Below, in pieces: positions 1 to 64,000 of a DNA stretch of 64,000 bases (positions within the stretch are counted from its first letter, which is position 1; each line of letters opens with the position of its first letter). A model generated the notes under the pieces. It did no database searches, was not told the origin of the DNA, and was given only the letters and a program-made list of their open reading frames with translations. This DNA is from Imtechella halotolerans (GTDB lineage Bacteria > Bacteroidota > Bacteroidia > Flavobacteriales > Flavobacteriaceae). The position numbers were made by a program, and so were the translations under genes. The stretch is taken from positions 5,001 to 69,000 of the forward strand of contig NZ_CP117969.2 in the NCBI RefSeq assembly GCF_028743515.2, given 5' to 3'.

Positions 1-160
1 CTACGTTGGGATGGGATAAGCGCTGAAAGCATATAAGCGCGAAACCCGCCACAAGATGAGATTTCTTTAAAGGGTCGTGGGAGATGACCACGTTGATAGG
101 CTACAGGTGTAAAGGCAGTAATGTCATAGCCGAGTAGTACTAATAACCCGTAGGCTTATT
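1..160 (+). rRNA. 23S ribosomal RNA, 3' end (partial)
   Basis: The first ~160 bases match the conserved 3' end of bacterial 23S rRNA: the block 'gggagatgaccacgttgata' followed by 'ggctacaggtgtaaaggcag' and a closing 'gagtagtactaataaccc' element. The gene starts upstream of the window. The 3' boundary is approximate because I placed it by resemblance to the family's terminal helix. 5S follows about 80 bp later, with no tRNA in this spacer. Confidence 0.93.
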
Positions 161-241
161 GCACACACTTTCTTTTTCGTTTAGTATTCTTATTTATCTC
201 AATATGTTAACCTATCACGTGCCAAGTGCATGTATCGATTT

Positions 242-349
242 AAGGTGGTTATAGCAATGGGGCTCACCTCTTACCTTTCCGAACAGAGTAGTTAAGCCCA
301 TTAGCGCAGATGGTACTGCCATCCGGTGGGAGAGTATGTCGCCGCCTTC
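242..349 (+). rRNA. 5S ribosomal RNA
   Basis: The 5' 'aaggtggt' pairs with the 3' 'gccgcctt', closing helix I. Between them lie the conserved 5S elements 'ctcacctcttacctttccga' then 'acagagtagttaagccc' and 'ggtactgccatccggtggga'. It lies just after the 23S end in the same orientation and is followed by a terminator, so it is the last gene of the rRNA operon. Ends are good to a few bases. Confidence 0.94.
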
Positions 350-355
350 TTTATA

Positions 356-384
356 AAAGCTCGTCTTTAAGACGGGCTTTTGTT
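356..384 (+). terminator. Rho-independent terminator of the rRNA operon
   Basis: Stem 'aaagctcgtctt' / 'aagacgggcttt' with a one-base loop region, then 'tgttgttt'. It lies 6 bp after 5S and closes the rRNA operon facing gltD. Confidence 0.85.
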
Positions 385-438
385 GTTTATACACCACAAC
401 AACTTCTTCAATAGTGTAGGGAAGATTTCCTAATAGAA

Positions 439-459
439 GCCGACTATTTATAAGTCGGC
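439..459 (-). terminator. Possible terminator hairpin overlapping the gltD stop codon
   Basis: Inverted repeat GCCGACT/AGTCGGC with a 7-nt loop. The gltD stop codon (448-450) lies inside the loop, and the downstream tail (TTCTATTA on the minus strand) is only weakly U-rich. Terminator function is an inference from position. Confidence 0.4.
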
Positions 460-1866
460 CCTATCAAGGTTTAATTTTCTATCTATTTCGTTAACTATAT
501 TTCTACCTTCTGCTAGAGCATTAACTACAAGTGATTGGCCAATTCGTGCATCCCCAAGAAGATAATATTTCGAATCGTTGGTAACGTATTCTTTTGAATT
601 AAATGAAACTCGTTTGAAGTCTATTTTTTTAAGGCTAGGGTGTATCTTTGGACCTGTAAAGCCAATGGCTATAAATAGTATGTCACAAGGAATTGTCCTT
701 GAAGTATTTGGTATTTTCTGCTTGGTTTTAGTACCATTTACATCATTTTTTATCTCTACTTCTGAAATGCTGATCGATACAAGCTGATTTTTTTCAGTAT
801 TTAAATGGGTGGCAAATGATTTAAATATTCTGTTACATCCCTCTTGATGTGAAGTACTTTCTTGATATACTACCGCATCCATGGGCCAAGGAGTTTTTTC
901 TGAACGTATTAAGGGGGGTTTATTATGATAGTCTAATTGGGTTATACTAAGAGCCCCTTCTCTGTTGGCTGTTCCGATACAGTCTGATCCTGTATCTCCT
1001 CCGCCAATGACAACGACGTGTTTCCCTTTTACATTAATTTTTGATAATTTTTGTTCTTTTGACACGATTCTATTTGCTTGAGTTAAGTATTCCATTGCGT
1101 AATGAACTCCAATGATATTCTTGCTTTCTATATCATAAGACCTTGGTTTTTGGGCTCCAATTGCAAGAATGATGGCGTCATAGTTTTTTTCAAGCATGTC
1201 AAACTCTATATCTTTGCCTACTTCCGTCTCCGTTATGAAGTGTATTCCTTCCTTAATCAATATTTGAATTCTACGTTCAATATATTTCTTTTCTAGTTTA
1301 AAATCTGGGATGCCATATCGTAATAATCCTCCTAACTTTTTGTCTTTTTCATATACTGTTATAGTATATCCTGCTTGGTTTAAATAATGTGCTGCTGAAA
1401 GGCCAGCTGGTCCTGATCCAATAATAGCAATTTTCTTTCCGTTATACTTTGTAGGTTTTTTTGCTTTAACATAAGATAATTCAAAAGCCTTTTCTGCTAT
1501 AGTTTTCTCAATTTCTTCAATAGTTACTGCCTCACTGTTAATACCTAGGACACAGCCTTGTTCGCAGGGTGCCGGGCATATTCTTCCTGTAAATTCCGGA
1601 AAGGGGTTTGTTTTGGTTAAAATAGTATATGCATCTTCCCAACGCCCTTCGTGTGCAGCCTGATTAAAATCTGGAATATTATTTTCTAATGGGCATTTAT
1701 AGTGGCAAAATGGAACACCGCAGTCCATACAACGTGCTGTCTGTTGGGTTAATGTTTGCTCAGTATAAGGGGTGTAAAATTCATTAAAGTGTGATATTCG
1801 GTCATTTGGCGATTCGGCTTTTGCCGATTGTCTACTGTATTTGATAAATCCGTCTAAAGTTGCCAT
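448..1866 (-). CDS. gltD: Glutamate synthase [NADPH] small subunit
   Basis: Beta subunit of GOGAT. It takes electrons from NADPH and passes them through FAD and Fe-S clusters to GltB, which makes glutamate from glutamine and 2-oxoglutarate in the cytoplasm. Seen in the 472-aa protein: an N-terminal cysteine cluster C46-x2-C49-x4-C54-x3-C58 with C97/C101/C105 (two 4Fe-4S sites), the FAD-binding GSGPAGLSAAH near residue 151, and a second dinucleotide motif GGGDTGSDC near 290. Length is normal for the family. It is the second gene of gltBD, starting 2 bp after gltB stops, so the two are surely cotranscribed and probably translationally coupled. It ends convergent with the rRNA operon. Confidence 0.96.
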   Translation of the reverse strand: MATLDGFIKYSRQSAKAESPNDRISHFNEFYTPYTEQTLTQQTARCMDCGVPFCHYKCPLENNIPDFNQAAHEGRWEDAYTILTKTNPFPEFTGRICPAPCEQGCVLGINSEAVTIEEIEKTIAEKAFELSYVKAKKPTKYNGKKIAIIGSGPAGLSAAHYLNQAGYTITVYEKDKKLGGLLRYGIPDFKLEKKYIERRIQILIKEGIHFITETEVGKDIEFDMLEKNYDAIILAIGAQKPRSYDIESKNIIGVHYAMEYLTQANRIVSKEQKLSKINVKGKHVVVIGGGDTGSDCIGTANREGALSITQLDYHNKPPLIRSEKTPWPMDAVVYQESTSHQEGCNRIFKSFATHLNTEKNQLVSISISEVEIKNDVNGTKTKQKIPNTSRTIPCDILFIAIGFTGPKIHPSLKKIDFKRVSFNSKEYVTNDSKYYLLGDARIGQSLVVNALAEGRNIVNEIDRKLNLDRADL

Positions 1867-1868
1867 AA

Positions 1869-4800
1869 TTAATGAGTTTGAAGAATTATATCTTTTGATT
1901 GAACGGCTTTTAGTTCAATCGCTTTTTTATATTCGGTTGGAATTATTTTAATCCATTTAGGTAAATGCTTATTCCATTGGTTGATAACTGAACTGGCCAA
2001 TTCACTTTGGGTATGCTTACTATGTGCTTGGAGTTGGCTTTTTACAAATAAAATATCTTCAGCCGTAAGGGCTTCAATAAGAACTAATTCTGTATTTATT
2101 AGTTGGGTTATGTCATTATTGTTTAACACATAGGCAATTCCTCCACTCATTCCAGCGGCAAAATTACGCCCAATATTTCCTAGAATGATAACACTACCAC
2201 CAGTCATATATTCGCAACCATGAGCACCTATTCCTTCTACCACAACATCAGCCCCAGAATTACGAACACAAAATCGTTCTCCCGCTTGGCCATTTATAAA
2301 GGCGTTACCTGAAGTCGCTCCGTATAAAGCTACATTACCAATAATTGAGTTTTCATGTGCTTTGAATGTGGCATCGTTGTGTTTTTTAATAATTAATGTA
2401 CCTCCAGAAAGCCCTTTTCCGAAATAGTCGTTGGCTTCACCTGTTAATTGCAAAGTCATATTTTCACACGCAAATGCACCGAAACTTTGCCCTGCTGATC
2501 CGGTAAACTTTAGTACTAGGTTTGGCCTTCTCTTGCTATCTTTCTTAAATCTAGTATAGTAATGTGACAATGTACTTCCTACGGCTCGATCTAGGTTGTA
2601 AATCCTGTATTGTTTCTCTATGCTATCTTCAGTGCAGAGTAATGGGTACAGCTCATTGACAATACGTTGATTCAAACTACCCTCTAAGTCAAATGCTTGA
2701 CATGTGAATGAGTGATTTACGATATTGTGAATATTTTCCGCTTTATAAATTAATGCGGAGAGATCAAGATTCTTGAGCTTCCAAAATTCAATGGAATTAT
2801 TGATTTTTAAAACTTGGGATTGACCAACCATTTCATCTATGGTTTTAAAACCAAGTTGCGCCATTATTTCGCGAAGTTCATTAGCAATATGACTGAAGTA
2901 ATTAATTACATATGCGGGATTCCCTTTAAAAAATTCTCTTAAGGTTTTGTTTTGTGTTGCAATACCAACAGGACAAGTGTTGGTGTGACATTTGCGCATC
3001 ATAATACAACCCTGGGTAATGAGAGCAGCAGTTGAAATGCTCCATTCTTCTGCTCCTAATAAAGTGGCTATTGCGATATCTCTTGCAGTACGCAATTGTC
3101 CATCAGTTTGAAGTACTACACGATCTCTTAGTCCATTCATGACTAGGGTTTGATTTGTTTCGGCTAGACCAAGTTCCCAAGGCAATCCAGCATGTTGAAT
3201 AGAGCCTATTGGGGAAGCACCAGTTCCTCCATCAAAACCAGATATCATAATAGCTTCAGCTTTTGCTTTGGCTACACCAGCAGCTATTGTTCCCACGCCT
3301 GCCTTGGAAACCAGTTTTACGTTTATTCTTGCTGAAGGGTTTGCAGATTTTAAGTCATATATTAGTTGAGCTAAGTCCTCAATAGAATATATATCATGAT
3401 GAGGGGGTGGTGAAATTAAACTAACTCCTGGTGTTGCATGACGAACATTTGCTATCCATTCATCAACTTTATATCCAGGAAGCTGACCGCCTTCTCCCGG
3501 TTTAGCTCCTTGAGCTATTTTTATCTGTATTTCTGAAGCTTCTGTAAGATATTCTATAGTGACGCCAAACCGCCCTGAAGCAACTTGCTTAATCTCAGAT
3601 CGCATGGAATCTCCATTATCTAATTTGGTGTACCTTTTTTTATCTTCTCCACCTTCTCCTGAATTCGATCTTCCTCCTATGCGGTTCATTGCTATAGCAA
3701 GTGAGGTATGCGCTTCCCAAGACAATGAGCCAAACGACATGGCTCCTGTGGAAAATCTTTTTAGAATGCTAGTTACCGGTTCTACTTCCTCCAATGGAAT
3801 TGAAATTCTTTTTCGGAATTCTAACAAACTGCGTAGTGAAATACGGGAAGAGTCATCTACAAGCCTTGAAAATTGTTTGTATTGTTGGTAATCATTTTTC
3901 CAAGCGGATTGTTGTAATAAATGGATAGCTTCAGGGCTGAACAAATGTCTTTCTCCGTCCGTTTTCCATTGAAAAACACCTCCGGTTTCTAAGTGAAGTG
4001 ATTTGTCATTATAGGCATATTGATGCTTAGTAAGTATTTCTTTAGCGATATCATCGAAACTTAATCCATTTATTCGAGAAACAGTTCCCGTAAAGGCATA
4101 TTCAATGACATCATTATGAATACCTAAGGCTTCAAATATTTGTGCTCCATGGTAGGATTGTAATGTGGAAATTCCCATTTTAGAGAATATCTTGAGAAGT
4201 CCGTCGTTTACAGACTTTATATAGTTCTCATAGGCCTTTTCACTCTTAACATTATTTTTTCTTTGGGAGGTTAAGTAATCGATACTCGCAAAAGTCAAGT
4301 AGGGATTTACAATATTTGCCCCATATCCAATGAGAGTGGCAAAGTGATGAGATTCCATCACATCGCCTGCTTCTACTGCCAGTCCTGTACGAACACGAAG
4401 TTTGTTTCGAGTAAGATGATGATGAATTGCTCCAACTGCAAGTAATGAAGGTATTGGAGCAAATGTGTTGCTAGCTTCTCTATCTGAAATAATGAGAATA
4501 TTTATACCTTCGTCTAATATTGCCTTATCTGCTTCTTTGCATAAATTGATCAAGGCTTCTTGAAGTCTTCCTGGTTTACCATCTGCATTAAAAAGGGCAT
4601 TAATTTGCTTGCAACGAAAATTGGTGTGATCAATTTGTCTTATTTTTTCAAGCTGTTGATTGGTAATTATGGGGTGTGAAAATGTTATTTGCTTGCAATG
4701 CGCTGGAGTTGTTGAAAGAATATTAAAGGATCTCCCTATGCTAGTTCGAAGTGACATCATTACTCGTTCACGAAGAGGGTCTATTGGTGGATTGCTTACT

Positions 4801-6368
4801 TGTGCAAAATGCTGTTTAAAATAGTTGCTAAGATGTTGTGGCTTTTCAGATAGAATAGCCAATGGGGTGTCAGCACCCATAGAACCAATAGGCTCTTTTC
4901 CATCATGAATAGTAGCTATCAGGTTACGATAAATATCTTCCTCTGTATATCCAAAGAGTTGTTGTTTTTGAGTGATTTCTGAGGTATCAATTTGGTAAGA
5001 CAAGTTTTTGGATGGAAGTGTATTTATATCAATTTCATTATTTTGAATCCATTGAGAATATGGTTTTTGGGAGACAATCATATCTTTTACTTTACTATCC
5101 TCAATGAATTCTCCCTTTTGTAAGTTAATTAAGAAAATTTTACCAGGCTCTAATCTACCTTTTTTTGTAATGTTTTCTTCCCTAACGGGTAGCGCTCCTG
5201 CTTCAGATGATAGAATGATTCGGCCATCCTTGGTAAAGCAATATCGGGAGGGACGGAGTCCATTTCGATCTAAGGTTGCTCCAACTATATCGCCGTTAGT
5301 AAAACACAAAGACGCCGGCCCATCCCAAGGTTCAATAAGTGATGAATGATATTGATAAAACGCTTTCTTCTGAGGATTCATTAGTGTATCTTCCTGCCAG
5401 GCCTCGGGTATAAGCATCATCATGCTGTTTGAAAGACTTCTGCCTCCATGGTACAGTAACTCTAGCATGTTGTCTAAATTGGCAGAATCTGAGTTTTTGT
5501 GATTTACAATTGGATTTAGAATATCGATGTCCTTAGGGGAGAAATACGAGGATTCAAGATGATGTTGAAATGATTGCATCCAATTTACGTTTCCTTGTAT
5601 GGTGTTAATTTCTCCATTATGAGCTAAAAACCGGAATGGTTGAGCTAGATGCCATTTAGGAAATGTATTGGTGGAAAATCGGGAATGAATTAGAATAATG
5701 CGTGATGTAAATAATGGGTGAGTAAGATCTTTATAGTATTCTTTAAGCTGAAAGGTGGTTAATTGGCCCTTGTAAACAATAGTTTTAGAAGATAAAGAAG
5801 CAATATAAAATCCCTCGTCTGAAATATTGTATTTAGTATGGATTGTTTTGCTAATTGCTTTTCGTAGAACATAAAGTTGTCTTTCTAATTCGGTGTCATT
5901 TTCTTGTAATACCTGATGGCTTACAAATAATTGTTCGATGTTAGGTTCATTCTCTTTAGGCGTTTTTCCTAAAGTTCTGTTATTAACAGGTACTGTTCGG
6001 TAACCCAATAATTCAAAATTGTGAGCCTCTAGTTGTTCGTTTATATCGTTTCGAAATCGTGATCTAAGTGTTTTATCCTTCGGCATAAATAACATTCCAA
6101 CACCATATGTCCCTGGTTTTGGGAGTTCAATTCCAATACCTACAAGCTGATTTCTGAAATAAGAATCAGGGATTTGAGTGAGAATTCCTGCTCCGTCTCC
6201 GGAACAAGAATCGATTCCTGTTCCTCCTCGATGCTCCATGTTTTCGAGCATTTTTATGCCATCTTGAACTAATTGATGGCTAGCCTCACCATCTATTTGT
6301 ACAATGAAGCCAATACCACAAGCATCATGTTCAAATGTGTCTCTATAAAGTCCTTTTTCCTTTAACAT
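1869..6368 (-). CDS. gltB: Glutamate synthase large subunit
   Basis: Alpha subunit of GOGAT (1499 aa, typical size). An N-terminal class II glutamine amidotransferase domain releases ammonia from glutamine. The ammonia is channelled to an FMN/3Fe-4S synthase domain that reductively aminates 2-oxoglutarate. Seen: the nucleophile Cys17 in DACGIGF, which implies removal of a 16-residue propeptide; the synthase segment with GEGGEDKKRY; the Fe-S cysteines CIMMRKCHTNTCPVG around residue 1122-1133; and a C-terminal GXGXG beta-helix domain (TGGSVIILGNIGRNFAAGMSGG). It is first in the gltBD operon. The 366-bp upstream gap, with phased G-tract repeats, is the probable control region. Confidence 0.97.
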   Translation of the reverse strand: MLKEKGLYRDTFEHDACGIGFIVQIDGEASHQLVQDGIKMLENMEHRGGTGIDSCSGDGAGILTQIPDSYFRNQLVGIGIELPKPGTYGVGMLFMPKDKTLRSRFRNDINEQLEAHNFELLGYRTVPVNNRTLGKTPKENEPNIEQLFVSHQVLQENDTELERQLYVLRKAISKTIHTKYNISDEGFYIASLSSKTIVYKGQLTTFQLKEYYKDLTHPLFTSRIILIHSRFSTNTFPKWHLAQPFRFLAHNGEINTIQGNVNWMQSFQHHLESSYFSPKDIDILNPIVNHKNSDSANLDNMLELLYHGGRSLSNSMMMLIPEAWQEDTLMNPQKKAFYQYHSSLIEPWDGPASLCFTNGDIVGATLDRNGLRPSRYCFTKDGRIILSSEAGALPVREENITKKGRLEPGKIFLINLQKGEFIEDSKVKDMIVSQKPYSQWIQNNEIDINTLPSKNLSYQIDTSEITQKQQLFGYTEEDIYRNLIATIHDGKEPIGSMGADTPLAILSEKPQHLSNYFKQHFAQVSNPPIDPLRERVMMSLRTSIGRSFNILSTTPAHCKQITFSHPIITNQQLEKIRQIDHTNFRCKQINALFNADGKPGRLQEALINLCKEADKAILDEGINILIISDREASNTFAPIPSLLAVGAIHHHLTRNKLRVRTGLAVEAGDVMESHHFATLIGYGANIVNPYLTFASIDYLTSQRKNNVKSEKAYENYIKSVNDGLLKIFSKMGISTLQSYHGAQIFEALGIHNDVIEYAFTGTVSRINGLSFDDIAKEILTKHQYAYNDKSLHLETGGVFQWKTDGERHLFSPEAIHLLQQSAWKNDYQQYKQFSRLVDDSSRISLRSLLEFRKRISIPLEEVEPVTSILKRFSTGAMSFGSLSWEAHTSLAIAMNRIGGRSNSGEGGEDKKRYTKLDNGDSMRSEIKQVASGRFGVTIEYLTEASEIQIKIAQGAKPGEGGQLPGYKVDEWIANVRHATPGVSLISPPPHHDIYSIEDLAQLIYDLKSANPSARINVKLVSKAGVGTIAAGVAKAKAEAIMISGFDGGTGASPIGSIQHAGLPWELGLAETNQTLVMNGLRDRVVLQTDGQLRTARDIAIATLLGAEEWSISTAALITQGCIMMRKCHTNTCPVGIATQNKTLREFFKGNPAYVINYFSHIANELREIMAQLGFKTIDEMVGQSQVLKINNSIEFWKLKNLDLSALIYKAENIHNIVNHSFTCQAFDLEGSLNQRIVNELYPLLCTEDSIEKQYRIYNLDRAVGSTLSHYYTRFKKDSKRRPNLVLKFTGSAGQSFGAFACENMTLQLTGEANDYFGKGLSGGTLIIKKHNDATFKAHENSIIGNVALYGATSGNAFINGQAGERFCVRNSGADVVVEGIGAHGCEYMTGGSVIILGNIGRNFAAGMSGGIAYVLNNNDITQLINTELVLIEALTAEDILFVKSQLQAHSKHTQSELASSVINQWNKHLPKWIKIIPTEYKKAIELKAVQSKDIILQTH

Positions 6369-6667
6369 TTATTGCATTTTTTTAACTAAAGTAGATGTTT
6401 TGGTTAATTAAAAATTGCTAATCGAATAAATGTTTGAAAGAAATGTAATGAATTAAAAAAATAAGTATAAAAAATGTAATTACCACAAAGTATTCCTTGT
6501 ATTTTATTAAATTGATAAAATCATCTAATTGAATCGCTGTAAATTGTCTTAAATAGGGGGTGTTGTTTTGTTTATCGAAACATTTTGTGGATTATTTTAT
6601 GTTTTTAATAGGGGTGTATTTGTTTTAGGGCTATTATTTTTAATAATTTTAAATTTTTGAAGGGGGT
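6369..6667 (-). promoter_or_regulatory. gltB upstream region with three phased G-tract repeats
   Basis: A non-coding, very AT-rich gap of 366 bp lies between gltB and the acyl-CoA dehydrogenase gene (the last part is that gene's terminator). Its only conspicuous order is a repeated element, (T/A)A-GGGG(G)TGT. The GGGTGT core occurs at 6558-6563, 6612-6617 and 6664-6669, all in the same direction. Core spacings are 54 and 52 bp, close to five helical turns. I could not find a clean TAnnTTTG box for gltB on the minus strand; the nearest is TACTTTAG at about 6385-6392. Regulatory function is inferred from position and periodicity. Confidence 0.4.
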
Positions 6668-6708
6668 GTAAAAAAAACGACCTTTTCGAATTATTGAAAA
6701 AGGTCGTT
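6668..6708 (-). terminator. Rho-independent terminator after the acyl-CoA dehydrogenase gene
   Basis: Perfect 11-bp stem: AACGACCTTTT (6676-6686) with AAAAGGTCGTT (6698-6708). Read on the minus strand it is followed by a run of T (complement of the A run at 6671-6677). It lies 27 bp after the stop codon. Confidence 0.88.
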
Positions 6709-6734
6709 GTTATTGCAAGTAAGAGATGATTACT

Positions 6735-7877
6735 TTAATCCTTCAAAACGGCTCTTGATATTACAATTTTTTGAATTTCTGATGTTCCCTCGTATATCTG
6801 TGTGATTTTTGCATCGCGCATTAATCGCTCAACATGATATTCCTTGACATATCCATTTCCTCCATGAATCTGAACAGCTTCAATTGTTGTGTCCATTGCT
6901 ACTTGAGAAGCATATAATTTTGCCATAGCTCCACTTAAATCGTAATTTTCATGATTGTCTTTGTCACGAGCTGCTTTATAAACTAGAAGTCTAGCTGCGG
7001 TAATTTGTGTAGCCATATCAGCCAATTTAAACGCGATAGCTTGGTGATTGCAAATTTCAGTTCCGAAAGCTTTGCGTACTTTTGAATACTCTTTTGCCAA
7101 TTCATATGCTCCAGCGGCTATACCTAATGCTTGGGATGCAATTCCTATACGTCCCCCTGCTAATGTTTTCATTGCAAATGTAAATCCAAAGCCATCTTCT
7201 CCGATTCTATTTTCTTTAGGGACTTTAACATCTGTAAACATTAAAGAATGTGTATCACTTCCTCTAATACCCAATTTTTGTTCTTTAGGTCCAATTTCGA
7301 AACCAGGCATGCCTTTTTCTACAATTAGGGCATTTATTCCTTTATGACCTTTTTCGGGATAGGTTTGAGCAATTACTAGATACACATCAGCTGTACCACC
7401 ATTAGTAATCCAGTTTTTTGTGCCATTAAGAATATAGTGGTCACCTTTATCAATTGCAGTTGTTTTTTGCGAAGTAGCATCACTTCCTGCTTCCGGTTCG
7501 GATAAGCAAAAAGCTCCTATGATTTCTCCAGAAGCAAGCCGTGTCAAATACTTTTGTTTTTGTTCTTCTGAGCCGTATGTTTCAAGTCCCCAGCAAACTA
7601 AAGAGTTGTTTACAGACATTACTACGGATGCGGAAGCGTCAATTTTTGAAATTTCTTCCATGGCGATTGCGTAAGACAGGGTGTCCATACCACCGCCACC
7701 ATATTTTGGGTCTACCATCATGCCTAAAAAGCCGAGTTCCCCCATCTTCTTAATTTGTTCTGTTGGGAATTTTTGATGTTCATCACGCTCAATAACGCCC
7801 GGTAGGAGTTCATTTTTAGCAAACTCACGAGCTGCGCTCTGTATCATTAAATGTTCTTCTGAGAGTGTAAAATCCAT
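6735..7877 (-). CDS. Acyl-CoA dehydrogenase (short/medium-chain type)
   Basis: An FAD enzyme that introduces the alpha,beta double bond into acyl-CoA thioesters, in fatty acid or branched-chain amino acid breakdown, passing electrons to ETF. The 380-aa protein has the full family layout: an N-terminal helical domain, the flavin-contacting FCLSEPEAGSDA near 122-133, a middle beta domain, and a C-terminal helical domain with the QIHGGNGY motif. The catalytic Glu is about residue 363 in QIYEGTSEIQ, the short-chain/isovaleryl arrangement. Chain-length preference cannot be read from this. It is monocistronic: it has its own TATCTTTG promoter box 39 bp upstream and a strong terminator. Confidence 0.94.
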   Translation of the reverse strand: MDFTLSEEHLMIQSAAREFAKNELLPGVIERDEHQKFPTEQIKKMGELGFLGMMVDPKYGGGGMDTLSYAIAMEEISKIDASASVVMSVNNSLVCWGLETYGSEEQKQKYLTRLASGEIIGAFCLSEPEAGSDATSQKTTAIDKGDHYILNGTKNWITNGGTADVYLVIAQTYPEKGHKGINALIVEKGMPGFEIGPKEQKLGIRGSDTHSLMFTDVKVPKENRIGEDGFGFTFAMKTLAGGRIGIASQALGIAAGAYELAKEYSKVRKAFGTEICNHQAIAFKLADMATQITAARLLVYKAARDKDNHENYDLSGAMAKLYASQVAMDTTIEAVQIHGGNGYVKEYHVERLMRDAKITQIYEGTSEIQKIVISRAVLKD

Positions 7878-7915
7878 AACGTTTTGTTTCGTAATTGTTA
7901 GTTTTTTTCAATTTT

Positions 7916-7923
7916 CAAAGATA
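7916..7923 (-). promoter_or_regulatory. -7 promoter box (TATCTTTG) of the acyl-CoA dehydrogenase gene
   Basis: CAAAGATA on the plus strand reads TATCTTTG on the minus strand, a perfect match to the Bacteroidota TAnnTTTG box. It lies 38 bp upstream of the start codon. I see no clear -33 TTG at the usual distance. Confidence 0.55.
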
Positions 7924-7969
7924 CTTTTTTAATCGGTATTATCCGTAGAGAATTGCTAATTTTAGCACT

Positions 7970-9037
7970 ATGAATCAGGATGTATATCATGTAATTGGGG
8001 TGATGTCTGGAACGTCATTAGATGGGGTAGATTTGGCCTACTGTCGTTTTGATAGTGGTAAAGGCTGGCAATTTGAAATTATTGAAGCTGAGACAATACC
8101 TTATCCATTATATTGGAAGGAACAATTAAGGAATAGTGTTGCTTTATCGCAAGAGAAACTTCAGATTTTAGATAAAACATATACTCATTATCTATCCAAG
8201 ATTATAGCGGATTTTATTCAAAGAAAAAACATAGTAGTTTTGGATGCTGTGTGTTCTCATGGGCACACGGTTTTACATCAGCCTGAAAATGGAATAACCT
8301 ATCAAATAGGGAATTTACCAGAACTTTCTAGTTTGTTAATGCAAACGGTAGTTTGTGATTTTAGAAAACAGGATGTGAAACTAGGTGGACAAGGTGCGCC
8401 TTTGGTTCCAATAGGTGACCGAATGCTTTTTGGTACCTATGAGTATTGTCTAAATTTGGGGGGATTTGCTAATATTTCATCTGAAATTGAATGTAGACGA
8501 ATAGCCTTTGATATTTGTCCCGTTAATATTGTGATGAATATGTTTGCTGAAAAATTAGGGCAGCCATTTGATAAAGATGGCGCTTGGGCAGCATCAGGTG
8601 CTTTACATGTAAAATTACTTTCGTCTCTAAACGAGCTTTCATACTATTCTAAGCTCCCGCCAAAATCCCTAGGTCTTGAATGGGTTCAGGAAAAGGTTTT
8701 ACCATTGATTTCTAAATACAAACTATCTGAAATAGATGTGTTGCGCACCTTTGTGGGCCATATAGTGACTCAGGTGTCAAATGTTGTAAAGCCAGGTACT
8801 TCTATTTTAGTAACAGGAGGAGGGGCTCATAATACATTTTTGATGCATGAATTTCGGTCCGAAGTGAAGGCTTGTTTTATTCGGCCAGAAAGGTTGATTG
8901 TAGATTATAAGGAAGCCTTAGTGTTTGGTTTATTAGGGGTACTTAAAATGCGTCAAGAAACCAATTGTTTACAAAGTGTTACAGGTGCTAAAATGGATCA
9001 TAGTTCGGGGGAAATTTACCCGTTTAAAATTGACTAA
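7970..9037 (+). CDS. anmK: Anhydro-N-acetylmuramic acid kinase
   Basis: Cytoplasmic enzyme of peptidoglycan recycling. It hydrolyses the 1,6-anhydro bond of anhydroMurNAc and phosphorylates it with ATP to MurNAc-6-phosphate. The 355-aa protein carries the family's N-terminal signature GVMSGTSLDGVDLAYCRF (residues 10-27), the acidic catalytic segment around Asp181, and a C-terminal GGGAHN nucleotide-site motif. Oddity: the usual DTGPGN sequence reads DICPVN here. The ATG lies only 4 nt after a TAATTTTAG promoter-like box, so the transcript may be almost leaderless. It is divergent from the acyl-CoA dehydrogenase gene. Confidence 0.93.
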   Translation: MNQDVYHVIGVMSGTSLDGVDLAYCRFDSGKGWQFEIIEAETIPYPLYWKEQLRNSVALSQEKLQILDKTYTHYLSKIIADFIQRKNIVVLDAVCSHGHTVLHQPENGITYQIGNLPELSSLLMQTVVCDFRKQDVKLGGQGAPLVPIGDRMLFGTYEYCLNLGGFANISSEIECRRIAFDICPVNIVMNMFAEKLGQPFDKDGAWAASGALHVKLLSSLNELSYYSKLPPKSLGLEWVQEKVLPLISKYKLSEIDVLRTFVGHIVTQVSNVVKPGTSILVTGGGAHNTFLMHEFRSEVKACFIRPERLIVDYKEALVFGLLGVLKMRQETNCLQSVTGAKMDHSSGEIYPFKID

Positions 9038-9064
9038 AAAGGGCACTAGGAGTAATCAATTTTT

Positions 9065-9072
9065 TATATTTG
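9065..9072 (+). promoter_or_regulatory. -7 promoter box (TATATTTG) of the amino acid dehydrogenase gene
   Basis: Perfect TAnnTTTG match 26 bp before the ATG at 9099. It argues against the longer reading frame that begins upstream at 8976, because that start would lie outside this transcript. Confidence 0.6.
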
Positions 9073-9098
9073 TGCATTATGAAATTTTTAATGAAATA

Positions 9099-10325
9099 AT
9101 GAAAGATCTATTAAAACAATACGAAAATAAATTACCTGAAATAGTATTTAATTGGAAAGATTCAGAAACCGAAGCTGAAGGTTGGACTGTGATTAATTCC
9201 TTGAGAGGAGGAGCTGCAGGTGGTGGAACTCGAATGCGAAAAGGGCTGGATATGAATGAAGTGCTTTCTCTTGCCAAAACTATGGAAGTTAAGTTTACAG
9301 TTTCTGGGCCTGCTATTGGTGGAGCGAAATCTGGAATTAATTTTGATCCTAAAGATCCTCGTAAAAAAGGAGTTTTGGAGCGTTGGTTTAAGGCGGTTTC
9401 TCCATTACTGAAAAGTTATTATGGCACTGGAGGTGATTTAAATGTAGATGAAATTCATGAGGTCATTCCTATTACTGAAGATTGTGGTGTGTGGCATCCA
9501 CAAGAAGGCGTTTTTAATGGACATTTTAAGCCGACAGAAGCTGACAAAATTAATAGAATTGGTCAGTTAAGACAAGGAGTGATAAAAGTGATTGAAGATA
9601 CCTCTTTTTCTCCTGATGTGAATCGGAAATACACCGTAGCGGATATGATTACTGGCTATGGTGTTGCAGAAGCAGTTCGTCATTATTATGATATTTATGG
9701 GGGAACTGTGGTAGGTAAAAAAGCGATAGTCCAAGGTTTTGGTAATGTGGGTGCAGCAGCAGCCTATTATTTATCTCAAATGGGCGCTAAAATAGTTGGA
9801 ATCATTGATGTTACTGGTGGTGTAATCAATGAAGAAGGATTTTCATTCGAAGAGATCAAATCATTTTATTTAAATAAAAAGGGAAATAACCTTTCAGAAT
9901 CGTCTATGATTCCTTTTGAGGAAATGAATGAACGATTGTGGAAATTGTCTGCTGAAATTTTTGCTCCATGTGCAGCTTCAAGATTAGTGACTCAGGAGCA
10001 AATATCTACTTTGATGGATACTGGTTTAGAAGTGATTTCATGCGGTGCTAATGTGCCTTTTGCAGATAAGGAAATATTCTTTGGTCCTATTATGGAATTT
10101 ACTGATAAGCGTGTTAGTCTTATTCCAGATTTTATATCAAACTGTGGTATGGCACGCGTTTTTGCTTATTTTATGGAACGTCGTGTAACCATGACAGATG
10201 AAGCAATTTTTGAAGATACCTCATTGACAATTAAGCGTGCTTTGCAAAATACCTTTAAACGTAGTGCTTCCAAAACAGACATCAGTAGTTCTGCCTTTGA
10301 GATAGCACTAAAACAATTAGTATAG
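9099..10325 (+). CDS. Glu/Leu/Phe/Val family amino acid dehydrogenase
   Basis: NAD(P)-dependent oxidative deaminase that interconverts an amino acid and its 2-oxo acid plus ammonia. In the 408-aa protein (MKDLLKQYEN start) the catalytic region shows EVKF (Lys65), GPAIGGAKSGI (Lys77) and GTGGDLNVDE (Asp113). The Rossmann motif GFGNVGAAAAY follows near residue 215. The small size and the motif spelling resemble leucine/phenylalanine-type enzymes more than hexameric GdhA. Substrate is not decidable by eye. The frame is open back to 8976, inside anmK, but the TATATTTG box and family alignment support the ATG at 9099. nhaD follows after 26 bp and may share the transcript. Confidence 0.9.
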   Translation: MKDLLKQYENKLPEIVFNWKDSETEAEGWTVINSLRGGAAGGGTRMRKGLDMNEVLSLAKTMEVKFTVSGPAIGGAKSGINFDPKDPRKKGVLERWFKAVSPLLKSYYGTGGDLNVDEIHEVIPITEDCGVWHPQEGVFNGHFKPTEADKINRIGQLRQGVIKVIEDTSFSPDVNRKYTVADMITGYGVAEAVRHYYDIYGGTVVGKKAIVQGFGNVGAAAAYYLSQMGAKIVGIIDVTGGVINEEGFSFEEIKSFYLNKKGNNLSESSMIPFEEMNERLWKLSAEIFAPCAASRLVTQEQISTLMDTGLEVISCGANVPFADKEIFFGPIMEFTDKRVSLIPDFISNCGMARVFAYFMERRVTMTDEAIFEDTSLTIKRALQNTFKRSASKTDISSSAFEIALKQLV

Positions 10326-10351
10326 TTAAGAATTAAACATATACACTCCTA

Positions 10352-11761
10352 ATGGAAACAATCTTAGTACTGGTATTTATTTTAGGATACCTCGGAATAG
10401 CGCTGGAACATAGCTTGAAAATTGATAAACTTATTCCTGCGTTAGCAATGATGGCCATATTGTGGGCCCTTATTGCATTTGGAATAGGTGACTTTACAAC
10501 GTGGTTTGATTCTGCAAAGCATTCACTTATGGAGGGCTTTTCATCATTTTCAGGTGAAGAGAAAATGCACATGATGGAAGAGACCTTATTGCATCATCTT
10601 GGAAAAACTGCTGAAATATTAGTCTTTCTCTTGGGAGCTATGACGATAGTAGAGATTATTGATTATTTTGATGGTTTTTCTACAATTAAAGGATTTATCA
10701 AAACAAAAAGCAAACAAAAATTATTGTGGATTTTTACCTTCTTAGGTTTCGCATTATCTGCAATTATTGATAATCTTACTGCAACAATTGTTTTAATTAC
10801 CATTTTACAAAAGGTGGTAAATGAAAAAGAATTACGACTTTGGTTTGCTGGACTAATAGTAATTGCTGCTAATGCTGGTGGTGCATGGTCTCCAATTGGA
10901 GACGTAACGACAACCATGCTTTGGATTGCTAAGAAGGTAAGTGTGATGCCTTTAATTGATCACGTGTTATTGCCTTCTATTATTTGTTATGCAGTACCTA
11001 CCTTTATTGCTTCTCGTATGAAAATTTTTAGGGGGAATGTTGAAGGAGAATCTGAGTCAGAATCCATCGAAGGAACTCATGGTGGTAATAAATATGCAGC
11101 TACTATGTTTTATTTAGGTCTTGGTGCGATTATTTTTGTCCCTATTTTTAAAACAGTTACACATTTGCCTCCCTATGTGGGGATGATGCTTTCGTTGGCT
11201 GTTGTCGCAACGTTTGCCGAAATGTTCAGTCGCAAGCGATTTGCTATGTCGATGGTTCATGGAAAGGAGCATGCATACCATAGCCCTGTTCATAAATCTC
11301 TTTCCAAAATTGAATTGCCTAGTATTTTATTTTTCTTAGGGATTTTGATGGCGGTAGCAGCACTTGAGTCTTTAGGATTACTATTTAATTTTGCCGGTAG
11401 TCTGAATGCACACATGCCAATGTTGGGAACGGAAGATATACATACTACTGCTATTTCTGATTTAGTAATTTTGTTTTTAGGAGTGGGGTCAGCGGTCATT
11501 GATAATGTGCCTTTGGTAGCAGCTAGTATCGGTATGTTTTCAGCTCCTATTGACGATCCTGTTTGGCATTTTATTGCCTATTCTGCTGGGACAGGTGGAA
11601 GTATGTTAATTATTGGTTCAGCTGCTGGAGTAGTGGCTATGGGGATGGAAAAGATTGACTTTTTTTGGTATCTTAAAAAAATAGCATGGTTGGCGTTCAT
11701 AGGATTCCTATCTGGCGCAATTGTTTTTGTACTCATCAGAAATTTGGTGCTGAATACATAA
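10352..11761 (+). CDS. nhaD: Na+/H+ antiporter, NhaD type
   Basis: A polytopic inner membrane protein (469 aa) of the ion transporter superfamily that expels Na+ or Li+ in exchange for protons. Many hydrophobic segments are visible from residue 1 to the C-terminus. The two internal repeats each carry the NhaD-type broken-helix motif: AIIDNLTATIVLI (about 130-142) with NAGGAWSPIGDVTTTMLW after it, and AVIDNVPLVAA (about 380) with GTGGSMLIIGSAAGV. It lies 26 bp after the amino acid dehydrogenase and 46 bp before exbB. With NQR further on, it points to a working sodium cycle. Confidence 0.92.
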   Translation: METILVLVFILGYLGIALEHSLKIDKLIPALAMMAILWALIAFGIGDFTTWFDSAKHSLMEGFSSFSGEEKMHMMEETLLHHLGKTAEILVFLLGAMTIVEIIDYFDGFSTIKGFIKTKSKQKLLWIFTFLGFALSAIIDNLTATIVLITILQKVVNEKELRLWFAGLIVIAANAGGAWSPIGDVTTTMLWIAKKVSVMPLIDHVLLPSIICYAVPTFIASRMKIFRGNVEGESESESIEGTHGGNKYAATMFYLGLGAIIFVPIFKTVTHLPPYVGMMLSLAVVATFAEMFSRKRFAMSMVHGKEHAYHSPVHKSLSKIELPSILFFLGILMAVAALESLGLLFNFAGSLNAHMPMLGTEDIHTTAISDLVILFLGVGSAVIDNVPLVAASIGMFSAPIDDPVWHFIAYSAGTGGSMLIIGSAAGVVAMGMEKIDFFWYLKKIAWLAFIGFLSGAIVFVLIRNLVLNT

Positions 11762-11807
11762 TTTTAAGAACCATTTATCGTTATTAACCAAAACTAACAC
11801 TTAGACT

Positions 11808-12497
11808 ATGGGATTATTCCAAGAACCAATTGAAGAACTAGCTCCTGAAATCTTATCTGAAGAAAAAACCCTATCGGTAGTTGACTTAATCGTAAACGGA
11901 GGAACCGGAAGTATTGTCATTATCGGGGTATTATTTGTATTGCTAGCCGTAGCATTGTTTATTTATTTTGAAAGACTGTTTGCTATTAAAGCAGCTTCCA
12001 AGATTGATAAAACGTTTATGTATCAAATTAAAGATCATGTCTCTAATGGAAAATTAGAAGCAGCGCGTCTACTTTGTGCCCAAACTGATTCTCCAGTTGC
12101 ACGTCTTACTGAGAAAGGAATATCCAGGATTGGTAAGCCATTAGAGGACATTAATAAGGCAATAGAAAATGCTGGAACCTTGGAAGTGTATAAGCTTGAA
12201 AAAAATGTAAGTATTCTGGCTACTGTAGCCGGAGCGGCTCCTATGATTGGATTTTTAGGAACTGTTATCGGTATGATTATTGCTTTCCATCAAATGGCAA
12301 GTAGTGGAGGACAAGCTGAAATGGGAATGTTGGCAAGTGGTATTTACACCGCCATGACAACTACAGTTGCCGGACTTGTAGTGGGAATTATCGCTTACAT
12401 TGGTTATAATCATTTGGTAGTTAAGACTGATAAAGTAGTTCATCAAATGGAGGCCAACGCGGTGGAATTTTTGGATATGTTAAACGAACCTATTTAA
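11808..12497 (+). CDS. exbB: ExbB/TolQ/MotA-family proton channel protein
   Basis: Inner membrane component that uses proton flow to power TonB-dependent outer membrane uptake. The 229-aa protein has one hydrophobic segment near residues 36-60 and a pair at about 140-165 and 180-205. The conserved family region ATVAGAAPMIGFLGTVIGMI and GIYTAMTTTVAGLVVGI is present. It starts the exbB-exbD-tonB run: 2 bp to exbD, then 1 bp to the TonB-like gene. A TolQ assignment is possible from sequence alone; the neighbouring TonB-like gene favours ExbB. Confidence 0.9.
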   Translation: MGLFQEPIEELAPEILSEEKTLSVVDLIVNGGTGSIVIIGVLFVLLAVALFIYFERLFAIKAASKIDKTFMYQIKDHVSNGKLEAARLLCAQTDSPVARLTEKGISRIGKPLEDINKAIENAGTLEVYKLEKNVSILATVAGAAPMIGFLGTVIGMIIAFHQMASSGGQAEMGMLASGIYTAMTTTVAGLVVGIIAYIGYNHLVVKTDKVVHQMEANAVEFLDMLNEPI

Positions 12498-12499
12498 CC

Positions 12500-12886
12500 A
12501 TGAAGTTAAAAGGTAGAAATAAGGTAAGTCCTGAATTTAGTATGTCTTCAATGACAGATATTGTATTTCTGTTATTAGTGTTTTTTATGTTAACGGCTAA
12601 TACACCTAATGCATTGGATCTTTTATTGCCTAAGGCGAAAGGTAAGTCAACCAATACGCAAAATGTTTCTGTTAGTATCAACAAAGACTTGGCATATTTT
12701 TTGGACAATAAACCAATACAGCCTGAGGATTTAGAACAAGAATTACAACAGGCATTACAAGGAAAAGAGACGCCAACCATTATTTTGCGTGTTGAGGAGA
12801 GTGTTGCAATTGAAAAAGCAGTTACTGTGATGGATATTGCTAATCAAAACAACTTCAAGGTAATTTTGGCAGTACGACCAAATTAA
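12500..12886 (+). CDS. exbD: ExbD/TolR-family biopolymer transport protein
   Basis: 128-aa partner of ExbB. A single transmembrane helix near residues 18-38 contains the family signature SMTDIVFLLLVFFMLTA, whose Asp is the expected proton-carrying residue. A periplasmic alpha/beta domain follows (LRVEESVAIEKAVTVMDIANQNNFKVILAV). The gene is packed between exbB and the TonB-like gene with 2-bp and 1-bp gaps, so the three are one transcript. Confidence 0.92.
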   Translation: MKLKGRNKVSPEFSMSSMTDIVFLLLVFFMLTANTPNALDLLLPKAKGKSTNTQNVSVSINKDLAYFLDNKPIQPEDLEQELQQALQGKETPTIILRVEESVAIEKAVTVMDIANQNNFKVILAVRPN

Positions 12887-12887
12887 G

Positions 12888-13685
12888 ATGAGTTTAATAG
12901 ATACCAAATACAAAAGAAAATCACTAACAGTAACTGTGTTTTTACTGAGCATGTTGCTGTTAGTGATGTTTTATATAGGGTTGTCATATCTAGATCCACC
13001 TATAGAAAATGGTATTGCAATTAATTTTGGAACTACAGAATTTGGAATGGGAAATGATCAGCCACTTGAAAAAATAAAATCAGCTCCCAAAACAGAATCG
13101 GCTCCTCAAAAGGCAGTTAAGACTCAAGAGGAGGTTTTAACGGCTGAAAATGAAGAGTCCGTTGTAATTCCGTCAAAAAAGGAGAGTGTTGTAAAAACAC
13201 CTCCAAAAGAGGAGGTTAAAAAGCCAGTTGAGAAACCAAAGCCATCCAAAGAAACTACAGATGCTCTGTCTAGTATATTAAATGCTACCAAAAGTGATGG
13301 AAAGGCAACAGGTAGTGAAGGAACCGACTCAGTTGCTGGTGATAAAGGAAGTACTGAAGGAAACCCATATGCCAATAGTTATTATGGATCTCCTGGATCT
13401 GGAACTGGGGGAAATGGTTGGGGACTTAATGGTCGTAGCTTGACCAAGAGCGGAAAGGTGACTCAAGATTGCAATGAGGCTGGGAGGGTAGTAGTACAGA
13501 TTGAGGTTGACAAAAATGGTAATGTAATAAGTGCAACCCCTGGTGTTCGCGGTACAACCAACAACCATCCTTGTTTGTTAGAACCTGCAAGGCGTACAGC
13601 CTTCATGCATAAATGGAACTTTGACAGTAATGCACCAAATCGACAAATAGGTTTTATTGAAATCAACTTCAGATTAGGGCAATAA
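12888..13685 (+). CDS. TonB-like energy transducer
   Basis: 265 aa. It has an N-terminal membrane anchor at about residues 14-33, then a Lys/Glu/Pro-rich spacer (about 60-125) of the type that spans the periplasm, and a Gly/Ser-rich linker. The C-terminal domain reads GRVVVQIEVDKNGNV near 200 and ends IGFIEINFRLGQ, resembling TonB_C. It would couple the ExbB-ExbD motor to outer membrane receptors. No TonB-dependent receptor is encoded nearby, so the substrate is unknown. TolA-like function is a weaker alternative. Confidence 0.85.
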   Translation: MSLIDTKYKRKSLTVTVFLLSMLLLVMFYIGLSYLDPPIENGIAINFGTTEFGMGNDQPLEKIKSAPKTESAPQKAVKTQEEVLTAENEESVVIPSKKESVVKTPPKEEVKKPVEKPKPSKETTDALSSILNATKSDGKATGSEGTDSVAGDKGSTEGNPYANSYYGSPGSGTGGNGWGLNGRSLTKSGKVTQDCNEAGRVVVQIEVDKNGNVISATPGVRGTTNNHPCLLEPARRTAFMHKWNFDSNAPNRQIGFIEINFRLGQ

Positions 13686-13700
13686 TTCAGTTAGTTTTTT

Positions 13701-14912
13701 ATGACTTATCAAGAAACGGTAACCTGGATGTTTAATCAACTTCCAATGTACCAAATGCAAGGTGCGAAAGCTCTCAAGCATAAACTAGATAATATCCTTT
13801 TGTTAAGTGCTCGTTTAGGGCAACCACATCAACAATTTAAATGTATACATGTTGCTGGCACTAACGGAAAAGGATCCTCTAGTCATATGCTTGCATCCAT
13901 TTTACAAGAAGAAGGGTATAAGGTAGGATTGTATACTTCTCCTCATTTACGTGATTTTAGAGAGCGTATTAAGGTGAATGGGAGTGAGGTTCCTGAATCC
14001 TTCGTGGTTGATTTTATTAATGAGCACAAATCTTTTTTATCTAAAGAGAGTTTGTCTTTTTTTGAGATGACTGTCGGAATGGCTTTTGCTTATTTTGCTT
14101 ATGCTAAAGTTGATATTGCCATTGTTGAAGTTGGTCTAGGAGGGCGCTTAGATTCTACTAATATTATAACCCCGGAGGTAAGTCTTATAACCAACATAGG
14201 ATGGGATCATACAGATATTTTAGGGAGTACTTTGGCGCAAATTGCATATGAAAAGGCTGGAATTATTAAATATAAGGTGCCTGTTGTTATTAGTGAATAT
14301 CAAAGGGAAACTGCTGAGGTGTTTATGACTGTCGCTAAAGAAAGAGAAGCGCCAATTGTTTTCGCAAGTCAAATAGTAGATGAGGTGTTTACATCAGATC
14401 TTAAAGGGTTTTATCAAGAACAGAACAAGAAGGGTGTGTTGGCTACTTTAAAGTGTTTAGAAGGTTTTAATATTTCTTTTGAAGCTATTCAGCAAGGATT
14501 TCTAAATACTGTAAAAAATACTGGTTTATTAGGGCGATGGCAACAGCTAAATGAAATTCCTAAAGTTATTTGTGATACAGCTCATAATTTAGATGGTCTT
14601 ACCTATGTGATGAGGCAGCTTACCAATGAGGTTTATGATCAACTTTATATGGTAATTGGTTTTGTGAAGGATAAAAATATTGATGAAATACTCCCTCTTT
14701 TTCCGAAAAATGCCCATTATTTTTTCTGCAAGCCATCAATTGAGCGAGGTTTGTCTGCAGAACTTTTACGTGACAAAGCAGCCTTGTTTGGGTTGCATGG
14801 TGAGGTATGTAATTCGGTATCAGTAGGCTACGAGAAGGCTTTGGAAAAAGCATTACCAGGAGATTTAGTGTATATTGGAGGAAGCACTTTTGTGGTAGCA
14901 GAAATCGTGTAA
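13701..14912 (+). CDS. folC: Folylpolyglutamate synthase / dihydrofolate synthase
   Basis: Mur-ligase family enzyme that adds glutamate to dihydropteroate and/or folates using ATP. Seen in 403 aa: the P-loop HVAGTNGKGSSSHM (GTNGKGS at 53-59), YTSPHLRDFRERI, and the Mur-ligase core VEVGLGGRLDSTNII with NIGWDHTDILG. The C-terminal ligase domain includes CDTAHNLDGL near residue 292. It is 15 bp downstream of the TonB-like gene and probably read from the same transcript; no terminator lies between them. Confidence 0.94.
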   Translation: MTYQETVTWMFNQLPMYQMQGAKALKHKLDNILLLSARLGQPHQQFKCIHVAGTNGKGSSSHMLASILQEEGYKVGLYTSPHLRDFRERIKVNGSEVPESFVVDFINEHKSFLSKESLSFFEMTVGMAFAYFAYAKVDIAIVEVGLGGRLDSTNIITPEVSLITNIGWDHTDILGSTLAQIAYEKAGIIKYKVPVVISEYQRETAEVFMTVAKEREAPIVFASQIVDEVFTSDLKGFYQEQNKKGVLATLKCLEGFNISFEAIQQGFLNTVKNTGLLGRWQQLNEIPKVICDTAHNLDGLTYVMRQLTNEVYDQLYMVIGFVKDKNIDEILPLFPKNAHYFFCKPSIERGLSAELLRDKAALFGLHGEVCNSVSVGYEKALEKALPGDLVYIGGSTFVVAEIV

Positions 14913-14929
14913 TTTTTTTGTTTTTATTT

Positions 14930-14959
14930 TTGCAGGCTAAAAAAACTATTCTATATTTG
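14930..14959 (+). promoter_or_regulatory. Promoter of the tRNA-Val pair (TTG-N19-TATATTTG)
   Basis: TTG at 14930-14932 and TATATTTG at 14952-14959 are separated by 19 bp, an ideal flavobacterial sigma-A promoter. The box ends 19 bp before the mature tRNA. Confidence 0.8.
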
Positions 14960-14978
14960 CATCCGCAATAAGCAATAA

Positions 14979-15053
14979 GGGCTCTTAGCTCAGCTGGTTC
15001 AGAGCACCTGCCTTACAAGCAGGGGGTCACTGGTTCGAATCCAGTAGGGCCCA
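14979..15053 (+). tRNA. tRNA-Val (anticodon TAC), copy 1
   Basis: A 75-nt cloverleaf: acceptor GGGCTCT/AGGGCCC, D arm GCTC...GAGC, anticodon stem CCTGC/GCAGG with loop CTTACAA (anticodon TAC), and T arm ACTGG-TTCGAAT-CCAGT. The discriminator is A. The 3' CCA is not encoded. Confidence 0.96.
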
Positions 15054-15087
15054 CAATCTTGAAAAAGATTCTCTTTTATTGTTTATT

Positions 15088-15162
15088 GGGCTCTTAGCTC
15101 AGCTGGTTCAGAGCACCTGCCTTACAAGCAGGGGGTCACTGGTTCGAATCCAGTAGGGCCCA
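15088..15162 (+). tRNA. tRNA-Val (anticodon TAC), copy 2
   Basis: Base-for-base repeat of the 75-nt tRNA-Val 34 bp upstream, same strand, presumably processed from one precursor. A terminator follows at once. CCA is not encoded. Confidence 0.96.
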
Positions 15163-15163
15163 C

Positions 15164-15196
15164 AAAAAACCCGACATTTATTGTCGGGTTTTTTTA
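15164..15196 (+). terminator. Rho-independent terminator of the tRNA-Val operon
   Basis: Perfect stem AAAAACCCGACA / TGTCGGGTTTTT followed by more T. It begins 2 bp after tRNA-Val copy 2. Confidence 0.92.
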
Positions 15197-15355
15197 TAGT
15201 AGTGTGCCGTGCATGGTACTAACTAGGGATCAAGACTAAATGTTGTGTTTACGCAAATATTTTGGTCAATCTATATAGGAAGAATTCTATGTTTCTAACC
15301 CCTCTGAATTGACTTTTAAATAGTTTGATGTCAGCGTTAATTATTGAATAGTCAA

Positions 15356-15733
15356 TCATGCCAAATGAAGACATAAAATAAGATTAATTAGACAACCGAC
15401 GACCGTTGTTATCCAAGCTTTTCTTTTAGATATAATCAATGCAATTACATAAGTAATAATTGTTAGAAGTCCTATGATGAGAGGGATAAAAAAATAAAGT
15501 AATACTTCTCCCATACTTTTATTGTGATTGTCTATAACAATAATAAGCCAAGAAAGGCATGCTGTAAATAGAATGAAAATTATATTTACTATGGGGTTTT
15601 CAATTAACTTTTTTGCCTTAAGATGATCCATTTTTGTTTTGTTATTGTTCAAAAATAGCATAATTATTTTGTAATCTATTTCTTTCGTATCGATTGTTTC
15701 ATTTTTAATTTTCGATTTACTGATATATGTCAT
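15356..15733 (-). CDS. Small hypothetical membrane protein
   Basis: 125 aa, not recognised. A charged N-terminal ~45 residues is followed by three hydrophobic segments at roughly 48-68, 76-100 and 106-123 that look like membrane helices (e.g. NIIFILFTACLSWLIIVI). It has no catalytic motif. It sits alone between the tRNA-Val terminator and a divergent CBS-domain gene; the 150 bp before it contain nothing I can identify. It is very AT-rich, so the start and even the gene itself are less certain than the neighbours. Confidence 0.5.
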   Translation of the reverse strand: MTYISKSKIKNETIDTKEIDYKIIMLFLNNNKTKMDHLKAKKLIENPIVNIIFILFTACLSWLIIVIDNHNKSMGEVLLYFFIPLIIGLLTIITYVIALIISKRKAWITTVVGCLINLILCLHLA

Positions 15734-15792
15734 TATTACTGTTGGTAAAAGTGACGAAATTTATATAAGAGAATTATTAAAAATGAATTGTC

Positions 15793-16212
15793 ATGAAACA
15801 GCGTGTACCTATCTCACAGATTATGACTACCGAGTTGATATTGCTCAACCTTACGGATGACCTATATAAAGCAGAGAAGCTATTTAAAAAACATAAAATA
15901 CGGCATTTACCTGTGGTCAGTGGAAAAAAAATTGTTGGTATTTTAAGTTATACTGATCTACTCCGAATTAGTTATGCGGATGTGGTTGATGAAGATGATG
16001 ACACTGTAGGAAGTATTGTTTATGATATGTTTACTGTCCCTCAGGTAATGGCTAAAACTCCAGAGGTGATTTCTTCAGAAGCAACAGTGAAAGAAGTCGC
16101 TGAAATTTTATCTAAGAGAGAGTTTCATGCATTGCCAGTAGTAGATAATGGTGATTTGGTTGGAATTGTGACTACGACAGATCTTATTAAGTATTTATTG
16201 GCCCAATATTGA
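15793..16212 (+). CDS. CBS-domain protein (tandem pair)
   Basis: 139 aa made almost entirely of two CBS repeats (about 7-60 and 75-138). Each shows the family's closing pattern: HLPVVSGKKIVGILSYTDLL and ALPVVDNGDLVGIVTTTDLI. Such stand-alone pairs bind adenine nucleotides and regulate partner proteins. No partner domain is fused, so the target is unknown. It is convergent with rpe, sharing a hairpin terminator. Confidence 0.9.
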   Translation: MKQRVPISQIMTTELILLNLTDDLYKAEKLFKKHKIRHLPVVSGKKIVGILSYTDLLRISYADVVDEDDDTVGSIVYDMFTVPQVMAKTPEVISSEATVKEVAEILSKREFHALPVVDNGDLVGIVTTTDLIKYLLAQY

Positions 16213-16261
16213 ATTAAAATAATGAAGTAGATAGGTGTTTTGTTTAAAATTTGTGTAAATG

Positions 16262-16290
16262 GAAGGCACGCTTTTTAGCGTGCCTTCTTG
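16262..16290. terminator. Hairpin terminator between the CBS gene and rpe
   Basis: Perfect 11-bp stem GAAGGCACGCT / AGCGTGCCTTC with a 4-nt T loop. It lies between convergent genes and probably serves both. T-runs beyond the stem are short on each side. Confidence 0.75.
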
Positions 16291-16309
16291 TATGTAGTTA
16301 GTTTCCTAA

Positions 16310-16972
16310 TTAACTATTGGCCACTTTTTTTAAATCTGAAATTGTAGAGATCGGATTTTCGCTGTTAAATACAAAACTTCCTGCAACAAGCACATCTGCT
16401 CCTGCAGCGGTTAATTGTTGGGCATTTTTAACAGTAACACCGCCGTCAATTTCGATTTTTGTTGAAGCGTTATTCTCTGTAATTAGTTTTTTAAGTTCAG
16501 TTACTTTTTTATAGGTGTTCTCTATAAAGGATTGCCCGCCAAATCCAGGGTTTACACTCATTATACATACCAAATCGATGTCTTTAATTACATCTACAAG
16601 TAAGGAAACTGGCGTATGTGGGTTTAGGGCCACACCTGCTTGCATTCCTTCAGCTTTTATTGCTTGTAGTGTGCGGTGAAGGTGTGTGCAAGCCTCATAA
16701 TGCACAGTAAGTATATTGGCTCCTAACTCTGCAAATGTCTTAATATATCGATCAGGATCGATAATCATAAGATGTACATCAATCGTTTTTTTTGCATGTT
16801 TGCTGATGGCTTGTAGTACAGGCATGCCAAAAGAAATGTTAGGTACAAATACACCATCCATTATGTCAATATGAAACCAATCGGCATCACTTTGGTTGAC
16901 CATTTCAATATCGCGTTGTAAATTGGCAAAATCGGCAGCAAGTACCGAGGGAGCTATAAGTTTAGATTTCAT
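16310..16972 (-). CDS. rpe: Ribulose-phosphate 3-epimerase
   Basis: Interconverts ribulose-5-phosphate and xylulose-5-phosphate in the pentose phosphate pathway. The 220-aa TIM barrel shows the metal/catalytic strand FHIDIMDGVFVPNISFG (His34, Asp36), the phosphate-side loop MSVNPGFGGQSF, the second catalytic Asp in EIDGGV, and the closing GADVLVAGSFVF. Length and order are canonical. It is transcribed alone from a TATCTTTG box 18 bp upstream. Confidence 0.96.
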   Translation of the reverse strand: MKSKLIAPSVLAADFANLQRDIEMVNQSDADWFHIDIMDGVFVPNISFGMPVLQAISKHAKKTIDVHLMIIDPDRYIKTFAELGANILTVHYEACTHLHRTLQAIKAEGMQAGVALNPHTPVSLLVDVIKDIDLVCIMSVNPGFGGQSFIENTYKKVTELKKLITENNASTKIEIDGGVTVKNAQQLTAAGADVLVAGSFVFNSENPISTISDLKKVANS

Positions 16973-16990
16973 TTATTAGTGTTGTTTTTG

Positions 16991-16998
16991 CAAAGATA
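16991..16998 (-). promoter_or_regulatory. -7 promoter box (TATCTTTG) of rpe
   Basis: CAAAGATA on the plus strand gives TATCTTTG on the minus strand, 18 bp from the rpe ATG. No clear -33 TTG. Confidence 0.55.
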
Positions 16999-17036
16999 CT
17001 ATTTTGTTCTTTGAGTGAAAGTAACCTATAGCAAAG

Positions 17037-17063
17037 AAAAAACTCCGGTAATCAGCCGGAGTT
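17037..17063 (-). terminator. Rho-independent terminator downstream of rpoD
   Basis: Stem AACTCCGG (17041-17048) / CCGGAGTT (17056-17063). On the minus strand it runs into TTTTTTCTTT. It lies about 120 bp after the rpoD stop codon. Confidence 0.82.
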
Positions 17064-17183
17064 CATTCATCAATCAAAAAACGAACAGTTATGATAAACT
17101 GTTACTATCGTAAATACATTTGTAGTCCTTTTGTTTGTACGAAGGTACAAAATACAAAAAAGATTTGAAAGTCCTAATAAAAC

Positions 17184-18047
17184 TTACCCCAAGTATGTCT
17201 TAAGGATTTTGCTTCTAGAAGTGTGCTTTAAACGACGAATAGCTTTTTCTTTGATTTGTCTCACACGTTCTCGGGTAAGGTCAAAGGTTTCTCCTATTTC
17301 TTCTAAAGTCATCGGATGTTGATCTCCTAGTCCAAAATAGAGACGAATTACGTCAGCTTCTCTTGGAGTAAGGGTTTCTAGAGCTCGCTCAATTTCGGTA
17401 CGAAGCGATTCGTGTAAAAGTTCACGATCGGGATTTGGTGATTCTCCACTACGTAAAACGTCATAAAGGTTGGAGTCTTCTCCTTCCACAAGTGGTGCAT
17501 CCATAGAAACGTGACGGCCGGAGTTTTTCATAGACTCTTTTACATCATTAACTGTCATGTCTAGCTCTTTTGCTATTTCTTCTGCTGAAGGTGTGCGCTC
17601 GTGAGCCTGCTCAAGGAATGCATAGGTTTTGTTGATTTTGTTGATCGAACCAATTTTGTTCAGTGGAAGACGAACAATACGTGATTGTTCAGCTAATGCC
17701 TGAAGTATTGATTGACGAATCCACCAAACTGCGTAGGATATAAATTTAAAACCACGTGTCTCGTCAAAGCGTTGTGCTGCTTTGATAAGTCCAAGATTTC
17801 CTTCGTTAATCAAGTCAGGTAGGGTTAGTCCTTGGTTTTGGTATTGCTTAGCAACCGATACAACGAAACGTAGATTGGCCTTGGTGAGTTTTTCCAATGC
17901 GCGCTGGTCTCCCGCTTTAATGCGTTGTGCCAATTCTACCTCTTCATCTGCGGTGATTAAGTCAACTTTTCCAATTTCCTGTAAATACTTGTCAAGGGAT
18001 GCGGTTTCTCTGTTGGTAACCTGTTTGGTAATTTTAAGTTGTCTCAT
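17184..18047 (-). CDS. rpoD: RNA polymerase primary sigma factor (sigma-70 family)
   Basis: Housekeeping sigma factor that directs core RNA polymerase to promoters. The 287-aa protein starts directly at region 1.2 ([25 protein letters not shown]). It has region 2 with the -10-melting tract [17 protein letters not shown], region 3 ([18 protein letters not shown]), and region 4 with the helix-turn-helix [27 protein letters not shown]. Region 1.1 and the non-conserved insert of E. coli RpoD are absent, as usual in Bacteroidota. Unusually for this lineage it has a near-perfect Shine-Dalgarno sequence. It ends about 120 bp before a good terminator. Confidence 0.95.
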
Positions 18048-18053
18048 GTAGAT

Positions 18054-18061
18054 TCCTCCTT
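18054..18061 (-). promoter_or_regulatory. Strong Shine-Dalgarno sequence of rpoD
   Basis: AAGGAGGA on the minus strand, 6 nt before the rpoD ATG. The other gene starts I inspected here (gltB, pnp, rpsO, accD) have none. It fixes the rpoD start codon. Confidence 0.8.
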
Positions 18062-18136
18062 AGGATAATAATTGTATGCTTGAATATATTATACGTGCCA
18101 AAGGAGGAAAATGTTACAAAAAGATTTAATTATTTT

Positions 18137-18799
18137 TTAGTTAGTTGAATTATTTGGGAAATGGCCCAGGTCGTATAGTTCTTGAATAGTCTTTAATTTG
18201 GCTTCAAAATCAATTTTTAAGTCTATTAGACTACCATTGTGTAGATCAAAGACCCAACCGTGAACCTTAGGATATCCATGATTTAGGTAATGCTTTTGGA
18301 TTACCGCAGTCTTGATGACATTGAAACATTGCTCTTCTGTATTAAGCTCTACGAGCCGTTTGTATTTTTGATCGTCATTAATAATAGCATCCAGCTCTTT
18401 TTTATGCAGACGATAGACGTCTCTAATATTTCTTAACCAAGGATTGAGAATACCTAAGTCTTTAGGTTGCAAAGCTGCCATGACACCGCCACAGCCGTAG
18501 TGGCCACACACAACTACATGTTTGACATGAAGGTGAGCAACTGCGTATTCAATGACACTCATTATATTCATATCTGCATTTGATACTACATTTGCAATAT
18601 TGCGGTGAACAAACATTTGTCCAGGTTGTGCCCCAGTCATTTCTTCTGCACTTACTCTGGAGTCGCTGCAGCCAATGTACAGGATTTCAGGGGTTTGTTG
18701 TGTCGCTAGATGGGAAAAAAAATCTGGATTAGACTTTTTTTTCTGTGCTGCCCATTCGGCGTTGTTTTTAAATACATTTTGATAAAGCGGGTCGTTCAT
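18137..18799 (-). CDS. Beta-class carbonic anhydrase
   Basis: Zinc enzyme for reversible CO2 hydration. Seen in 220 aa: the zinc-site motif IGCSDSRVS (Cys44, Asp46, Arg48) and VVCGHYGCGG (His100, Cys103), all in the normal spacing of the family, plus the HRNIAN motif near 65-70. No signal peptide, so it is cytoplasmic. Possible role: bicarbonate supply for carboxylases such as acetyl-CoA carboxylase, whose accD lies a few genes away (inference). It is downstream of pnp with a terminator-like hairpin between them. Confidence 0.94.
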   Translation of the reverse strand: MNDPLYQNVFKNNAEWAAQKKKSNPDFFSHLATQQTPEILYIGCSDSRVSAEEMTGAQPGQMFVHRNIANVVSNADMNIMSVIEYAVAHLHVKHVVVCGHYGCGGVMAALQPKDLGILNPWLRNIRDVYRLHKKELDAIINDDQKYKRLVELNTEEQCFNVIKTAVIQKHYLNHGYPKVHGWVFDLHNGSLIDLKIDFEAKLKTIQELYDLGHFPNNSTN

Positions 18800-18818
18800 A
18801 GTAATTAGTTTTAAAAAA

Positions 18819-18852
18819 TAACGCTTCCAATATATTTATATTGAAAGCGTTA
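18819..18852 (-). terminator. Rho-independent terminator of pnp
   Basis: Sixteen-base arms TAACGCTTCCAATATA / TATATTGAAAGCGTTA with one mismatch and a 2-nt loop. Read on the minus strand it is followed by TTTTTTAAAA. It lies 25 bp past the pnp stop. Confidence 0.82.
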
Positions 18853-18876
18853 TGTGAATTATATTTTGATGATAGT

Positions 18877-21081
18877 TTAGTTTCTAGGTTTTCTGTCTTT
18901 ATCATCTCTTCGACGGTCATCACGTCTGTTATCTCTAGGTTTGTCCTCACGAGGAGGTCGCTCTATATAGCCTTCTGGTTTTGGAAGAAGTGCTTTACGT
19001 GACACCTTTGGTTTTTTGGTTTTAGGATCTAGACCTATGTATTTAACTTCAATAATATCACCTTCTTTAACAATGTCGGTAACATTATTGGTGCGTTCCC
19101 AGGCCATTTCAGAAATATGCAATAAGGAATCTTTACCAGGGACAAATTCAACTACAGCACCGAAATCTAAAACCTTGGTAACTTTAACTGTGTACGTTTC
19201 TCCTTCTTTTGGCTCAAAAGTACACGCTTTAACAGCTGCAATTGCTTTTTCAATACCCTCAGGGCTTACACCTAAAATTTCTACAACCCCAACATTACCT
19301 ACTTCTTCAATAACTATAGTGGTTCCAGTTTCCGCTTGAACTCCTTGAATGTTTTTTCCACCTGGACCAATAAAGGCACCAATAAGTTCTTTAGGGATCT
19401 CCATTTTGATGATCTTTGGAGCGTGTGATTTAACATTTTCCGCAGCAGCAGGAATGGTTTCGATAAGCTTATTTAGGATATGCATACGTCCTTCTTTAGC
19501 CTGATTAAGGGCCTTCTCAAGTATTTCGTATGACAAGCCTTTTATCTTGATATCCATTTGGCATGCAGTAATTCCGTTTTCAGTACCCGTAACTTTAAAG
19601 TCCATATCACCTAAATGATCTTCATCTCCTAAAATATCAGAAAGTACTGCGTATTTTTCTCCATCAGTGATCAATCCCATGGCAATACCGGATACTGGCT
19701 TTTTCATTTGAACCCCAGCATCTAATAAGGCCATTGTTCCTGCGCATACAGTAGCCATTGAAGATGATCCGTTTGATTCTAATACCTCTGAAACAACTCT
19801 TACAGTATAAGGGCAATCAGCTGGAATCATATTTTTAAGTGCACGTTGTGCTAAGTTTCCATGACCAACTTCTCTTCTTGATGTACCTCTTAAAGGTTTA
19901 GCTTCACCTGTAGAAAAAGGAGGGAAGTTATAATGAAGATAGAATCTTTCTTCTCCTTGTTCAGTAGGAAGGTCAATTACATTGGATTCACGTGAAGTTC
20001 CTAAGGTTACAGTTGCCAAAGCTTGTGTTTCACCACGAGTAAAAATTGATGAACCATGAGTGGAAGGTAAGTAATCTACCTCGCACCAAATAGGACGTAT
20101 GTCAGTCGTTTTTCTTCCATCCAAACGAATGTTTTCGTCTAGGATAAGATTACGAACAGCTTCCTTCTGAGCTTTATTAAAATATTTACTAATTAAATCT
20201 CCGTCTGCTTCAAGCTCTTCTTCTGTGAATAATTCTACACAAGCTTCACGAACTTCGGCGAATTTTTCACCGCGTTCTTGTTTGGAGGTGTCTTCTTTTG
20301 CAATGGCATAACATTTTTCATAAGCAAAGTCATGAATTTTTTGTGCCATTTCTTGATTTTCTTTTTCTGCTTCGTAGGAACGAGTTTCTTTGATGCCTAC
20401 TTTATCTACTAAGCGTTTCTGTGCTTCAATTTGAATTTTGATGGCTTCGTGTGCAACCTTTATGGCATCAGCCATTTCTTTTTCAGAAATTTCGTGGCAT
20501 TCACCCTCAACCATAGCTACAAAGTCAAGAGAGGCTCCAACCATAATGTCAATATCTGATTGTTCTAGTTGAGCACGGCTTGGATTAATAATGTATTGAC
20601 CATCTATACGACCTACACGTACCTCTGAAATAGGACATTCAAAAGGAATATCCGATATAGCAATAGCTGCAGAAGCCGCCAGTCCAGCAAGTGCATCTGG
20701 CATTACATTGTCATCATGAGACATCAATTGAATCATTACCTGTGTCTCGGCGTGATAATCTTTAGGAAATAGAGGGCGCAAAACACGGTCAACCAAACGC
20801 ATGGTTAGTACCTCTTGATCACTTGGTCTAGCTTCACGTTTAAAAAAACCACCAGGGAAACGGCCTGCAGCCGCAAATTTTTCACGATAATCTACCGTAA
20901 GCGGCAGAAAATCAATACCAGGACTAGCAGAACGTGCAGATACGACCGTTGCTAGAAGCATGGCATTCCCCATGCGAACAACCACTGAGCCATCGGCTTG
21001 TTTGGCTAATTTTCCTGTTTCTATGGAAATGGTGCGACCATCCCCTAAGTCAATAATTTCTTTTTTTACTTCAGGAATCAT
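18877..21081 (-). CDS. pnp: Polyribonucleotide nucleotidyltransferase (PNPase)
   Basis: Phosphorolytic 3'-5' exoribonuclease in mRNA decay. The 734-aa protein has two RNase PH domains (about 10-145 and 310-540) separated by the alpha-helical linker. The second carries [15 protein letters not shown] and [16 protein letters not shown] with its metal-binding aspartates. A KH domain ([19 protein letters not shown], about 570) and an S1 domain ([28 protein letters not shown], about 635) follow. The tail is a lineage-specific basic/acidic Arg-Asp-rich extension (about 705-734). It lies downstream of rpsO, the classical arrangement, but a terminator and a ~200-nt leader separate them. Confidence 0.97.
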
Positions 21082-21276
21082 ACTTTTTGTTAATTAATTA
21101 AACAATGGGTTCCGTCTTAACCGGACGAATCGGTGGTTGTGTTGTTGTTGTTGTTGTGTTACCCAATGAAAAACTAAATAGTTGTAAGCTTTTTATGCTG
21201 CTATCTCGCCGAGGCTTGACTTCGCTAGAGGTGTTCAATCCGCAGAAAATAAGGTGATTCTGTGCAGATTATCAAT
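21082..21276 (-). promoter_or_regulatory. pnp leader region with a (CAA)n tract
   Basis: 195 bp between the rpsO terminator and pnp. On the minus strand it carries a CAA-rich tract (AACACAACAACAACAACAAC and following, 21136-21160 on plus as GTT repeats). Further upstream is a GC-richer part that can fold locally (CTCG/CGAG near 21215). No TAnnTTTG box was found. It could be the 5' untranslated region of pnp; autoregulation through the leader is known for E. coli pnp, but any such role here is inference. Confidence 0.35.
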
Positions 21277-21303
21277 AAAAAAAAGAGGCACGAAGCCTCT
21301 TTT
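21277..21303 (-). terminator. Rho-independent terminator of rpsO
   Basis: Stem AAAAGAGGC / GCCTCTTTT with a 5-nt loop, then eight T on the minus strand. It starts 3 bp after the rpsO stop codon, so pnp needs its own promoter or read-through. Confidence 0.9.
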
Positions 21304-21306
21304 CTA

Positions 21307-21576
21307 TTACTTTCTTAATCCTAATTCTTTGATGATAGCACGATATCTATTGATATCTTTGTTCTTCAAATAATCGAGTAGGCTTCTTCTTTTACCTACC
21401 AATTTAACCAATGCACGCTCTGTATTGTAATCTTTACGATTTCTTTTCAAGTGCTCAGTTAAATGACTAATTCTGTGTGAAAAAAGGGCAATTTGTCCTT
21501 CTGCAGAACCTGTGTTAGATGCTGCTCCACCGTGTTTAGCAAAAATGTCTGCTTTTACTTCTTTAGTTAAATACAT
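21307..21576 (-). CDS. rpsO: 30S ribosomal protein uS15
   Basis: 89 aa, the normal length. It binds the central domain of 16S rRNA. The family core is visible: NTGSAEGQIALFSHRISHLTEHLKRNRKDYNTERALVKLVGKRRSLLDYL (residues 21-70), including the HL-x-x-H-rRNA contact region. It is monocistronic by its immediate terminator. Confidence 0.97.
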   Translation of the reverse strand: MYLTKEVKADIFAKHGGAASNTGSAEGQIALFSHRISHLTEHLKRNRKDYNTERALVKLVGKRRSLLDYLKNKDINRYRAIIKELGLRK

Positions 21577-21723
21577 GCCAATATTTTTTTAATGATTTTT
21601 ATGTATTGATAGGTGCTCTATCAGGGCGCAAAGATAATACTTTTTTTGAATTGATAAATAGAGATGTTGTTTTAATTATGTCTTTGTATTTCAGCTGTCT
21701 AATTCTATTTGTAATGTTTAAAA

Positions 21724-21762
21724 ACAAAAAAGTCCTTCATGTTTTATTAGGAAGGACTTTTA
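21724..21762 (-). terminator. Rho-independent terminator of accD
   Basis: Stem AAAAGTCCTTC / GAAGGACTTTT with a 12-nt loop and a T-rich tail on the minus strand. It lies 15 bp after the accD stop. Confidence 0.82.
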
Positions 21763-21776
21763 TATAAGTGACTGTT

Positions 21777-22631
21777 TTATCTCATCGGTTGATTGTTAAT
21801 CAAGTCGATGTATTGATTTACCTTATTTTTTAAATCTCTTCGATGAACAATGAAATCTAAGAAACCATGTTCAAGAACAAACTCAGATGTTTGGAAACCC
21901 TCAGGGAGGTCTTTTCCTGTAGCCTCTTTTACAACGCGTGGTCCAGCAAAACCGATTAGTGCTCCTGGTTCCGCAATATTGATATCACCAAGCATGGCAT
22001 AGGAAGCAGTTGTTCCTCCAGTTGTTGGGTCTGTACATAAAGAAATATATGGAATGCCTGCATCTGAAAGCTGTGCTAATTTAGCGGAAGTTTTTGCAAG
22101 TTGCATTAGTGAAAGTGCAGCTTCCATCATACGTGCTCCTCCGGACTTTGAAATCATAAGGAATGGAATACGATGCGTAATGGAGTAGTCTATTGCACGA
22201 GCAATTTTTTCACCTACAACACTTCCCATTGATCCCCCAATAAATGCGAAATCCATACAGGCAATTACTAGGTCTTTTCCTTTCGATTTTCCTACGGCAG
22301 TTCGAACTGCGTCTTTTAATCCAGTTTTGTTTTCGGCTTCTTTAAGACGATCTACATATTTTTTGGTGTCCTCGAAGTTAAGGGGGTCCTTGGAGGTGAG
22401 ATTTTTATCAAACTCTTTGAATTTGTTGTCGTCAAAAAGGATTTCAAAATATTCTTTACTACCTATTCGTACATGGTAATCGTCTTCCGGGCTTACATAA
22501 TAGTTTCTTGCCAATTCTTCGGCTTCTACAATTTTTCCGGTTGGGGATTTGTACCACAATCCTTTAGGAGTGTCTTTTTTCTGTTCGGTCGCAGTTTGTA
22601 TCCCTTTTTCTTTACGTTTAAACCAAGCCAT
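21777..22631 (-). CDS. accD: Acetyl-CoA carboxylase carboxyltransferase subunit beta
   Basis: With AccA it transfers the carboxyl group from biotin to acetyl-CoA, the first step of fatty acid synthesis. The 284-aa protein has the crotonase-like carboxyltransferase domain: [54 protein letters not shown] and [10 protein letters not shown]. Oddity: the N-terminal C4 zinc ribbon of canonical AccD is present in shape ([20 protein letters not shown], then [14 protein letters not shown]), but all four cysteines are replaced (Ser/Thr at 29-31, Ser47, Asp50). The first cysteine of the protein comes much later. It lies downstream of fbaA with a weak hairpin between. Confidence 0.94.
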
Positions 22632-22649
22632 ATATCTGAGTTAGAAGTT

Positions 22650-22685
22650 GAAAATGAATACGGCAAAATAGAATGCCGTATTCAC
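22650..22685 (-). terminator. Terminator-like hairpin after fbaA
   Basis: Perfect 11-bp stem TGAATACGGCA / TGCCGTATTCA with an 8-nt loop. Only a short TTTTC follows on the minus strand, so some read-through into accD is plausible. Confidence 0.6.
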
Positions 22686-22697
22686 TGAGAACTATTT

Positions 22698-23765
22698 TTA
22701 TAATGTGTTTACGTTATTTAGATCCTCAAACGCTTTTTTCAAACGCGTGATGAAAGTTTTTTCTCCTTCACGTAGCCATACGCGAGGATCGTAGTATTTT
22801 TTATTTGGAGCATCTTCTCCTTCAGGATTTCCTATTTGTCCTTGTAGGTAAGCTCCTTTATCTTGAATATAATCACGAATACCTTCTAAAAAAGCATATT
22901 GCAAATCAGTATCAATATTCATTTTGATAACTCCGTAACTAATAGCTTCTCTTATTTCCTCAACAGTTGAACCTGATCCACCATGGAATACAAAGTCAAT
23001 AGTATTGTGAGGGACATTGTATCTTTGAGAAATATATTCTTGTGAGTTTTTAAGGATTTTTGGAGTAAGTTTTACGTTTCCTGGTTTGTATACTCCGTGT
23101 ACATTTCCAAAAGCAGCAGCAATAGTAAACTGAGGGCTAACCTTCATAAGTTCTTCATAAGCATATGCTACCTCTTCAGGTTGGGTGTATAGTTTAGATG
23201 AATCAACGTCACTGTTGTCAACACCGTCTTCCTCTCCACCTGTTATACCAAGCTCAATTTCTAGGGTCATTCCCATTTTACTCATTCGCTTAAGGTACTC
23301 TTTGCAAAGTTCAATATTTTCTTCGATTGGTTCTTCAGAAAGGTCAATCATATGAGAACTGAAAAGTGGTTTTCCTGTTTCTGAAAAATGCTTTTCACTT
23401 GCATCTAACAATCCATCTATCCATGGAAGAAGATTTTTAGCACAATGATCTGTATGAAGAATAACTGTTGCACCATAGGCCTCCGCTAATTGGTGAACAT
23501 GTTTTGCACCCGCAACTGCTCCTTGAATTGCAGCATTTTGATTTTGATTTGATAGGCCTTTTCCTGCTACAAACTGAGCTCCACCATTTGAAAACTGAAT
23601 GATTACAGGAGCATTTACAGCTACAGCAGTTTCTAATACAGCATTAATGCTGTTAGAACTAACTGCATTTACAGCTGGAAGTGCAAAACCTTTTTCTTTA
23701 GCGTATGCGAATATTTCCTGAACTTGTTTTCCGGTAGCTACTCCCGGTTTAATGTTGTGACTCAT
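22698..23765 (-). CDS. fbaA: Fructose-bisphosphate aldolase, class II
   Basis: Zn-dependent glycolytic/gluconeogenic aldolase cleaving fructose-1,6-bisphosphate to DHAP and glyceraldehyde-3-phosphate. In 355 aa: HTDHCAKNLLPWIDGLL with Asp106 and His107, LEIELGITGGEEDGVDN (class IIA insert with a metal-site Glu), FGNVHGVYKPGNVKL with a second zinc His, and VFHGGSGSTVEEI with a third. The length and the GGEEDGVDN segment indicate the E. coli FbaA-like class IIA rather than the shorter class IIB. Confidence 0.96.
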   Translation of the reverse strand: MSHNIKPGVATGKQVQEIFAYAKEKGFALPAVNAVSSNSINAVLETAVAVNAPVIIQFSNGGAQFVAGKGLSNQNQNAAIQGAVAGAKHVHQLAEAYGATVILHTDHCAKNLLPWIDGLLDASEKHFSETGKPLFSSHMIDLSEEPIEENIELCKEYLKRMSKMGMTLEIELGITGGEEDGVDNSDVDSSKLYTQPEEVAYAYEELMKVSPQFTIAAAFGNVHGVYKPGNVKLTPKILKNSQEYISQRYNVPHNTIDFVFHGGSGSTVEEIREAISYGVIKMNIDTDLQYAFLEGIRDYIQDKGAYLQGQIGNPEGEDAPNKKYYDPRVWLREGEKTFITRLKKAFEDLNNVNTL

Positions 23766-23827
23766 GATTCTGTTTTAAAATTTTAGTTGTATTGTTTGGA
23801 AAGGCAAAAATAATAAAATTAGATGGC

Positions 23828-26389
23828 TTAGAAAGGATAATTTATTCCAATATTAAAAACTGCATTACTGAAGTTGTAATGTTTAAACCATCGTTGACCA
23901 GTTGGAAGAGCTGGGTTGTATGTTTTAAATCCTGTATCAAATCTTAACACAAAGAAGCTGAAGTCATATCTTAGACCAAAACCACTGCCTAACGCTATAT
24001 CTTTTATGGAGTCAATACTTTGAAATTGGGAACTAGGGTCATTGACATCATCAAGGATGTTCCAAATATTTCCTGCATCAGCAAAAAGAGCTCCTTTGAA
24101 TCCTCCGAATATTGGAAAACGATATTCTAAATTGAACGCTAGCTTCATGTTGGCTTCATTAAAATCATTAGTTGAGCCACTGCTTCCAGGTCCAAGAGAA
24201 TAGGCTTGCCAAGCTCGGTTGTCATTGGAGCCACCAGCAAAATAACTTCGTGAAAATGGAATGTTACTTGAGTTGCCATAAGGAATTGCGATCCCTGCAA
24301 ATGCTCTAAAGGCAAGAACGTTCTCCCTGTTTATTTGCCAATATTTTATATAATCAAACTCTGTTTTTACGTACTGTGAAAATTGTACTCCAAATACTAA
24401 GTACTTTTCATGTTCATTTTTCTCAAAATTAAAAGGTTGGGCAAGGGCAGATAAAATATTTCCAGCAAGTTCCAATTTGGCTCTAAACTGTGAAAAATTA
24501 TTGTCTGTAAAGTTTGTTCTGTTATTTTGAGTAAATGTAAAATTGGAAGCAAAAATTAAGTTGTTGTCTGTTAGCCTTACACGGCGTTCTTCGATACTTC
24601 GTACAGCCTGATTGTCTTCATCACTAAGTTGAAGTGTATTGTTTTGAACATCCATAATGAAATTTTGCGCACCTCCGGTATTAATGGATAGATTGCCATT
24701 GTCATCTAGGTAATCAGGATTGACTGGGTAATTTTTTGCAATAGAATTCAGCCTGTTGTATGTACTCTGATATACGTTAAAAAAATTATCTACATTCATA
24801 TTGTTTATGAATTGAATGTTGAGCATTTCCAGTACATTTTTATGGGTTGTGGAGGGGGACCAGGAGTATCTGGTGATTCCGTTGAAACTACGCTTATCGA
24901 GTCCAATGTTTTCTTGAATACTGGTTCCAAATTGCAACCTAGTTTCTGGAAGCATATACTTGGGTATCCACCTATTGGTCTTTATCGGGAAAAAGATCCG
25001 AGGAAAACTTAGTTTTATATCACCTCCAATTTCGGAAATGTTGAAAAATTGGTCACTATTGGCAGCGTTTTTTTGCGATCCTAGTGTACCGCGAGCGGAT
25101 AATTCCAATGTTTCGGCTCCTCTGAAAATATTTCTGCTAATCAGTGAAGTGCTAAATGATATACCAAAGTCTTGAATATTGGAGTGGGAAACATCAGTGT
25201 TGAACTCAAGGGAAAAGCGATCAATGGGAGATAAATAGATATTGGCTTCTAAGTTGTTCTGCAATGAATCGTTGGCAATATATTTATATTCAATATTAGG
25301 ATACTTAAATGTACGTAAGTTGTTGATCTGTCTATAGGTAAGAGCTCTGTCATTGTCTGTATATACCGTTTCTGCACTAATAGCCATGGCATCTGTAAGT
25401 GCTTTCGGCCTGTATCTTAACTTGTTATGGTAAAAAATAGTGTAATTGTTATGACTTATAGAGTCCAAATTATCTTTCTGATTTTGGAAAGTATAGTCAG
25501 CGTAAATATTTATCTTTTTTATATGATGTACCTGATATGGGATTTCTATAAGTCTACCGTTATCTCTTCTGGTAAGGTTTTCAATAAATAGTGTAACCGG
25601 CATTTTAAAGTCATTACTATTTTGAGTGGTATCTCGGGCTATTTCAAAATTGATTGAACTTTGTTGAAACGTATAAAGTCCTGAATTTCTAAAAATAGTG
25701 GTAAGTCTTGTCCGTTCATTACCAAACTTTAATAAATCGTATTGGTTTCCAGTTTTAATGAACGATTGTTTTTTGTGCAATTGATAGATGGAATCAACGG
25801 CATGTGAGGCAATGGTGGTTGTGATTGTATCTAAATAATAGGGTTTGCCTGTATTGACCGTATAAGATACTTCTCCTCTTTTCTTTTGATGTTCTAATGG
25901 GATGATAGTATAGTCAACCTCAGAATTGAAATAGCCTTTACTATTGTAATAGGATTTAAGTCGAGAAGCAGTTCGGCTGGTTTTTAATGGATCTATAATA
26001 GTGGGGGGTTCTCCAGTATTTTTAAGTGCATTATGAATACCATATGACCAAAAACTTCTCCCTAATCGTTGAACTTGTTTTTCAGAAAGGAATTTAGCTA
26101 GCCTTGAATGACGTTTTGGTTTTTTTTCTAGCCATTCTTTATAGTTTGCCTCAGGGTCTTCTGCCGCAAGATTATAAATATGAAGCCTAATAGGAGTGCG
26201 TAGCAAACGACTGTTAGGTTTTTGATAAAAAAGACTTTCTAGCGTATCATTAGAAACTTCATTACCATTTTCCAATAAAGTGTTTTTGGTTAGCAACAAT
26301 CCGTCTTCGGGGACTCTTTTTACAGCGTTACACGAAGAAAATAATACAAATAAGGTAATTACTGCTATTTTTGTACAAGCTGATTTCAA
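23828..26389 (-). CDS. BamA/TamA-family outer membrane protein with lipoprotein signal (TamL-like)
   Basis: 853 aa. The N-terminus ends in a lipobox LFSSC with Cys20 as the lipidated residue, so the mature N-terminus should be membrane-anchored. Periplasmic POTRA-like repeats follow (e.g. SYYNSKGYFNSEVDYTI near 145). The C-terminal half is a bacterial surface antigen (Omp85) barrel: FAGGSNDNRAWQAYSLGPGS near 680, LEYRFPIFGGFKGALFADAGNIW, and a final aromatic in NIGINYPF. The lipidated Omp85 variant is known in Bacteroidota as TamL; no TamB-like gene is adjacent. It is divergent from an RNA methyltransferase gene, with 44 bp between start codons. Confidence 0.85.
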   Translation of the reverse strand: MKSACTKIAVITLFVLFSSCNAVKRVPEDGLLLTKNTLLENGNEVSNDTLESLFYQKPNSRLLRTPIRLHIYNLAAEDPEANYKEWLEKKPKRHSRLAKFLSEKQVQRLGRSFWSYGIHNALKNTGEPPTIIDPLKTSRTASRLKSYYNSKGYFNSEVDYTIIPLEHQKKRGEVSYTVNTGKPYYLDTITTTIASHAVDSIYQLHKKQSFIKTGNQYDLLKFGNERTRLTTIFRNSGLYTFQQSSINFEIARDTTQNSNDFKMPVTLFIENLTRRDNGRLIEIPYQVHHIKKINIYADYTFQNQKDNLDSISHNNYTIFYHNKLRYRPKALTDAMAISAETVYTDNDRALTYRQINNLRTFKYPNIEYKYIANDSLQNNLEANIYLSPIDRFSLEFNTDVSHSNIQDFGISFSTSLISRNIFRGAETLELSARGTLGSQKNAANSDQFFNISEIGGDIKLSFPRIFFPIKTNRWIPKYMLPETRLQFGTSIQENIGLDKRSFNGITRYSWSPSTTHKNVLEMLNIQFINNMNVDNFFNVYQSTYNRLNSIAKNYPVNPDYLDDNGNLSINTGGAQNFIMDVQNNTLQLSDEDNQAVRSIEERRVRLTDNNLIFASNFTFTQNNRTNFTDNNFSQFRAKLELAGNILSALAQPFNFEKNEHEKYLVFGVQFSQYVKTEFDYIKYWQINRENVLAFRAFAGIAIPYGNSSNIPFSRSYFAGGSNDNRAWQAYSLGPGSSGSTNDFNEANMKLAFNLEYRFPIFGGFKGALFADAGNIWNILDDVNDPSSQFQSIDSIKDIALGSGFGLRYDFSFFVLRFDTGFKTYNPALPTGQRWFKHYNFSNAVFNIGINYPF

Positions 26390-26433
26390 AAGTGATTTCG
26401 GATTTTTAGTGATTCAAAAATACATTATTTCCC

Positions 26434-27159
26434 ATGGTAAGCAAAAACCAAATAAAGCTAATAACGAGTTTACAGCAAAAAAAGTACCGAAATCAACATA
26501 AGCTCTTCATAGCTGAAGGCAAAAAGGTTATTGAAGAGTTTTTATTCGCAGATTTTTCCTTACATTCTTTATTTACCACTAATGAAGATTTTGTGGAACT
26601 TTCTCCATCCAAGAGACATGAGATATCCGAAGTTGACTTAAAAAAAATAAGTTGCCTGACTACTCCCAATGCTTCATTAGCAATTTTTGAGATTCCCTCA
26701 ATGGAACCTTCAGAAAATACGGGCCTTATTGTAGCACTTGACCAGGTTCGCGACCCTGGAAATTTAGGAACAATTATACGATTGTGTGACTGGTTTGGGG
26801 TGAATAAGATCATTTGTAGCATGAATACAGTAGATTGCTACAATCCTAAAGTGGTTCAAGCTACAATGGGTTCTCTGGCAAGAGTGGTCCTTGAATATTG
26901 TGATTTAACCGAATATTTAACAGAAACTAATTTACCTGTTTATGCAGCCATGATGGATGGAGAAAATGTATATCACACATCTTTACCAAATCAGGCAATA
27001 TTGGTAATGGGAAATGAAGCTAATGGTGTTTCGCAGGAGGTTTTGAATAAAATTACGCATTCTATAACGATACCGCGCTTTGGAGATTTGCAACAAACCG
27101 AGAGTCTTAATGTTGCCACGGCAACAGCAATTTTGCTCAGTGAATTTCGAAGGGGTTAG
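26434..27159 (+). CDS. TrmH/SpoU-family RNA 2'-O-methyltransferase
   Basis: 241-aa SPOUT methyltransferase acting on rRNA or tRNA with SAM. An N-terminal substrate-binding part (QQKKYRNQHKLFIAEGKKVIEEF, typical of 23S rRNA methyltransferases) precedes the knotted catalytic domain. The three motifs are DQVRDPGNLGTIIRLCDWFG (about 103-122), VMGNEANGVSQEV (about 190) and IPRFGDLQQTESLNVATATAILL (about 212). The exact target nucleotide cannot be told by eye. It is convergent with porT (6 bp between stops). Confidence 0.9.
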   Translation: MVSKNQIKLITSLQQKKYRNQHKLFIAEGKKVIEEFLFADFSLHSLFTTNEDFVELSPSKRHEISEVDLKKISCLTTPNASLAIFEIPSMEPSENTGLIVALDQVRDPGNLGTIIRLCDWFGVNKIICSMNTVDCYNPKVVQATMGSLARVVLEYCDLTEYLTETNLPVYAAMMDGENVYHTSLPNQAILVMGNEANGVSQEVLNKITHSITIPRFGDLQQTESLNVATATAILLSEFRRG

Positions 27160-27165
27160 GATTGT

Positions 27166-27894
27166 TTATTCAAATGTAAAGTTAACAAACACCCCACGCG
27201 TATACATTCCATTGATATTTCCGGTCCATAAACTATTAGGATTCTGATCACGCACCAATTCATCATTCAGCGCAAATACACCTCTAATTGATGGGGAAAA
27301 TTTAAAGTACATTAAGTAAAAATCAATACCAAATCCCAGCTCATAATAATAAGTGTTTCTTTTCATGCGAAATACTCCGCCGGTATTGTCATTTGGATTG
27401 GTTTCATTACTACTTAAGTTAATGGAGGTGGATACACCCCCCACAAGAAATGGTTTAAAGTTGTTAAGTCGCTTGGTACTTACTTTGAGTAATAGAGGTA
27501 TATGGACATAGGTCGATTTTACTTCTCGGAAGTAATCACGCTCTTCAACGAATCCTGGAAAATAAAGACTTCTTTGTGTGTAATATAAACCCGGTTCAAG
27601 ACGTAAATTCAAATAATCATTTATTCGTAAATCGCCAATAAGGCCTACGTTAAATCCAGTTGATTTTGCAACCTGTACGTCTGCAAAACTGTCTTCATAG
27701 TCAAATTTGAAATCATATTGATTAAAGCCAAGAAAATACCCCCAATGTACGCGATCTAAATCGAAATTTTCTAAATTAATAATGGGATCTCTCCTGTATT
27801 GTGCTTGGGAGGCAGTTGTATATAAAAGCGAGATGAACACGCTAAATAGTAGTGCTCTTGTTAGATGAAGCTTGGAACCGACAGTGTAACGCAT
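27166..27894 (-). CDS. porT: PorT-like type IX secretion / gliding motility protein
   Basis: 242 aa from the chosen Met at 27894, which starts a typical signal peptide (hydrophobic core ALLFSVFISLLYTT, cleavage after SQA). The frame continues upstream through a TTG at 27966 into ubiE, but that start would bury the signal peptide. The mature part is an outer membrane beta-barrel-like protein: WGYFLGFNQYDFKFDYE, LNLRLEPGLYYTQRSLYF, GFGIDFYLMYFKFSPSIRG, and a C-terminal aromatic VFVNFTFE. It is directly downstream of ubiE, the arrangement seen with porT in flavobacteria. In P. gingivalis and F. johnsoniae PorT is required for T9SS function. Confidence 0.82.
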   Translation of the reverse strand: MRYTVGSKLHLTRALLFSVFISLLYTTASQAQYRRDPIINLENFDLDRVHWGYFLGFNQYDFKFDYEDSFADVQVAKSTGFNVGLIGDLRINDYLNLRLEPGLYYTQRSLYFPGFVEERDYFREVKSTYVHIPLLLKVSTKRLNNFKPFLVGGVSTSINLSSNETNPNDNTGGVFRMKRNTYYYELGFGIDFYLMYFKFSPSIRGVFALNDELVRDQNPNSLWTGNINGMYTRGVFVNFTFE

Positions 27895-27925
27895 AGATAA
27901 GGATTGCCCTTTAATGTTTATGAAC

Positions 27926-28660
27926 TCAGCTTTTTTTGGTAGCCACATAAATAGTTGCTGATCCAAAGGTTTGTGGTTTGTTTATTACCTCTATAAACCC
28001 GATTTTTCGCAAAATATTGTTGAAGTTTTCTCCATGAGGAAAAACTGAAGCTGATTCAGATAAATAGGAGTAGGCTGATCGATCCTTCGAGAATAGCTTT
28101 CCTATCAAAGGAAGTAAGTTCTTGGTGTACAGGTAATACCCTTGTTTAAATGGGAATTTTTCTGGAACAGAGGTTTCTAGAATGACAAGTTTTCCTCCAG
28201 GCTTTAATACCCTAAGAATTTCTCCTAGCCCTTTTTCTAGGTTTTCGAAATTACGTACTCCGAATGCTACTGTTGCTGCGTCGAATACATTGTCTTCAAA
28301 AGGTAAAGCTTCGCTATCCCCAAGGAGCATTTCAATTGTATCTGATAATTTTTTCTGCGCTACTTTATATTTACCTACCTCAAGCATGCCAGCTGAAATG
28401 TCAAGACCTACAATACGGCTAGCAGATGTTTCAGCCAAGGCTATTGCCAAATCTCCAGTCCCTGTAGCAATGTCTAGAATTGCATCAGGATTTGTTTCTG
28501 CTACTAACTCTACTACTTTTTTTCGCCATTTAATGTCAATACCAAAAGAAATTACGCGATTTAGTCCGTCATAATTTTCTGAAATGGTATCAAACATTTG
28601 AGTGACTTGTTCTTTTTTTCCTAATTCTGAGTTTTTATAAGGAGTTACTTTTTCGGTCAT
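27926..28660 (-). CDS. ubiE: Demethylmenaquinone methyltransferase
   Basis: SAM-dependent C-methylation of demethylmenaquinone, the last step in menaquinone synthesis; in Bacteroidota the quinone is menaquinone, so MenG is the functional name. The 244-aa protein has [14 protein letters not shown], motif [16 protein letters not shown] (about 63-77), motif post-[14 protein letters not shown], and the family signature [25 protein letters not shown] (about 130). The quinone it completes is the electron acceptor of the NQR complex encoded elsewhere in the window. It is followed by porT after about 30 bp. Confidence 0.94.
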
Positions 28661-28676
28661 TTTACTGAAATTTTGA

Positions 28677-28684
28677 CAAAGATA
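28677..28684 (-). promoter_or_regulatory. -7 promoter box (TATCTTTG) of ubiE-porT
   Basis: CAAAGATA on plus gives TATCTTTG on minus, 16 bp before the ubiE ATG. Confidence 0.55.
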
Positions 28685-28756
28685 CGGATTGCCAATTAAA
28701 ATTTTTAAAAAGTCTGCTTAGCTTTCTATAGTTGTAGTAAAAGGAGGTGAAAGCCT

Positions 28757-28785
28757 TGTACGATGGAAAATTAAGTTATATTTGC
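28757..28785 (+). promoter_or_regulatory. Promoter of trkA-trkH (TTG-N18-TATATTTG)
   Basis: TTG at 28757-28759 and TATATTTG at 28778-28785, separated by 18 bp, with 22 bp to the trkA ATG. A complete flavobacterial promoter. Confidence 0.78.
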
Positions 28786-28807
28786 CCTTTAATCATGTTT
28801 TTATATC

Positions 28808-30157
28808 ATGAAAATTATTATTGCAGGTGCTGGTGAAGTTGGATTTCACTTAGCGAAACTGCTTTCATATGAGGCGCAAGATATTACCTTGATAGATTCC
28901 AATACGGATAGTCTTGCGTATGCTGATAATCATTTAGATATCAAGGTTTTAAGAGGGGATGCTACTTCGGTTTCTGTTTTAAAGGAAGCTAAAGTCTCCA
29001 AGTCTGATTTGGTAATTGGTGTTACTTCTTCAGAAACTACCAATATTACATTATGCGTATTGGCAAAACAATTAGGCTGTAAGCGTACCATTGCCAGAAT
29101 TTCAAATACCGAATTTATTCATAGTAGAGATGAAATAAAATTCACAGAACTAGGAATTGATGAACTTATTTCTCCTGAACAATTAGCAGCTATTGAGATT
29201 CAATTACTCCTTAATCAATCTGCTTTTAATGATAGTTATGAGTTTGAAAATGGTGCTTTGATAATGGTAGGGACATTATTGCAACATGGGGCTCCCTTTA
29301 TTGGTAAGTCAGTAAAAGAAGCGGCTGCCTTTTTTCCTGAGCTTAATTTTGTACCTATTGCCATACAACGGTTTGGCACACAATATACTTTGATTCCGAG
29401 AGGGGATACTATTTTTAATGAAGGAGATCAAGTGTATTTTGTTACTTCTAAAGAAGGTGTTGATGAGTTGTATAAGTTGAGTGGTAAAGTGAAGGAGAGT
29501 ATCAAAAATGTGATGATTCTTGGTGGTAGTAAGATTGGGTTTAAAGCTGCTAGAGATTTGTGTGGTAATCGTTTTAGAGTGAAGCTGCTAGAGAAAGATA
29601 AGAATAAGGCTTTTGATTTGGCGGATGAATTACCGGACGCGCTTATTATTAATGGCGATGGAAGGAATGTTGAACTACTTGAGGAAGAAGAGATTACTGG
29701 AATGGATGCCTTTATTTCTGTAACTGGAAATTCGGAAACTAATATTATGTCTTGTCTTGTTGCTAAATCAAGAGGAGTGAAAAAGACGATTGCCTTGGTA
29801 GAAAATATGGATTATTTTCAATTGTCCCAGTCAATAGGCATAGATACTTTGATTAATAAGAAGCTATTAGCTGCTAATAATATTTTTAGACACATAAGAA
29901 AGGGTGAGGTAGTGGCCATTACACGCCTTAATAATATGAATGCTGAAATTCTAGAATTTGTCGTAAAGCCCGGTTCTGTTATTGATGGCCAGGTGATTAA
30001 AGATCTTGATTTTCCACGTTCTGCTATTATAGGAGGAGTTATTCGGAATGGAGAAGGTATGATTGCTTTAGGGGAATTTAGAGTGATTTCTGGAGATAGA
30101 GTAGTTGTGTGCTGCCTTCCACAATCAATTGGTAAAGTAGAAAAGCTGTTTTTTTAG
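28808..30157 (+). CDS. trkA: Trk potassium uptake protein TrkA
   Basis: 449-aa cytoplasmic NAD(H)-binding gating subunit of the Trk K+ uptake system. It contains two RCK units in tandem, each with a Rossmann glycine motif: GAGEVGFHLAKLL at residues 6-18 and ILGGSKIGFKAARDL near 236. RCK_C ligand domains follow at about 140-225 and 370-449. A D-A-x-x-x-V/I-T pattern after each Rossmann domain is visible (DLVIGVTSSETTN; DAFISVTGNSETN). trkH begins 17 bp after the stop codon, so the two form one operon. Confidence 0.95.
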   Translation: MKIIIAGAGEVGFHLAKLLSYEAQDITLIDSNTDSLAYADNHLDIKVLRGDATSVSVLKEAKVSKSDLVIGVTSSETTNITLCVLAKQLGCKRTIARISNTEFIHSRDEIKFTELGIDELISPEQLAAIEIQLLLNQSAFNDSYEFENGALIMVGTLLQHGAPFIGKSVKEAAAFFPELNFVPIAIQRFGTQYTLIPRGDTIFNEGDQVYFVTSKEGVDELYKLSGKVKESIKNVMILGGSKIGFKAARDLCGNRFRVKLLEKDKNKAFDLADELPDALIINGDGRNVELLEEEEITGMDAFISVTGNSETNIMSCLVAKSRGVKKTIALVENMDYFQLSQSIGIDTLINKKLLAANNIFRHIRKGEVVAITRLNNMNAEILEFVVKPGSVIDGQVIKDLDFPRSAIIGGVIRNGEGMIALGEFRVISGDRVVVCCLPQSIGKVEKLFF

Positions 30158-30174
30158 CATAAAAATTTTCAAAC

Positions 30175-31668
30175 TTGAAAAGTTTCAACACCCGACTTAT
30201 TATACATCTTATGGGCTTACTGCTATTGTTTAATGGCGGTTTCATGTTATTGGCTGCACTTATCAGCGGTGTTTATGACGATGGGGTAACCTTGGAAATT
30301 TCTTCGGCTTCTCTTGTTACTCTTTTGGCAGGTGTAGTTTTAATGTATTTTACTAGAAACCATACAAGAGAACTAAAAAAACGAGATGGTTATATAATTG
30401 TGACCTTTGGGTGGATCTGTATGTCCTTTTCGGGTATGTTACCATATTTGTTTACACAATCTATTCCAGATATTACTAATGCTTTTTTCGAAACAATGTC
30501 AGGTTATACCACTACAGGTGCTTCTATTCTCAGTGATATAGAAGCTTTGCCGGAAGGGGTTCTTTTTTGGAGAAGCCTTACACATTGGATAGGTGGAATG
30601 GGGATTATTGTTTTGGCAATTGCAATTCTACCTTTATTAGGAATTGGTGGGATGCAGCTTTTTGTGGCTGAAGCGCCTGGTCTAAGTGCTGACAAATTGC
30701 ATCCACGTATTACGGACACGGCTAAAAGGCTATGGTTTATTTATTTTGGTTATACAATTGCAGAAACTATCTTACTTCAATTGGCAGGTATGTCATTTTT
30801 TGATGCAATTAATCATGCGTTGGCAACACTTTCTACTGGTGGTTTTTCCACTAAAAATGCAAGTGTGGCGTACTGGAATGATGACCCAATAATTCAATAT
30901 ATAATCGTATTGTTTATGTTTTTGGCGGGCTCAAATTTTGTATTAAGTTACTTTGCATTCAAAGGAAATATACAAAAAGTTATTAAGGATGATGAATTTC
31001 GGTTTTACTTTGGCTTTGTAGCAATTTTTACCATAATTGCTTTTTTAGTAGTGTATTATCAGGCAGATGTTCCTGTTAGTGATTACCATCCTATGGTATG
31101 GGGTGAGGCAGAGAGTGCTTTTAGGCATACATTATTTCAAGTGGTTTCTGTTATCACCACTACTGGTTTTGTGACTGCTGATTTTACGACCTGGACAAGT
31201 TTCCTTACGATCTTTTTCTTTGGATTAATGTTCTTAGGTGGTTCTGCTGGATCTACAGCGGGTGGAGTTAAGGTGGTCCGTCATATGCTGATGATAAAAA
31301 ACGGATTATTGGAATTTAAAAGGACCTTACATCCAAATGCTATTATTCCTGTACGATATAATACCAAATCCTTAACGTCAGAAGTTGTTTTTAATATCTT
31401 AGGATTTTTCATTCTTTACATGCTTCTTTTTATTATTGGTGCATTGGTATTGGGAATGATGGGACTTGATTTTTTGTCTGCTGTAGGTGGCGCTGCTTCT
31501 TCTCTTGGTAATGTGGGTCCTGCTTTAGGTAGCTTGAGTCCATTGGAAAATTTTAATAGTTTGCCAGCACTAGGTAAATGGTGGTGTGCTTTTCTAATGC
31601 TATTAGGAAGGTTGGAGCTCTTTACTGTTTTGATATTGCTTACTCCTTTCTTTTGGAGAAAGCATTGA
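30175..31668 (+). CDS. trkH: Trk potassium uptake protein TrkH
   Basis: 497-aa K+-translocating membrane subunit that pairs with TrkA. It has four pore repeats with filter-like glycines, e.g. TMSGYTTTGASILSD (about 107-121), ATLSTGGFSTKN (about 216), VVSVITTTGFVTADF (about 322) and ASSLGNVGPALGSL (about 440). The GGSAGSTAGGVKVVRH segment is a TrkH signature. The first codon is TTG at 30175. The next Met (MGLLLLFNGG) is 12 residues on, but homologues usually have residues corresponding to the TTG start (from memory). Confidence 0.94.
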   Translation: MKSFNTRLIIHLMGLLLLFNGGFMLLAALISGVYDDGVTLEISSASLVTLLAGVVLMYFTRNHTRELKKRDGYIIVTFGWICMSFSGMLPYLFTQSIPDITNAFFETMSGYTTTGASILSDIEALPEGVLFWRSLTHWIGGMGIIVLAIAILPLLGIGGMQLFVAEAPGLSADKLHPRITDTAKRLWFIYFGYTIAETILLQLAGMSFFDAINHALATLSTGGFSTKNASVAYWNDDPIIQYIIVLFMFLAGSNFVLSYFAFKGNIQKVIKDDEFRFYFGFVAIFTIIAFLVVYYQADVPVSDYHPMVWGEAESAFRHTLFQVVSVITTTGFVTADFTTWTSFLTIFFFGLMFLGGSAGSTAGGVKVVRHMLMIKNGLLEFKRTLHPNAIIPVRYNTKSLTSEVVFNILGFFILYMLLFIIGALVLGMMGLDFLSAVGGAASSLGNVGPALGSLSPLENFNSLPALGKWWCAFLMLLGRLELFTVLILLTPFFWRKH

Positions 31669-31745
31669 TTTAGAGTTAAAAAGGGTGTTTTTCCCCTTTG
31701 CGTATGTTTAGATTTGGACGTACTTTTATGATTTAAAATAAGAGT

Positions 31746-32042
31746 ATGTATAATCAAGGAGTATCAAAAAAGGAAGCCTATTGGTTGTTATTATCCGTAA
31801 TCCTTACGATAATGATGTTATTGGCTCTAAATCATACGGCACTTGATACCACAACAACCTTTAGTGAGGAGATTTTTGGAATAGGCGTTTTATGGTGCTG
31901 CCTAATTTTCTTTGCTCTTAATACATTTGTTATTTTTGGAATCAAAGAATATTTTAGAAAGTACTCGAATCGATTTCCAAATACTGTCATTTTCGTAAGT
32001 GGATCAATACTTATTCTATCTATAATTTTGTTAAGCTTATAA
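31746..32042 (+). CDS. Small hypothetical membrane protein
   Basis: 98 aa, not recognised. Three predicted membrane helices at about 12-30, 45-67 and 79-98, with a short basic stretch (KEYFRKYSNRF) between the second and third. No motif. It lies 77 bp after trkH on the same strand, followed by a strong terminator, so it may be the tail of the trk transcript. Any link to K+ transport is only positional. Confidence 0.6.
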   Translation: MYNQGVSKKEAYWLLLSVILTIMMLLALNHTALDTTTTFSEEIFGIGVLWCCLIFFALNTFVIFGIKEYFRKYSNRFPNTVIFVSGSILILSIILLSL

Positions 32043-32057
32043 TTAACCTACGCTATT

Positions 32058-32090
32058 AAAAAAGCCACTCATTAGAGTGGCTTTTGTTTT
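32058..32090. terminator. Bidirectional terminator between the trk region and the aminotransferase gene
   Basis: Perfect stem AAAAGCCACTC / GAGTGGCTTTT with a 4-nt loop, A-rich on the left and T-rich on the right. It lies between convergent transcription units. Confidence 0.88.
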
Positions 32091-32139
32091 GTATACCTGG
32101 CTTCAGGAAAAGATGTGTCTTAATTCTTGAATTGAGGTG

Positions 32140-33330
32140 TTATGATAAAGATTCCTTTATACGTTTCATGGCTTCTCGAAGTTCTACCTCTGAAGCAGCG
32201 TAAGATATGCGAATACAATTATCGTTTCCAAATGCTTCTCCGGTTACCGTAGCAACATTAGCTTCTTCTAATAGATACATTGAAAAATCTGCAGCTGTAT
32301 TAATTAATCTTCCACGTAATGTTTTACCAAAGAAATATTCAATATTTGGGAAAACGTAAAAGGCTCCTTCTGGTACATTTAATTTAAATCCTTCAATTTC
32401 ACCTAAGAGTTCAAGTACTAAATCCCTACGTTTGTGAAACTCATCAATCATAAATTTGATACTGCTTACAGGGGCTTTCACCGCTGCAATGGTTGCACGT
32501 TGAGCGATTGAATTTGCACCACTAGTGATTTGTCCTTGCATTTTAGTACAGGCCTTTGCAATCCATTCTGGGGCCCCTATGTAACCAATACGCCAGCCAG
32601 TCATGGCGAATGCTTTAGATACACCATTCACCGTAATAGTGCGTTCATACATTCCATCAATTTCAGCGATGCTAACATGACCACTAGTTGTGAAGTTGAT
32701 GTGTTCATAAATTTCGTCAGATACCACAAATATATTAGGATGTTTACGTAATACCACCGCAAGTGCCTCAAGTTCTTCTCTACTGTATACTGAACCACTA
32801 GGGTTACATGGTGAACTGAACCATAGCATTTTTGTTTTTGGAGTGATGGCTGCTTCTAACTGAGATGGTGTCATTTTAAAATCAGTATCAATACTTGTTG
32901 GAACTTCAACAGGTACACCTTCTGCTATTTTAACTATATCACTGTAACTTACCCAATAAGGTGCAGGTAGAATGACTTCATCTCCAGGATTAATCATTAC
33001 AAGAGCTACGTTGGCAAGTGACTGTTTTGCACCCGTAGAGACTACTATTTGATTTGAACTGTAAGTAAGATTATTGTCTCTTTTGAATTTCTCAGTTATG
33101 GCCTGTTTTAGGTCCGCATATCCATCCACAGGGGAGTAGCTGCTATAATTATCGTGAATTGCTTCAATGGCAGCCTCTTTAATAAAATCAGGAACATTAA
33201 AATCTGGTTCACCTAAGCTTAATCCAATAATGTCGCGACCTTGAGCTTTAAGTTCTCGTGTTTTGGCGGCCATAGCTAAAGTTGCTGAGGTAGCCATGTT
33301 GTTAATTCTGTCAGACAAAAAATGATTCAT
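32140..33330 (-). CDS. Pyridoxal-phosphate aminotransferase, aspartate aminotransferase type (class I)
   Basis: 396-aa fold-type I transaminase, probably aspartate to oxaloacetate with 2-oxoglutarate. Seen: SLGEPDFNVPDFI near residue 38, the PLP-contacting Asn176 in CNPSGS, Asp205 and Tyr208 in SDEIYEHI, the Schiff-base Lys239 in NGVSKAFAMTGWRIGYIG, and a C-terminal Arg in CIRISYA that should bind the substrate carboxylate. Subgroup Ib spelling suggests AspAT or a prephenate/aspartate enzyme; the exact substrate is not certain. It is 24 bp downstream of the fatty acid desaturase on the same strand. Confidence 0.92.
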   Translation of the reverse strand: MNHFLSDRINNMATSATLAMAAKTRELKAQGRDIIGLSLGEPDFNVPDFIKEAAIEAIHDNYSSYSPVDGYADLKQAITEKFKRDNNLTYSSNQIVVSTGAKQSLANVALVMINPGDEVILPAPYWVSYSDIVKIAEGVPVEVPTSIDTDFKMTPSQLEAAITPKTKMLWFSSPCNPSGSVYSREELEALAVVLRKHPNIFVVSDEIYEHINFTTSGHVSIAEIDGMYERTITVNGVSKAFAMTGWRIGYIGAPEWIAKACTKMQGQITSGANSIAQRATIAAVKAPVSSIKFMIDEFHKRRDLVLELLGEIEGFKLNVPEGAFYVFPNIEYFFGKTLRGRLINTAADFSMYLLEEANVATVTGEAFGNDNCIRISYAASEVELREAMKRIKESLS

Positions 33331-33354
33331 GTCGTTGTGTGTTGTTATAGTTGG

Positions 33355-34458
33355 TTATTGTAATTGAAAATTAGGTTTTTTACCTAAGTCTCTTAAATGT
33401 CTGAAATGAGATATTATTGCTTGGCGAGTTGTTTTGTATTCATTATACGGTAAACCATATTCCCTAGCAGTTTGTTTTACAATTTTAGAAATATTAGTAT
33501 AGTGAATGTGGCTAATATTAGGAAAAATATGGTGTTCAACCTGGTGATTTAATCCTCCTGTAAACCAGTTTACGATACGATTTTTAGTAGAGAAGTTTGC
33601 TGTGGTAAACAATTGGTGTATTGCCCAAGTGTTTTTCATTGAACCATCGTCTGAGGGTTGTGGCATTTCAGTTTCTTCTACAACGTGTGCAAGTTGGAAA
33701 ACAATACTTAGGATTAATCCGGCAGTATAGTGCATGGCAAAGAAACCAATAAGTACTTTCCACCATGCTATATCAAGAATTAGCATTGGTAACACTATCC
33801 AAATAGAAAGATAAATTAATTTAGTAATAATAAGGACACTCCATTCTTTAGCTGGATTGGGATATTTCCCGTAAGAAAGTTTACGTTTTAAATAGTTACG
33901 CATTTGTTTAAAGTCCGTAGTAATAGCCCAGTTAAGTGTCAACAGTCCGTATAAGAATACGGAATAATAATGTTGAAAACGGTGAAATCCTCTCCATTCG
34001 GCATGTTCAGTAAAACGAATAATACGTCCTGCATCTAGATCCTCATCATGTCCATGAATATTGGTATAGGTGTGGTGTAATACATTATGCTGAACCTTCC
34101 AGTTATATACATTACCTGCTAGAATATAGATACTAGCTCCCATTATTTTATTAAGCCATTCTTTGGAGGAGTATGAGCCGTGGTTACCATCATGCATGAC
34201 ATTCATTCCAACGCCAGCCATACCAATACCAATTACTATTGTGAGTAGTAATTGTAACCATTGATTCATATCAATAGTTAGAATTAGAAAATAAGGAGTA
34301 AGAAATAAAGAGAACATTACAATGGTCTTAAGATATAATTTCCAGTTCCCTGTTTTTTTAATATTGTTTTCTTTGAAATAATCGTTTATGCGAGCATTAA
34401 GAGTTTTGAAAAAGGCTTGAGGATCTTTTCTTGAAAACCGAACGGTTTGTAATTCCAT
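33355..34458 (-). CDS. Membrane fatty acid desaturase
   Basis: 367-aa di-iron acyl desaturase of the inner membrane. Three histidine boxes are present: HDGNH (89-93), HNVLHH (124-129) and HQVEHH (305-310). The Gln-led third box is the form found in front-end/linoleoyl-type desaturases, but there is no fused cytochrome b5 domain. Hydrophobic pairs at about 47-90 and 205-250 fit four membrane crossings. It would adjust membrane fluidity. Position of the double bond cannot be inferred with confidence. Possibly cotranscribed with the downstream aminotransferase gene. Confidence 0.9.
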   Translation of the reverse strand: MELQTVRFSRKDPQAFFKTLNARINDYFKENNIKKTGNWKLYLKTIVMFSLFLTPYFLILTIDMNQWLQLLLTIVIGIGMAGVGMNVMHDGNHGSYSSKEWLNKIMGASIYILAGNVYNWKVQHNVLHHTYTNIHGHDEDLDAGRIIRFTEHAEWRGFHRFQHYYSVFLYGLLTLNWAITTDFKQMRNYLKRKLSYGKYPNPAKEWSVLIITKLIYLSIWIVLPMLILDIAWWKVLIGFFAMHYTAGLILSIVFQLAHVVEETEMPQPSDDGSMKNTWAIHQLFTTANFSTKNRIVNWFTGGLNHQVEHHIFPNISHIHYTNISKIVKQTAREYGLPYNEYKTTRQAIISHFRHLRDLGKKPNFQLQ

Positions 34459-34562
34459 AGTAATTAATTGTATTTTGAACGATAGTATCGTTTAGGTTAT
34501 GCTTTAAAATTTGTCAAAATTAAACATTAATTGTATTTATGGAACGCTAATTAACTATAATT

Positions 34563-34773
34563 ATGATTGCAATTTGGGAGACTTTTGTTAAAAATATGAT
34601 ATTGTTAAAATCTAGAACTGCTTCCGTAAGGAATTATTTGATTGATAAAATGGGAATAGATAGTGAAAGACTTTTGTTTCAAGGCAGAGGGGAGTATGAA
34701 CCTTTAATAGAAAACACTACTCCATTATTCAAGGTACAAAAAGAGGAGAGTAGAATTTGAGAAAATAGACTAA
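34563..34773 (+). pseudogene. Remnant of an OmpA-family C-terminal domain, frameshifted
   Basis: The 65-codon open frame (34563-34760) reads like the end of an OmpA peptidoglycan-binding domain: SRTASVRNYLIDKMGIDSERL, then FQGRGEYEPLIENTT. The usual final NRRVEFEI-like motif is missing in that frame. It appears in the +1 frame just downstream as KKRRVEFEKID followed by TAA (34771-34773). So the domain is broken by a one-base shift near 34720-34745, next to an A5 run. The N-terminal part (GHTD region, any signal peptide or barrel) is not found upstream. I regard it as a decayed fragment. Confidence 0.7.
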
Positions 34774-34838
34774 TAAAGGAAATGGACTTTAGGTAAATGA
34801 AGGATGTTTTTTATTGTCATTAAACAGGTGTTTTTAAT

Positions 34839-34846
34839 TATTTTTG
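34839..34846 (+). promoter_or_regulatory. -7 promoter box (TATTTTTG) of rsmG
   Basis: Matches TAnnTTTG, ending 26 bp before the ATG at 34873. It lies inside the longer open frame that starts at 34804, which supports the shorter RsmG. Confidence 0.55.
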
Positions 34847-34872
34847 CATTTCTAAAAGTAAAAACTTCGTTA

Positions 34873-35499
34873 ATGCATCGAATTACTGACTATTTTCCTG
34901 ATTTAACTAGTACACAACAAGAACAATTTGTTCAGTTGGAATCGTTGTATAAGGAGTGGAACTCTAAAATTAATGTGATCTCTCGAAAAGATATCGATGA
35001 ATTGTATACCCGACATGTAATTCACTCCTTAGGGATTGCAAAAGTTCAAGCCTTTCTACCCGGCAGTTCCGTGTTGGATGTTGGAACTGGTGGCGGGTTT
35101 CCAGGAATACCGCTAGCCATTTTATTTCCAGAAACTAAGTTCTACCTAATAGATGCTATTGGAAAAAAGATAAAGGTAGTTCAAGAGGTCGTTAATGCTC
35201 TTGGATTAAAAAATGTAAGAGCTGAACATATTAGAGCAGAAAAGGTAAACGAAGAATTTGACTTTATAGTAAGTAGGGCAGTTACAACAATGCCTGATTT
35301 CGTAAAATGGGTACGTGGCAAGGTTAAAAAGGATTCAAGGCATTCTTTAAAGAATGGTATATTGTACTTGAAAGGAGGAGATCTTACCGAAGAATTGTCG
35401 GCATACCAAACTGTACAACTTTTTAATCTATCTGATTATTTTGAAGACCCATTTTTTGAAACTAAAAAAGTGGTTTATCTTCCAATGAAAAAGGTGTGA
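34873..35499 (+). CDS. rsmG: 16S rRNA (guanine-527-N7)-methyltransferase
   Basis: 208-aa SAM-dependent methyltransferase that modifies G527 of 16S rRNA. Seen: the helical N-terminus with WNSKINVISRKDIDELYTRHVIHSLG (about 30-55), motif I VLDVGTGGGFPGIPLAILFP (about 70-89), LIDAIGKKIKVVQEV, and SRAVTTMPDF. The open frame extends 23 codons further upstream to 34804, but that stretch is hydrophobic, unlike the family, and lies before the promoter box. Convergent with a small hypothetical gene, 3 bp apart. Confidence 0.93.
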   Translation: MHRITDYFPDLTSTQQEQFVQLESLYKEWNSKINVISRKDIDELYTRHVIHSLGIAKVQAFLPGSSVLDVGTGGGFPGIPLAILFPETKFYLIDAIGKKIKVVQEVVNALGLKNVRAEHIRAEKVNEEFDFIVSRAVTTMPDFVKWVRGKVKKDSRHSLKNGILYLKGGDLTEELSAYQTVQLFNLSDYFEDPFFETKKVVYLPMKKV

Positions 35500-35502
35500 T
35501 TC

Positions 35503-35790
35503 TTATACTTTTAACATGCTATAGTAGGAACGCTTACAACGTTTGGAGTATGCCTTTAGTGTATTCCACAAACCTTTAAAACTATAGTTATTGTTTTCCT
35601 CTCTTCTTTCTGTTAGGGAGTCTTCTAAGGCTGTGAAACGAGCAATAGCTGAAGGGATATTATCTAAAGCAATGATGCTGTCGATTTTTTTCTGGAAAAT
35701 AATTTCGTCTGTATCCATAGCGTTTGTAATCGCATATTTAATGGTGATAATTCCGTATTTAGGGTCCTTTTTCATGTTCTCAAAATTCAT
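35503..35790 (-). CDS. Small hypothetical protein
   Basis: 95 aa, not recognised. Soluble, with no signal peptide or membrane segment. Acidic-to-basic order: MNFENMKKDPKYG, then a helix-like middle (IPSAIARFTALEDSLTERRE), then a basic end (LKAYSKRCKRSYYSMLKV). It abuts rsmG tail-to-tail. A frame on the opposite strand (35591-35803) is also open; I prefer this one because its composition is protein-like and it starts with a normal ATG. About 93 bp of AT-rich sequence separates it from the pruA terminator. Confidence 0.5.
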   Translation of the reverse strand: MNFENMKKDPKYGIITIKYAITNAMDTDEIIFQKKIDSIIALDNIPSAIARFTALEDSLTERREENNNYSFKGLWNTLKAYSKRCKRSYYSMLKV

Positions 35791-35885
35791 TAATCAAGGC
35801 TAAGTTAACAATTAATTTACATTAAATTTACATTTGAGACACATTTAACATCCTATTTGGATTTTCTTATGAGTCCTATTTGAAC

Positions 35886-35920
35886 AAAAAAGACCACCTT
35901 GTGAGAAGGCGGTCTTTTTT
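35886..35920 (-). terminator. Rho-independent terminator of pruA
   Basis: Stem AAAAAAGACCACCTT / AAGGCGGTCTTTTTT (one mismatch) with a 5-nt loop and U-tracts in both directions. It lies 20 bp beyond the pruA stop. Confidence 0.88.
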
Positions 35921-35939
35921 ATAGTTTGTATATTATTCC

Positions 35940-37565
35940 TTATCCTAAAAATGGATAGCGATAGTCTTCAGGAGTAACAAAAGTTTCCTTTATTAATCGT
36001 GGAGAAACCCATCTTAAAAGGTTTTGGGCAGAACCAGCTTTGTCATTAGTTCCAGAGGCTCTGGCGCCTCCGAAGGGTTGTTGGCCTACAACAGCACCTG
36101 TTGGTTTATCATTAACGTAGAAATTACCAGCCGCATTTTGAAGTGCTTTCATGGCAACGCTAAGTGCATAACGATCTTGAGAGAAAACGGCACCTGTAAG
36201 GGCATAAATAGAAGTTTCATCTACCAATTTAAGGGTTTCTTCCCATGCATCGTCTTCATATACATAAACGGTAACTATTGGTCCGAAAAGTTCTGTTTCC
36301 ATGGTCTTGTACTTCGGATTAGTGGTAACAATTACAGTAGGTTGAATAAAGTAACCTTTAGATTTGTCATAGTTTCCACCGGCATAAATAGTAGCATCTT
36401 CATCTTTTTTTGCTTGCTCTATGTATGAGGCAAGTTTGTCAAATGAACTTTGATGAATAACGGCTGTTATGAAATTGCTTGGATCTTCTGGTGAACCCAT
36501 TTTAAAGGATTCGATGTCAGTTTTTACAAAAGATAGAATTTCATCTGCCTTGGATTTTGGTAAGTATACTCTTGATGCAGCACTACATTTTTGGCCTTGG
36601 TACTCGAATGCACCACGGCTAATAGCGGTAGCAACTTGTTTAGCATGTGCAGAAGGGTGGGCAACGATAAAATCTTTTCCACCAGTTTCTCCAACAATAC
36701 GTGGATACGTTTTATAACTACCAATATTGGTTCCAATTTTAGCCCAAAGGTTGTTGAAAACATCCGTTGATCCGGTAAAATGAATTCCAGCAAAATCAGG
36801 ACTAGACAAAAGAGTCTCCGTGATCATTGCAGCGTCACCATATACCATATTAATAACACCGTCAGGAACGCCAGCTTCTTTAAGTACATCCATAATTACT
36901 TTTGCAGAAAATATTTGGTTGTTGCTCGGTTTCCATACTACAACATTCCCCATTAGTGCAGCACTTGTTGGAAGGTTTCCAGCGATTGCTGTAAAGTTAA
37001 AAGGTGTTACAGCGTAGACAAATCCTTCAAGTGGTCTATATTCAACACGGTTCCAAATTCCTTCAGAGGATTCAGGCTGATCACTATATATATCACCCAT
37101 GTATTGCACATTAAAACGTAGAAAGTCAATTAATTCACAGGCAGAATCTATTTCAGCTTGATGTACATTCTTTGATTGAGCGATCATGGTAGCAGCGTTA
37201 ATTTTTGCTCGGTAAGGGCCGGCAATTAATTCTGCTGCTTTTAAAAATATAGAGGCGCGTTCCTCCCATGGCATTGCAGCCCATTTTGTACGAGCTTCCA
37301 AGGCAGTGGTAATAGCGTTTTCAATATGGTGTTTTTCGGCAAGGTGATACACCCCTACTACATGTTGGTGGTCGTGTGGAGGTGACATCGATCGTGTATT
37401 ACCAGTAAAAATTTCTTCACTACCTATATATAGAGGTACTTCTACTTGGCTGTTAAAATAGGCTTTGTATTGTTGCAAAACTGCCTCTCTTTCTGGGGTT
37501 CCGGGAGCGTACGATTTTACAGGTTCGTTTACAGCTATCGGAATTTGAAAAAATCCTTTTCCCAT
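35940..37565 (-). CDS. pruA: 1-pyrroline-5-carboxylate dehydrogenase (L-glutamate gamma-semialdehyde dehydrogenase)
   Basis: 541-aa aldehyde dehydrogenase that finishes proline catabolism by oxidising glutamate semialdehyde to glutamate with NAD+. Seen: TPFNFTAIAGNLP (about 187-199), the NAD-site FTGSTDVF, catalytic Glu293 in VGETGGKDF, catalytic Cys327 in EYQGQKCSAASRVY, and a C-terminal QPFGGARASGTNDKAG segment. Length and the ETGGKDF spelling match the stand-alone PruA group, not the PutA fusion. A separate proline dehydrogenase gene must lie elsewhere. Own promoter box and terminator. Confidence 0.95.
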   Translation of the reverse strand: MGKGFFQIPIAVNEPVKSYAPGTPEREAVLQQYKAYFNSQVEVPLYIGSEEIFTGNTRSMSPPHDHQHVVGVYHLAEKHHIENAITTALEARTKWAAMPWEERASIFLKAAELIAGPYRAKINAATMIAQSKNVHQAEIDSACELIDFLRFNVQYMGDIYSDQPESSEGIWNRVEYRPLEGFVYAVTPFNFTAIAGNLPTSAALMGNVVVWKPSNNQIFSAKVIMDVLKEAGVPDGVINMVYGDAAMITETLLSSPDFAGIHFTGSTDVFNNLWAKIGTNIGSYKTYPRIVGETGGKDFIVAHPSAHAKQVATAISRGAFEYQGQKCSAASRVYLPKSKADEILSFVKTDIESFKMGSPEDPSNFITAVIHQSSFDKLASYIEQAKKDEDATIYAGGNYDKSKGYFIQPTVIVTTNPKYKTMETELFGPIVTVYVYEDDAWEETLKLVDETSIYALTGAVFSQDRYALSVAMKALQNAAGNFYVNDKPTGAVVGQQPFGGARASGTNDKAGSAQNLLRWVSPRLIKETFVTPEDYRYPFLG

Positions 37566-37603
37566 TGTGTTGTGTATTTATTAGTGTTAACAATAATGTT
37601 GCA

Positions 37604-37611
37604 CAAAGGTA
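37604..37611 (-). promoter_or_regulatory. -7 promoter box (TACCTTTG) of pruA
   Basis: CAAAGGTA on plus gives TACCTTTG on minus, 38 bp upstream of the pruA ATG. Confidence 0.55.
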
Positions 37612-37671
37612 TGATAATTTTAGCGGTTTATGGGTAACCGAAGTAACTGTAATTTTGAGAGATGGGTGTTT

Positions 37672-38058
37672 TTAGTTGAGCGCGAAAGGTGCTCCAAGTT
37701 TAAAAGTTGGTATGTAAACTCTAAACTTTTTTGTAGAGGTAAAATTAATCATGTTGAAATATCCTCTCATAGCTCCTAAAGGGGCCAGTAAGAGGCAGCC
37801 TGAATTGTAGGTGTGGGATTCACCAGGTTTTAAAACAGGCTTCTTTCCAATTACACCTTCCCCATCAACAATTTCAGTTTCGTTTAGTGCATCGAAAATT
37901 TGCCAATGTCTTGAGGTGAGTTGAACTACATCTTTACTCTGATTTTCAATAGTTATCAGGTATTCAAAAGCATAGTGCATACGATAGTTCTTGAAGAAAG
38001 TACCTCCAAAACTTGTTACTACCGAAATTTTTATGCCTTTGGTTACTTGTGTATTCAT
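37672..38058 (-). CDS. apaG: ApaG domain protein
   Basis: 128 aa, a single ApaG fold of the fibronectin-III-like type. The family signature is clear: RHWQIFDALNETEIVDGEGVIGKKPVLKPGE (about 47-77) followed by GCLLLAPLGAMRGYFNM. The molecular role is poorly defined; E. coli apaG mutants have Co2+/Mg2+ resistance phenotypes. It starts 3 bp after the upstream DUF3667 gene ends, so plug-DUF3667-apaG look like one minus-strand operon. Confidence 0.92.
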   Translation of the reverse strand: MNTQVTKGIKISVVTSFGGTFFKNYRMHYAFEYLITIENQSKDVVQLTSRHWQIFDALNETEIVDGEGVIGKKPVLKPGESHTYNSGCLLLAPLGAMRGYFNMINFTSTKKFRVYIPTFKLGAPFALN

Positions 38059-38061
38059 ACA

Positions 38062-39168
38062 CTAATAAAATAAAATACTTAGGATGAAAAGAAATGACGC
38101 AGTTGTGAAGGCTAAGATAAAAAATATAGTATTCAGTATAGAGAATTTAACAATTGTTTTAACACGCCCTTGCCCATAAAACTTCCGCATTGCTTTGTAC
38201 AAATAAATTAAAAAAATGAATAATATCCACAAAGAAACCGACCACTTGAATATTAAGTCGATGAAGAGACCTAAAATGAGCATAAGAATCAGCATTGAAA
38301 GAGTATGGAAATTAAAAATGAGATGGTCCATGTAGTAATATTGTTTCATATTATACATGAGCCATATGAAAAATGAAAAAATTGGAAGAAAGAAGAAAAT
38401 GATAAAAGGTAACTTGGAAATGATATAGTTGATGTAATTTCCAGGTTGTGATTGTATACGATATAAACTACGCGAGACATTAAATGCAATTTTGTTGTTG
38501 ATATTCATTGGAACATCTATTTTTTTATGTGTCTCTTCATAGGAGTCGTAGGGGTTTTTTGGAATTGATTTGGTATAATAGTTGGTTTTTTTTCCAATGC
38601 GATCCCAAAAGGGTAAAGAATCTACCTTTAGGAAATATTCTTTAGGTTGAGATAGCATTATGGAGTCACGTTTTGCTTGAGCTATTTTTCTTTCTTTAGA
38701 GTTTAGTATTGAGTCTATTACTACAATTCCTCCTCGTTGTTCTTCTGGGACCTGGGAGGATAACTGTTCTATAGTTTCGTCGTTAAAGTTAAACGCATTT
38801 TCTTGTGAGTTTCCGTACCGATTTAGTGTTGAAAAATCCTCGCTAAGGCTTAAAAGTAAAAAATATACTATGGTGAGACTAAGGAAAAATCGAAATGGAT
38901 TTGTGTATGTTGTGCGTTTACCGTCTAGGTAATCACGAGTGATTTTTCCAGGTTTGAGAATCATCGCTGAAAGTGTTTTTCTCAATTTGGAATCATAGGC
39001 AAAAAAGGTAGCGAAAAATTCTTCTATAAAATCAAGGACTGTGTGACGTTTGCTGCTGTTAAGTTGTGAACATTGTGGGCAAAACTTATCACTTTTGTCA
39101 AGAGGATGTTGGCAGTTTAAGCATGAGGTTCCTCTATACTTGTAAGATGATTTTTTAAGCTCATTCAT
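38062..39168 (-). CDS. DUF3667-type membrane protein with N-terminal zinc ribbon
   Basis: 368 aa. The N-terminus holds CLNCQHPLDKSDKFCPQCSQ (Cys17, 20, 31, 34), a zinc-ribbon pair. The DUF3667 region follows (FIEEFFATFFAYDSKLRKTLSAMILKPGKITRDYLDGKR, then NPFRFFLSLTIVYFLLL). A long hydrophilic loop (about 110-225) precedes four further hydrophobic stretches at about 240-262, 270-300, 305-325 and 340-366. Function unknown. It sits between the Plug gene (18 bp) and apaG (3 bp). A shorter paralogue lies at 49783-50559. Confidence 0.8.
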   Translation of the reverse strand: MNELKKSSYKYRGTSCLNCQHPLDKSDKFCPQCSQLNSSKRHTVLDFIEEFFATFFAYDSKLRKTLSAMILKPGKITRDYLDGKRTTYTNPFRFFLSLTIVYFLLLSLSEDFSTLNRYGNSQENAFNFNDETIEQLSSQVPEEQRGGIVVIDSILNSKERKIAQAKRDSIMLSQPKEYFLKVDSLPFWDRIGKKTNYYTKSIPKNPYDSYEETHKKIDVPMNINNKIAFNVSRSLYRIQSQPGNYINYIISKLPFIIFFFLPIFSFFIWLMYNMKQYYYMDHLIFNFHTLSMLILMLILGLFIDLIFKWSVSLWILFIFLIYLYKAMRKFYGQGRVKTIVKFSILNTIFFILAFTTASFLFILSILFY

Positions 39169-39186
39169 AGTGGTTGGTTAGCGTTT

Positions 39187-40434
39187 TTAGTTGGTTATTT
39201 GAGTACTGCTTGTGCTTCCTACGCCTATCAAGCTGTCATATTGTTCTCCAAATTGGCGATAGTAGACAAGTATGAGATAGTGGTTTTCTGTGTTGTGGAA
39301 ATTTCCGTCAATTTGATTGTAATCTACAGTTTCTTTGTCTTTAATTGCATATTTATAATTGTAAAATCCTTGTTTAAGGAGGATAGCCTTTTCAAAAGCT
39401 TGGTTTTGATCGTTGTAAATTAATCTGTTTTCTTCGGAAAGTTCATAGTTGTTGAATTTTCCATAGACATAAATATCTTTCCAGATTAATTCCGGTGTTG
39501 ATTTTAGACTAAAGTGGATATAAGCGTATTCGGATTCTGTAGAAGGGTCTGTTCCTTGAAGAGTTCGTATAGCGAAATCTCCATTAATGTCAGGAAAGTA
39601 GGTGTAAGTACTTCCTGCTCGAGAAGTGTTTGTGAACAAATAGTTGTGATAAAGGGTTTTCAATTCAATTCTGTTAACACCTAAGCTTGCTGCCCGAACG
39701 TCTTTATTGTCGAAATTTAGGTATTCGTTTCCTGCATAAAATGAGGTTTCCTGGTCGTATTTATAAACTAATTCCTTACCTAGGGTGAATTGTGGTTTAA
39801 TGTTTGTAATGGCGGTAGGCCAGTGATAGTTTTGTAGAATCGCGACTTTGACTTCCCTTTGAGGGTTTAATAGGGGGCGATCTTTTGAATTTATTTTAAA
39901 CTGAACTACTTGTTTATGATTTATATATTGTAAATCACGAGTGCGTTTTACCTCGGCGCCAACTGTGACTTGATCAGTATATATGACAAATCTTCTAGAA
40001 AAAACAACCTCTTCAAAGTTGTTGTGTATGGTAAGGATATAATTGCCACTTACCTTGAACCCTGTAAATTCATTTGGGAGTGTAAGTTTGTAATTTGAGT
40101 AAGGTTGGAGGGTAGAGAAGGAATTACTATAGGATGTTATTCGTTGCATGTCTTGCCCTCTTAAGAATTGTGATTTTAATAATTGAGATGGTTTCCAGTC
40201 GTAATCACAATGAGTAATAGAGTAGTAATAATCCTCTTCGTTTGCGTTTAAGTCGTCAAATTCTAGGTGGATTTTCTCGCCTAATTTAATAATTGGGAAT
40301 TGGTCTCCAGGAATATCGCTTTTGAAAATTATGGTTTTTATGTGGGATGGCGCTGCCGTTTCCGTCATTACTTGTGCTTTGAGTTGTAAATTGATAAGTA
40401 ATGAGCTGGTTATTAGTAATAAAGCTGCTTTCAT
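39187..40434 (-). CDS. DUF5103 protein, type IX secretion system Plug-like
   Basis: 415 aa with an N-terminal signal peptide (ALLLITSSLLINLQLKAQ, cleavage near residue 21). The mature protein is beta-rich and periplasm-facing: HLEFDDLNANEEDYYYSITHCDYDWKPSQLL, GSTYTYFPDINGDFAIRT, and ELIWKDIYVYGKFNNYEL. This is the DUF5103 layout. The F. johnsoniae DUF5103 protein was identified as the Plug that closes the periplasmic side of the SprA translocon. It is divergent from nqrA, an arrangement I recall from other flavobacteria, and heads a presumed operon with the DUF3667 gene and apaG. Confidence 0.8.
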   Translation of the reverse strand: MKAALLLITSSLLINLQLKAQVMTETAAPSHIKTIIFKSDIPGDQFPIIKLGEKIHLEFDDLNANEEDYYYSITHCDYDWKPSQLLKSQFLRGQDMQRITSYSNSFSTLQPYSNYKLTLPNEFTGFKVSGNYILTIHNNFEEVVFSRRFVIYTDQVTVGAEVKRTRDLQYINHKQVVQFKINSKDRPLLNPQREVKVAILQNYHWPTAITNIKPQFTLGKELVYKYDQETSFYAGNEYLNFDNKDVRAASLGVNRIELKTLYHNYLFTNTSRAGSTYTYFPDINGDFAIRTLQGTDPSTESEYAYIHFSLKSTPELIWKDIYVYGKFNNYELSEENRLIYNDQNQAFEKAILLKQGFYNYKYAIKDKETVDYNQIDGNFHNTENHYLILVYYRQFGEQYDSLIGVGSTSSTQITN

Positions 40435-40517
40435 TGTCGTGGTATTTTGAATGCTAAAGATAGCTAAATTATGTGCTTGTTAAAAAGAGATTAGAAGGTA
40501 TAAAATAACTTGTTTTT

Positions 40518-40550
40518 TTTGGGAAAACTGACCTTTAAACACTAACTTTG
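40518..40550 (+). promoter_or_regulatory. Promoter of the nqrABCDEF operon
   Basis: TAACTTTG at 40543-40550 matches TAnnTTTG. A TTTG at 40518-40521 lies 21 bp upstream, slightly longer than ideal. The box ends 40 bp before the nqrA ATG. Confidence 0.6.
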
Positions 40551-40590
40551 TGCCGATTTTTTGTAAACTAACTTTCAATTCCTTTGAAAT

Positions 40591-41934
40591 ATGTCAAACG
40601 ACATCCGTATTAAAAAAGGCTTGACATTGAAGTTGCAGGGAGAAGCAGAAAAGCTGCTCTCCGATGCACCTAGATCTCAGGTCTATTCTGTGAAACCGGC
40701 AGATTTCCACACGGTGACCCCAAAAATGGTAGTAAAAGAAGGTGAGGCAGTGAAGGCAGGAGATGTTTTATTTTTCTCCAAATATAACGATGCCATCAAG
40801 TTTGTTTCACCAGTAAGTGGAAAAGTGAAAGAAATACGAAGAGGTGCTAAACGTGTCATTCTAGACGTAGTTATCGAGGCAGATGCTACCGATGTCTACA
40901 AAGAGCATGGCGCTAAGGACTCATCAGTATTGTCTTCTGAAGAAGTGAAGCAATTTATGCTTGAATCAGGCCTTTGGCCATTTGTAAAGCAACGTCCTTA
41001 TGATGTTGTTGCTAATCCTAACGAAACCCCTAAAGCTATTTTTATTTCCGCATATGCAACGGCTCCATTGGCTGCCGATGTTGAGTTTGTGTTGAAAAAT
41101 AGCAAAGAAGATTTTCAAGCAGGTATTCAGGCAATATCTAAATTGACTTCTGGAAAAGTACACCTTTCAATTGGGAATGATGATGCGTCATTCTTAAATG
41201 AAGTGAAAGGGGTGGTGCTTCACAAGGTGTCTGGACCACACCCAGCTGGAAATGTTGGTGTTCAGATACATCACGTAGATCCTATCAATGCAGGTGAACG
41301 TGTTTGGGTTGTTTCACCAGAGGATGTCGCTATCATTGGAAGAACATTTAAGACAGGAAAATTTGACGCTACACGTGTTGTGGCTTTGGCAGGTTCTGAA
41401 GTGGCAAAACCACAGTATTACAAAGTGAAAATTGGAGCTCAGGTTTCAAGTTTTGTTGGAGCTATTCAAGGTAATGTGCGTGTAATTAGTGGTGATGTAC
41501 TTACAGGAGATAAAATCGCTGAAGGCGGTTTCTTGGGGTATTATCATAATTTAGTGACCATTATACCTGAAGGCAAAAATTACCGCATGTTCGGTTGGTT
41601 GCCTTTTAAAGACAATTATATACCTAGTATGTCTAAAACATCCTTGGCTTGGTTATCTCCTAATAAGAAGTATCGCGTTGATACCAATTTAAACGGTGAG
41701 GAAAGAGCTTTGGTTGTTACTGGAGAGATGGAAAAGGTTTTACCTATGGATGTTTATCCGATGCAATTGCTTAAGGCTTGTATGGCGGAAAACATTGAGA
41801 AAATGGAGAACCTTGGAATCTATGAGGTGACACCTGAAGATTTTGCATTGGTAGATTTTGCCTGTACTTCAAAAATAGAAGCTCAGGAAATCATCCGCCA
41901 AGGTTTAGACTTGATGATTAAAGAAGTTGGTTAA
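40591..41934 (+). CDS. nqrA: Na+-translocating NADH:quinone reductase subunit A
   Basis: First gene of the six-gene sodium pump that oxidises NADH, reduces menaquinone and expels Na+. NqrA is the peripheral cytoplasmic subunit near the quinone site, without membrane helices. The 447-aa protein is of usual length and has the RnfC-like N-terminal barrel (VKAGDVLFFSKYNDAIKFVSPVSGKVKEI), then VHLSIGNDDASFLN, VSGPHPAGNVGVQIHHVDPI (about 210) and MFGWLPFKDNYIP. nqrB follows after 11 bp. Confidence 0.96.
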   Translation: MSNDIRIKKGLTLKLQGEAEKLLSDAPRSQVYSVKPADFHTVTPKMVVKEGEAVKAGDVLFFSKYNDAIKFVSPVSGKVKEIRRGAKRVILDVVIEADATDVYKEHGAKDSSVLSSEEVKQFMLESGLWPFVKQRPYDVVANPNETPKAIFISAYATAPLAADVEFVLKNSKEDFQAGIQAISKLTSGKVHLSIGNDDASFLNEVKGVVLHKVSGPHPAGNVGVQIHHVDPINAGERVWVVSPEDVAIIGRTFKTGKFDATRVVALAGSEVAKPQYYKVKIGAQVSSFVGAIQGNVRVISGDVLTGDKIAEGGFLGYYHNLVTIIPEGKNYRMFGWLPFKDNYIPSMSKTSLAWLSPNKKYRVDTNLNGEERALVVTGEMEKVLPMDVYPMQLLKACMAENIEKMENLGIYEVTPEDFALVDFACTSKIEAQEIIRQGLDLMIKEVG

Positions 41935-41945
41935 AATTTGATACG

Positions 41946-43103
41946 ATGAGTTTTTTAAGAAATAAAATAGATCAACTAAAGAAGCCTTTTGAGAAAGGTG
42001 AAAAGTGGGAGAAAATGGCTCCTGCATTCAATGCGTTGGATACTTTTTTGTTTGTACCTAATCATACAACCAAAAAAGGAGCCCACATACGAGACGCAGT
42101 AGATTTGAAACGTACCATGATTGTGGTGGTGTTGGCTTTGTTGCCTGCATTATTTTATGGGATTTACAATACAGGATATCAACATTTCTCTCAATTAGGA
42201 GAAGCGTTTACCTTTATGGATGCTTTTGGGCACGGTGCCTTGAAGATACTTCCTATGATAGCTGTTTCGTACATCGTAGGTCTTGCTATTGAATTTGCCT
42301 TTGCAATTTACCGCGGTCACGAAGTGAATGAAGGATACTTGGTTTCAGGTATGCTTATCCCGATGATTATGCCAGTAGATATACCATTATGGATGTTGGC
42401 AGTTTCTGTAGCGTTTGCAGTGGTAATTGGAAAAGAAGCATTTGGGGGTACTGGTATGAATATCCTTAACCCGGCTTTATTAGCAAGAGCTTTTGCCTTC
42501 TTTGCATATCCTACTTATATGTCAGGAAACAAAGTATGGGTTTCTGAGGCAACTAATGTAGATGCCATTTCAGGAGAAACCATTTTAGGAACTTTGGCAG
42601 CTGGACATCAACCGACATATGACATGTGGAGTATGTTTGCAGGTTCTATTCCTGGGTCTATCGGAGAGACATCAACCTTATGGATTTTAGTCGGTGCAGC
42701 GATCTTAATCCTTACTGGAGTGGGTAGCTGGCGTATTATGGCAGGAGGGTTTATTGGTGCTGCAATAATGGGACTCTTGTTTAATGCTTGGGGAGCTAAT
42801 GCTTTGATGAGTTTTGAATGGACCTCACATTTATTGGTAGGTGGTTTAGCGTTCGGTGTTGTATTTATGGCTACCGATCCGGTATCGGCTGCTCAGACTA
42901 CTAGGGGAAAATGGATTTATGGAATTCTAATAGGGGTGTTCAGTATAATGATTAGGGTATTCAACCCAGCATACCCTGAAGGAGTAATGCTTGCAATCCT
43001 TTTGATGAACGTATTTGCTCCTACCATTGATCACTATGTGATAGAGGCAAGTGTGAAAAGAAGAAAGAAGCGTCTGGCCGCAACTAAAATTAAATCAGCT
43101 TAA
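41946..43103 (+). CDS. nqrB: Na+-translocating NADH:quinone reductase subunit B
   Basis: Central membrane subunit (385 aa, about ten helices) that carries covalent FMN and riboflavin and forms the Na+ path. The FMN attachment threonine is Thr212 in DAISGETILG, which fits the D-x-x-(S/T)-G-x-(T/S) pattern recognised by ApbE. It also shows the conserved GTGMNILNPALLARAF (about 168-183) and GSIGETSTLWIL. nqrC starts 2 bp after the stop. The apbE genes that would add the FMN lie just beyond the operon. Confidence 0.96.
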   Translation: MSFLRNKIDQLKKPFEKGEKWEKMAPAFNALDTFLFVPNHTTKKGAHIRDAVDLKRTMIVVVLALLPALFYGIYNTGYQHFSQLGEAFTFMDAFGHGALKILPMIAVSYIVGLAIEFAFAIYRGHEVNEGYLVSGMLIPMIMPVDIPLWMLAVSVAFAVVIGKEAFGGTGMNILNPALLARAFAFFAYPTYMSGNKVWVSEATNVDAISGETILGTLAAGHQPTYDMWSMFAGSIPGSIGETSTLWILVGAAILILTGVGSWRIMAGGFIGAAIMGLLFNAWGANALMSFEWTSHLLVGGLAFGVVFMATDPVSAAQTTRGKWIYGILIGVFSIMIRVFNPAYPEGVMLAILLMNVFAPTIDHYVIEASVKRRKKRLAATKIKSA

Positions 43104-43105
43104 TC

Positions 43106-43816
43106 ATGAATAGAGATAGTAATGCATATACATTTATCTTTGCTACTGTTATGGTAGTGGTTGTTGCTACGGCCTTGGCTTTTACAGCAACTTCTTTAAA
43201 GCCACGTCAAGATGACAACGCTCGTAAAGAAAAGATGCAAAATATTTTAGCTACTATTGGGGTTGATGTAGACCGCGATGGTGCTGAAGCTAAGTTTAAT
43301 CAATATATTACCGAACAATACTCACTTACTGCTGAAGGTGAAATTGATGAGACTACTAAAGCTTTTGATGTAGATTTAAATAAGGAATTGAAAAAACCTG
43401 TATCAGCACAGCGTTTTCCGATTTTTGTGGCCAATGTTGATGGTACTAAGTATTATGTGGTGCCACTTAGAGGAGCAGGACTATGGAATGCTATCTGGGG
43501 ATATATTTCTTTAGAAGAAGATTTGAATACTGTTAAGGGGATTTCTTTAGACCATGCTGGTGAAACTCCAGGACTTGGTGCTGAAATTACTCAAGGATGG
43601 TTCAAAGAGCGTTTTGAAGGAGAGAAGATCCAAGATCAAAGCGGTGAAATTGTAGGTGTTAATGTGCAAAAGGGATATGCTGGAGGAAATGATAAAAATG
43701 ACAACGCTGTGGATGCTATTTCTGGTGCAACTATCACAGGTGATGGTGTTACAGCAATGATTTCAGAGCGTCTTCAACATTACAAGCCTTATTTCGTTAA
43801 ACACTCTGTTCAATAA
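43106..43816 (+). CDS. nqrC: Na+-translocating NADH:quinone reductase subunit C
   Basis: 236 aa. One N-terminal membrane helix (about 10-30) precedes a periplasmic FMN-binding domain. The flavinylation site is Thr209 in [10 protein letters not shown], and [14 protein letters not shown] (about 149-162) is the FMN-domain signature. It carries the second covalent FMN of the pump. It lies 2 bp after nqrB and 17 bp before nqrD. Confidence 0.96.
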
Positions 43817-43833
43817 TTAAAATCGAAGAAATC

Positions 43834-44556
43834 ATGGCAAAAAATAAAATAGAAGAGAAGAAGAACCCAGTAGTTCTTTTTGTTTCAAAAGAAAAAGAGC
43901 CTTTGTTTTCCAAGAAGAACAGAGCGCTATTGTCTGACCCTTTCAATGATAACAACCCTATTACTGTTCAGGTATTGGGTATTTGTTCAGCATTAGCTAT
44001 TACAGTTCAGTTAAAGCCTTCGATAGTAATGGCAATAGCAGTTATGGCAGTAATGGCTTTTAGTAACGTTATCATTTCATTGATTCGTAATCTAATTCCT
44101 AACCGAATCCGTATTATCGTTCAATTGGTTATCGTTGCATCACTGGTAATCTTAGTTGATCAAATTTTAAGAGCTTTTGCTTACGATGTCAGCAAACAGC
44201 TTTCCGTATTTGTGGGACTTATTATTACAAACTGTATTGTAATGGGACGTTTGGAGGCATTTGCATTAGGTAATGGAGTTTGGAAGTCGTTCCTTGATGG
44301 TATTGGAAATGCTGCTGGTTATGGTATTATCCTTATTATAGTTGCTTTTTTCAGAGAATTACTAGGTTCTGGAAAGTTAATGGGCTATGAGGTGCTAGGT
44401 CATAAAGGTGCAACACTTGCAGAGTCTACTGGATTGTACGCTCTAGGTTATGAGAACAATGGGTTGATGTTATTGTCTCCCGCAGCTCTATTGACTGTAG
44501 GTGTTATAATTTGGGTTCAACGTATGAGAAACCGTAAACTCATTGAGAAAAACTAA
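43834..44556 (+). CDS. nqrD: Na+-translocating NADH:quinone reductase subunit D
   Basis: 240 aa, about six membrane helices. Family features: a basic cytoplasmic N-terminus, [26 protein letters not shown], and [35 protein letters not shown] (about 129-165). The Cys in TNCIVMGR is the ligand shared with NqrE for the intramembrane Fe-S centre. nqrE follows after 27 bp. Confidence 0.96.
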
Positions 44557-44583
44557 TTGTACTAACGTATAAACGTAGCAAAC

Positions 44584-45198
44584 ATGGATTATATTAATCT
44601 TTTCGTAAAAAGTATCTTTATAGAAAATATGGTTTTTGCCTATTTTCTAGGGATGTGTTCATACTTGGCAGTGTCCAAAACAGTAAAAACTGCCGTTGGT
44701 TTAGGAGCGGCCGTTATATTTGTTTTGGCCTTTACAGTGCCTGTTAACTATTTGTTGGATAATTACCTTCTTAAGCCAGGTGCGCTTACATGGCTTGGAG
44801 AAGACTATGCCAACATCGATCTAAGCTTCTTGAGCTTTATCATGTTCATTGCCGTTATTGCTTCAATGGTACAATTGGTAGAGATGATTGTAGAGAAGTT
44901 TGCCCCGGCACTTTACGGTGCTTTGGGTATTTTTCTTCCGTTAATTGCAGTAAACTGTGCGATTTTAGGAGGATCACTCTTTATGCAACAAAAGGACTTT
45001 GGAGGTGTTTCTGAAGCAGCTGTTTATGGATTTGGTTCTGGTATCGGATGGTTTTTAGCAATTTTAGCTATTGCTGCCATTCGTGAAAAAATTGCTTACT
45101 CCAATGTGCCAGCTCCTTTGAGAGGTCTTGGAATTACTTTTATCATCACAGGACTTATGGCTATAGGCTTCATGAGTTTTATGGGAATTAAATTATAA
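44584..45198 (+). CDS. nqrE: Na+-translocating NADH:quinone reductase subunit E
   Basis: 204 aa, about six membrane helices, homologous to NqrD with inverted topology. Visible signatures: [28 protein letters not shown] (about 8-35) with the Cys of the Fe-S centre, and [20 protein letters not shown] (about 118-137) with the second Cys. It lies 20 bp before nqrF. Confidence 0.96.
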
Positions 45199-45218
45199 AC
45201 CGAATCATAACTATAGAT

Positions 45219-46511
45219 ATGGATTATTCAGTAATCTTAGCCAGTTTAATAGTTTTCTTAGTACTTATTATAGTATTGGTGGCTATTCTATTGGGAGCAA
45301 AGGCAAAGCTGGTACCTTCAGGGCCAGTTACGCTAAAAATTAATGGAGAAAAAAATGTAGAAGTTTCCTCAGGAGGAACCCTATTGGGTACTCTTGGAAA
45401 TAATAAAATTTTCCTTCCATCGGCTTGTGGTGGAGGTGGAACTTGTATCCAATGTAAATGTCGTGTTTTGGATGGCGGTGGAGAAGCGCTTCCAACTGAA
45501 ACACCTCACTTTACTCGTAAAGAACTTGCCGAAGGCTGGCGTTTAGGTTGTCAGGTAAAGGTAAAGCAGGATATGGTAATTGAAGTTCCTGAGGAAATTT
45601 TTGGTATCAAAAAATGGGAGGCTGAAGTTGTAAGAAACTATAACGTGGCTTCATTTATCAAGGAGTTTGTGGTGCGTCTTCCTGAAGATATGCATTATGA
45701 GCCAGGTGGCTATATTCAGATTGAAATCCCGCCATGTGAAGTGAAGTATAGTGATATCGACATCACTGCTCACCCAGAGGAACATGAGACACCTGATAAA
45801 TTCAAAATTGAGTGGGATAAGTTTAACCTATGGCCACTTGTAATGAAAAATGGTGAAACGGTAGAGCGTGCTTATTCAATGGCTTCATATCCAGCAGAAG
45901 GACGTGAAATTATGTTGAATGTTCGTGTGGCTACTCCACCATGGGATCGTGCTAAAAATGGATGGGCTGATGTAAATCCTGGAATTGCATCTTCTTATAT
46001 CTTTTCTAAGAAACAAGGTGATAAAGTAGTTGTTTCTGGTCCTTATGGAGAATTCTTCATCAACGAAAGTGAAGCGGAAATGCTTTATGTAGGAGGAGGA
46101 GCAGGTATGGCACCTATGCGTTCCCATTTGTACCACTTGTTCCGTACGTTGAAAACTGGACGTAAAGTAACATATTGGTATGGAGGACGATCTAAACGTG
46201 AATTGTTCTATGTAGAGCATTTTAGAGCTTTAGAGCGTGATTTTCCAAACTTTAGATTCTATATTGCCTTATCTGAACCATTACCGGAAGATAACTGGAA
46301 AGTTAAAGATGGTTTGGATGGAGAAGGAGACGGTTTCGTAGGTTTCATTCACCAAGTTGTTATAGATAATTATTTGTCTAAGCATGATGCTCCTGAAGAT
46401 ATCGAATTTTATTTCTGTGGACCACCTCTAATGAATAAAGCTGTTGAAAAAATGGCTGATGATTTTGGTGTTCCTAAAGAGAATGTTCGTTTCGACGACT
46501 TCGGAGGATAA
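45219..46511 (+). CDS. nqrF: Na+-translocating NADH:quinone reductase subunit F
   Basis: 430-aa NADH entry subunit. It has an N-terminal membrane helix (about 5-26) and a 2Fe-2S ferredoxin domain with Cys70, Cys76, Cys79 and Cys111 ([14 protein letters not shown]...GWRLGCQ). An FAD domain with [15 protein letters not shown] (about 218) and an NADH domain with [13 protein letters not shown] and [13 protein letters not shown] (about 395) follow. It is the last gene of nqrABCDEF; a terminator lies 15 bp beyond. Confidence 0.97.
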
Positions 46512-46525
46512 TCATAACATAAATA

Positions 46526-46560
46526 TAAAAAGCCGGCTTATTAGTAAGTCGGCTTTTTTG
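46526..46560 (+). terminator. Rho-independent terminator of the nqr operon
   Basis: Stem AAAAAGCCGGCTTA / TAAGTCGGCTTTTT (one G-T pair), then T. It separates nqrF from the next small gene. Confidence 0.9.
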
Positions 46561-46587
46561 TTCCAAAAAATTGTATTTTTGATGACC

Positions 46588-46947
46588 ATGAATGAATTAA
46601 CTGAACAGGAGCTGCATAATTTGGCAATGAATGAGGTTGGTAAAACTTTAGAGCAAAAGGGGTGGGAATTTCTTGCCATAAATAGCCAACTTAACAAAAA
46701 TCCACAATTCGTATGTGTTGATGAGCGAAATCAAAAACATTTTGTTATTGTTAAAGCTATTTTGTATCCTGAAAACCCTATCGATTATGATATGATATTC
46801 ATGCAAACTTTAAAGGAGCACGCCTTAAAGTTTAATGCACGAATTTATTATGCTGGAGTGGGCCTTGCCAACGCTAAAGATTACGAATTGCCTCTTACCA
46901 CCTCTTCTGATTATATAGTTAATTTTAACGGATTAATTGAACTGTAA
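46588..46947 (+). CDS. Small conserved-looking protein next to nqrF, unknown function
   Basis: 119 aa, soluble, no signal peptide. In my memory of flavobacterial genomes a similar ~120-aa protein often follows nqrF and is sometimes labelled an NQR 'subunit F' although it has no flavin or Fe-S motif. The text reads like an alpha/beta fold: FLAINSQL, FVCVDERNQKHFVIVKAI, LKEHALKFNARIYYAGVGLANA. This resembles a PD-(D/E)XK nuclease-like core with the acidic residues of the E-x-K element missing. The frame is open back into nqrF. A TATTTTTG box at 46574-46581 sets the start at 46588 (46582 possible). apbE follows 10 bp later. Confidence 0.75.
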   Translation: MNELTEQELHNLAMNEVGKTLEQKGWEFLAINSQLNKNPQFVCVDERNQKHFVIVKAILYPENPIDYDMIFMQTLKEHALKFNARIYYAGVGLANAKDYELPLTTSSDYIVNFNGLIEL

Positions 46948-46957
46948 CCAAACCATT

Positions 46958-47986
46958 ATGAAAAAACTACTTTGGATTGTATTTGTTGGACTTGTATTTA
47001 GTTCATGTAATCGTGAATCCAATTTAATAACGAATACCGGATTTGCTTTCGGTCGTACTTATACAATTAAGTACTATGCCCTTGATGCCGAAACTGATTT
47101 TAAAGATGAGATAGAACTATTACTTAATGAGATTAATAAGTCAATTTCTGTGTATTTGCCTACTTCGGATGTGTCACGTATTAATGATGGTGACAATTCT
47201 ATTGTGGTAGATGAACATTTTAAGAATGTGTTTTTAAAATCCTATGAGGTATGGACACTAACCAATGGGGAATTTGATCCTACCGTTGGAGGTTTAGTTA
47301 ATGCCTGGGGGTTTGGTACAGAACAGCCTATTGATAATATTTCTCAAAAGGACATTGATAGTATTTTACAATTTACTGGTTTTGATAAGGTCACCCTTAC
47401 TAAGGAAGGACGTATTATTAAAACGCATCCCCAAGTGACACTTAATTTTAGTGGTCTTTCTAAAGGATATGCGATCGATCGTATTGGTGCTATGTTTGAA
47501 AGTAATGGTATTAAGGAATATTATATTCAAATGGGAGCAGAAATGCTGGTTAAAGGAGAGAAATTTAAAACTGTTCATGATGCTCCTATAACTATTGAGA
47601 ATCCTGATGGTCAAAATCCACAACAGTTATCTGTAAAGTTTACAATGGAAAATCAATCTTTAGGGACATCTGGTAACTATCGTCGTTTTAGGGTTGATTC
47701 TGAAACAGGTGAGCATTATGTGCATACAATTAACGTAAAGACTGGATATCCACAGCAGAGTAATGTATTAAGTTCTTTGGTACTTAGTACCGGATCCGCA
47801 ATGGAAGCCGATGCATACGCCACTGCATTGTTAGTCATGAAATTAGAAGATGCCAAGCAACTCCTTAAGAAAATTGATCACATTGAAGGATTTATTGTCA
47901 GCGCTGATGCTGATGGGGATATTCAACAATATACTACGCAAGGATTCAGGGAGGCAGAAAAAATTGAAGGACAATTCAAACAATAA
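46958..47986 (+). CDS. apbE: FAD:protein FMN transferase, copy 1 (lipoprotein)
   Basis: 342 aa. Transfers FMN from FAD to a Thr/Ser of target proteins such as NqrB and NqrC, on the periplasmic side. Signal with lipobox VFSSC (Cys17). Family features: GRTYTIKYY, GEFDPTVGGLVNAWGFG (about 105), FSGLSKGYAIDRIG with the conserved Lys (about 165), SLGTSGNYRRF (about 230), VHTINVKTGYPQQS, and the Mg2+-site MEADAYATALLVM. The start is set by the lipoprotein signal; the frame extends 7 codons upstream. It lies 10 bp after the 119-aa gene and 11 bp before a second apbE. Confidence 0.93.
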   Translation: MKKLLWIVFVGLVFSSCNRESNLITNTGFAFGRTYTIKYYALDAETDFKDEIELLLNEINKSISVYLPTSDVSRINDGDNSIVVDEHFKNVFLKSYEVWTLTNGEFDPTVGGLVNAWGFGTEQPIDNISQKDIDSILQFTGFDKVTLTKEGRIIKTHPQVTLNFSGLSKGYAIDRIGAMFESNGIKEYYIQMGAEMLVKGEKFKTVHDAPITIENPDGQNPQQLSVKFTMENQSLGTSGNYRRFRVDSETGEHYVHTINVKTGYPQQSNVLSSLVLSTGSAMEADAYATALLVMKLEDAKQLLKKIDHIEGFIVSADADGDIQQYTTQGFREAEKIEGQFKQ

Positions 47987-47997
47987 AATACTTTTTA

Positions 47998-49014
47998 ATG
48001 ACAAAAAACTTTTATCTAGCTTTAGTTGGTTTATCGCTTTTCATGTTTTCATGTTCTAAAAAGCAACCTCAAATTCATATTATTCATGGTAATGCACAAG
48101 GTAGTACATATACCATTAAGTATGTGTCTGATTCAGATATCGACTTAAAACCAGCTATTGATTCTATTTTAGAGGTGATTGACCTTTCCATGTCAACCTA
48201 TAGAGAGGAATCTATTATTTCACGAGTAAATGCAGGGGATAGCACATTGGTGGTAGATGCACATTTTATAAATGTATTTAACAAGGCTCAAGAAGTATGG
48301 AAGGCAAGTAACGGATTGTTTGATCCTACCGTAGGGGTTCTTGTTAATGCCTGGGGGTTTGGCCCTCAGAAAGGGATACAACCACCTTCTCCAGTTCAAA
48401 TTGACAGCTTACTAGATTTTGTTGGATTTGATAAGGTTGTGTTAACTGATAAACATACCATTGCCAAACGAAATCCTTTTGTTTCATTTGATTTTAATGC
48501 TATTGCGCAGGGGTATACAGTAGATGTGATTTCGGATTATTTATTGGGGAAAAATATAAATGATTTTATTACCGAAGTAGGTGGCGAAATGATTGCCATG
48601 GGCAAAAATACGGTTGAAGACAAAGATTGGATCATAGGTATAGATGACCCTCTTCAGCGTCCTGAAGAGCGTTCTCTAATCGCTAAAATCCGTTTGCAAG
48701 GGAAAGGAATGGCTACCTCGGGAAATTATAGAAAAGTAATTATTGATAGTGTGACAGGGCAACAGTATGTTCATACGATTAATCCTATTACAGGTTACAC
48801 GCAAAGGAGTACTATATTAAGTGTGACGGTTTTATCGAATACCTGCATGGAGGCTGATGCCTATGCCACCGCTTTTATGGTTATGGGAGTTGAAGATGTT
48901 ATTGGTTTTTCATCCCAACATCCTGAGTTGGAACTTATGCTTTTTTATGCAGATTCAGATAATATTGTACAGCAATACGTTTCTGATGGCTTTAAGAATC
49001 TAGTGGTTCCTTAA
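47998..49014 (+). CDS. apbE: FAD:protein FMN transferase, copy 2 (lipoprotein)
   Basis: 338-aa paralogue of the preceding apbE, with lipobox FMFSC (Cys19). It has the same order of motifs: GSTYTIKYV, GLFDPTVGVLVNAWGFG, GMATSGNYRKV, VHTINPITGYTQRS and CMEADAYATAFMVMG. It differs at the substrate-side loop, where IAQGYTVD replaces SKGYAID (Gln for Lys). The copies are clearly diverged, so this is an old tandem duplication, possibly with split targets. It is the last gene of the 119-aa/apbE/apbE operon and is convergent with the methyltransferase gene, 2 bp apart. Confidence 0.92.
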   Translation: MTKNFYLALVGLSLFMFSCSKKQPQIHIIHGNAQGSTYTIKYVSDSDIDLKPAIDSILEVIDLSMSTYREESIISRVNAGDSTLVVDAHFINVFNKAQEVWKASNGLFDPTVGVLVNAWGFGPQKGIQPPSPVQIDSLLDFVGFDKVVLTDKHTIAKRNPFVSFDFNAIAQGYTVDVISDYLLGKNINDFITEVGGEMIAMGKNTVEDKDWIIGIDDPLQRPEERSLIAKIRLQGKGMATSGNYRKVIIDSVTGQQYVHTINPITGYTQRSTILSVTVLSNTCMEADAYATAFMVMGVEDVIGFSSQHPELELMLFYADSDNIVQQYVSDGFKNLVVP

Positions 49015-49016
49015 AT

Positions 49017-49781
49017 TTATTTAGAACATACAGGAATGATTTCTCCAGGAGCCAATCGATATAAATTAATCCATTCCTGGGGAATTTTTTTTGTGTAATT
49101 CTCTTCAATTACCTGGAAACCAATTGATCGAAGTTTGTCGAAATAATCCATCCCATACACACGAACATGGTCATATTGACCAAAAATTTCAGCCCTTTTA
49201 TTAGGGTCCGTAATGGAATTGTCTTCAAAAGTAGTTGTTCTGTTATAATCTTGAGGTATTTGGAAAATACCCATACCCCCTGGTTTTAAAATTCTATACA
49301 ACTCTTTCATGGCCAAGGTATCATTAGGTATATGTTCTAGGACATGATTACACAGAATGATATCAAAGCTATTATCCTCAAACGGTAAGTCGCATATATC
49401 TGCTTTAACATCGGCTAGAGGTGAGTGTAAATCAGTAGTAGTATAGTCTAAATTCTTTAACTTTTTAAATCTTTTATAAAAGGCTTGTTCAGGAGCAAAA
49501 TGTAATACTTTTTTAGGGGCTGAAAAAAAATCTGTTTCTCGAGATAAATATAACCAAAGTAATCTATGGCGTTCAAGCGAGAGTGTGGAAGGTGATAATA
49601 CATTTTCTCGTTGCTTTCCATAGCCGTATGGAAGGAAGGAACGGAACTTTTTACCGTCAATCGGATCCTGAAATGTGGTACCTCGAAGCAAAAATGCCAT
49701 TAGTGGTCTTACAGCATAACTGAATCTTATAAGCAGTGGCCTGGGTATGGTATTTAATACTAGCTTGAAAAGCTTCTTCAT
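49017..49781 (-). CDS. Class I SAM-dependent methyltransferase
   Basis: 254 aa. Methyltransf_11-like core: HFAPEQAFYKRFKKLKNLDYTTTDL (about 91-115, motif I region but without the usual G-x-G-x-G), DICDLPFEDNSFDIILCNHVLEHI (motifs II/III, about 124-147), and ELYRILKPGGMGIFQIP. Substrate unknown. It ends a minus-strand run map-DUF3667-methyltransferase with gaps of 1 and 3 bp, so the three are probably cotranscribed. Confidence 0.85.
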   Translation of the reverse strand: MKKLFKLVLNTIPRPLLIRFSYAVRPLMAFLLRGTTFQDPIDGKKFRSFLPYGYGKQRENVLSPSTLSLERHRLLWLYLSRETDFFSAPKKVLHFAPEQAFYKRFKKLKNLDYTTTDLHSPLADVKADICDLPFEDNSFDIILCNHVLEHIPNDTLAMKELYRILKPGGMGIFQIPQDYNRTTTFEDNSITDPNKRAEIFGQYDHVRVYGMDYFDKLRSIGFQVIEENYTKKIPQEWINLYRLAPGEIIPVCSK

Positions 49782-49782
49782 T

Positions 49783-50559
49783 TTAAATGAAATTTATAAC
49801 CTTAAGTAGGAGTGTAATAATAAAGGAAACTATTATTAAACATAGATATAGCGCAATTCCAAAAAGACAAAATCTTACAATCGAAAGGAGTGTTTGCTTA
49901 GTGTTTAATTCGTATAATTTTTTAAACGTATAAATGCTAATAATAAATGAAAATGCAATTTGAATAGTAAAAAATAAACCTGTTAGGTGTAGTGTGTTAA
50001 GGAAAAGTAATTGTAATAAAATGGAAAAATAACCTATATTGGTTTGTAAATATGAATTGAAAACGAGGTGTTCTGAAAAATTATTTCCTCTTTTTTTAAA
50101 GGTTGCAAAGGTTGTTAAAGCATAAAAAGGTATCGACAGTATAATTACAAAATTATAATAGTTGAACATATTAGTTAGTAACCATTGGGTGTTAACATCT
50201 ACACTTTTCTCAGCAGTTGTTGAGATGTTTTCATTCAGGTTTGCTGTTACTTCATAAACCTCTACAAATGGAAATATTTTGTAAAATATTACTGCAATTG
50301 TAGCGTATAGAGCTAAATATGAAAAAGGTTGAAAGTATTTTTTCCTAGCACCGCTTATATACGCTTCTAACACATCCTTTGGATTTTTAAATAATCCAAA
50401 AAATGTTCGCCAGAAGTTGTTGTCCCAACTTAAAAAAGGGCCTACAAATTCTTCCCATGTGCCTTTTAATGATAAGCGATTATGTACAATTTTACTGCCA
50501 CAATGAGCACAATAGTTATCGTCAGGGCTTATTGTGTACGTACAGCTTTTGCAGTTCAT
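49783..50559 (-). CDS. DUF3667-type membrane protein, short paralogue
   Basis: 258 aa. N-terminal zinc ribbon CKSC...CAHCGSK (Cys3, 6, 17, 20), then WEEFVGPFLSWDNNFWRTFFGLFKNPKDVLEAYISGARKKYFQPFSYLALYATI, the same layout as the 368-aa protein at 38062-39168 but without its long loop. Five hydrophobic stretches follow (about 82-97, 130-150, 170-190, 192-212, 228-256). Function unknown. It sits 3 bp after map. Confidence 0.78.
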   Translation of the reverse strand: MNCKSCTYTISPDDNYCAHCGSKIVHNRLSLKGTWEEFVGPFLSWDNNFWRTFFGLFKNPKDVLEAYISGARKKYFQPFSYLALYATIAVIFYKIFPFVEVYEVTANLNENISTTAEKSVDVNTQWLLTNMFNYYNFVIILSIPFYALTTFATFKKRGNNFSEHLVFNSYLQTNIGYFSILLQLLFLNTLHLTGLFFTIQIAFSFIISIYTFKKLYELNTKQTLLSIVRFCLFGIALYLCLIIVSFIITLLLKVINFI

Positions 50560-50562
50560 ATA

Positions 50563-51381
50563 TTAAATAACTAAGGGTACTTGTCGAAATTCATCTTCTT
50601 CATTTGAAGAGATTCCCAATGCCTCGTAAATATATGCAAAAGTTGAAAGTAATTCAGGTTTCCCATTTACAATAGCCACATCATGCTCAAAATGTGCGCT
50701 AGGTTTTCCATCTGCAGTAAGAATAGTCCATCCATCTTTTAGTTGTTTGATACGATGCGTCCCCAAATTAATCATTGGTTCTATGGCAACAACCATTCCT
50801 TCCTGAAAGAGTTTACCTTTACCTCTTTTACCATAGTTTGGCATTTCTGGGTCTTCATGCATTTTTTGTCCTAGACCATGTCCAACTAGTTCTCTTACCA
50901 CACCATATCCATGGTTTTCACAGTACTGTTGAATGGCAAATCCAACATCGCCAACCCGATTACCAGCCTTGAATTGACGTATACCAACATATAGTGATTC
51001 TTTGGTAATTTTGAGAAGTTTTTTTGAAGCAGCATCTACTTCACCAACCTCAAATGTATAGGCGTGATCTCCATAGAATCCATTTTTTAAAGCACCACAG
51101 TCAATAGAAATGATATCACCTTCTTGTAAGGGGATGTTATTAGGGATTCCATGTACTACTTGCGCATTTGGACTCATGCAAAGTGAATTAGGAAAGCCAT
51201 ACATTCCAAGGAATGCCGGTGTTGCGCCATGGTCCCTTATGAAAGTTTCTGCAATTTTATCCAGTTGTAATGTGGTTACTCCCGGTTTTACTTCCTTAGC
51301 AAGGATCCCAAGAGTTTTAGAAACGATTAGGGCGCTTTCGCGCATCAATTCAATTTGTTCTGGTGTTTTAATTCGTATCAT
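50563..51381 (-). CDS. map: Methionine aminopeptidase, type I
   Basis: Removes the initiator methionine from new proteins. The 272-aa pita-bread enzyme shows the metal ligands in order: Asp in SIDCGALKNGFYGDHAYTFEVG (two aspartates, about 95-110), His in VGHGLGQKMHEDPEMPNYG (about 170), Glu in VAIEPMINLG (about 205), and Glu in AHFEHDVAIV (about 238). The ATG is only 4 nt from a TACCTTTG box, suggesting a nearly leaderless mRNA. First gene of a three-gene minus-strand operon. Confidence 0.95.
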   Translation of the reverse strand: MIRIKTPEQIELMRESALIVSKTLGILAKEVKPGVTTLQLDKIAETFIRDHGATPAFLGMYGFPNSLCMSPNAQVVHGIPNNIPLQEGDIISIDCGALKNGFYGDHAYTFEVGEVDAASKKLLKITKESLYVGIRQFKAGNRVGDVGFAIQQYCENHGYGVVRELVGHGLGQKMHEDPEMPNYGKRGKGKLFQEGMVVAIEPMINLGTHRIKQLKDGWTILTADGKPSAHFEHDVAIVNGKPELLSTFAYIYEALGISSNEEDEFRQVPLVI

Positions 51382-51385
51382 GCGG

Positions 51386-51393
51386 CAAAGGTA
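51386..51393 (-). promoter_or_regulatory. -7 promoter box (TACCTTTG) of map
   Basis: CAAAGGTA on plus gives TACCTTTG on minus. Only 4 nt separate it from the map ATG, so transcription would start at or just inside the start codon. Confidence 0.55.
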
Positions 51394-51485
51394 GTATAAT
51401 TTAACAAAAAGCCTTATCTTGAAGTAGAAGAAAACTATCCGCTTTTTCTATGAGTTTTGTCATGTTTTAAATTCTAAAATGAGGA

Positions 51486-51493
51486 TAATTTTG
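51486..51493 (+). promoter_or_regulatory. -7 promoter box (TAATTTTG) of the CoA-transferase gene
   Basis: Matches TAnnTTTG and ends 20 bp before the ATG at 51514. A GTG at 51493 would open the frame 7 codons earlier but overlaps the box. Confidence 0.55.
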
Positions 51494-51513
51494 TGGTAGT
51501 AAAATTCAGAGAT

Positions 51514-52791
51514 ATGCATCAATTTGTTTCGGCCGATCAGGCTGTTAAGGCCATTAAGTCTGGTGATAGAATCTATGTGCAAGCCGCTGCCGCTGCACCT
51601 AGTGTTTTGATTGAAGCGCTCACAAAAAGAGCCTCTGAGTTACAGAACGTAGAAATATGTCACCTCCATACAGAAGGTCCAGCACCTTATGCAGATCCTT
51701 CATTAAGAGATAGTTTTCATGTGAATTCTTTTTTTATAGGGAAAAATGTACGTCATACGTTGAAGGCGGGCAATGGATCATATACTCCTGTGTTTTTAAG
51801 TGAATTGCCAAATGTTTTTCGTCGTGGTATTGTTACTCTGGATGTAGCATTTGTCCATGTATCACCTCCTGATAGTCATGGTTATTGTTCTTTGGGAGTT
51901 TCAGTAGAAGCTTCTATTGCCGCTATAGAATCTGCAAAGATCGTAATTGCTCAGGTAAATAATCAGATGCCCAGAACTTTTGGAGATGGGATAATTCATG
52001 TTTCTGAAATCAATTATTTGGTCGAGGCTAATGTCCCAATATTTGAACATGGAATGGCAGAAGCAACAGAGGTGGAATTGCAAATAGGTAGAAATATTGC
52101 AACACTTATAGAGGATGGAGCAACTTTGCAAATGGGAATCGGATCTATACCTAACGCAGCCTTACTTCAATTAACTAATCATAAGAACTTGGGGTTACAT
52201 ACTGAAATGTTCTCTGATGGAGTAATTGAGCTGATAGAAAAAAACGTAATCAATTGTAATTATAAAGTAGTAAATAGGGGAAGAGCCCTGGCAACCTTTC
52301 TTTTGGGCTCTAAACGATTGTATGACTTTGTGAATGACAATCCATTTATTGAGATGAGAGAGTCTTCCTATGTGAATGATACCGCAGTAATCCGGCAAAA
52401 TCCAAAAACAATAGCTATTAATTCAGCCATTGAGGTGGATTTGACAGGTCAGGTTTGTGCTGATTCCATTGGAAGTACCATGTATTCGGGTGTGGGAGGA
52501 CAAATGGATTTTATAAGAGGAGCGTCCTTAAGTCCCGGTGGGAAGGCTATAATTGCGTTACCTTCAGTAACTCGCCGAGGGGAGAGTAGAATAGTTTCCT
52601 ATCTTAAAACAGGAGCTGGTGTAGTGACGACACGTTCACATGTGCAATATATAATTACCGAATACGGTATTGCTGAACTTTATGGGAAGAGTCTACAGCA
52701 GAGGGCCAAAGCACTTATTAATATTGCTCATCCGGCACATAGAGAGCAATTAGATAAAGATTTTTTTAGTGTACAACGTTCGTATGTTTAA
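51514..52791 (+). CDS. Acetyl-CoA hydrolase / 4-hydroxybutyrate CoA-transferase family protein
   Basis: 425 aa from ATG 51514. Family I CoA-transferase with two alpha/beta halves. Seen: the Ala-rich loop GDRIYVQAAAAAPSVLIEAL near the N-terminus, LQMGIGSIPNAALLQL (about 210), NSAIEVDLTGQVCADSIG (about 302), whose Glu is the expected CoA-accepting residue, then YSGVGGQMDFIRGASLSPGGKAIIALPS and FIITEYGIAELYGKS-like text at the end. It may activate acetate or another short acid, or hydrolyse its CoA ester; substrate not decidable. Single gene with its own promoter and terminator. Confidence 0.9.
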   Translation: MHQFVSADQAVKAIKSGDRIYVQAAAAAPSVLIEALTKRASELQNVEICHLHTEGPAPYADPSLRDSFHVNSFFIGKNVRHTLKAGNGSYTPVFLSELPNVFRRGIVTLDVAFVHVSPPDSHGYCSLGVSVEASIAAIESAKIVIAQVNNQMPRTFGDGIIHVSEINYLVEANVPIFEHGMAEATEVELQIGRNIATLIEDGATLQMGIGSIPNAALLQLTNHKNLGLHTEMFSDGVIELIEKNVINCNYKVVNRGRALATFLLGSKRLYDFVNDNPFIEMRESSYVNDTAVIRQNPKTIAINSAIEVDLTGQVCADSIGSTMYSGVGGQMDFIRGASLSPGGKAIIALPSVTRRGESRIVSYLKTGAGVVTTRSHVQYIITEYGIAELYGKSLQQRAKALINIAHPAHREQLDKDFFSVQRSYV

Positions 52792-52811
52792 AACTGTGTG
52801 ATTAATAGACT

Positions 52812-52840
52812 AAAAAAGGCTGCGATTGGCAGCCTTTTTT
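52812..52840. terminator. Bidirectional terminator between the CoA-transferase and M1 peptidase genes
   Basis: Perfect 12-bp stem AAAAAAGGCTGC / GCAGCCTTTTTT with a 5-nt loop, between convergent genes. Confidence 0.92.
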
Positions 52841-52855
52841 AACTATTCTCAAATG

Positions 52856-55162
52856 TTAGTTTTGATTTTTGTTTTTGAATTTCTCAAAATCAGTCTCTAC
52901 TTCCTGTTTTGGCCAACTATTGTTTGATACATCAATATCTGCTGTTTCTTCATTTGGATCGACCATAAACCTACTAATCTCTTTCTCAGAAGCAATCACA
53001 CGGGTAACTTCTAAATCGTTTTTACGCCATATCTGAACTGGGAATTTTACAACCTCTGTGCTTCCATCTTTGTATGCTATTTCAACAATTAGAGGCATTG
53101 GTATTCCTCCCGGTTTATTGAATGTTACTTCATAAAAGTATTTTGGCTGTTTTAATGCGGCACGCTCTTCTGGAGTGAAATTATCCATTAGATACTCGTT
53201 AAGTGAGGTTGCATTTTCAACAGCTGTTTTTCCTTTTAAGGATTCGTTATAGTCTTCACTTCCTTCTTCAACCATATAAACAAATGGAGGAATATCTTGG
53301 ACAGTAAGGTTTCTACTTTTCAGTAAATCCCTTATTTCTTTGTTAGGAGAAGAAGATACATGAAATTTCTTAACTTCTTTGATTCCTATGTCGACATAAT
53401 CAGTGGTGTAGAACCAACCTCTCCAGAACCAATCTAAATCAACTGCAGAGGCATCTTCCATGGTGCGGAAAAAATCTTCAGGTGTTGGGTGTTTGAACAT
53501 CCAACGTTTTGAATAAGTTTCGAAAGCATGATCAAAAAGATCATGTCCCATTACTGTTTCGCGCAGTATATTAAGAGCGGTTGCAGGTTTGCTGTAGGCA
53601 TTTGGTCCTAACTGGTAAACGTTTTCAGGGTTAGACATTATTGGGGCAATAAATGATTGGTCTCCAGACATATAAGGAACAATCTGTTTTGGCCATCCAC
53701 TTCTAGAGGGGTATTTAGTGTTAGGAGCAATTGCTTCTGGAAATTCTTCTCCGAATTTTTGTTCAGCTAAAAACTGAACAAAGGTGTTGATACCTTCATC
53801 CATCCATCCCCATTGACGCTCGTCTGAATTTACAATCATAGGGAAAAAGTTATGACCAACTTCATGAATTATCACACTGATCATTCCAAATTTCTCTCTA
53901 TCTGAATAGGTGCCATCTTCTTTTGGGCGACCATAGTTCCAGCATATCATAGGATACTCCATTCCTTGATTGTGAGCATGCACTGAAATGGCTTTACTAT
54001 AGGGGTATTCAAATGTGAATCTTGAATATGTTTTTAAGGTACTTGCAACAGCCTTTGTAGAATATTCTTCCCATAAAGGGTTTCCTTCCTTAGGATACAT
54101 GGATATTGCCATTACATTTTGGCTTCCAACTTTCACCGCCATGGCATCGTAAATAAATTTTCTAGAAGTCGCAAATGCAAAATCTCTTACATTTTGCGCT
54201 TTTAGTCTCCACGTTTTTTTCTTGTTTGAGAAGTTTTTCTCAGCAGCTTCAGCTTCCTCCTGAGATACAATAATAACTGGTTTGTCAAATGTTTTCGTTG
54301 CCAAATCCCATCGCTTAAGCATTTCTTTTGAATATACTTCAGCACGGTTTTGCAATTCTCCAGTACCATCTAAAATATGGTCAGCTGGAACCGTAATGTT
54401 TACCTCATAGTTACCAAAAGGGAGTGCGAATTCACCATTTCCCCAAAATTGATGATTCTGCCATCCTTCAACATCATTGTAAACAGCCATTCTTGGAAAG
54501 AATTGGGCAATGACATAGGCACGGTTCCCGTCTTTAGGGAAGAACTCATAACCTGAGCGTGCGCGATCAGTCAAGTGGTTGTTGATGTTATACCACCATT
54601 TAATGGAGAATGATAATTTTTCACCAGACTTTAGAGGTTGAGGTAAATCAATTCTCATCATGGTTTGATTAATGGTATAATCCATACTAGCACCTTTGGC
54701 ATCTTTTACGTGTTCGATGTTAAAACCGCCATCAAAGGGTTCTGAAAGAAAGGTGTTAGTGAACTGATTGGGTTGAAATGCAGGTTGCGCATAGGTGGGG
54801 TTACGCAGCGGAGATGGTGAGTTTTTTTCCCTTACATTTTGATCAAGCTGAACCCATAAATATTCCAAATTATCTGGAGAATTATTGTGATATGTAATGG
54901 TTTCTAATCCGTAAAGCTTCATGTTTTTGTCATCCAGCTCAATATCCATTTTATAATCAGCTTGCTGTTGGTAGTAAGCCGGGCCTGGAGCTCCTGAGGC
55001 AGTGCGGAACATGTTAGGAGTTGCAAACTCATTATACATTTGTCTGAATTTGTTTTGATTAACATGTCCTGTTTCTCGTTCTTTAGCGGGCTCTTCCTGA
55101 GCATACAACATGGTAGCTGATATGGCCAGAAGGGAGCAAAAGACTTGCTTGATGAATTTCAT
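52856..55162 (-). CDS. M1-family zinc metallopeptidase, secreted
   Basis: 768 aa. Signal peptide at 1-21 (cleavage after YAQ region). A beta-rich N-terminal domain precedes the gluzincin catalytic domain with HEVGH-x18-E: VIIHEVGHNFFPMIVNSDERQWGWMDEGINTF (about 430-460). A C-terminal part follows without recognisable T9SS sorting domain (it ends FEKFKNKNQN). The exopeptidase GAMEN motif of classical aminopeptidase N is not obvious; AHNQGMEYPMICW occupies that place. Periplasmic or surface peptide degradation is the likely role. Confidence 0.9.
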   Translation of the reverse strand: MKFIKQVFCSLLAISATMLYAQEEPAKERETGHVNQNKFRQMYNEFATPNMFRTASGAPGPAYYQQQADYKMDIELDDKNMKLYGLETITYHNNSPDNLEYLWVQLDQNVREKNSPSPLRNPTYAQPAFQPNQFTNTFLSEPFDGGFNIEHVKDAKGASMDYTINQTMMRIDLPQPLKSGEKLSFSIKWWYNINNHLTDRARSGYEFFPKDGNRAYVIAQFFPRMAVYNDVEGWQNHQFWGNGEFALPFGNYEVNITVPADHILDGTGELQNRAEVYSKEMLKRWDLATKTFDKPVIIVSQEEAEAAEKNFSNKKKTWRLKAQNVRDFAFATSRKFIYDAMAVKVGSQNVMAISMYPKEGNPLWEEYSTKAVASTLKTYSRFTFEYPYSKAISVHAHNQGMEYPMICWNYGRPKEDGTYSDREKFGMISVIIHEVGHNFFPMIVNSDERQWGWMDEGINTFVQFLAEQKFGEEFPEAIAPNTKYPSRSGWPKQIVPYMSGDQSFIAPIMSNPENVYQLGPNAYSKPATALNILRETVMGHDLFDHAFETYSKRWMFKHPTPEDFFRTMEDASAVDLDWFWRGWFYTTDYVDIGIKEVKKFHVSSSPNKEIRDLLKSRNLTVQDIPPFVYMVEEGSEDYNESLKGKTAVENATSLNEYLMDNFTPEERAALKQPKYFYEVTFNKPGGIPMPLIVEIAYKDGSTEVVKFPVQIWRKNDLEVTRVIASEKEISRFMVDPNEETADIDVSNNSWPKQEVETDFEKFKNKNQN

Positions 55163-55228
55163 AAGTGTAATAATTGTTTTTTAGGGTGTGAAAATTATTA
55201 ATTTTTTTGGTTATGAGATGATTACTGA

Positions 55229-55741
55229 TCATAATTTTAACATATCCGTATTCTTATCTTTCATTAATAAGAAGCTTTTTTTGCGATTATTAATGTTAAA
55301 ATGGATAATGTTTTGTTGTTCCTGAAAAAGATCATAAAGTATATTTGATTCAACCTTGATGCTTTTTAGTGAAGACAATGGTGTGTTTTTTATTTCAATA
55401 TACGTTTTAACCACATCGTTTTCGTATTCTTTTCCGAGAAAGTGTAGTTCTTGTTTCTTTCCATTTATGTGTATAGTAAAACGTGTGTTTAAATACCTTT
55501 CGACATAATAATTGCTGTTTTTTGCTTCTTGTGGTGTCCCAAGGTCCAGAGTTACTCCATAACGTTCTTTAAGTACATTTTCAAAGTCATCAATAAATAT
55601 TCTGGAAGTAATTTGTAGCGATTCTTCTTTGTTAGAATAATTTATCTGGGTTACACTTACATAGAATTTATGGTATGCAGTTGCTGAAATCAGGAATAGT
55701 GCCAGTGTAATTCCTAAGGTGTTTTTAAATATACTACTCAT
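55229..55741 (-). CDS. DUF6702-like exported protein
   Basis: 170 aa with an N-terminal signal sequence or anchor (about 8-22). The mature part reads HKFYVSVTQINYSNKEESLQITSRIFIDDFENVLKERYGVTLDL, then beta-rich text ending in FNINNRKKSFLL. I match it to DUF6702, a small family often found next to M1 peptidases in Bacteroidota (from memory). Function unknown. It lies 66 bp upstream of the M1 peptidase gene on the same strand. Confidence 0.72.
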   Translation of the reverse strand: MSSIFKNTLGITLALFLISATAYHKFYVSVTQINYSNKEESLQITSRIFIDDFENVLKERYGVTLDLGTPQEAKNSNYYVERYLNTRFTIHINGKKQELHFLGKEYENDVVKTYIEIKNTPLSSLKSIKVESNILYDLFQEQQNIIHFNINNRKKSFLLMKDKNTDMLKL

Positions 55742-55914
55742 GTGTTTATTAAATCAAGGCAAGGTAATCAAAAAGTATTTCACACTCATCATAGTTCCTA
55801 TTTCCCTACTTCTAAGAAGGTTTAATGTTGCTCTTATATAAGGGGTAATTTCTCTATTGTTATTACAAGGTATTTCCTTTAAAGAATGAGTACGAAAAAG
55901 TAAATTAGGAGATG

Positions 55915-56667
55915 TTAGTTAGAAAATAATGCATTGAATTGTTCGCTTTGCTTTACTAGAAACTCAATTAGGAAAAATTCATTATTTTTCTTTAATAGGT
56001 CTTGAGAAGGTAGTTTTTCGTCACAATAAAAAAGGTATGCATCTATTTTATCTTGTGGAATTTTTAAACCCTCAGTGAAAAAATAATCATCGTAAACATC
56101 ACGTAATACCTCGCTTAACTTTATACGTTGATTAAATGGAATCTCTTGTTCCTGGTCTTTTTTACCTAAGGCCTTGGCTAATGCTTTAGCTATATTAGTA
56201 ATATTAAGACCGTATTGCATTCCTAGTTCACTATTTGAAAGAGCTTTGTTTTCAATTTTCGTAGAATAGTCTGAAGCATAAAATTCTTTTTTGAATTCTT
56301 CATTTTTGAGTTCAAGGAATTTTTCGCTATCTGAGCTTACCACAACTTCATCAAGTTCGGTGATTTTCTCTTTGACTTCAACAATAAGTCTGTTTTTTCG
56401 TAATATCTCTTCCGTTATTTCAACAGTTCTTAATTGATAATTAATTCCTGAAAACGCGATTCGATCATGCAGTTGCACTAGGATTTCAAATTCTCCTTCA
56501 GAATTGGTTATGGTTGCTTTGTTTGCCGTTGCATTTATGACGTTTAGATCAGAAACATTAAGGTCATTGTACAACACCTTACCACGAAGCAGGACGCGCT
56601 CTTGTGCAAGTAATAGAGTAGGGATTCCAATAAGGAATAGGCATAAAATTAGGATGTTTTTTTTCAT
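55915..56667 (-). CDS. Exported protein with carboxypeptidase-like regulatory domain
   Basis: 250 aa. Signal peptide 1-21 (cleavage after LLAQ). A CarboxypepD_reg-like beta-sandwich covers about residues 25-112: RGKVLYNDLNVSDLNVINATANKATITNSEGEFEI, ending ITELDEVVVSS. This is the module that opens many SusC receptors. Here it is not followed by a barrel but by a helical C-terminal domain of unknown role. It is transcribed towards the DUF6702 gene, with 173 bp between them in which I see no gene. Confidence 0.78.
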   Translation of the reverse strand: MKKNILILCLFLIGIPTLLLAQERVLLRGKVLYNDLNVSDLNVINATANKATITNSEGEFEILVQLHDRIAFSGINYQLRTVEITEEILRKNRLIVEVKEKITELDEVVVSSDSEKFLELKNEEFKKEFYASDYSTKIENKALSNSELGMQYGLNITNIAKALAKALGKKDQEQEIPFNQRIKLSEVLRDVYDDYFFTEGLKIPQDKIDAYLFYCDEKLPSQDLLKKNNEFFLIEFLVKQSEQFNALFSN

Positions 56668-56817
56668 AGTTTTTAAAAAATGATCGAATAGCTAACCGAA
56701 AGTAATTAAAAGATTTTATGTTATTAAAAATAAAGACATCTATTAAATAAAATACAGTTTAAAAGGTAAACTTACGTTAAAAGCATTATGCTTATTAAAT
56801 TTACAAAAAATATAGTC

Positions 56818-57519
56818 ATGAAAAAACTTCTGATAGCAAGTACTTCTACCATACACGGAGGGAGTTATTTATCATATCTGTCTAATGAATTGGACGAATT
56901 CTTTGAAAAAGTAGAAACTGTATTGTTTGTTCCTTTTGCTCGGCCAGGAGGGATTACACATGACGCGTATACAGAAATAGCCCGGAAAGGTTTTAGCTCT
57001 TTAGGGAAAAACGTGGTTGGTTTGCATGAATTTAGGGATGTTTCAAAGGCAATTGAGGAGGCTGAGGCAATTTTTGTTGGTGGCGGAAATACTTTTTTGT
57101 TGGTTTCGCAATTGTATAAGAATGAGGTAATGACTCCTTTAAGGTCTGCAGTATTGTCTGGCACTCCTTATTTGGGAAGTAGTGCTGGTAGTAATATTAC
57201 AGGGTTAACAATGCAAACAACCAATGATATGCCCATTATTTATCCGCCAAGTTTTAAGACTTTGGGCCTTGTACCTTTTAATCTAAATCCTCATTATCTT
57301 GATCCGGATGACCAAAGTACACATATGGGCGAAACTAGAGAAACTCGAATTCGGGAGTTTCATCAATTTAATAATCAGCCGGTTGTGGGGCTTCGTGAAG
57401 GCAGTTGGTTACGTGTAGCTGGAGATGAAATTGTTTTGAAAGGAAAATTGTCGGCACGTATCTTCGAACAGGGGAAAGATCCATATGAATTGTCATCAGG
57501 GAATCTGTTGGAATTTTGA
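56818..57519 (+). CDS. pepE: Dipeptidase E (aspartyl dipeptidase)
   Basis: 233-aa S51 peptidase that hydrolyses dipeptides with N-terminal Asp. Seen: MKKLLIASTSTIHGGSYLSYL start, FVGGGNTFLLVSQLY (about 86-100), the nucleophile elbow GSSAGSN with Ser122, and LNPHYLDPD whose His completes the triad (about 160). The frame is open 10 codons upstream to 56788, but the family begins at MKKLL. Convergent with tRNA-Gly, sharing a terminator. Confidence 0.92.
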   Translation: MKKLLIASTSTIHGGSYLSYLSNELDEFFEKVETVLFVPFARPGGITHDAYTEIARKGFSSLGKNVVGLHEFRDVSKAIEEAEAIFVGGGNTFLLVSQLYKNEVMTPLRSAVLSGTPYLGSSAGSNITGLTMQTTNDMPIIYPPSFKTLGLVPFNLNPHYLDPDDQSTHMGETRETRIREFHQFNNQPVVGLREGSWLRVAGDEIVLKGKLSARIFEQGKDPYELSSGNLLEF

Positions 57520-57524
57520 TGCAA

Positions 57525-57557
57525 TAAAAAAACCGATTCAATTTGAATCGGTTTTTG
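57525..57557. terminator. Bidirectional terminator between pepE and tRNA-Gly
   Basis: Perfect palindrome AAAAACCGATTCAA / TTGAATCGGTTTTT with A-run on the left and T-run on the right. It starts 6 bp after the pepE stop and ends 6 bp from the tRNA-Gly 3' end. Confidence 0.9.
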
Positions 57558-57562
57558 CTCTT

Positions 57563-57638
57563 TGGAGCGGGAGACGAGGTTCGAACTCGCGACATTCAGC
57601 TTGGAAGGCTGACGCTCTACCAACTGAGCTACTCCCGC
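57563..57638 (-). tRNA. tRNA-Gly (anticodon TCC), CCA encoded
   Basis: On the minus strand: acceptor GCGGGAG/CTCCCGC, D arm GCTC...GAGC, anticodon loop CTTCCAA (TCC), T arm with GTTCGAAC, discriminator T and an encoded CCA at 57565-57563. Cloverleaf is regular. Confidence 0.95.
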
Positions 57639-57648
57639 AATTCTTCGG

Positions 57649-57656
57649 CAAATATA
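57649..57656 (-). promoter_or_regulatory. -7 promoter box (TATATTTG) of tRNA-Gly
   Basis: CAAATATA on plus gives TATATTTG on minus, 10 bp upstream of the tRNA 5' end. CAA triplets (TTG on minus) occur at 57673-57675 and 57678-57680, at spacings of 16 and 21 bp. Confidence 0.65.
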
Positions 57657-57687
57657 TAGCAACAATTTTATTCAAACCAAATATTTA

Positions 57688-58113
57688 TTACAATTTTTTA
57701 AAGAAATGATAGCCTAATATTTCGAAGCCCTCATTGTAGTAGAACTTGTGAGAAGGGTAGTTTTGCACATAAGTATTTAATTCACAGGAAGTACATCCTT
57801 TTTCTTTAGCGTATTGGTATACCCAATTAAAAAGTTGTTTTCCTATTCCATTATTTCGGTAGGAGCTTTCAATAAATACATGGTCGGGTTCACAACTTCG
57901 TCCAGCATAGTGCCGAGTCATAAACCAAAGCCCACAACATCCGATTAGAACATCGTCCGAATAAACACCAACGCACTCATAGTTTTGATTAGTCATTTCA
58001 GTGAAGCGTTCTAGTAGGATTTCGTCGCTATGTTTTTGATTTGTAAGTTGTTGTACAAGTGGTATAATTACCTCTATTTTTTCTTTTGGAATGATAGAAA
58101 AAGAGACTTTCAT
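57688..58113 (-). CDS. GNAT-family N-acetyltransferase
   Basis: 141 aa, a complete GNAT fold. VFIESSYRNNGIGKQLFNWVYQYAKEKGC (about 84-112) holds the acetyl-CoA R/Q-x-x-G-x-G/A loop (YRNNGIGKQL), followed by FYYNEGFEILGYHFFKKL. Substrate unknown. It starts 56 bp from a second, unrelated-looking GNAT gene on the opposite strand. Confidence 0.9.
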   Translation of the reverse strand: MKVSFSIIPKEKIEVIIPLVQQLTNQKHSDEILLERFTEMTNQNYECVGVYSDDVLIGCCGLWFMTRHYAGRSCEPDHVFIESSYRNNGIGKQLFNWVYQYAKEKGCTSCELNTYVQNYPSHKFYYNEGFEILGYHFFKKL

Positions 58114-58169
58114 TTTTTTGAATTTATTTGTAAAATTAATGTTATTTTTAGCTAATTAATACATGAAGT

Positions 58170-58622
58170 ATGCAAGTAGATACCATCCAAATTAAATTTA
58201 TAACGCCAGCAGAAACCTATGTTGTGCGTCATCCTGTATTACGTGTTGGAAAGCCAGTTGAATCTTGTAAATTAGAAGGGGATGAAGATCCTACAACCTT
58301 TCATCTAGGTGCCTATATGGATGGCCAACTTGTTGGAGTTGTTTCAATGTTGATTCAAGAATATAGCGGACAATCACATCAAAAATCATATCAGTTGCGA
58401 GGAATGGCTGTGTTGGCTAGTAAGCAAGGAAGAGGGATTGGGGCCCAGTTAATTGCGGCAGCTGAAGAAGAAGTTACAAACCGAGGAGGTGATTTTATAT
58501 GGATGAATGCAAGGCTAAAGGCTGTGAATTTTTATACAAGCTTGGGGTATACAATTGATAGTCCATTGTTTGAAATTGAAAAAATCGGACCCCATTATGT
58601 GATGGTAAAGGAGCTTTCCTAG
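58170..58622 (+). CDS. GNAT-family N-acetyltransferase
   Basis: 150 aa. Acetyl-CoA loop SKQGRGIGAQLIAAAEEEVTNRGGDFIWMNAR (about 89-120), then AVNFYTSLGYTIDSPLFEIEKIGPHYVMVKEL. The ending 'IGPHYVMVK' recalls small GNATs acting on free metabolites (recalled, not verified). Substrate unknown. The next gene starts 35 bp later on the same strand and may be cotranscribed. Confidence 0.88.
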   Translation: MQVDTIQIKFITPAETYVVRHPVLRVGKPVESCKLEGDEDPTTFHLGAYMDGQLVGVVSMLIQEYSGQSHQKSYQLRGMAVLASKQGRGIGAQLIAAAEEEVTNRGGDFIWMNARLKAVNFYTSLGYTIDSPLFEIEKIGPHYVMVKELS

Positions 58623-58657
58623 CCTATAACATTTAATTTTATTAAAAAGAAGTTCTG

Positions 58658-59386
58658 ATGGTTAGATGGAGATCTCTAGTAGTAGTTATAGTTCTACTCG
58701 GGAGTCAATATGTAATGAGTCAACATAAGTATTCATTAGATGAGCTTACTGGTAAGGCGGATGTGCCCTTGTATGGTAAAAACATACAATTACGAAAACA
58801 GGCATATGACGCTTTTGTTAAAATGAGAGCTGCGGCATCCAAGGATGGAATAGCAATTCAAATAGTTTCATCCTACAGGGGATATGCTCGTCAAAAGGCT
58901 ATTTGGGAACGTAAGTATGCTAACTTTCGTAAGCAGGGATTTTCACCAGAGGAAACCGTTTATAAAATAATGGAGTATTCCACTATTCCTGGGACTTCAA
59001 GACATCACTGGGGTACGGATATTGATATTATCGATGCCAACCAACCCTATAAAGGTGATCCTTTGGAATCAGATAAGTTTCATGGTGATGGACCTTTTTG
59101 TGCTTTAAAAGAATGGATGGATCTCCATGCTAATACCTTTGGTTTTTATTTAGTGTACACGGATAATGATAAAAGGACGGGGTTTTATTATGAACCATGG
59201 CATTATACGTATTTGCCACTTTCAGAGGGCATGCTTAATGAGGTTGAAAACCTTCCTCTTTCTGAGGTTTTTCAAGTGGAAGGCCTTTCAGGTAAGGAGG
59301 TCTTTAATGAAGATTTTATGCGAAAGTATATGGATACCTTCATCCTTGGAATTAATTCCAAACTTTTGAAAAGAGACGAATTTTAG
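58658..59386 (+). CDS. M15-family D-Ala-D-Ala carboxypeptidase (VanY-like)
   Basis: 242 aa. Signal peptide 1-21 (VVVIVLLGSQYVMSQ). The M15 zinc site is intact: SRHHWGTDID with His116 and Asp123, and EPWHYTYL (about 178-185) with the third ligand His. SYRGYARQKAIWERK (about 72-86) carries the substrate-binding Arg. It would trim the terminal D-Ala from periplasmic peptidoglycan stems. No vancomycin-resistance genes are nearby, so a housekeeping wall function is likelier. Confidence 0.9.
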   Translation: MVRWRSLVVVIVLLGSQYVMSQHKYSLDELTGKADVPLYGKNIQLRKQAYDAFVKMRAAASKDGIAIQIVSSYRGYARQKAIWERKYANFRKQGFSPEETVYKIMEYSTIPGTSRHHWGTDIDIIDANQPYKGDPLESDKFHGDGPFCALKEWMDLHANTFGFYLVYTDNDKRTGFYYEPWHYTYLPLSEGMLNEVENLPLSEVFQVEGLSGKEVFNEDFMRKYMDTFILGINSKLLKRDEF

Positions 59387-59477
59387 AAATATAAAATCTC
59401 ACTAAAAAGTGAAAGAAACAAGGTTTTTATAACCGCAATTTATGTCTTATTACCCTGCTCTTGCGGTAATTTGTTGT

Positions 59478-59485
59478 TATCTTTG
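59478..59485 (+). promoter_or_regulatory. -7 promoter box (TATCTTTG) of gpmI
   Basis: Perfect TAnnTTTG match ending 18 bp before the gpmI ATG. Confidence 0.58.
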
Positions 59486-59503
59486 ATACTTAAAAAATAA
59501 GTA

Positions 59504-61021
59504 ATGAACAAGAAAGTTTTATTGATGATTTTGGATGGTTGGGGTAAATCTCCAGATCCAAATGTATCTGCAATAGCTCAAGCTAATACGCCTTTTATCG
59601 ATGGATTGTATACAAAGTTTCCAAATGCGAATTTACTTACTGATGGAATGAATGTTGGATTGCCAGAGGGGCAAATGGGGAATAGTGAAGTTGGGCATAT
59701 GAATTTAGGGGCTGGTCGTATCGTATATCAGGATCTTGCTAAAATTAATTTAGCTGTTCAAAATAATACGCTCAAGGATGAGCAGGTGTTGCAGCAGGCC
59801 TTTTCATACGCGAAGGAAAATGATAAGCCGATACATTTTCTTGGGTTGTTAAGTGATGGGGGGGTTCATTCTCATATAAATCATTTAAAGGGATTGATAG
59901 ATGCTGCCAATGATTTTGGGTTGAAAAAAATATTTGTACATGCTTTTACTGATGGTCGAGATGTGGATCCTAAAAGCGGAATAGGTTTTATTAAAGACCT
60001 TCAGGATTACCTAAGCCAAGGAAATGCAAAACTTGCTTCCGTCATAGGTCGCTACTATGCAATGGATAGGGATAAACGATGGGAGCGTGTAAAGCTGGCT
60101 TATGATCTTTTAGTCAATGGCGAAGGAATAGCTACAGAGGATGTTGTAGAGGTGGTTGAGAAAAGTTATGCTGATGGAATTACTGACGAGTTTATAAGAC
60201 CAATTGTTGCCGTAGATACGAACCAAAATCCCTTAGCTACTATTTCCAATGATGATGTAGTGTTAATGTTCAATTTTCGTACGGATAGAGGTAGACAGCT
60301 CACAGAGGTACTTTCACAACATGATTTCCATGAGCAAAATATGCACAAACTGAATTTATACTATGTCACTATGACTAATTACGATGATTCATTTGCAGGG
60401 GTGAAGGTAATTTATGACAAGGATAATATTGAACAGACCTTGGGCGAGGTGTTGTCTGTTGCAGGGAAAAAGCAAATTCGTATTGCAGAGACTGAAAAGT
60501 ATCCACATGTTACATTCTTCTTTAATGGAGGTAGAGAAGTTCCTTTTGATGGTGAACAACGCATACTTTGTCCTTCTCCTAAAGTGGCAACCTATGATCT
60601 TATGCCTGAAATGAGTGCCTATGATATACGAGATGCTATCATTCCTGAATTGAAAAAGGGAGAGGCTGATTTTGTGTGTCTTAATTTTGCTAATCCTGAT
60701 ATGGTAGGACATACAGGCGACATGAAAGCTGCAATCAAAGCGTGCGAAGTGGTGGATTCTTGTGCTAATGATGTGGTTAATGTGGCATTGGAAAATGGGT
60801 ATACTACAATAATAATTGCCGATCATGGGAATTGTGATACAATGGTTAATCCCGATGGTAGCCCTAATACTGCTCATACAACAAATCCAGTGCCTGTGAT
60901 TTTAGTAGACAACGAGCTTCATCAAATCAATGACGGTATACTGGGGGATATAGCTCCAACAGTTTTAAAATTGATAGGAATTCCTCAGCCTGCAGTAATG
61001 ACACAAAAATCGTTGATTTAA
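59504..61021 (+). CDS. gpmI: 2,3-bisphosphoglycerate-independent phosphoglycerate mutase
   Basis: 505-aa Mn2+-dependent enzyme interconverting 3- and 2-phosphoglycerate. Alkaline-phosphatase-like domain: MILDGWGKSPDPNVSAIAQANTP with Asp11, and the phosphoserine Ser61 in MGNSEVGHMNLGAGR. The phosphotransferase insert contains HAFTDGRDVDPKSG (about 145-158) and RYYAMDRDKRWERV. The metal site closes with NFANPDMVGHTGD and IADHGNCD near the C-terminus. Size and order are canonical. Confidence 0.97.
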   Translation: MNKKVLLMILDGWGKSPDPNVSAIAQANTPFIDGLYTKFPNANLLTDGMNVGLPEGQMGNSEVGHMNLGAGRIVYQDLAKINLAVQNNTLKDEQVLQQAFSYAKENDKPIHFLGLLSDGGVHSHINHLKGLIDAANDFGLKKIFVHAFTDGRDVDPKSGIGFIKDLQDYLSQGNAKLASVIGRYYAMDRDKRWERVKLAYDLLVNGEGIATEDVVEVVEKSYADGITDEFIRPIVAVDTNQNPLATISNDDVVLMFNFRTDRGRQLTEVLSQHDFHEQNMHKLNLYYVTMTNYDDSFAGVKVIYDKDNIEQTLGEVLSVAGKKQIRIAETEKYPHVTFFFNGGREVPFDGEQRILCPSPKVATYDLMPEMSAYDIRDAIIPELKKGEADFVCLNFANPDMVGHTGDMKAAIKACEVVDSCANDVVNVALENGYTTIIIADHGNCDTMVNPDGSPNTAHTTNPVPVILVDNELHQINDGILGDIAPTVLKLIGIPQPAVMTQKSLI

Positions 61022-61073
61022 AAGATTGCAAGACGCTTGAAATTTTTTGGCTATCAAAAAAAGCAGGCGTCTG

Positions 61074-61090
61074 TATCTTTGCTATATTTG
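61074..61090 (+). promoter_or_regulatory. Two adjoining -7 boxes upstream of tatA
   Basis: TATCTTTG at 61074-61081 and TATATTTG at 61083-61090. The second ends just 4 nt before the tatA ATG, so transcripts from it would be nearly leaderless; the first gives a ~6-7 nt leader. Confidence 0.55.
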
Positions 61091-61094
61091 TACC

Positions 61095-61379
61095 ATGTTT
61101 CAAGCCATATTTTTATTTATTAGCGGACCAGAGATTATGTTCATCCTATTTATAGTGGTGATGGTTTTTGGTGCTGATAAAATCCCAGAAATTGCAAAAG
61201 GTTTAGGGAAAGGGATGCGTCAACTGCGTGATGCGACTAATGAAATTAAGCACGAAATTCAAAAAAGTGCGGAGAGTAATGGTTTAGACACCAGTATTGC
61301 CAAAGATGTCACTAATGAAATCAATAAGGTGAAAGAAGAGATAGATGAGGCAACCGGACCAATCAAACGTCAATTTTAA
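61095..61379 (+). CDS. tatA: Sec-independent protein translocase TatA/B-like protein
   Basis: 94 aa from ATG 61095. One N-terminal membrane helix (PEIMFILFIVVMVFGADKIPEIA), the TatA hinge FGADKIPEIAKGLGKGMRQLRDATNEIKHEI, and an amphipathic then acidic tail. It forms the pore for folded, twin-arginine exported proteins. The frame is open to 61047, but those residues precede two promoter boxes. No tatC here. It overlaps the next start by one base (TAATG). Confidence 0.92.
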   Translation: MFQAIFLFISGPEIMFILFIVVMVFGADKIPEIAKGLGKGMRQLRDATNEIKHEIQKSAESNGLDTSIAKDVTNEINKVKEEIDEATGPIKRQF

Positions 61380-61942
61380 TGCTGGAGTGGATTCAAGTAC
61401 TAGATCAGAAAGGGATTATTTACCTAAATAATTTAGGCACGCCTGCTCAAGATATTTTTTGGAGTAATGCGACCAAGATTACATTATGGATTCCTCTATA
61501 CATTTATTTTGGCTATCTTATATTTAAGTTTTATTCCAAAAGCGAGGCGGTAAGGATAGCGAATACGATTTTCTTAGCTCTTGCTACAACACTCCTGTTT
61601 ACCGATGTTACCAAAGAATTTGTAGTGCGTGATCGCCCTATTAATGACGTAACTATAGGAGGTATGTTACGTTTGATAATTCAGCCAACCGACTATAGTT
61701 TTTTTTCAGGGCATGCATGTAATGGTTTTACCATTGCTACTTTAATGTATCTGTTTTTGAGGACTAAAACTAAATACGCTTGGATGGTTTTTCTTTGGGC
61801 TATATTATTTAGTTACAGTCGTTTGTATTTAGGGGTTCATTATCCTTCAGATGTGTTGGTCGGTGCTGTGGTAGGCGTAGTTATTGCCTATGGATTTTAT
61901 AGGCTGCACGACATATATATAGAATATATGAAGGGGAAATAA
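61379..61942 (+). CDS. PAP2-family membrane phosphatase
   Basis: 187 aa with about five membrane helices. All three phosphatase motifs are present: KEFVVRDRP (about 81-89), SFFSGH (about 110-115) with the catalytic His, and SRLYLGVHYPSDVL (about 145-158) with the second His. It probably dephosphorylates undecaprenyl diphosphate or phosphatidylglycerol-phosphate at the membrane; the exact substrate is not evident. Translationally coupled to tatA through TAATG. Confidence 0.9.
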   Translation: MLEWIQVLDQKGIIYLNNLGTPAQDIFWSNATKITLWIPLYIYFGYLIFKFYSKSEAVRIANTIFLALATTLLFTDVTKEFVVRDRPINDVTIGGMLRLIIQPTDYSFFSGHACNGFTIATLMYLFLRTKTKYAWMVFLWAILFSYSRLYLGVHYPSDVLVGAVVGVVIAYGFYRLHDIYIEYMKGK

Positions 61943-62584
61943 TTATTTCACTCTGCAAATCGTAAGTCCGTCTCTAATAGGGAGCAACACTGTTTCAACC
62001 CTTGGATCATCTTTTAACTTTTGATTGTAGGCTAGTAATGCCACGGTGCTCTTGTCTGATTTTTTAACGGGCTCAACTACTTTTCCACTCCATAATACAT
62101 TATCAGAAAGGATGATTCCACCTGGATTCATCTTTTCAATAATAAGATCAAAATAATAGGTGTAGTTCTGCTTATCGGCATCAATAAAGACTAAATCAAA
62201 ATTAGTCTTTAGGGTGGGTATGATTTTTAAAGCATCTCCTGTATGTTGTATAATCTGTTGGCCAAAACCACTTTTGTCGAAATAGCGTCTTTGCATGTCG
62301 CTTAATTCTTCATTTATATCTATAGTATGTAATATTCCATCTTGATGTAAACCTTCTGCCAAACAAATGGCCGAATAACCAGTATAGGTTCCAATCTCTA
62401 AAATGGTTTTTGGAGAAATTAGCTTCGAAAGTATACTTAAAACACGTCCCTGAAAGTGACCACTGAGCATTCTTGGGCTTAGTACTTTAAGATGTGTTTC
62501 TCTGGAGAGTTCCTGCAGTACTAAAGGTTCGTTTTCTGAGTGATCCGCTACGTATTTTTCCAAAATATCCGATAGAAAATGCAT
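61943..62584 (-). CDS. SAM-dependent O-methyltransferase (COMT-like, methyltransferase 3 family)
   Basis: 213 aa from ATG 62584. Motif I TILEIGTYTGYSAICLAEGL (about 59-78), the metal-site DLVFIDADKQNYTYYFDLI (about 130-148) and ILSDNVLWSGKVVEP (about 156-170) match the divalent-metal-dependent catechol/caffeoyl-CoA O-methyltransferase group. A TTG start at 62602 is possible in frame but falls inside the promoter box. Convergent with the PAP2 gene (stops adjacent). Substrate unknown. Confidence 0.9.
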   Translation of the reverse strand: MHFLSDILEKYVADHSENEPLVLQELSRETHLKVLSPRMLSGHFQGRVLSILSKLISPKTILEIGTYTGYSAICLAEGLHQDGILHTIDINEELSDMQRRYFDKSGFGQQIIQHTGDALKIIPTLKTNFDLVFIDADKQNYTYYFDLIIEKMNPGGIILSDNVLWSGKVVEPVKKSDKSTVALLAYNQKLKDDPRVETVLLPIRDGLTICRVK

Positions 62585-62599
62585 GTTGCTATTTTTTTT

Positions 62600-62628
62600 C
62601 AAAGGTAACGAAATTGTAGAAATTCCAA
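62600..62628 (-). promoter_or_regulatory. Promoter of the O-methyltransferase gene (TTG-N18-TACCTTTG)
   Basis: On the minus strand TTG (62628-62626) is followed after 18 bp by TACCTTTG (62607-62600), then 15 bp to the ATG. Complete flavobacterial promoter. Confidence 0.75.
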
Positions 62629-62670
62629 TTTGAACATCATTTTTGCAGTGAAAAAACTAAAGATAAACTG

Positions 62671-62678
62671 TATTTTTG
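62671..62678 (+). promoter_or_regulatory. -7 promoter box (TATTTTTG) of kynU
   Basis: TAnnTTTG match ending 17 bp before the kynU ATG. A TTTTG at 62641-62645 is 25 bp upstream, longer than ideal. Confidence 0.58.
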
Positions 62679-62695
62679 AGCAAAATTGATTCCAT

Positions 62696-63967
62696 ATGAA
62701 TTTTCAAAATACACTTAGTTACGCACAACAGCTTGATAGAGAGGATACATTAGCTCCCTATAAAAGTGAATTTCATTTTCCACAGCACCAAGGGTCAGAT
62801 GTGATTTATTTTACTGGAAATTCTCTAGGATTACAACCCAAGCGCACTCAGCAATACATAGATGGAATTATGAATGATTGGAAGTCCTTAGCAGTTGAAG
62901 GGCATTTCTATGCCGAAAAACCATGGTGGGATTATCATGAGCGGTTGGCTAGACCTTTAGCTAAGGTAGTAGGTGCCTTGCCTCAAGAGGTAAGTGTCAT
63001 GAATACTTTAACGGTAAATCTTCATTTGTTGATGGTATCTTTCTATCGTCCTACCAAGGAACGTTTTAAAATCATTTGTGAAGAAAAAGCGTTTCCATCT
63101 GATCAATATATGTTGTCAAGTCAGGTTCGTTTTCATGGTTTTTCACCAGAAGATGCAATTATAGAGGTTAAAAAACGAAAAGGTGAGCATTATTGGCGTA
63201 CAGAAGATATTCTTGAGGTAATAGAGGCAAATAAAGAGGAATTGGCTTTAGTATTGATGGGTGGGGTTAATTATTATAATGGACAAGTCTTTGATATGAA
63301 AACCATCACAGATGCAGGACATAAAGCTGGTGCTTTGGTAGGTTGGGATTTGGCACATGGTGCGGGTAATATTGAGATGCAGCTTCACGATTGGGGTGTT
63401 GATTTTGCAGCTTGGTGTAGTTATAAATACATGAATAGTGGTCCAGGGAACTTGTCAGGACTCTTTGTTCATGAGAAGCATTTAGGTAAAAAGGATATCC
63501 CTCGATTTGAAGGATGGTGGGGACATAATAAACAACGTCGTTTCTTGATGGAGCCTGAATTTGATCCTATGCCCACGGCAGATGCTTGGCAGCTTAGCAA
63601 TCCTCCTGTGATTGCAATGGCTCCTTATTTGGCATCTTTGGAGTTATTTGAAGAAGTAGGAATGAGGGCACTTATTGCTAAGAGAGACACTCTAACTTCT
63701 TATCTCGAATTTGTTTTACAAGAAATTGATAAAGAAGTGGAAAGTAATTTTGAAGTAATTACACCTAAACAGGATAGAGCCTGTCAGTTGTCAGTGTTGT
63801 TACATGGAGAAGGGAGGAACCTTTTCAATTTCCTGATGCATAATGGGGTGATTACTGATTGGAGAGAACCAAATGTGATCCGATTAGCACCTGCTCCATT
63901 TTATTGTTCATTTGAGGATATGTATCGATTTGGTCAATTGTTAAAGAAAGGAATTCTGTCCAAATAG
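62696..63967 (+). CDS. kynU: Kynureninase
   Basis: 423-aa PLP enzyme that splits kynurenine (or 3-hydroxykynurenine) to (hydroxy)anthranilate and alanine in tryptophan breakdown or de novo NAD synthesis. Seen: YFTGNSLGLQPKRTQQYI (about 38-55), GWDLAHGAGNIEMQLHDWGVDFAAW with the PLP-binding Asp, the Schiff-base Lys244 in WCSYKYMNSGPGN, and a C-terminal VIRLAPAPFYCSFED carrying the carboxylate-binding Arg. Complete, with a TAG at 63965-63967. No other kyn genes lie in the window; the remaining 33 bp are non-coding. Confidence 0.95.
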   Translation: MNFQNTLSYAQQLDREDTLAPYKSEFHFPQHQGSDVIYFTGNSLGLQPKRTQQYIDGIMNDWKSLAVEGHFYAEKPWWDYHERLARPLAKVVGALPQEVSVMNTLTVNLHLLMVSFYRPTKERFKIICEEKAFPSDQYMLSSQVRFHGFSPEDAIIEVKKRKGEHYWRTEDILEVIEANKEELALVLMGGVNYYNGQVFDMKTITDAGHKAGALVGWDLAHGAGNIEMQLHDWGVDFAAWCSYKYMNSGPGNLSGLFVHEKHLGKKDIPRFEGWWGHNKQRRFLMEPEFDPMPTADAWQLSNPPVIAMAPYLASLELFEEVGMRALIAKRDTLTSYLEFVLQEIDKEVESNFEVITPKQDRACQLSVLLHGEGRNLFNFLMHNGVITDWREPNVIRLAPAPFYCSFEDMYRFGQLLKKGILSK

Positions 63968-64000
63968 TATCCCGGAATAGATTACTTAAATTATTCTTTT

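Follow-up and report, generated by a model that had tools for sequence, protein, structure and literature searches.

An unnamed small gene between nqr and tandem apbE genes encodes a predicted PD-(D/E)XK fold lacking the catalytic acids and co-occurs with nqr

The layout of NqrM proteins combines a transmembrane helix with a conserved cysteine cluster. NqrM (DUF539, PF04400) is a maturation factor of the V. cholerae NQR and is encoded by a small gene beside apbE and nqr, as described in the available part of the source (PMC12174285). In the literature found, NQR assembly outside the Proteobacteria is little described, and the searches returned no paper on the gene considered here. This is a 119-aa gene which, together with its protein and homologues, is called X in the following. 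It is carried on a 64,000-nucleotide stretch of DNA (the window, whose coordinates are used throughout), where it separates the nqr operon from two consecutive apbE genes (Table 1).

The preliminary description of this locus had placed a terminator after nqrF, then a new promoter box and a tight X-apbE1-apbE2 run, and the coordinates bear this out: nqrF ends at 46511, X and apbE1 are 10 bp apart, and apbE1 and apbE2 are 11 bp apart. Both target threonines that it had pointed to were also confirmed, within SGET in NqrB and SGAT in NqrC, while NqrD and NqrE are named from their position and their similarity to other nqr loci. The terminator is missing from the list of a generic terminator scanner, despite folding as the hairpin given in the table. 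Further downstream, the order nqr-X-apbE-methyltransferase-MetAP is a conserved synteny. As for NqrE, its C terminus carries a charged extension, bringing the protein to 239-267 aa, in 17 of the 24 X-containing loci with NqrE (L049, L050, L052, L071-L076, L083-L090), and the other seven, the window included, have an NqrE of 204-206 aa. In 17 loci without X the extension is missing, the protein being 204-207 aa long in 16 of them and 228 aa in one.

Table 1. Features of the nqr-X-apbE locus in the window, and positions of the four-cysteine gene in nqr loci of genomes without X.
Feature	Locus	Coordinates	Strand	Remarks
nqrABCDEF operon	window	40591..46511	+	carries flavinylation sites NqrB T212 and NqrC T209
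Intrinsic terminator of the nqr operon	window	46527..46558	+	14-bp hairpin, -17.6 kcal/mol, 3' arm ending in a T run
Bacteroidota -7 promoter box TAnnTTTG before X	window	46574..46581	+	sequence TATTTTTG; consensus from the available part of PMC6847099
X, unnamed soluble 119-aa protein	window	46588..46947	+	predicted PD-(D/E)XK fold, catalytic acids lost
apbE1, lipoprotein-type FAD:protein FMN transferase, 342 aa	window	46958..47986	+	PF02424 E 1.9e-67
apbE2, lipoprotein-type FAD:protein FMN transferase, 338 aa	window	47998..49014	+	PF02424 E 1e-76
Four-cysteine gene	L053	9722-9922	-	
Four-cysteine gene	L056	7159-7365	-	
Four-cysteine gene	L057	7599-7808	-	
Four-cysteine gene	L054	2403-2600	+	
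Four-cysteine gene	L055	4358-4561	+	
Four-cysteine gene	L060	4114-4296	+	
Four-cysteine gene	L067	4505-4711	+	
Four-cysteine gene	L070	294-485	+	

What kind of protein is X? It is strongly conserved among its relatives (alignment A1, 32 rows) and is regarded as a real gene because the mean column identity of that alignment is 63%, and yet no match was accepted for it in Pfam, NCBIfam, PHROGs, PADLOC or the sequences of the PDB. The best Pfam score, to PF18890, reached only E 0.12 and was rejected, with nothing from NCBIfam; PADLOC PDC-M64B (E 0.016) and the PHROGs scores (E at least 0.19) were treated as chance matches. Against the PDB sequences, X itself gave no match and its profile one at chance level (E 0.59), and the viral contigs and the plasmid collection held no X matches. 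UPF0102/YraN, which X may resemble, was not listed in a Pfam scan of X up to E 1. A scan of genome contigs confirmed two of 28 candidates, in Robertkochia solimangrovi (66%) and in a Cryomorphaceae MAG (56%). The first of these (L001) is the best named relative and belongs to the Flavobacteriaceae, so the family labelled f1 is presumably Flavobacteriaceae; the order studied would then be Flavobacteriales and the genus g57 Flavobacterium. The distant members form a tight set in family f83 (alignment A3), with 29-35% identity between the sets. In a genome without nqrA, a 289-aa protein (L045, 5933-6799) joins an N-terminal part of unknown kind to a C-terminal domain remotely like X, in which the N-P-Q and V-K motif is preserved.

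The structure was approached with an AlphaFold2 model of X built with alignment A1, which has a pLDDT of 94.3 and the order helix-three strands-helix-strand (H-EEE-H-E). When searched against the PDB with Foldseek, its best match has E 2.9e-3 (none at or below 1e-3), and the top matches are SPARDA nuclease chains, tRNA splicing endonucleases, Hjc, HincII, VRR_NUC and similar proteins, which we take to be PD-(D/E)XK-type folds. The highest Z, 10.2, belongs to the archaeal Hjc 1gef, which aligns over 92 residues with an rmsd of 2.1 and 21% identity. The model of an f83 member, made from an alignment in which 18 of the 23 rows are from f83, has a pLDDT of 94.7 and again places 1gef first (Z 10.5). 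Both models, as predictions, contain the alpha-beta-beta-beta-alpha-beta core of the superfamily, and X is confidently predicted to adopt a PD-(D/E)XK nuclease fold.

The catalytic residues of this fold are a different matter. Across 77 distinct homologues, P39-Q40 always occupies the expected PD position, and residue 54, corresponding to the (D/E) of (D/E)xK, is V, I, L, M or T and never acidic. V55 is invariant, residue 56 is R in 49, K in 24 and Q in 4, and E22 is kept in just 48. By this computation, in which the motif was placed on X by strand order and not by a residue-level structural alignment, X has lost the catalytic acids of the PD...(D/E)xK motif in the 77 homologues. It is from the fold models, together with Q40 and the non-acidic residue 54, that X is read as a nuclease fold without its catalytic acids. 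No transmembrane segment was detected in X (maximum KD19 0.68), and its pI, 4.9 in the window with a median of 6.1 and a range of 4.9-8.9 over 76 genes, fits protein binding better than nucleic-acid binding.

The distribution of X was compared with that of nqr. Among 395 genomes of the order, nqrA was scored as present at E 1e-40 or better in 199 (in 196 the curated cut-off was exceeded), and X was found in 56, all of which have nqrA (Fisher 2.4e-19, relatedness ignored). Counted by genus, the 38 genera with X all lie within the 86 of 109 that have nqrA (hypergeometric 1.1e-5, uncorrected for phylogeny). The computed occurrence of X in the sampled order is thus confined to genomes with nqr. 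Within f1 of this sample, X is present in 41 of the 43 genomes with nqrA. A control set of 63 f1 genomes combines these 41 and the two that have nqr and no X with 20 that have neither, all 20 from genus g57, so that they may represent a single co-loss event. ApbE and the neighbouring methyltransferase are each present in 63/63, with or without nqr, and since they persist without it, X tracks nqr and not the gene block or apbE. The converse does not hold: nqr comes without X in 143 of the 199 genomes of the order. In a second sample of 37 f1 genomes, one per genus, nqrB exceeds its cut-off in all 37 and X is present in 30, the seven without it including the single-contig genome G025. X is therefore not required for NQR.

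The preliminary description would have been contradicted by homologues of X being common in genomes without nqr. In the order, 56/56 genomes with X have nqrA, but exceptions occur elsewhere. Among 71 relatives of G309, X homologues occur in 32 genomes and nqrA in 64; 31 of the 32 have nqrA, and in the exception, G820 (f83, 95% complete), the sole match to nqrB is RNF-like and below the cut-off. This sample says little on the linkage because 41 of its 43 f83 genomes have nqrA. Two remote X matches (E ~1e-7) also fall in genomes without nqrA, and a wider profile (A2) left the class-level matches unchanged at 13/395. In a tree of concatenated Nqr proteins from 41 loci (midpoint root), most complexes from X-containing genomes fall in one clade, with L061 (G609, without X) inside it and L078-L081 (with X) outside. 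As for g57, the NQR of G533, which has nqrA and its own apbE and no X, lies in a region of the tree where X is mostly missing; the family-type nqr of G305 and G604 comes with X.

Where X lies in the genome is a separate question. Of the bias toward nqr or apbE that the preliminary description anticipated, the part toward apbE is strong and that toward nqr weaker. In 35 of the 41 f1 genomes, X lies upstream of an ApbE domain at a distance of no more than 250 bp, the other six comprising three at 1.2-2.6 kb from ApbE and three (G330, G619, G717) in which the two are unlinked or on another contig. With respect to nqr, X lies on the same strand and within 25 kb after nqrA in 27 of the 46 X-containing genomes for which the nqrA position is listed, and in 17 of those 27 within 5 kb, approximately where nqrF ends. 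In the remaining 19 it is not near nqrA, being 48 kb to 2.3 Mb away on the same contig in five and on another contig of a draft in 14, and the co-occurrence with nqr persists in these genomes. X usually opens its own unit with apbE, and the pair is also found where nqr is far (L035, L039, L040). In G004, nqrF and apbE are 38 bp apart and X is cleanly absent. Two g58 genomes that were read (L033, L034) have X directly after a DEAD-box helicase gene (by Pfam, for L033 only), with neither nqr nor apbE near it. Among the f83 loci (L100, L103-L121), 11 were read, and most of these place the X homologue ahead of a membrane protein of unknown family and a membrane-anchored protein, the latter thioredoxin-like in both cases tested (L112, L120); a transmembrane protein with a CCGxHxxC motif is seen in 11 of these 20 loci.

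The two apbE genes of the window score 228 and 258 bits against PF02424 (cut-off 25.6), and by eye both products have lipoprotein-type N termini, in which a hydrophobic stretch is followed by a cysteine. They are 43% identical, and in a quick tree each is missing from the five nearest relatives of the other, so they do not appear to stem from a recent duplication. Among the 41 f1 genomes with X, a side-by-side pair is found in the window's genome alone; in the rest, X is accompanied by a single apbE or has none nearby. Possibly the two enzymes divide the labour between NqrB and NqrC. In the VGGEM-type motif, apbE1 has GA where apbE2 has GG.

The start of X is also distinctive. A TAnnTTTG box ends exactly 4 nt before the ATG in 25 of 56 non-f83 X genes and lies within 10 nt of it in 29 of the 56, compared with about 1.3% in shuffles. 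With the stricter box TAHHTTTG and a 4-nt gap, 24 of 70 X genes (f83 included) are retained, compared with 0/53 for nqrA, 2/61 for apbE and 1/20 for MetAP; the f83 genes show the TAnnTTTG arrangement with a 4-nt gap in 0/20. The G of the box is placed at -5 in the available part of the source (PMC6847099), so a 4-nt gap would have the mRNA begin on the AUG, and the same rule yields a 2-nt leader for X in the window. The mRNA of X is accordingly predicted from the promoter spacing to be often leaderless, a feature conserved across many loci; in F. psychrophilum, leaderless mRNAs make up 5.5%, as given in the available part of PMC9723704. In the window, no well-spaced -33 TTTG was seen by eye. 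Translation is likelier to start at 46588 than at 46582, since the in-frame ATG at 46582 would precede the expected transcription start site.

What, then, lies beside apbE in genomes that lack X? Seventeen nqr loci of such genomes were read, with apbE in view in 11, and eight of the 17 encode a protein of 61-70 aa that has a single hydrophobic segment at its N terminus and carries four cysteines (GTCAS...C..CGA...C; Table 1). Its gene is convergent to apbE and within 500 bp of it or overlapping in seven loci, and about 4 kb away in L070. It was seen in no other locus examined, including seven f1 loci without X, three of them with apbE in view; in total, 14 loci without X show apbE, and seven of these have the four-cysteine gene next to it. 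It is also missing from 20 further apbE stretches (15 with X, four without nqrA, one from G609), and the protein has no Pfam or NCBIfam match. By analogy with the NqrM layout, it is a candidate NqrM-like factor, and X and the four-cysteine gene may be alternatives beside apbE. The Pfam family of NqrM itself, PF04400, was found in 0 of 10 nqr-containing genomes of the class, a count made with no positive control scored and hence not proof of absence. A broader proposal, that a nuclease fold without catalytic acids was recruited as an NQR biogenesis factor and that the nqr-apbE clusters of the order often carry either X or the four-cysteine gene, the latter in the role of NqrM, is speculative and quite unlikely as a whole; its weight is reduced by the three X-less f1 loci with apbE that show neither gene.

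For the function of X itself, the tentatively favoured reading, plausible though short of probable, is an action on NQR. X would bind protein, probably an NQR assembly intermediate at the cytoplasmic face, and would aid the assembly or stability of the complex while ApbE attaches FMN across the membrane, on the other side. Protein binding is favoured because X is an acidic, soluble and catalytically bare fold. The contrast within g57 between G533 and the pair G305 and G604 speaks for a link to NQR; counting against it are the many genomes that have NQR and no X, the bare nqrF-apbE junction of G004, and the g58 and f83 loci in which X has other neighbours. The preliminary description had put X forward as a candidate for NQR maturation or assembly; the nqr-linked distribution supports an accessory role, but X is dispensable for NQR, and we infer that its part could lie in maturation. 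X might instead have no role in NQR at all, being kept by lineages that keep NQR, for instance through their habitat, which NQR tracks, and sharing an inherited gene block. The conserved synteny would fit this, as would the restriction of the nqr-less controls to one genus, but the methyltransferase and ApbE stay in 20/20 of these controls and X does not, X is confined to nqr-containing genomes even when it lies elsewhere in the genome, and two g57 genomes with family-type nqr (G305, G604) have it; we consider this explanation possible, if on the whole unlikely.

A regulatory role, in which X as a nuclease-dead fold would bind DNA or RNA to tune the expression of nqr or apbE, is rather unlikely. 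The nearest folds of X are nucleic-acid enzymes, it usually heads its own unit with apbE and has a conserved near-leaderless start, and in two g58 genomes it follows a DEAD-box RNA helicase; however, its acidic to neutral pI (4.9 in the window) and the lack of an added DNA-binding domain argue against nucleic-acid binding. The immediate X-apbE pairs, found even where nqr is far, could also mean that X belongs to ApbE, supplying or channelling flavin for the transferase. This is improbable given that ApbE is of the lipoprotein type and presumably outside the membrane whereas X has no hydrophobic segment, and given that ApbE occurs without X in 22/22 X-less f1 control genomes, with G004 keeping nqrF and apbE and no X. 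Least expected is that X remains an active nuclease whose catalytic residues have moved, which would account for the Hjc fold match at Z ~10 and the invariance of P39, Q40 and V55; given that neither canonical site holds an acid in any of the 77 homologues, that E22 is present in 48/77 and that the context is respiratory, this is very improbable.

The new elements here, all computational, are a predicted nuclease fold without catalytic acids, its restriction to nqr-containing genomes within the order as sampled, and its pairing with apbE. Since the family is absent from Pfam and NCBIfam, follows nqr in the order and has a predicted pseudo-nuclease fold, X is a direct target for deletion; a second is the NqrM-like gene with four cysteines that lies next to apbE in some of the loci without X.

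Compared with described systems, X and NqrM are both encoded by small genes beside apbE and nqr, but X is without the transmembrane segment and the cysteine cluster: its hydrophobicity stays at or below the KD19 maximum given above, and Cys43 is not conserved, as several alignment rows have A, G, V or L at this position. With Hjc and VRR_NUC, X has the predicted fold in common and differs in the respiratory context, in having no match at the sequence level, and in the catalytic D and (D/E), which are replaced by an invariant Q and by non-acidic residues. The ApbE/Ftp proteins of NQR operons are the closest parallel for the downstream genes, with apbE after nqr, a lipoprotein-type product and a PF02424 domain in each case, and the window differs from them in carrying two tandem copies.
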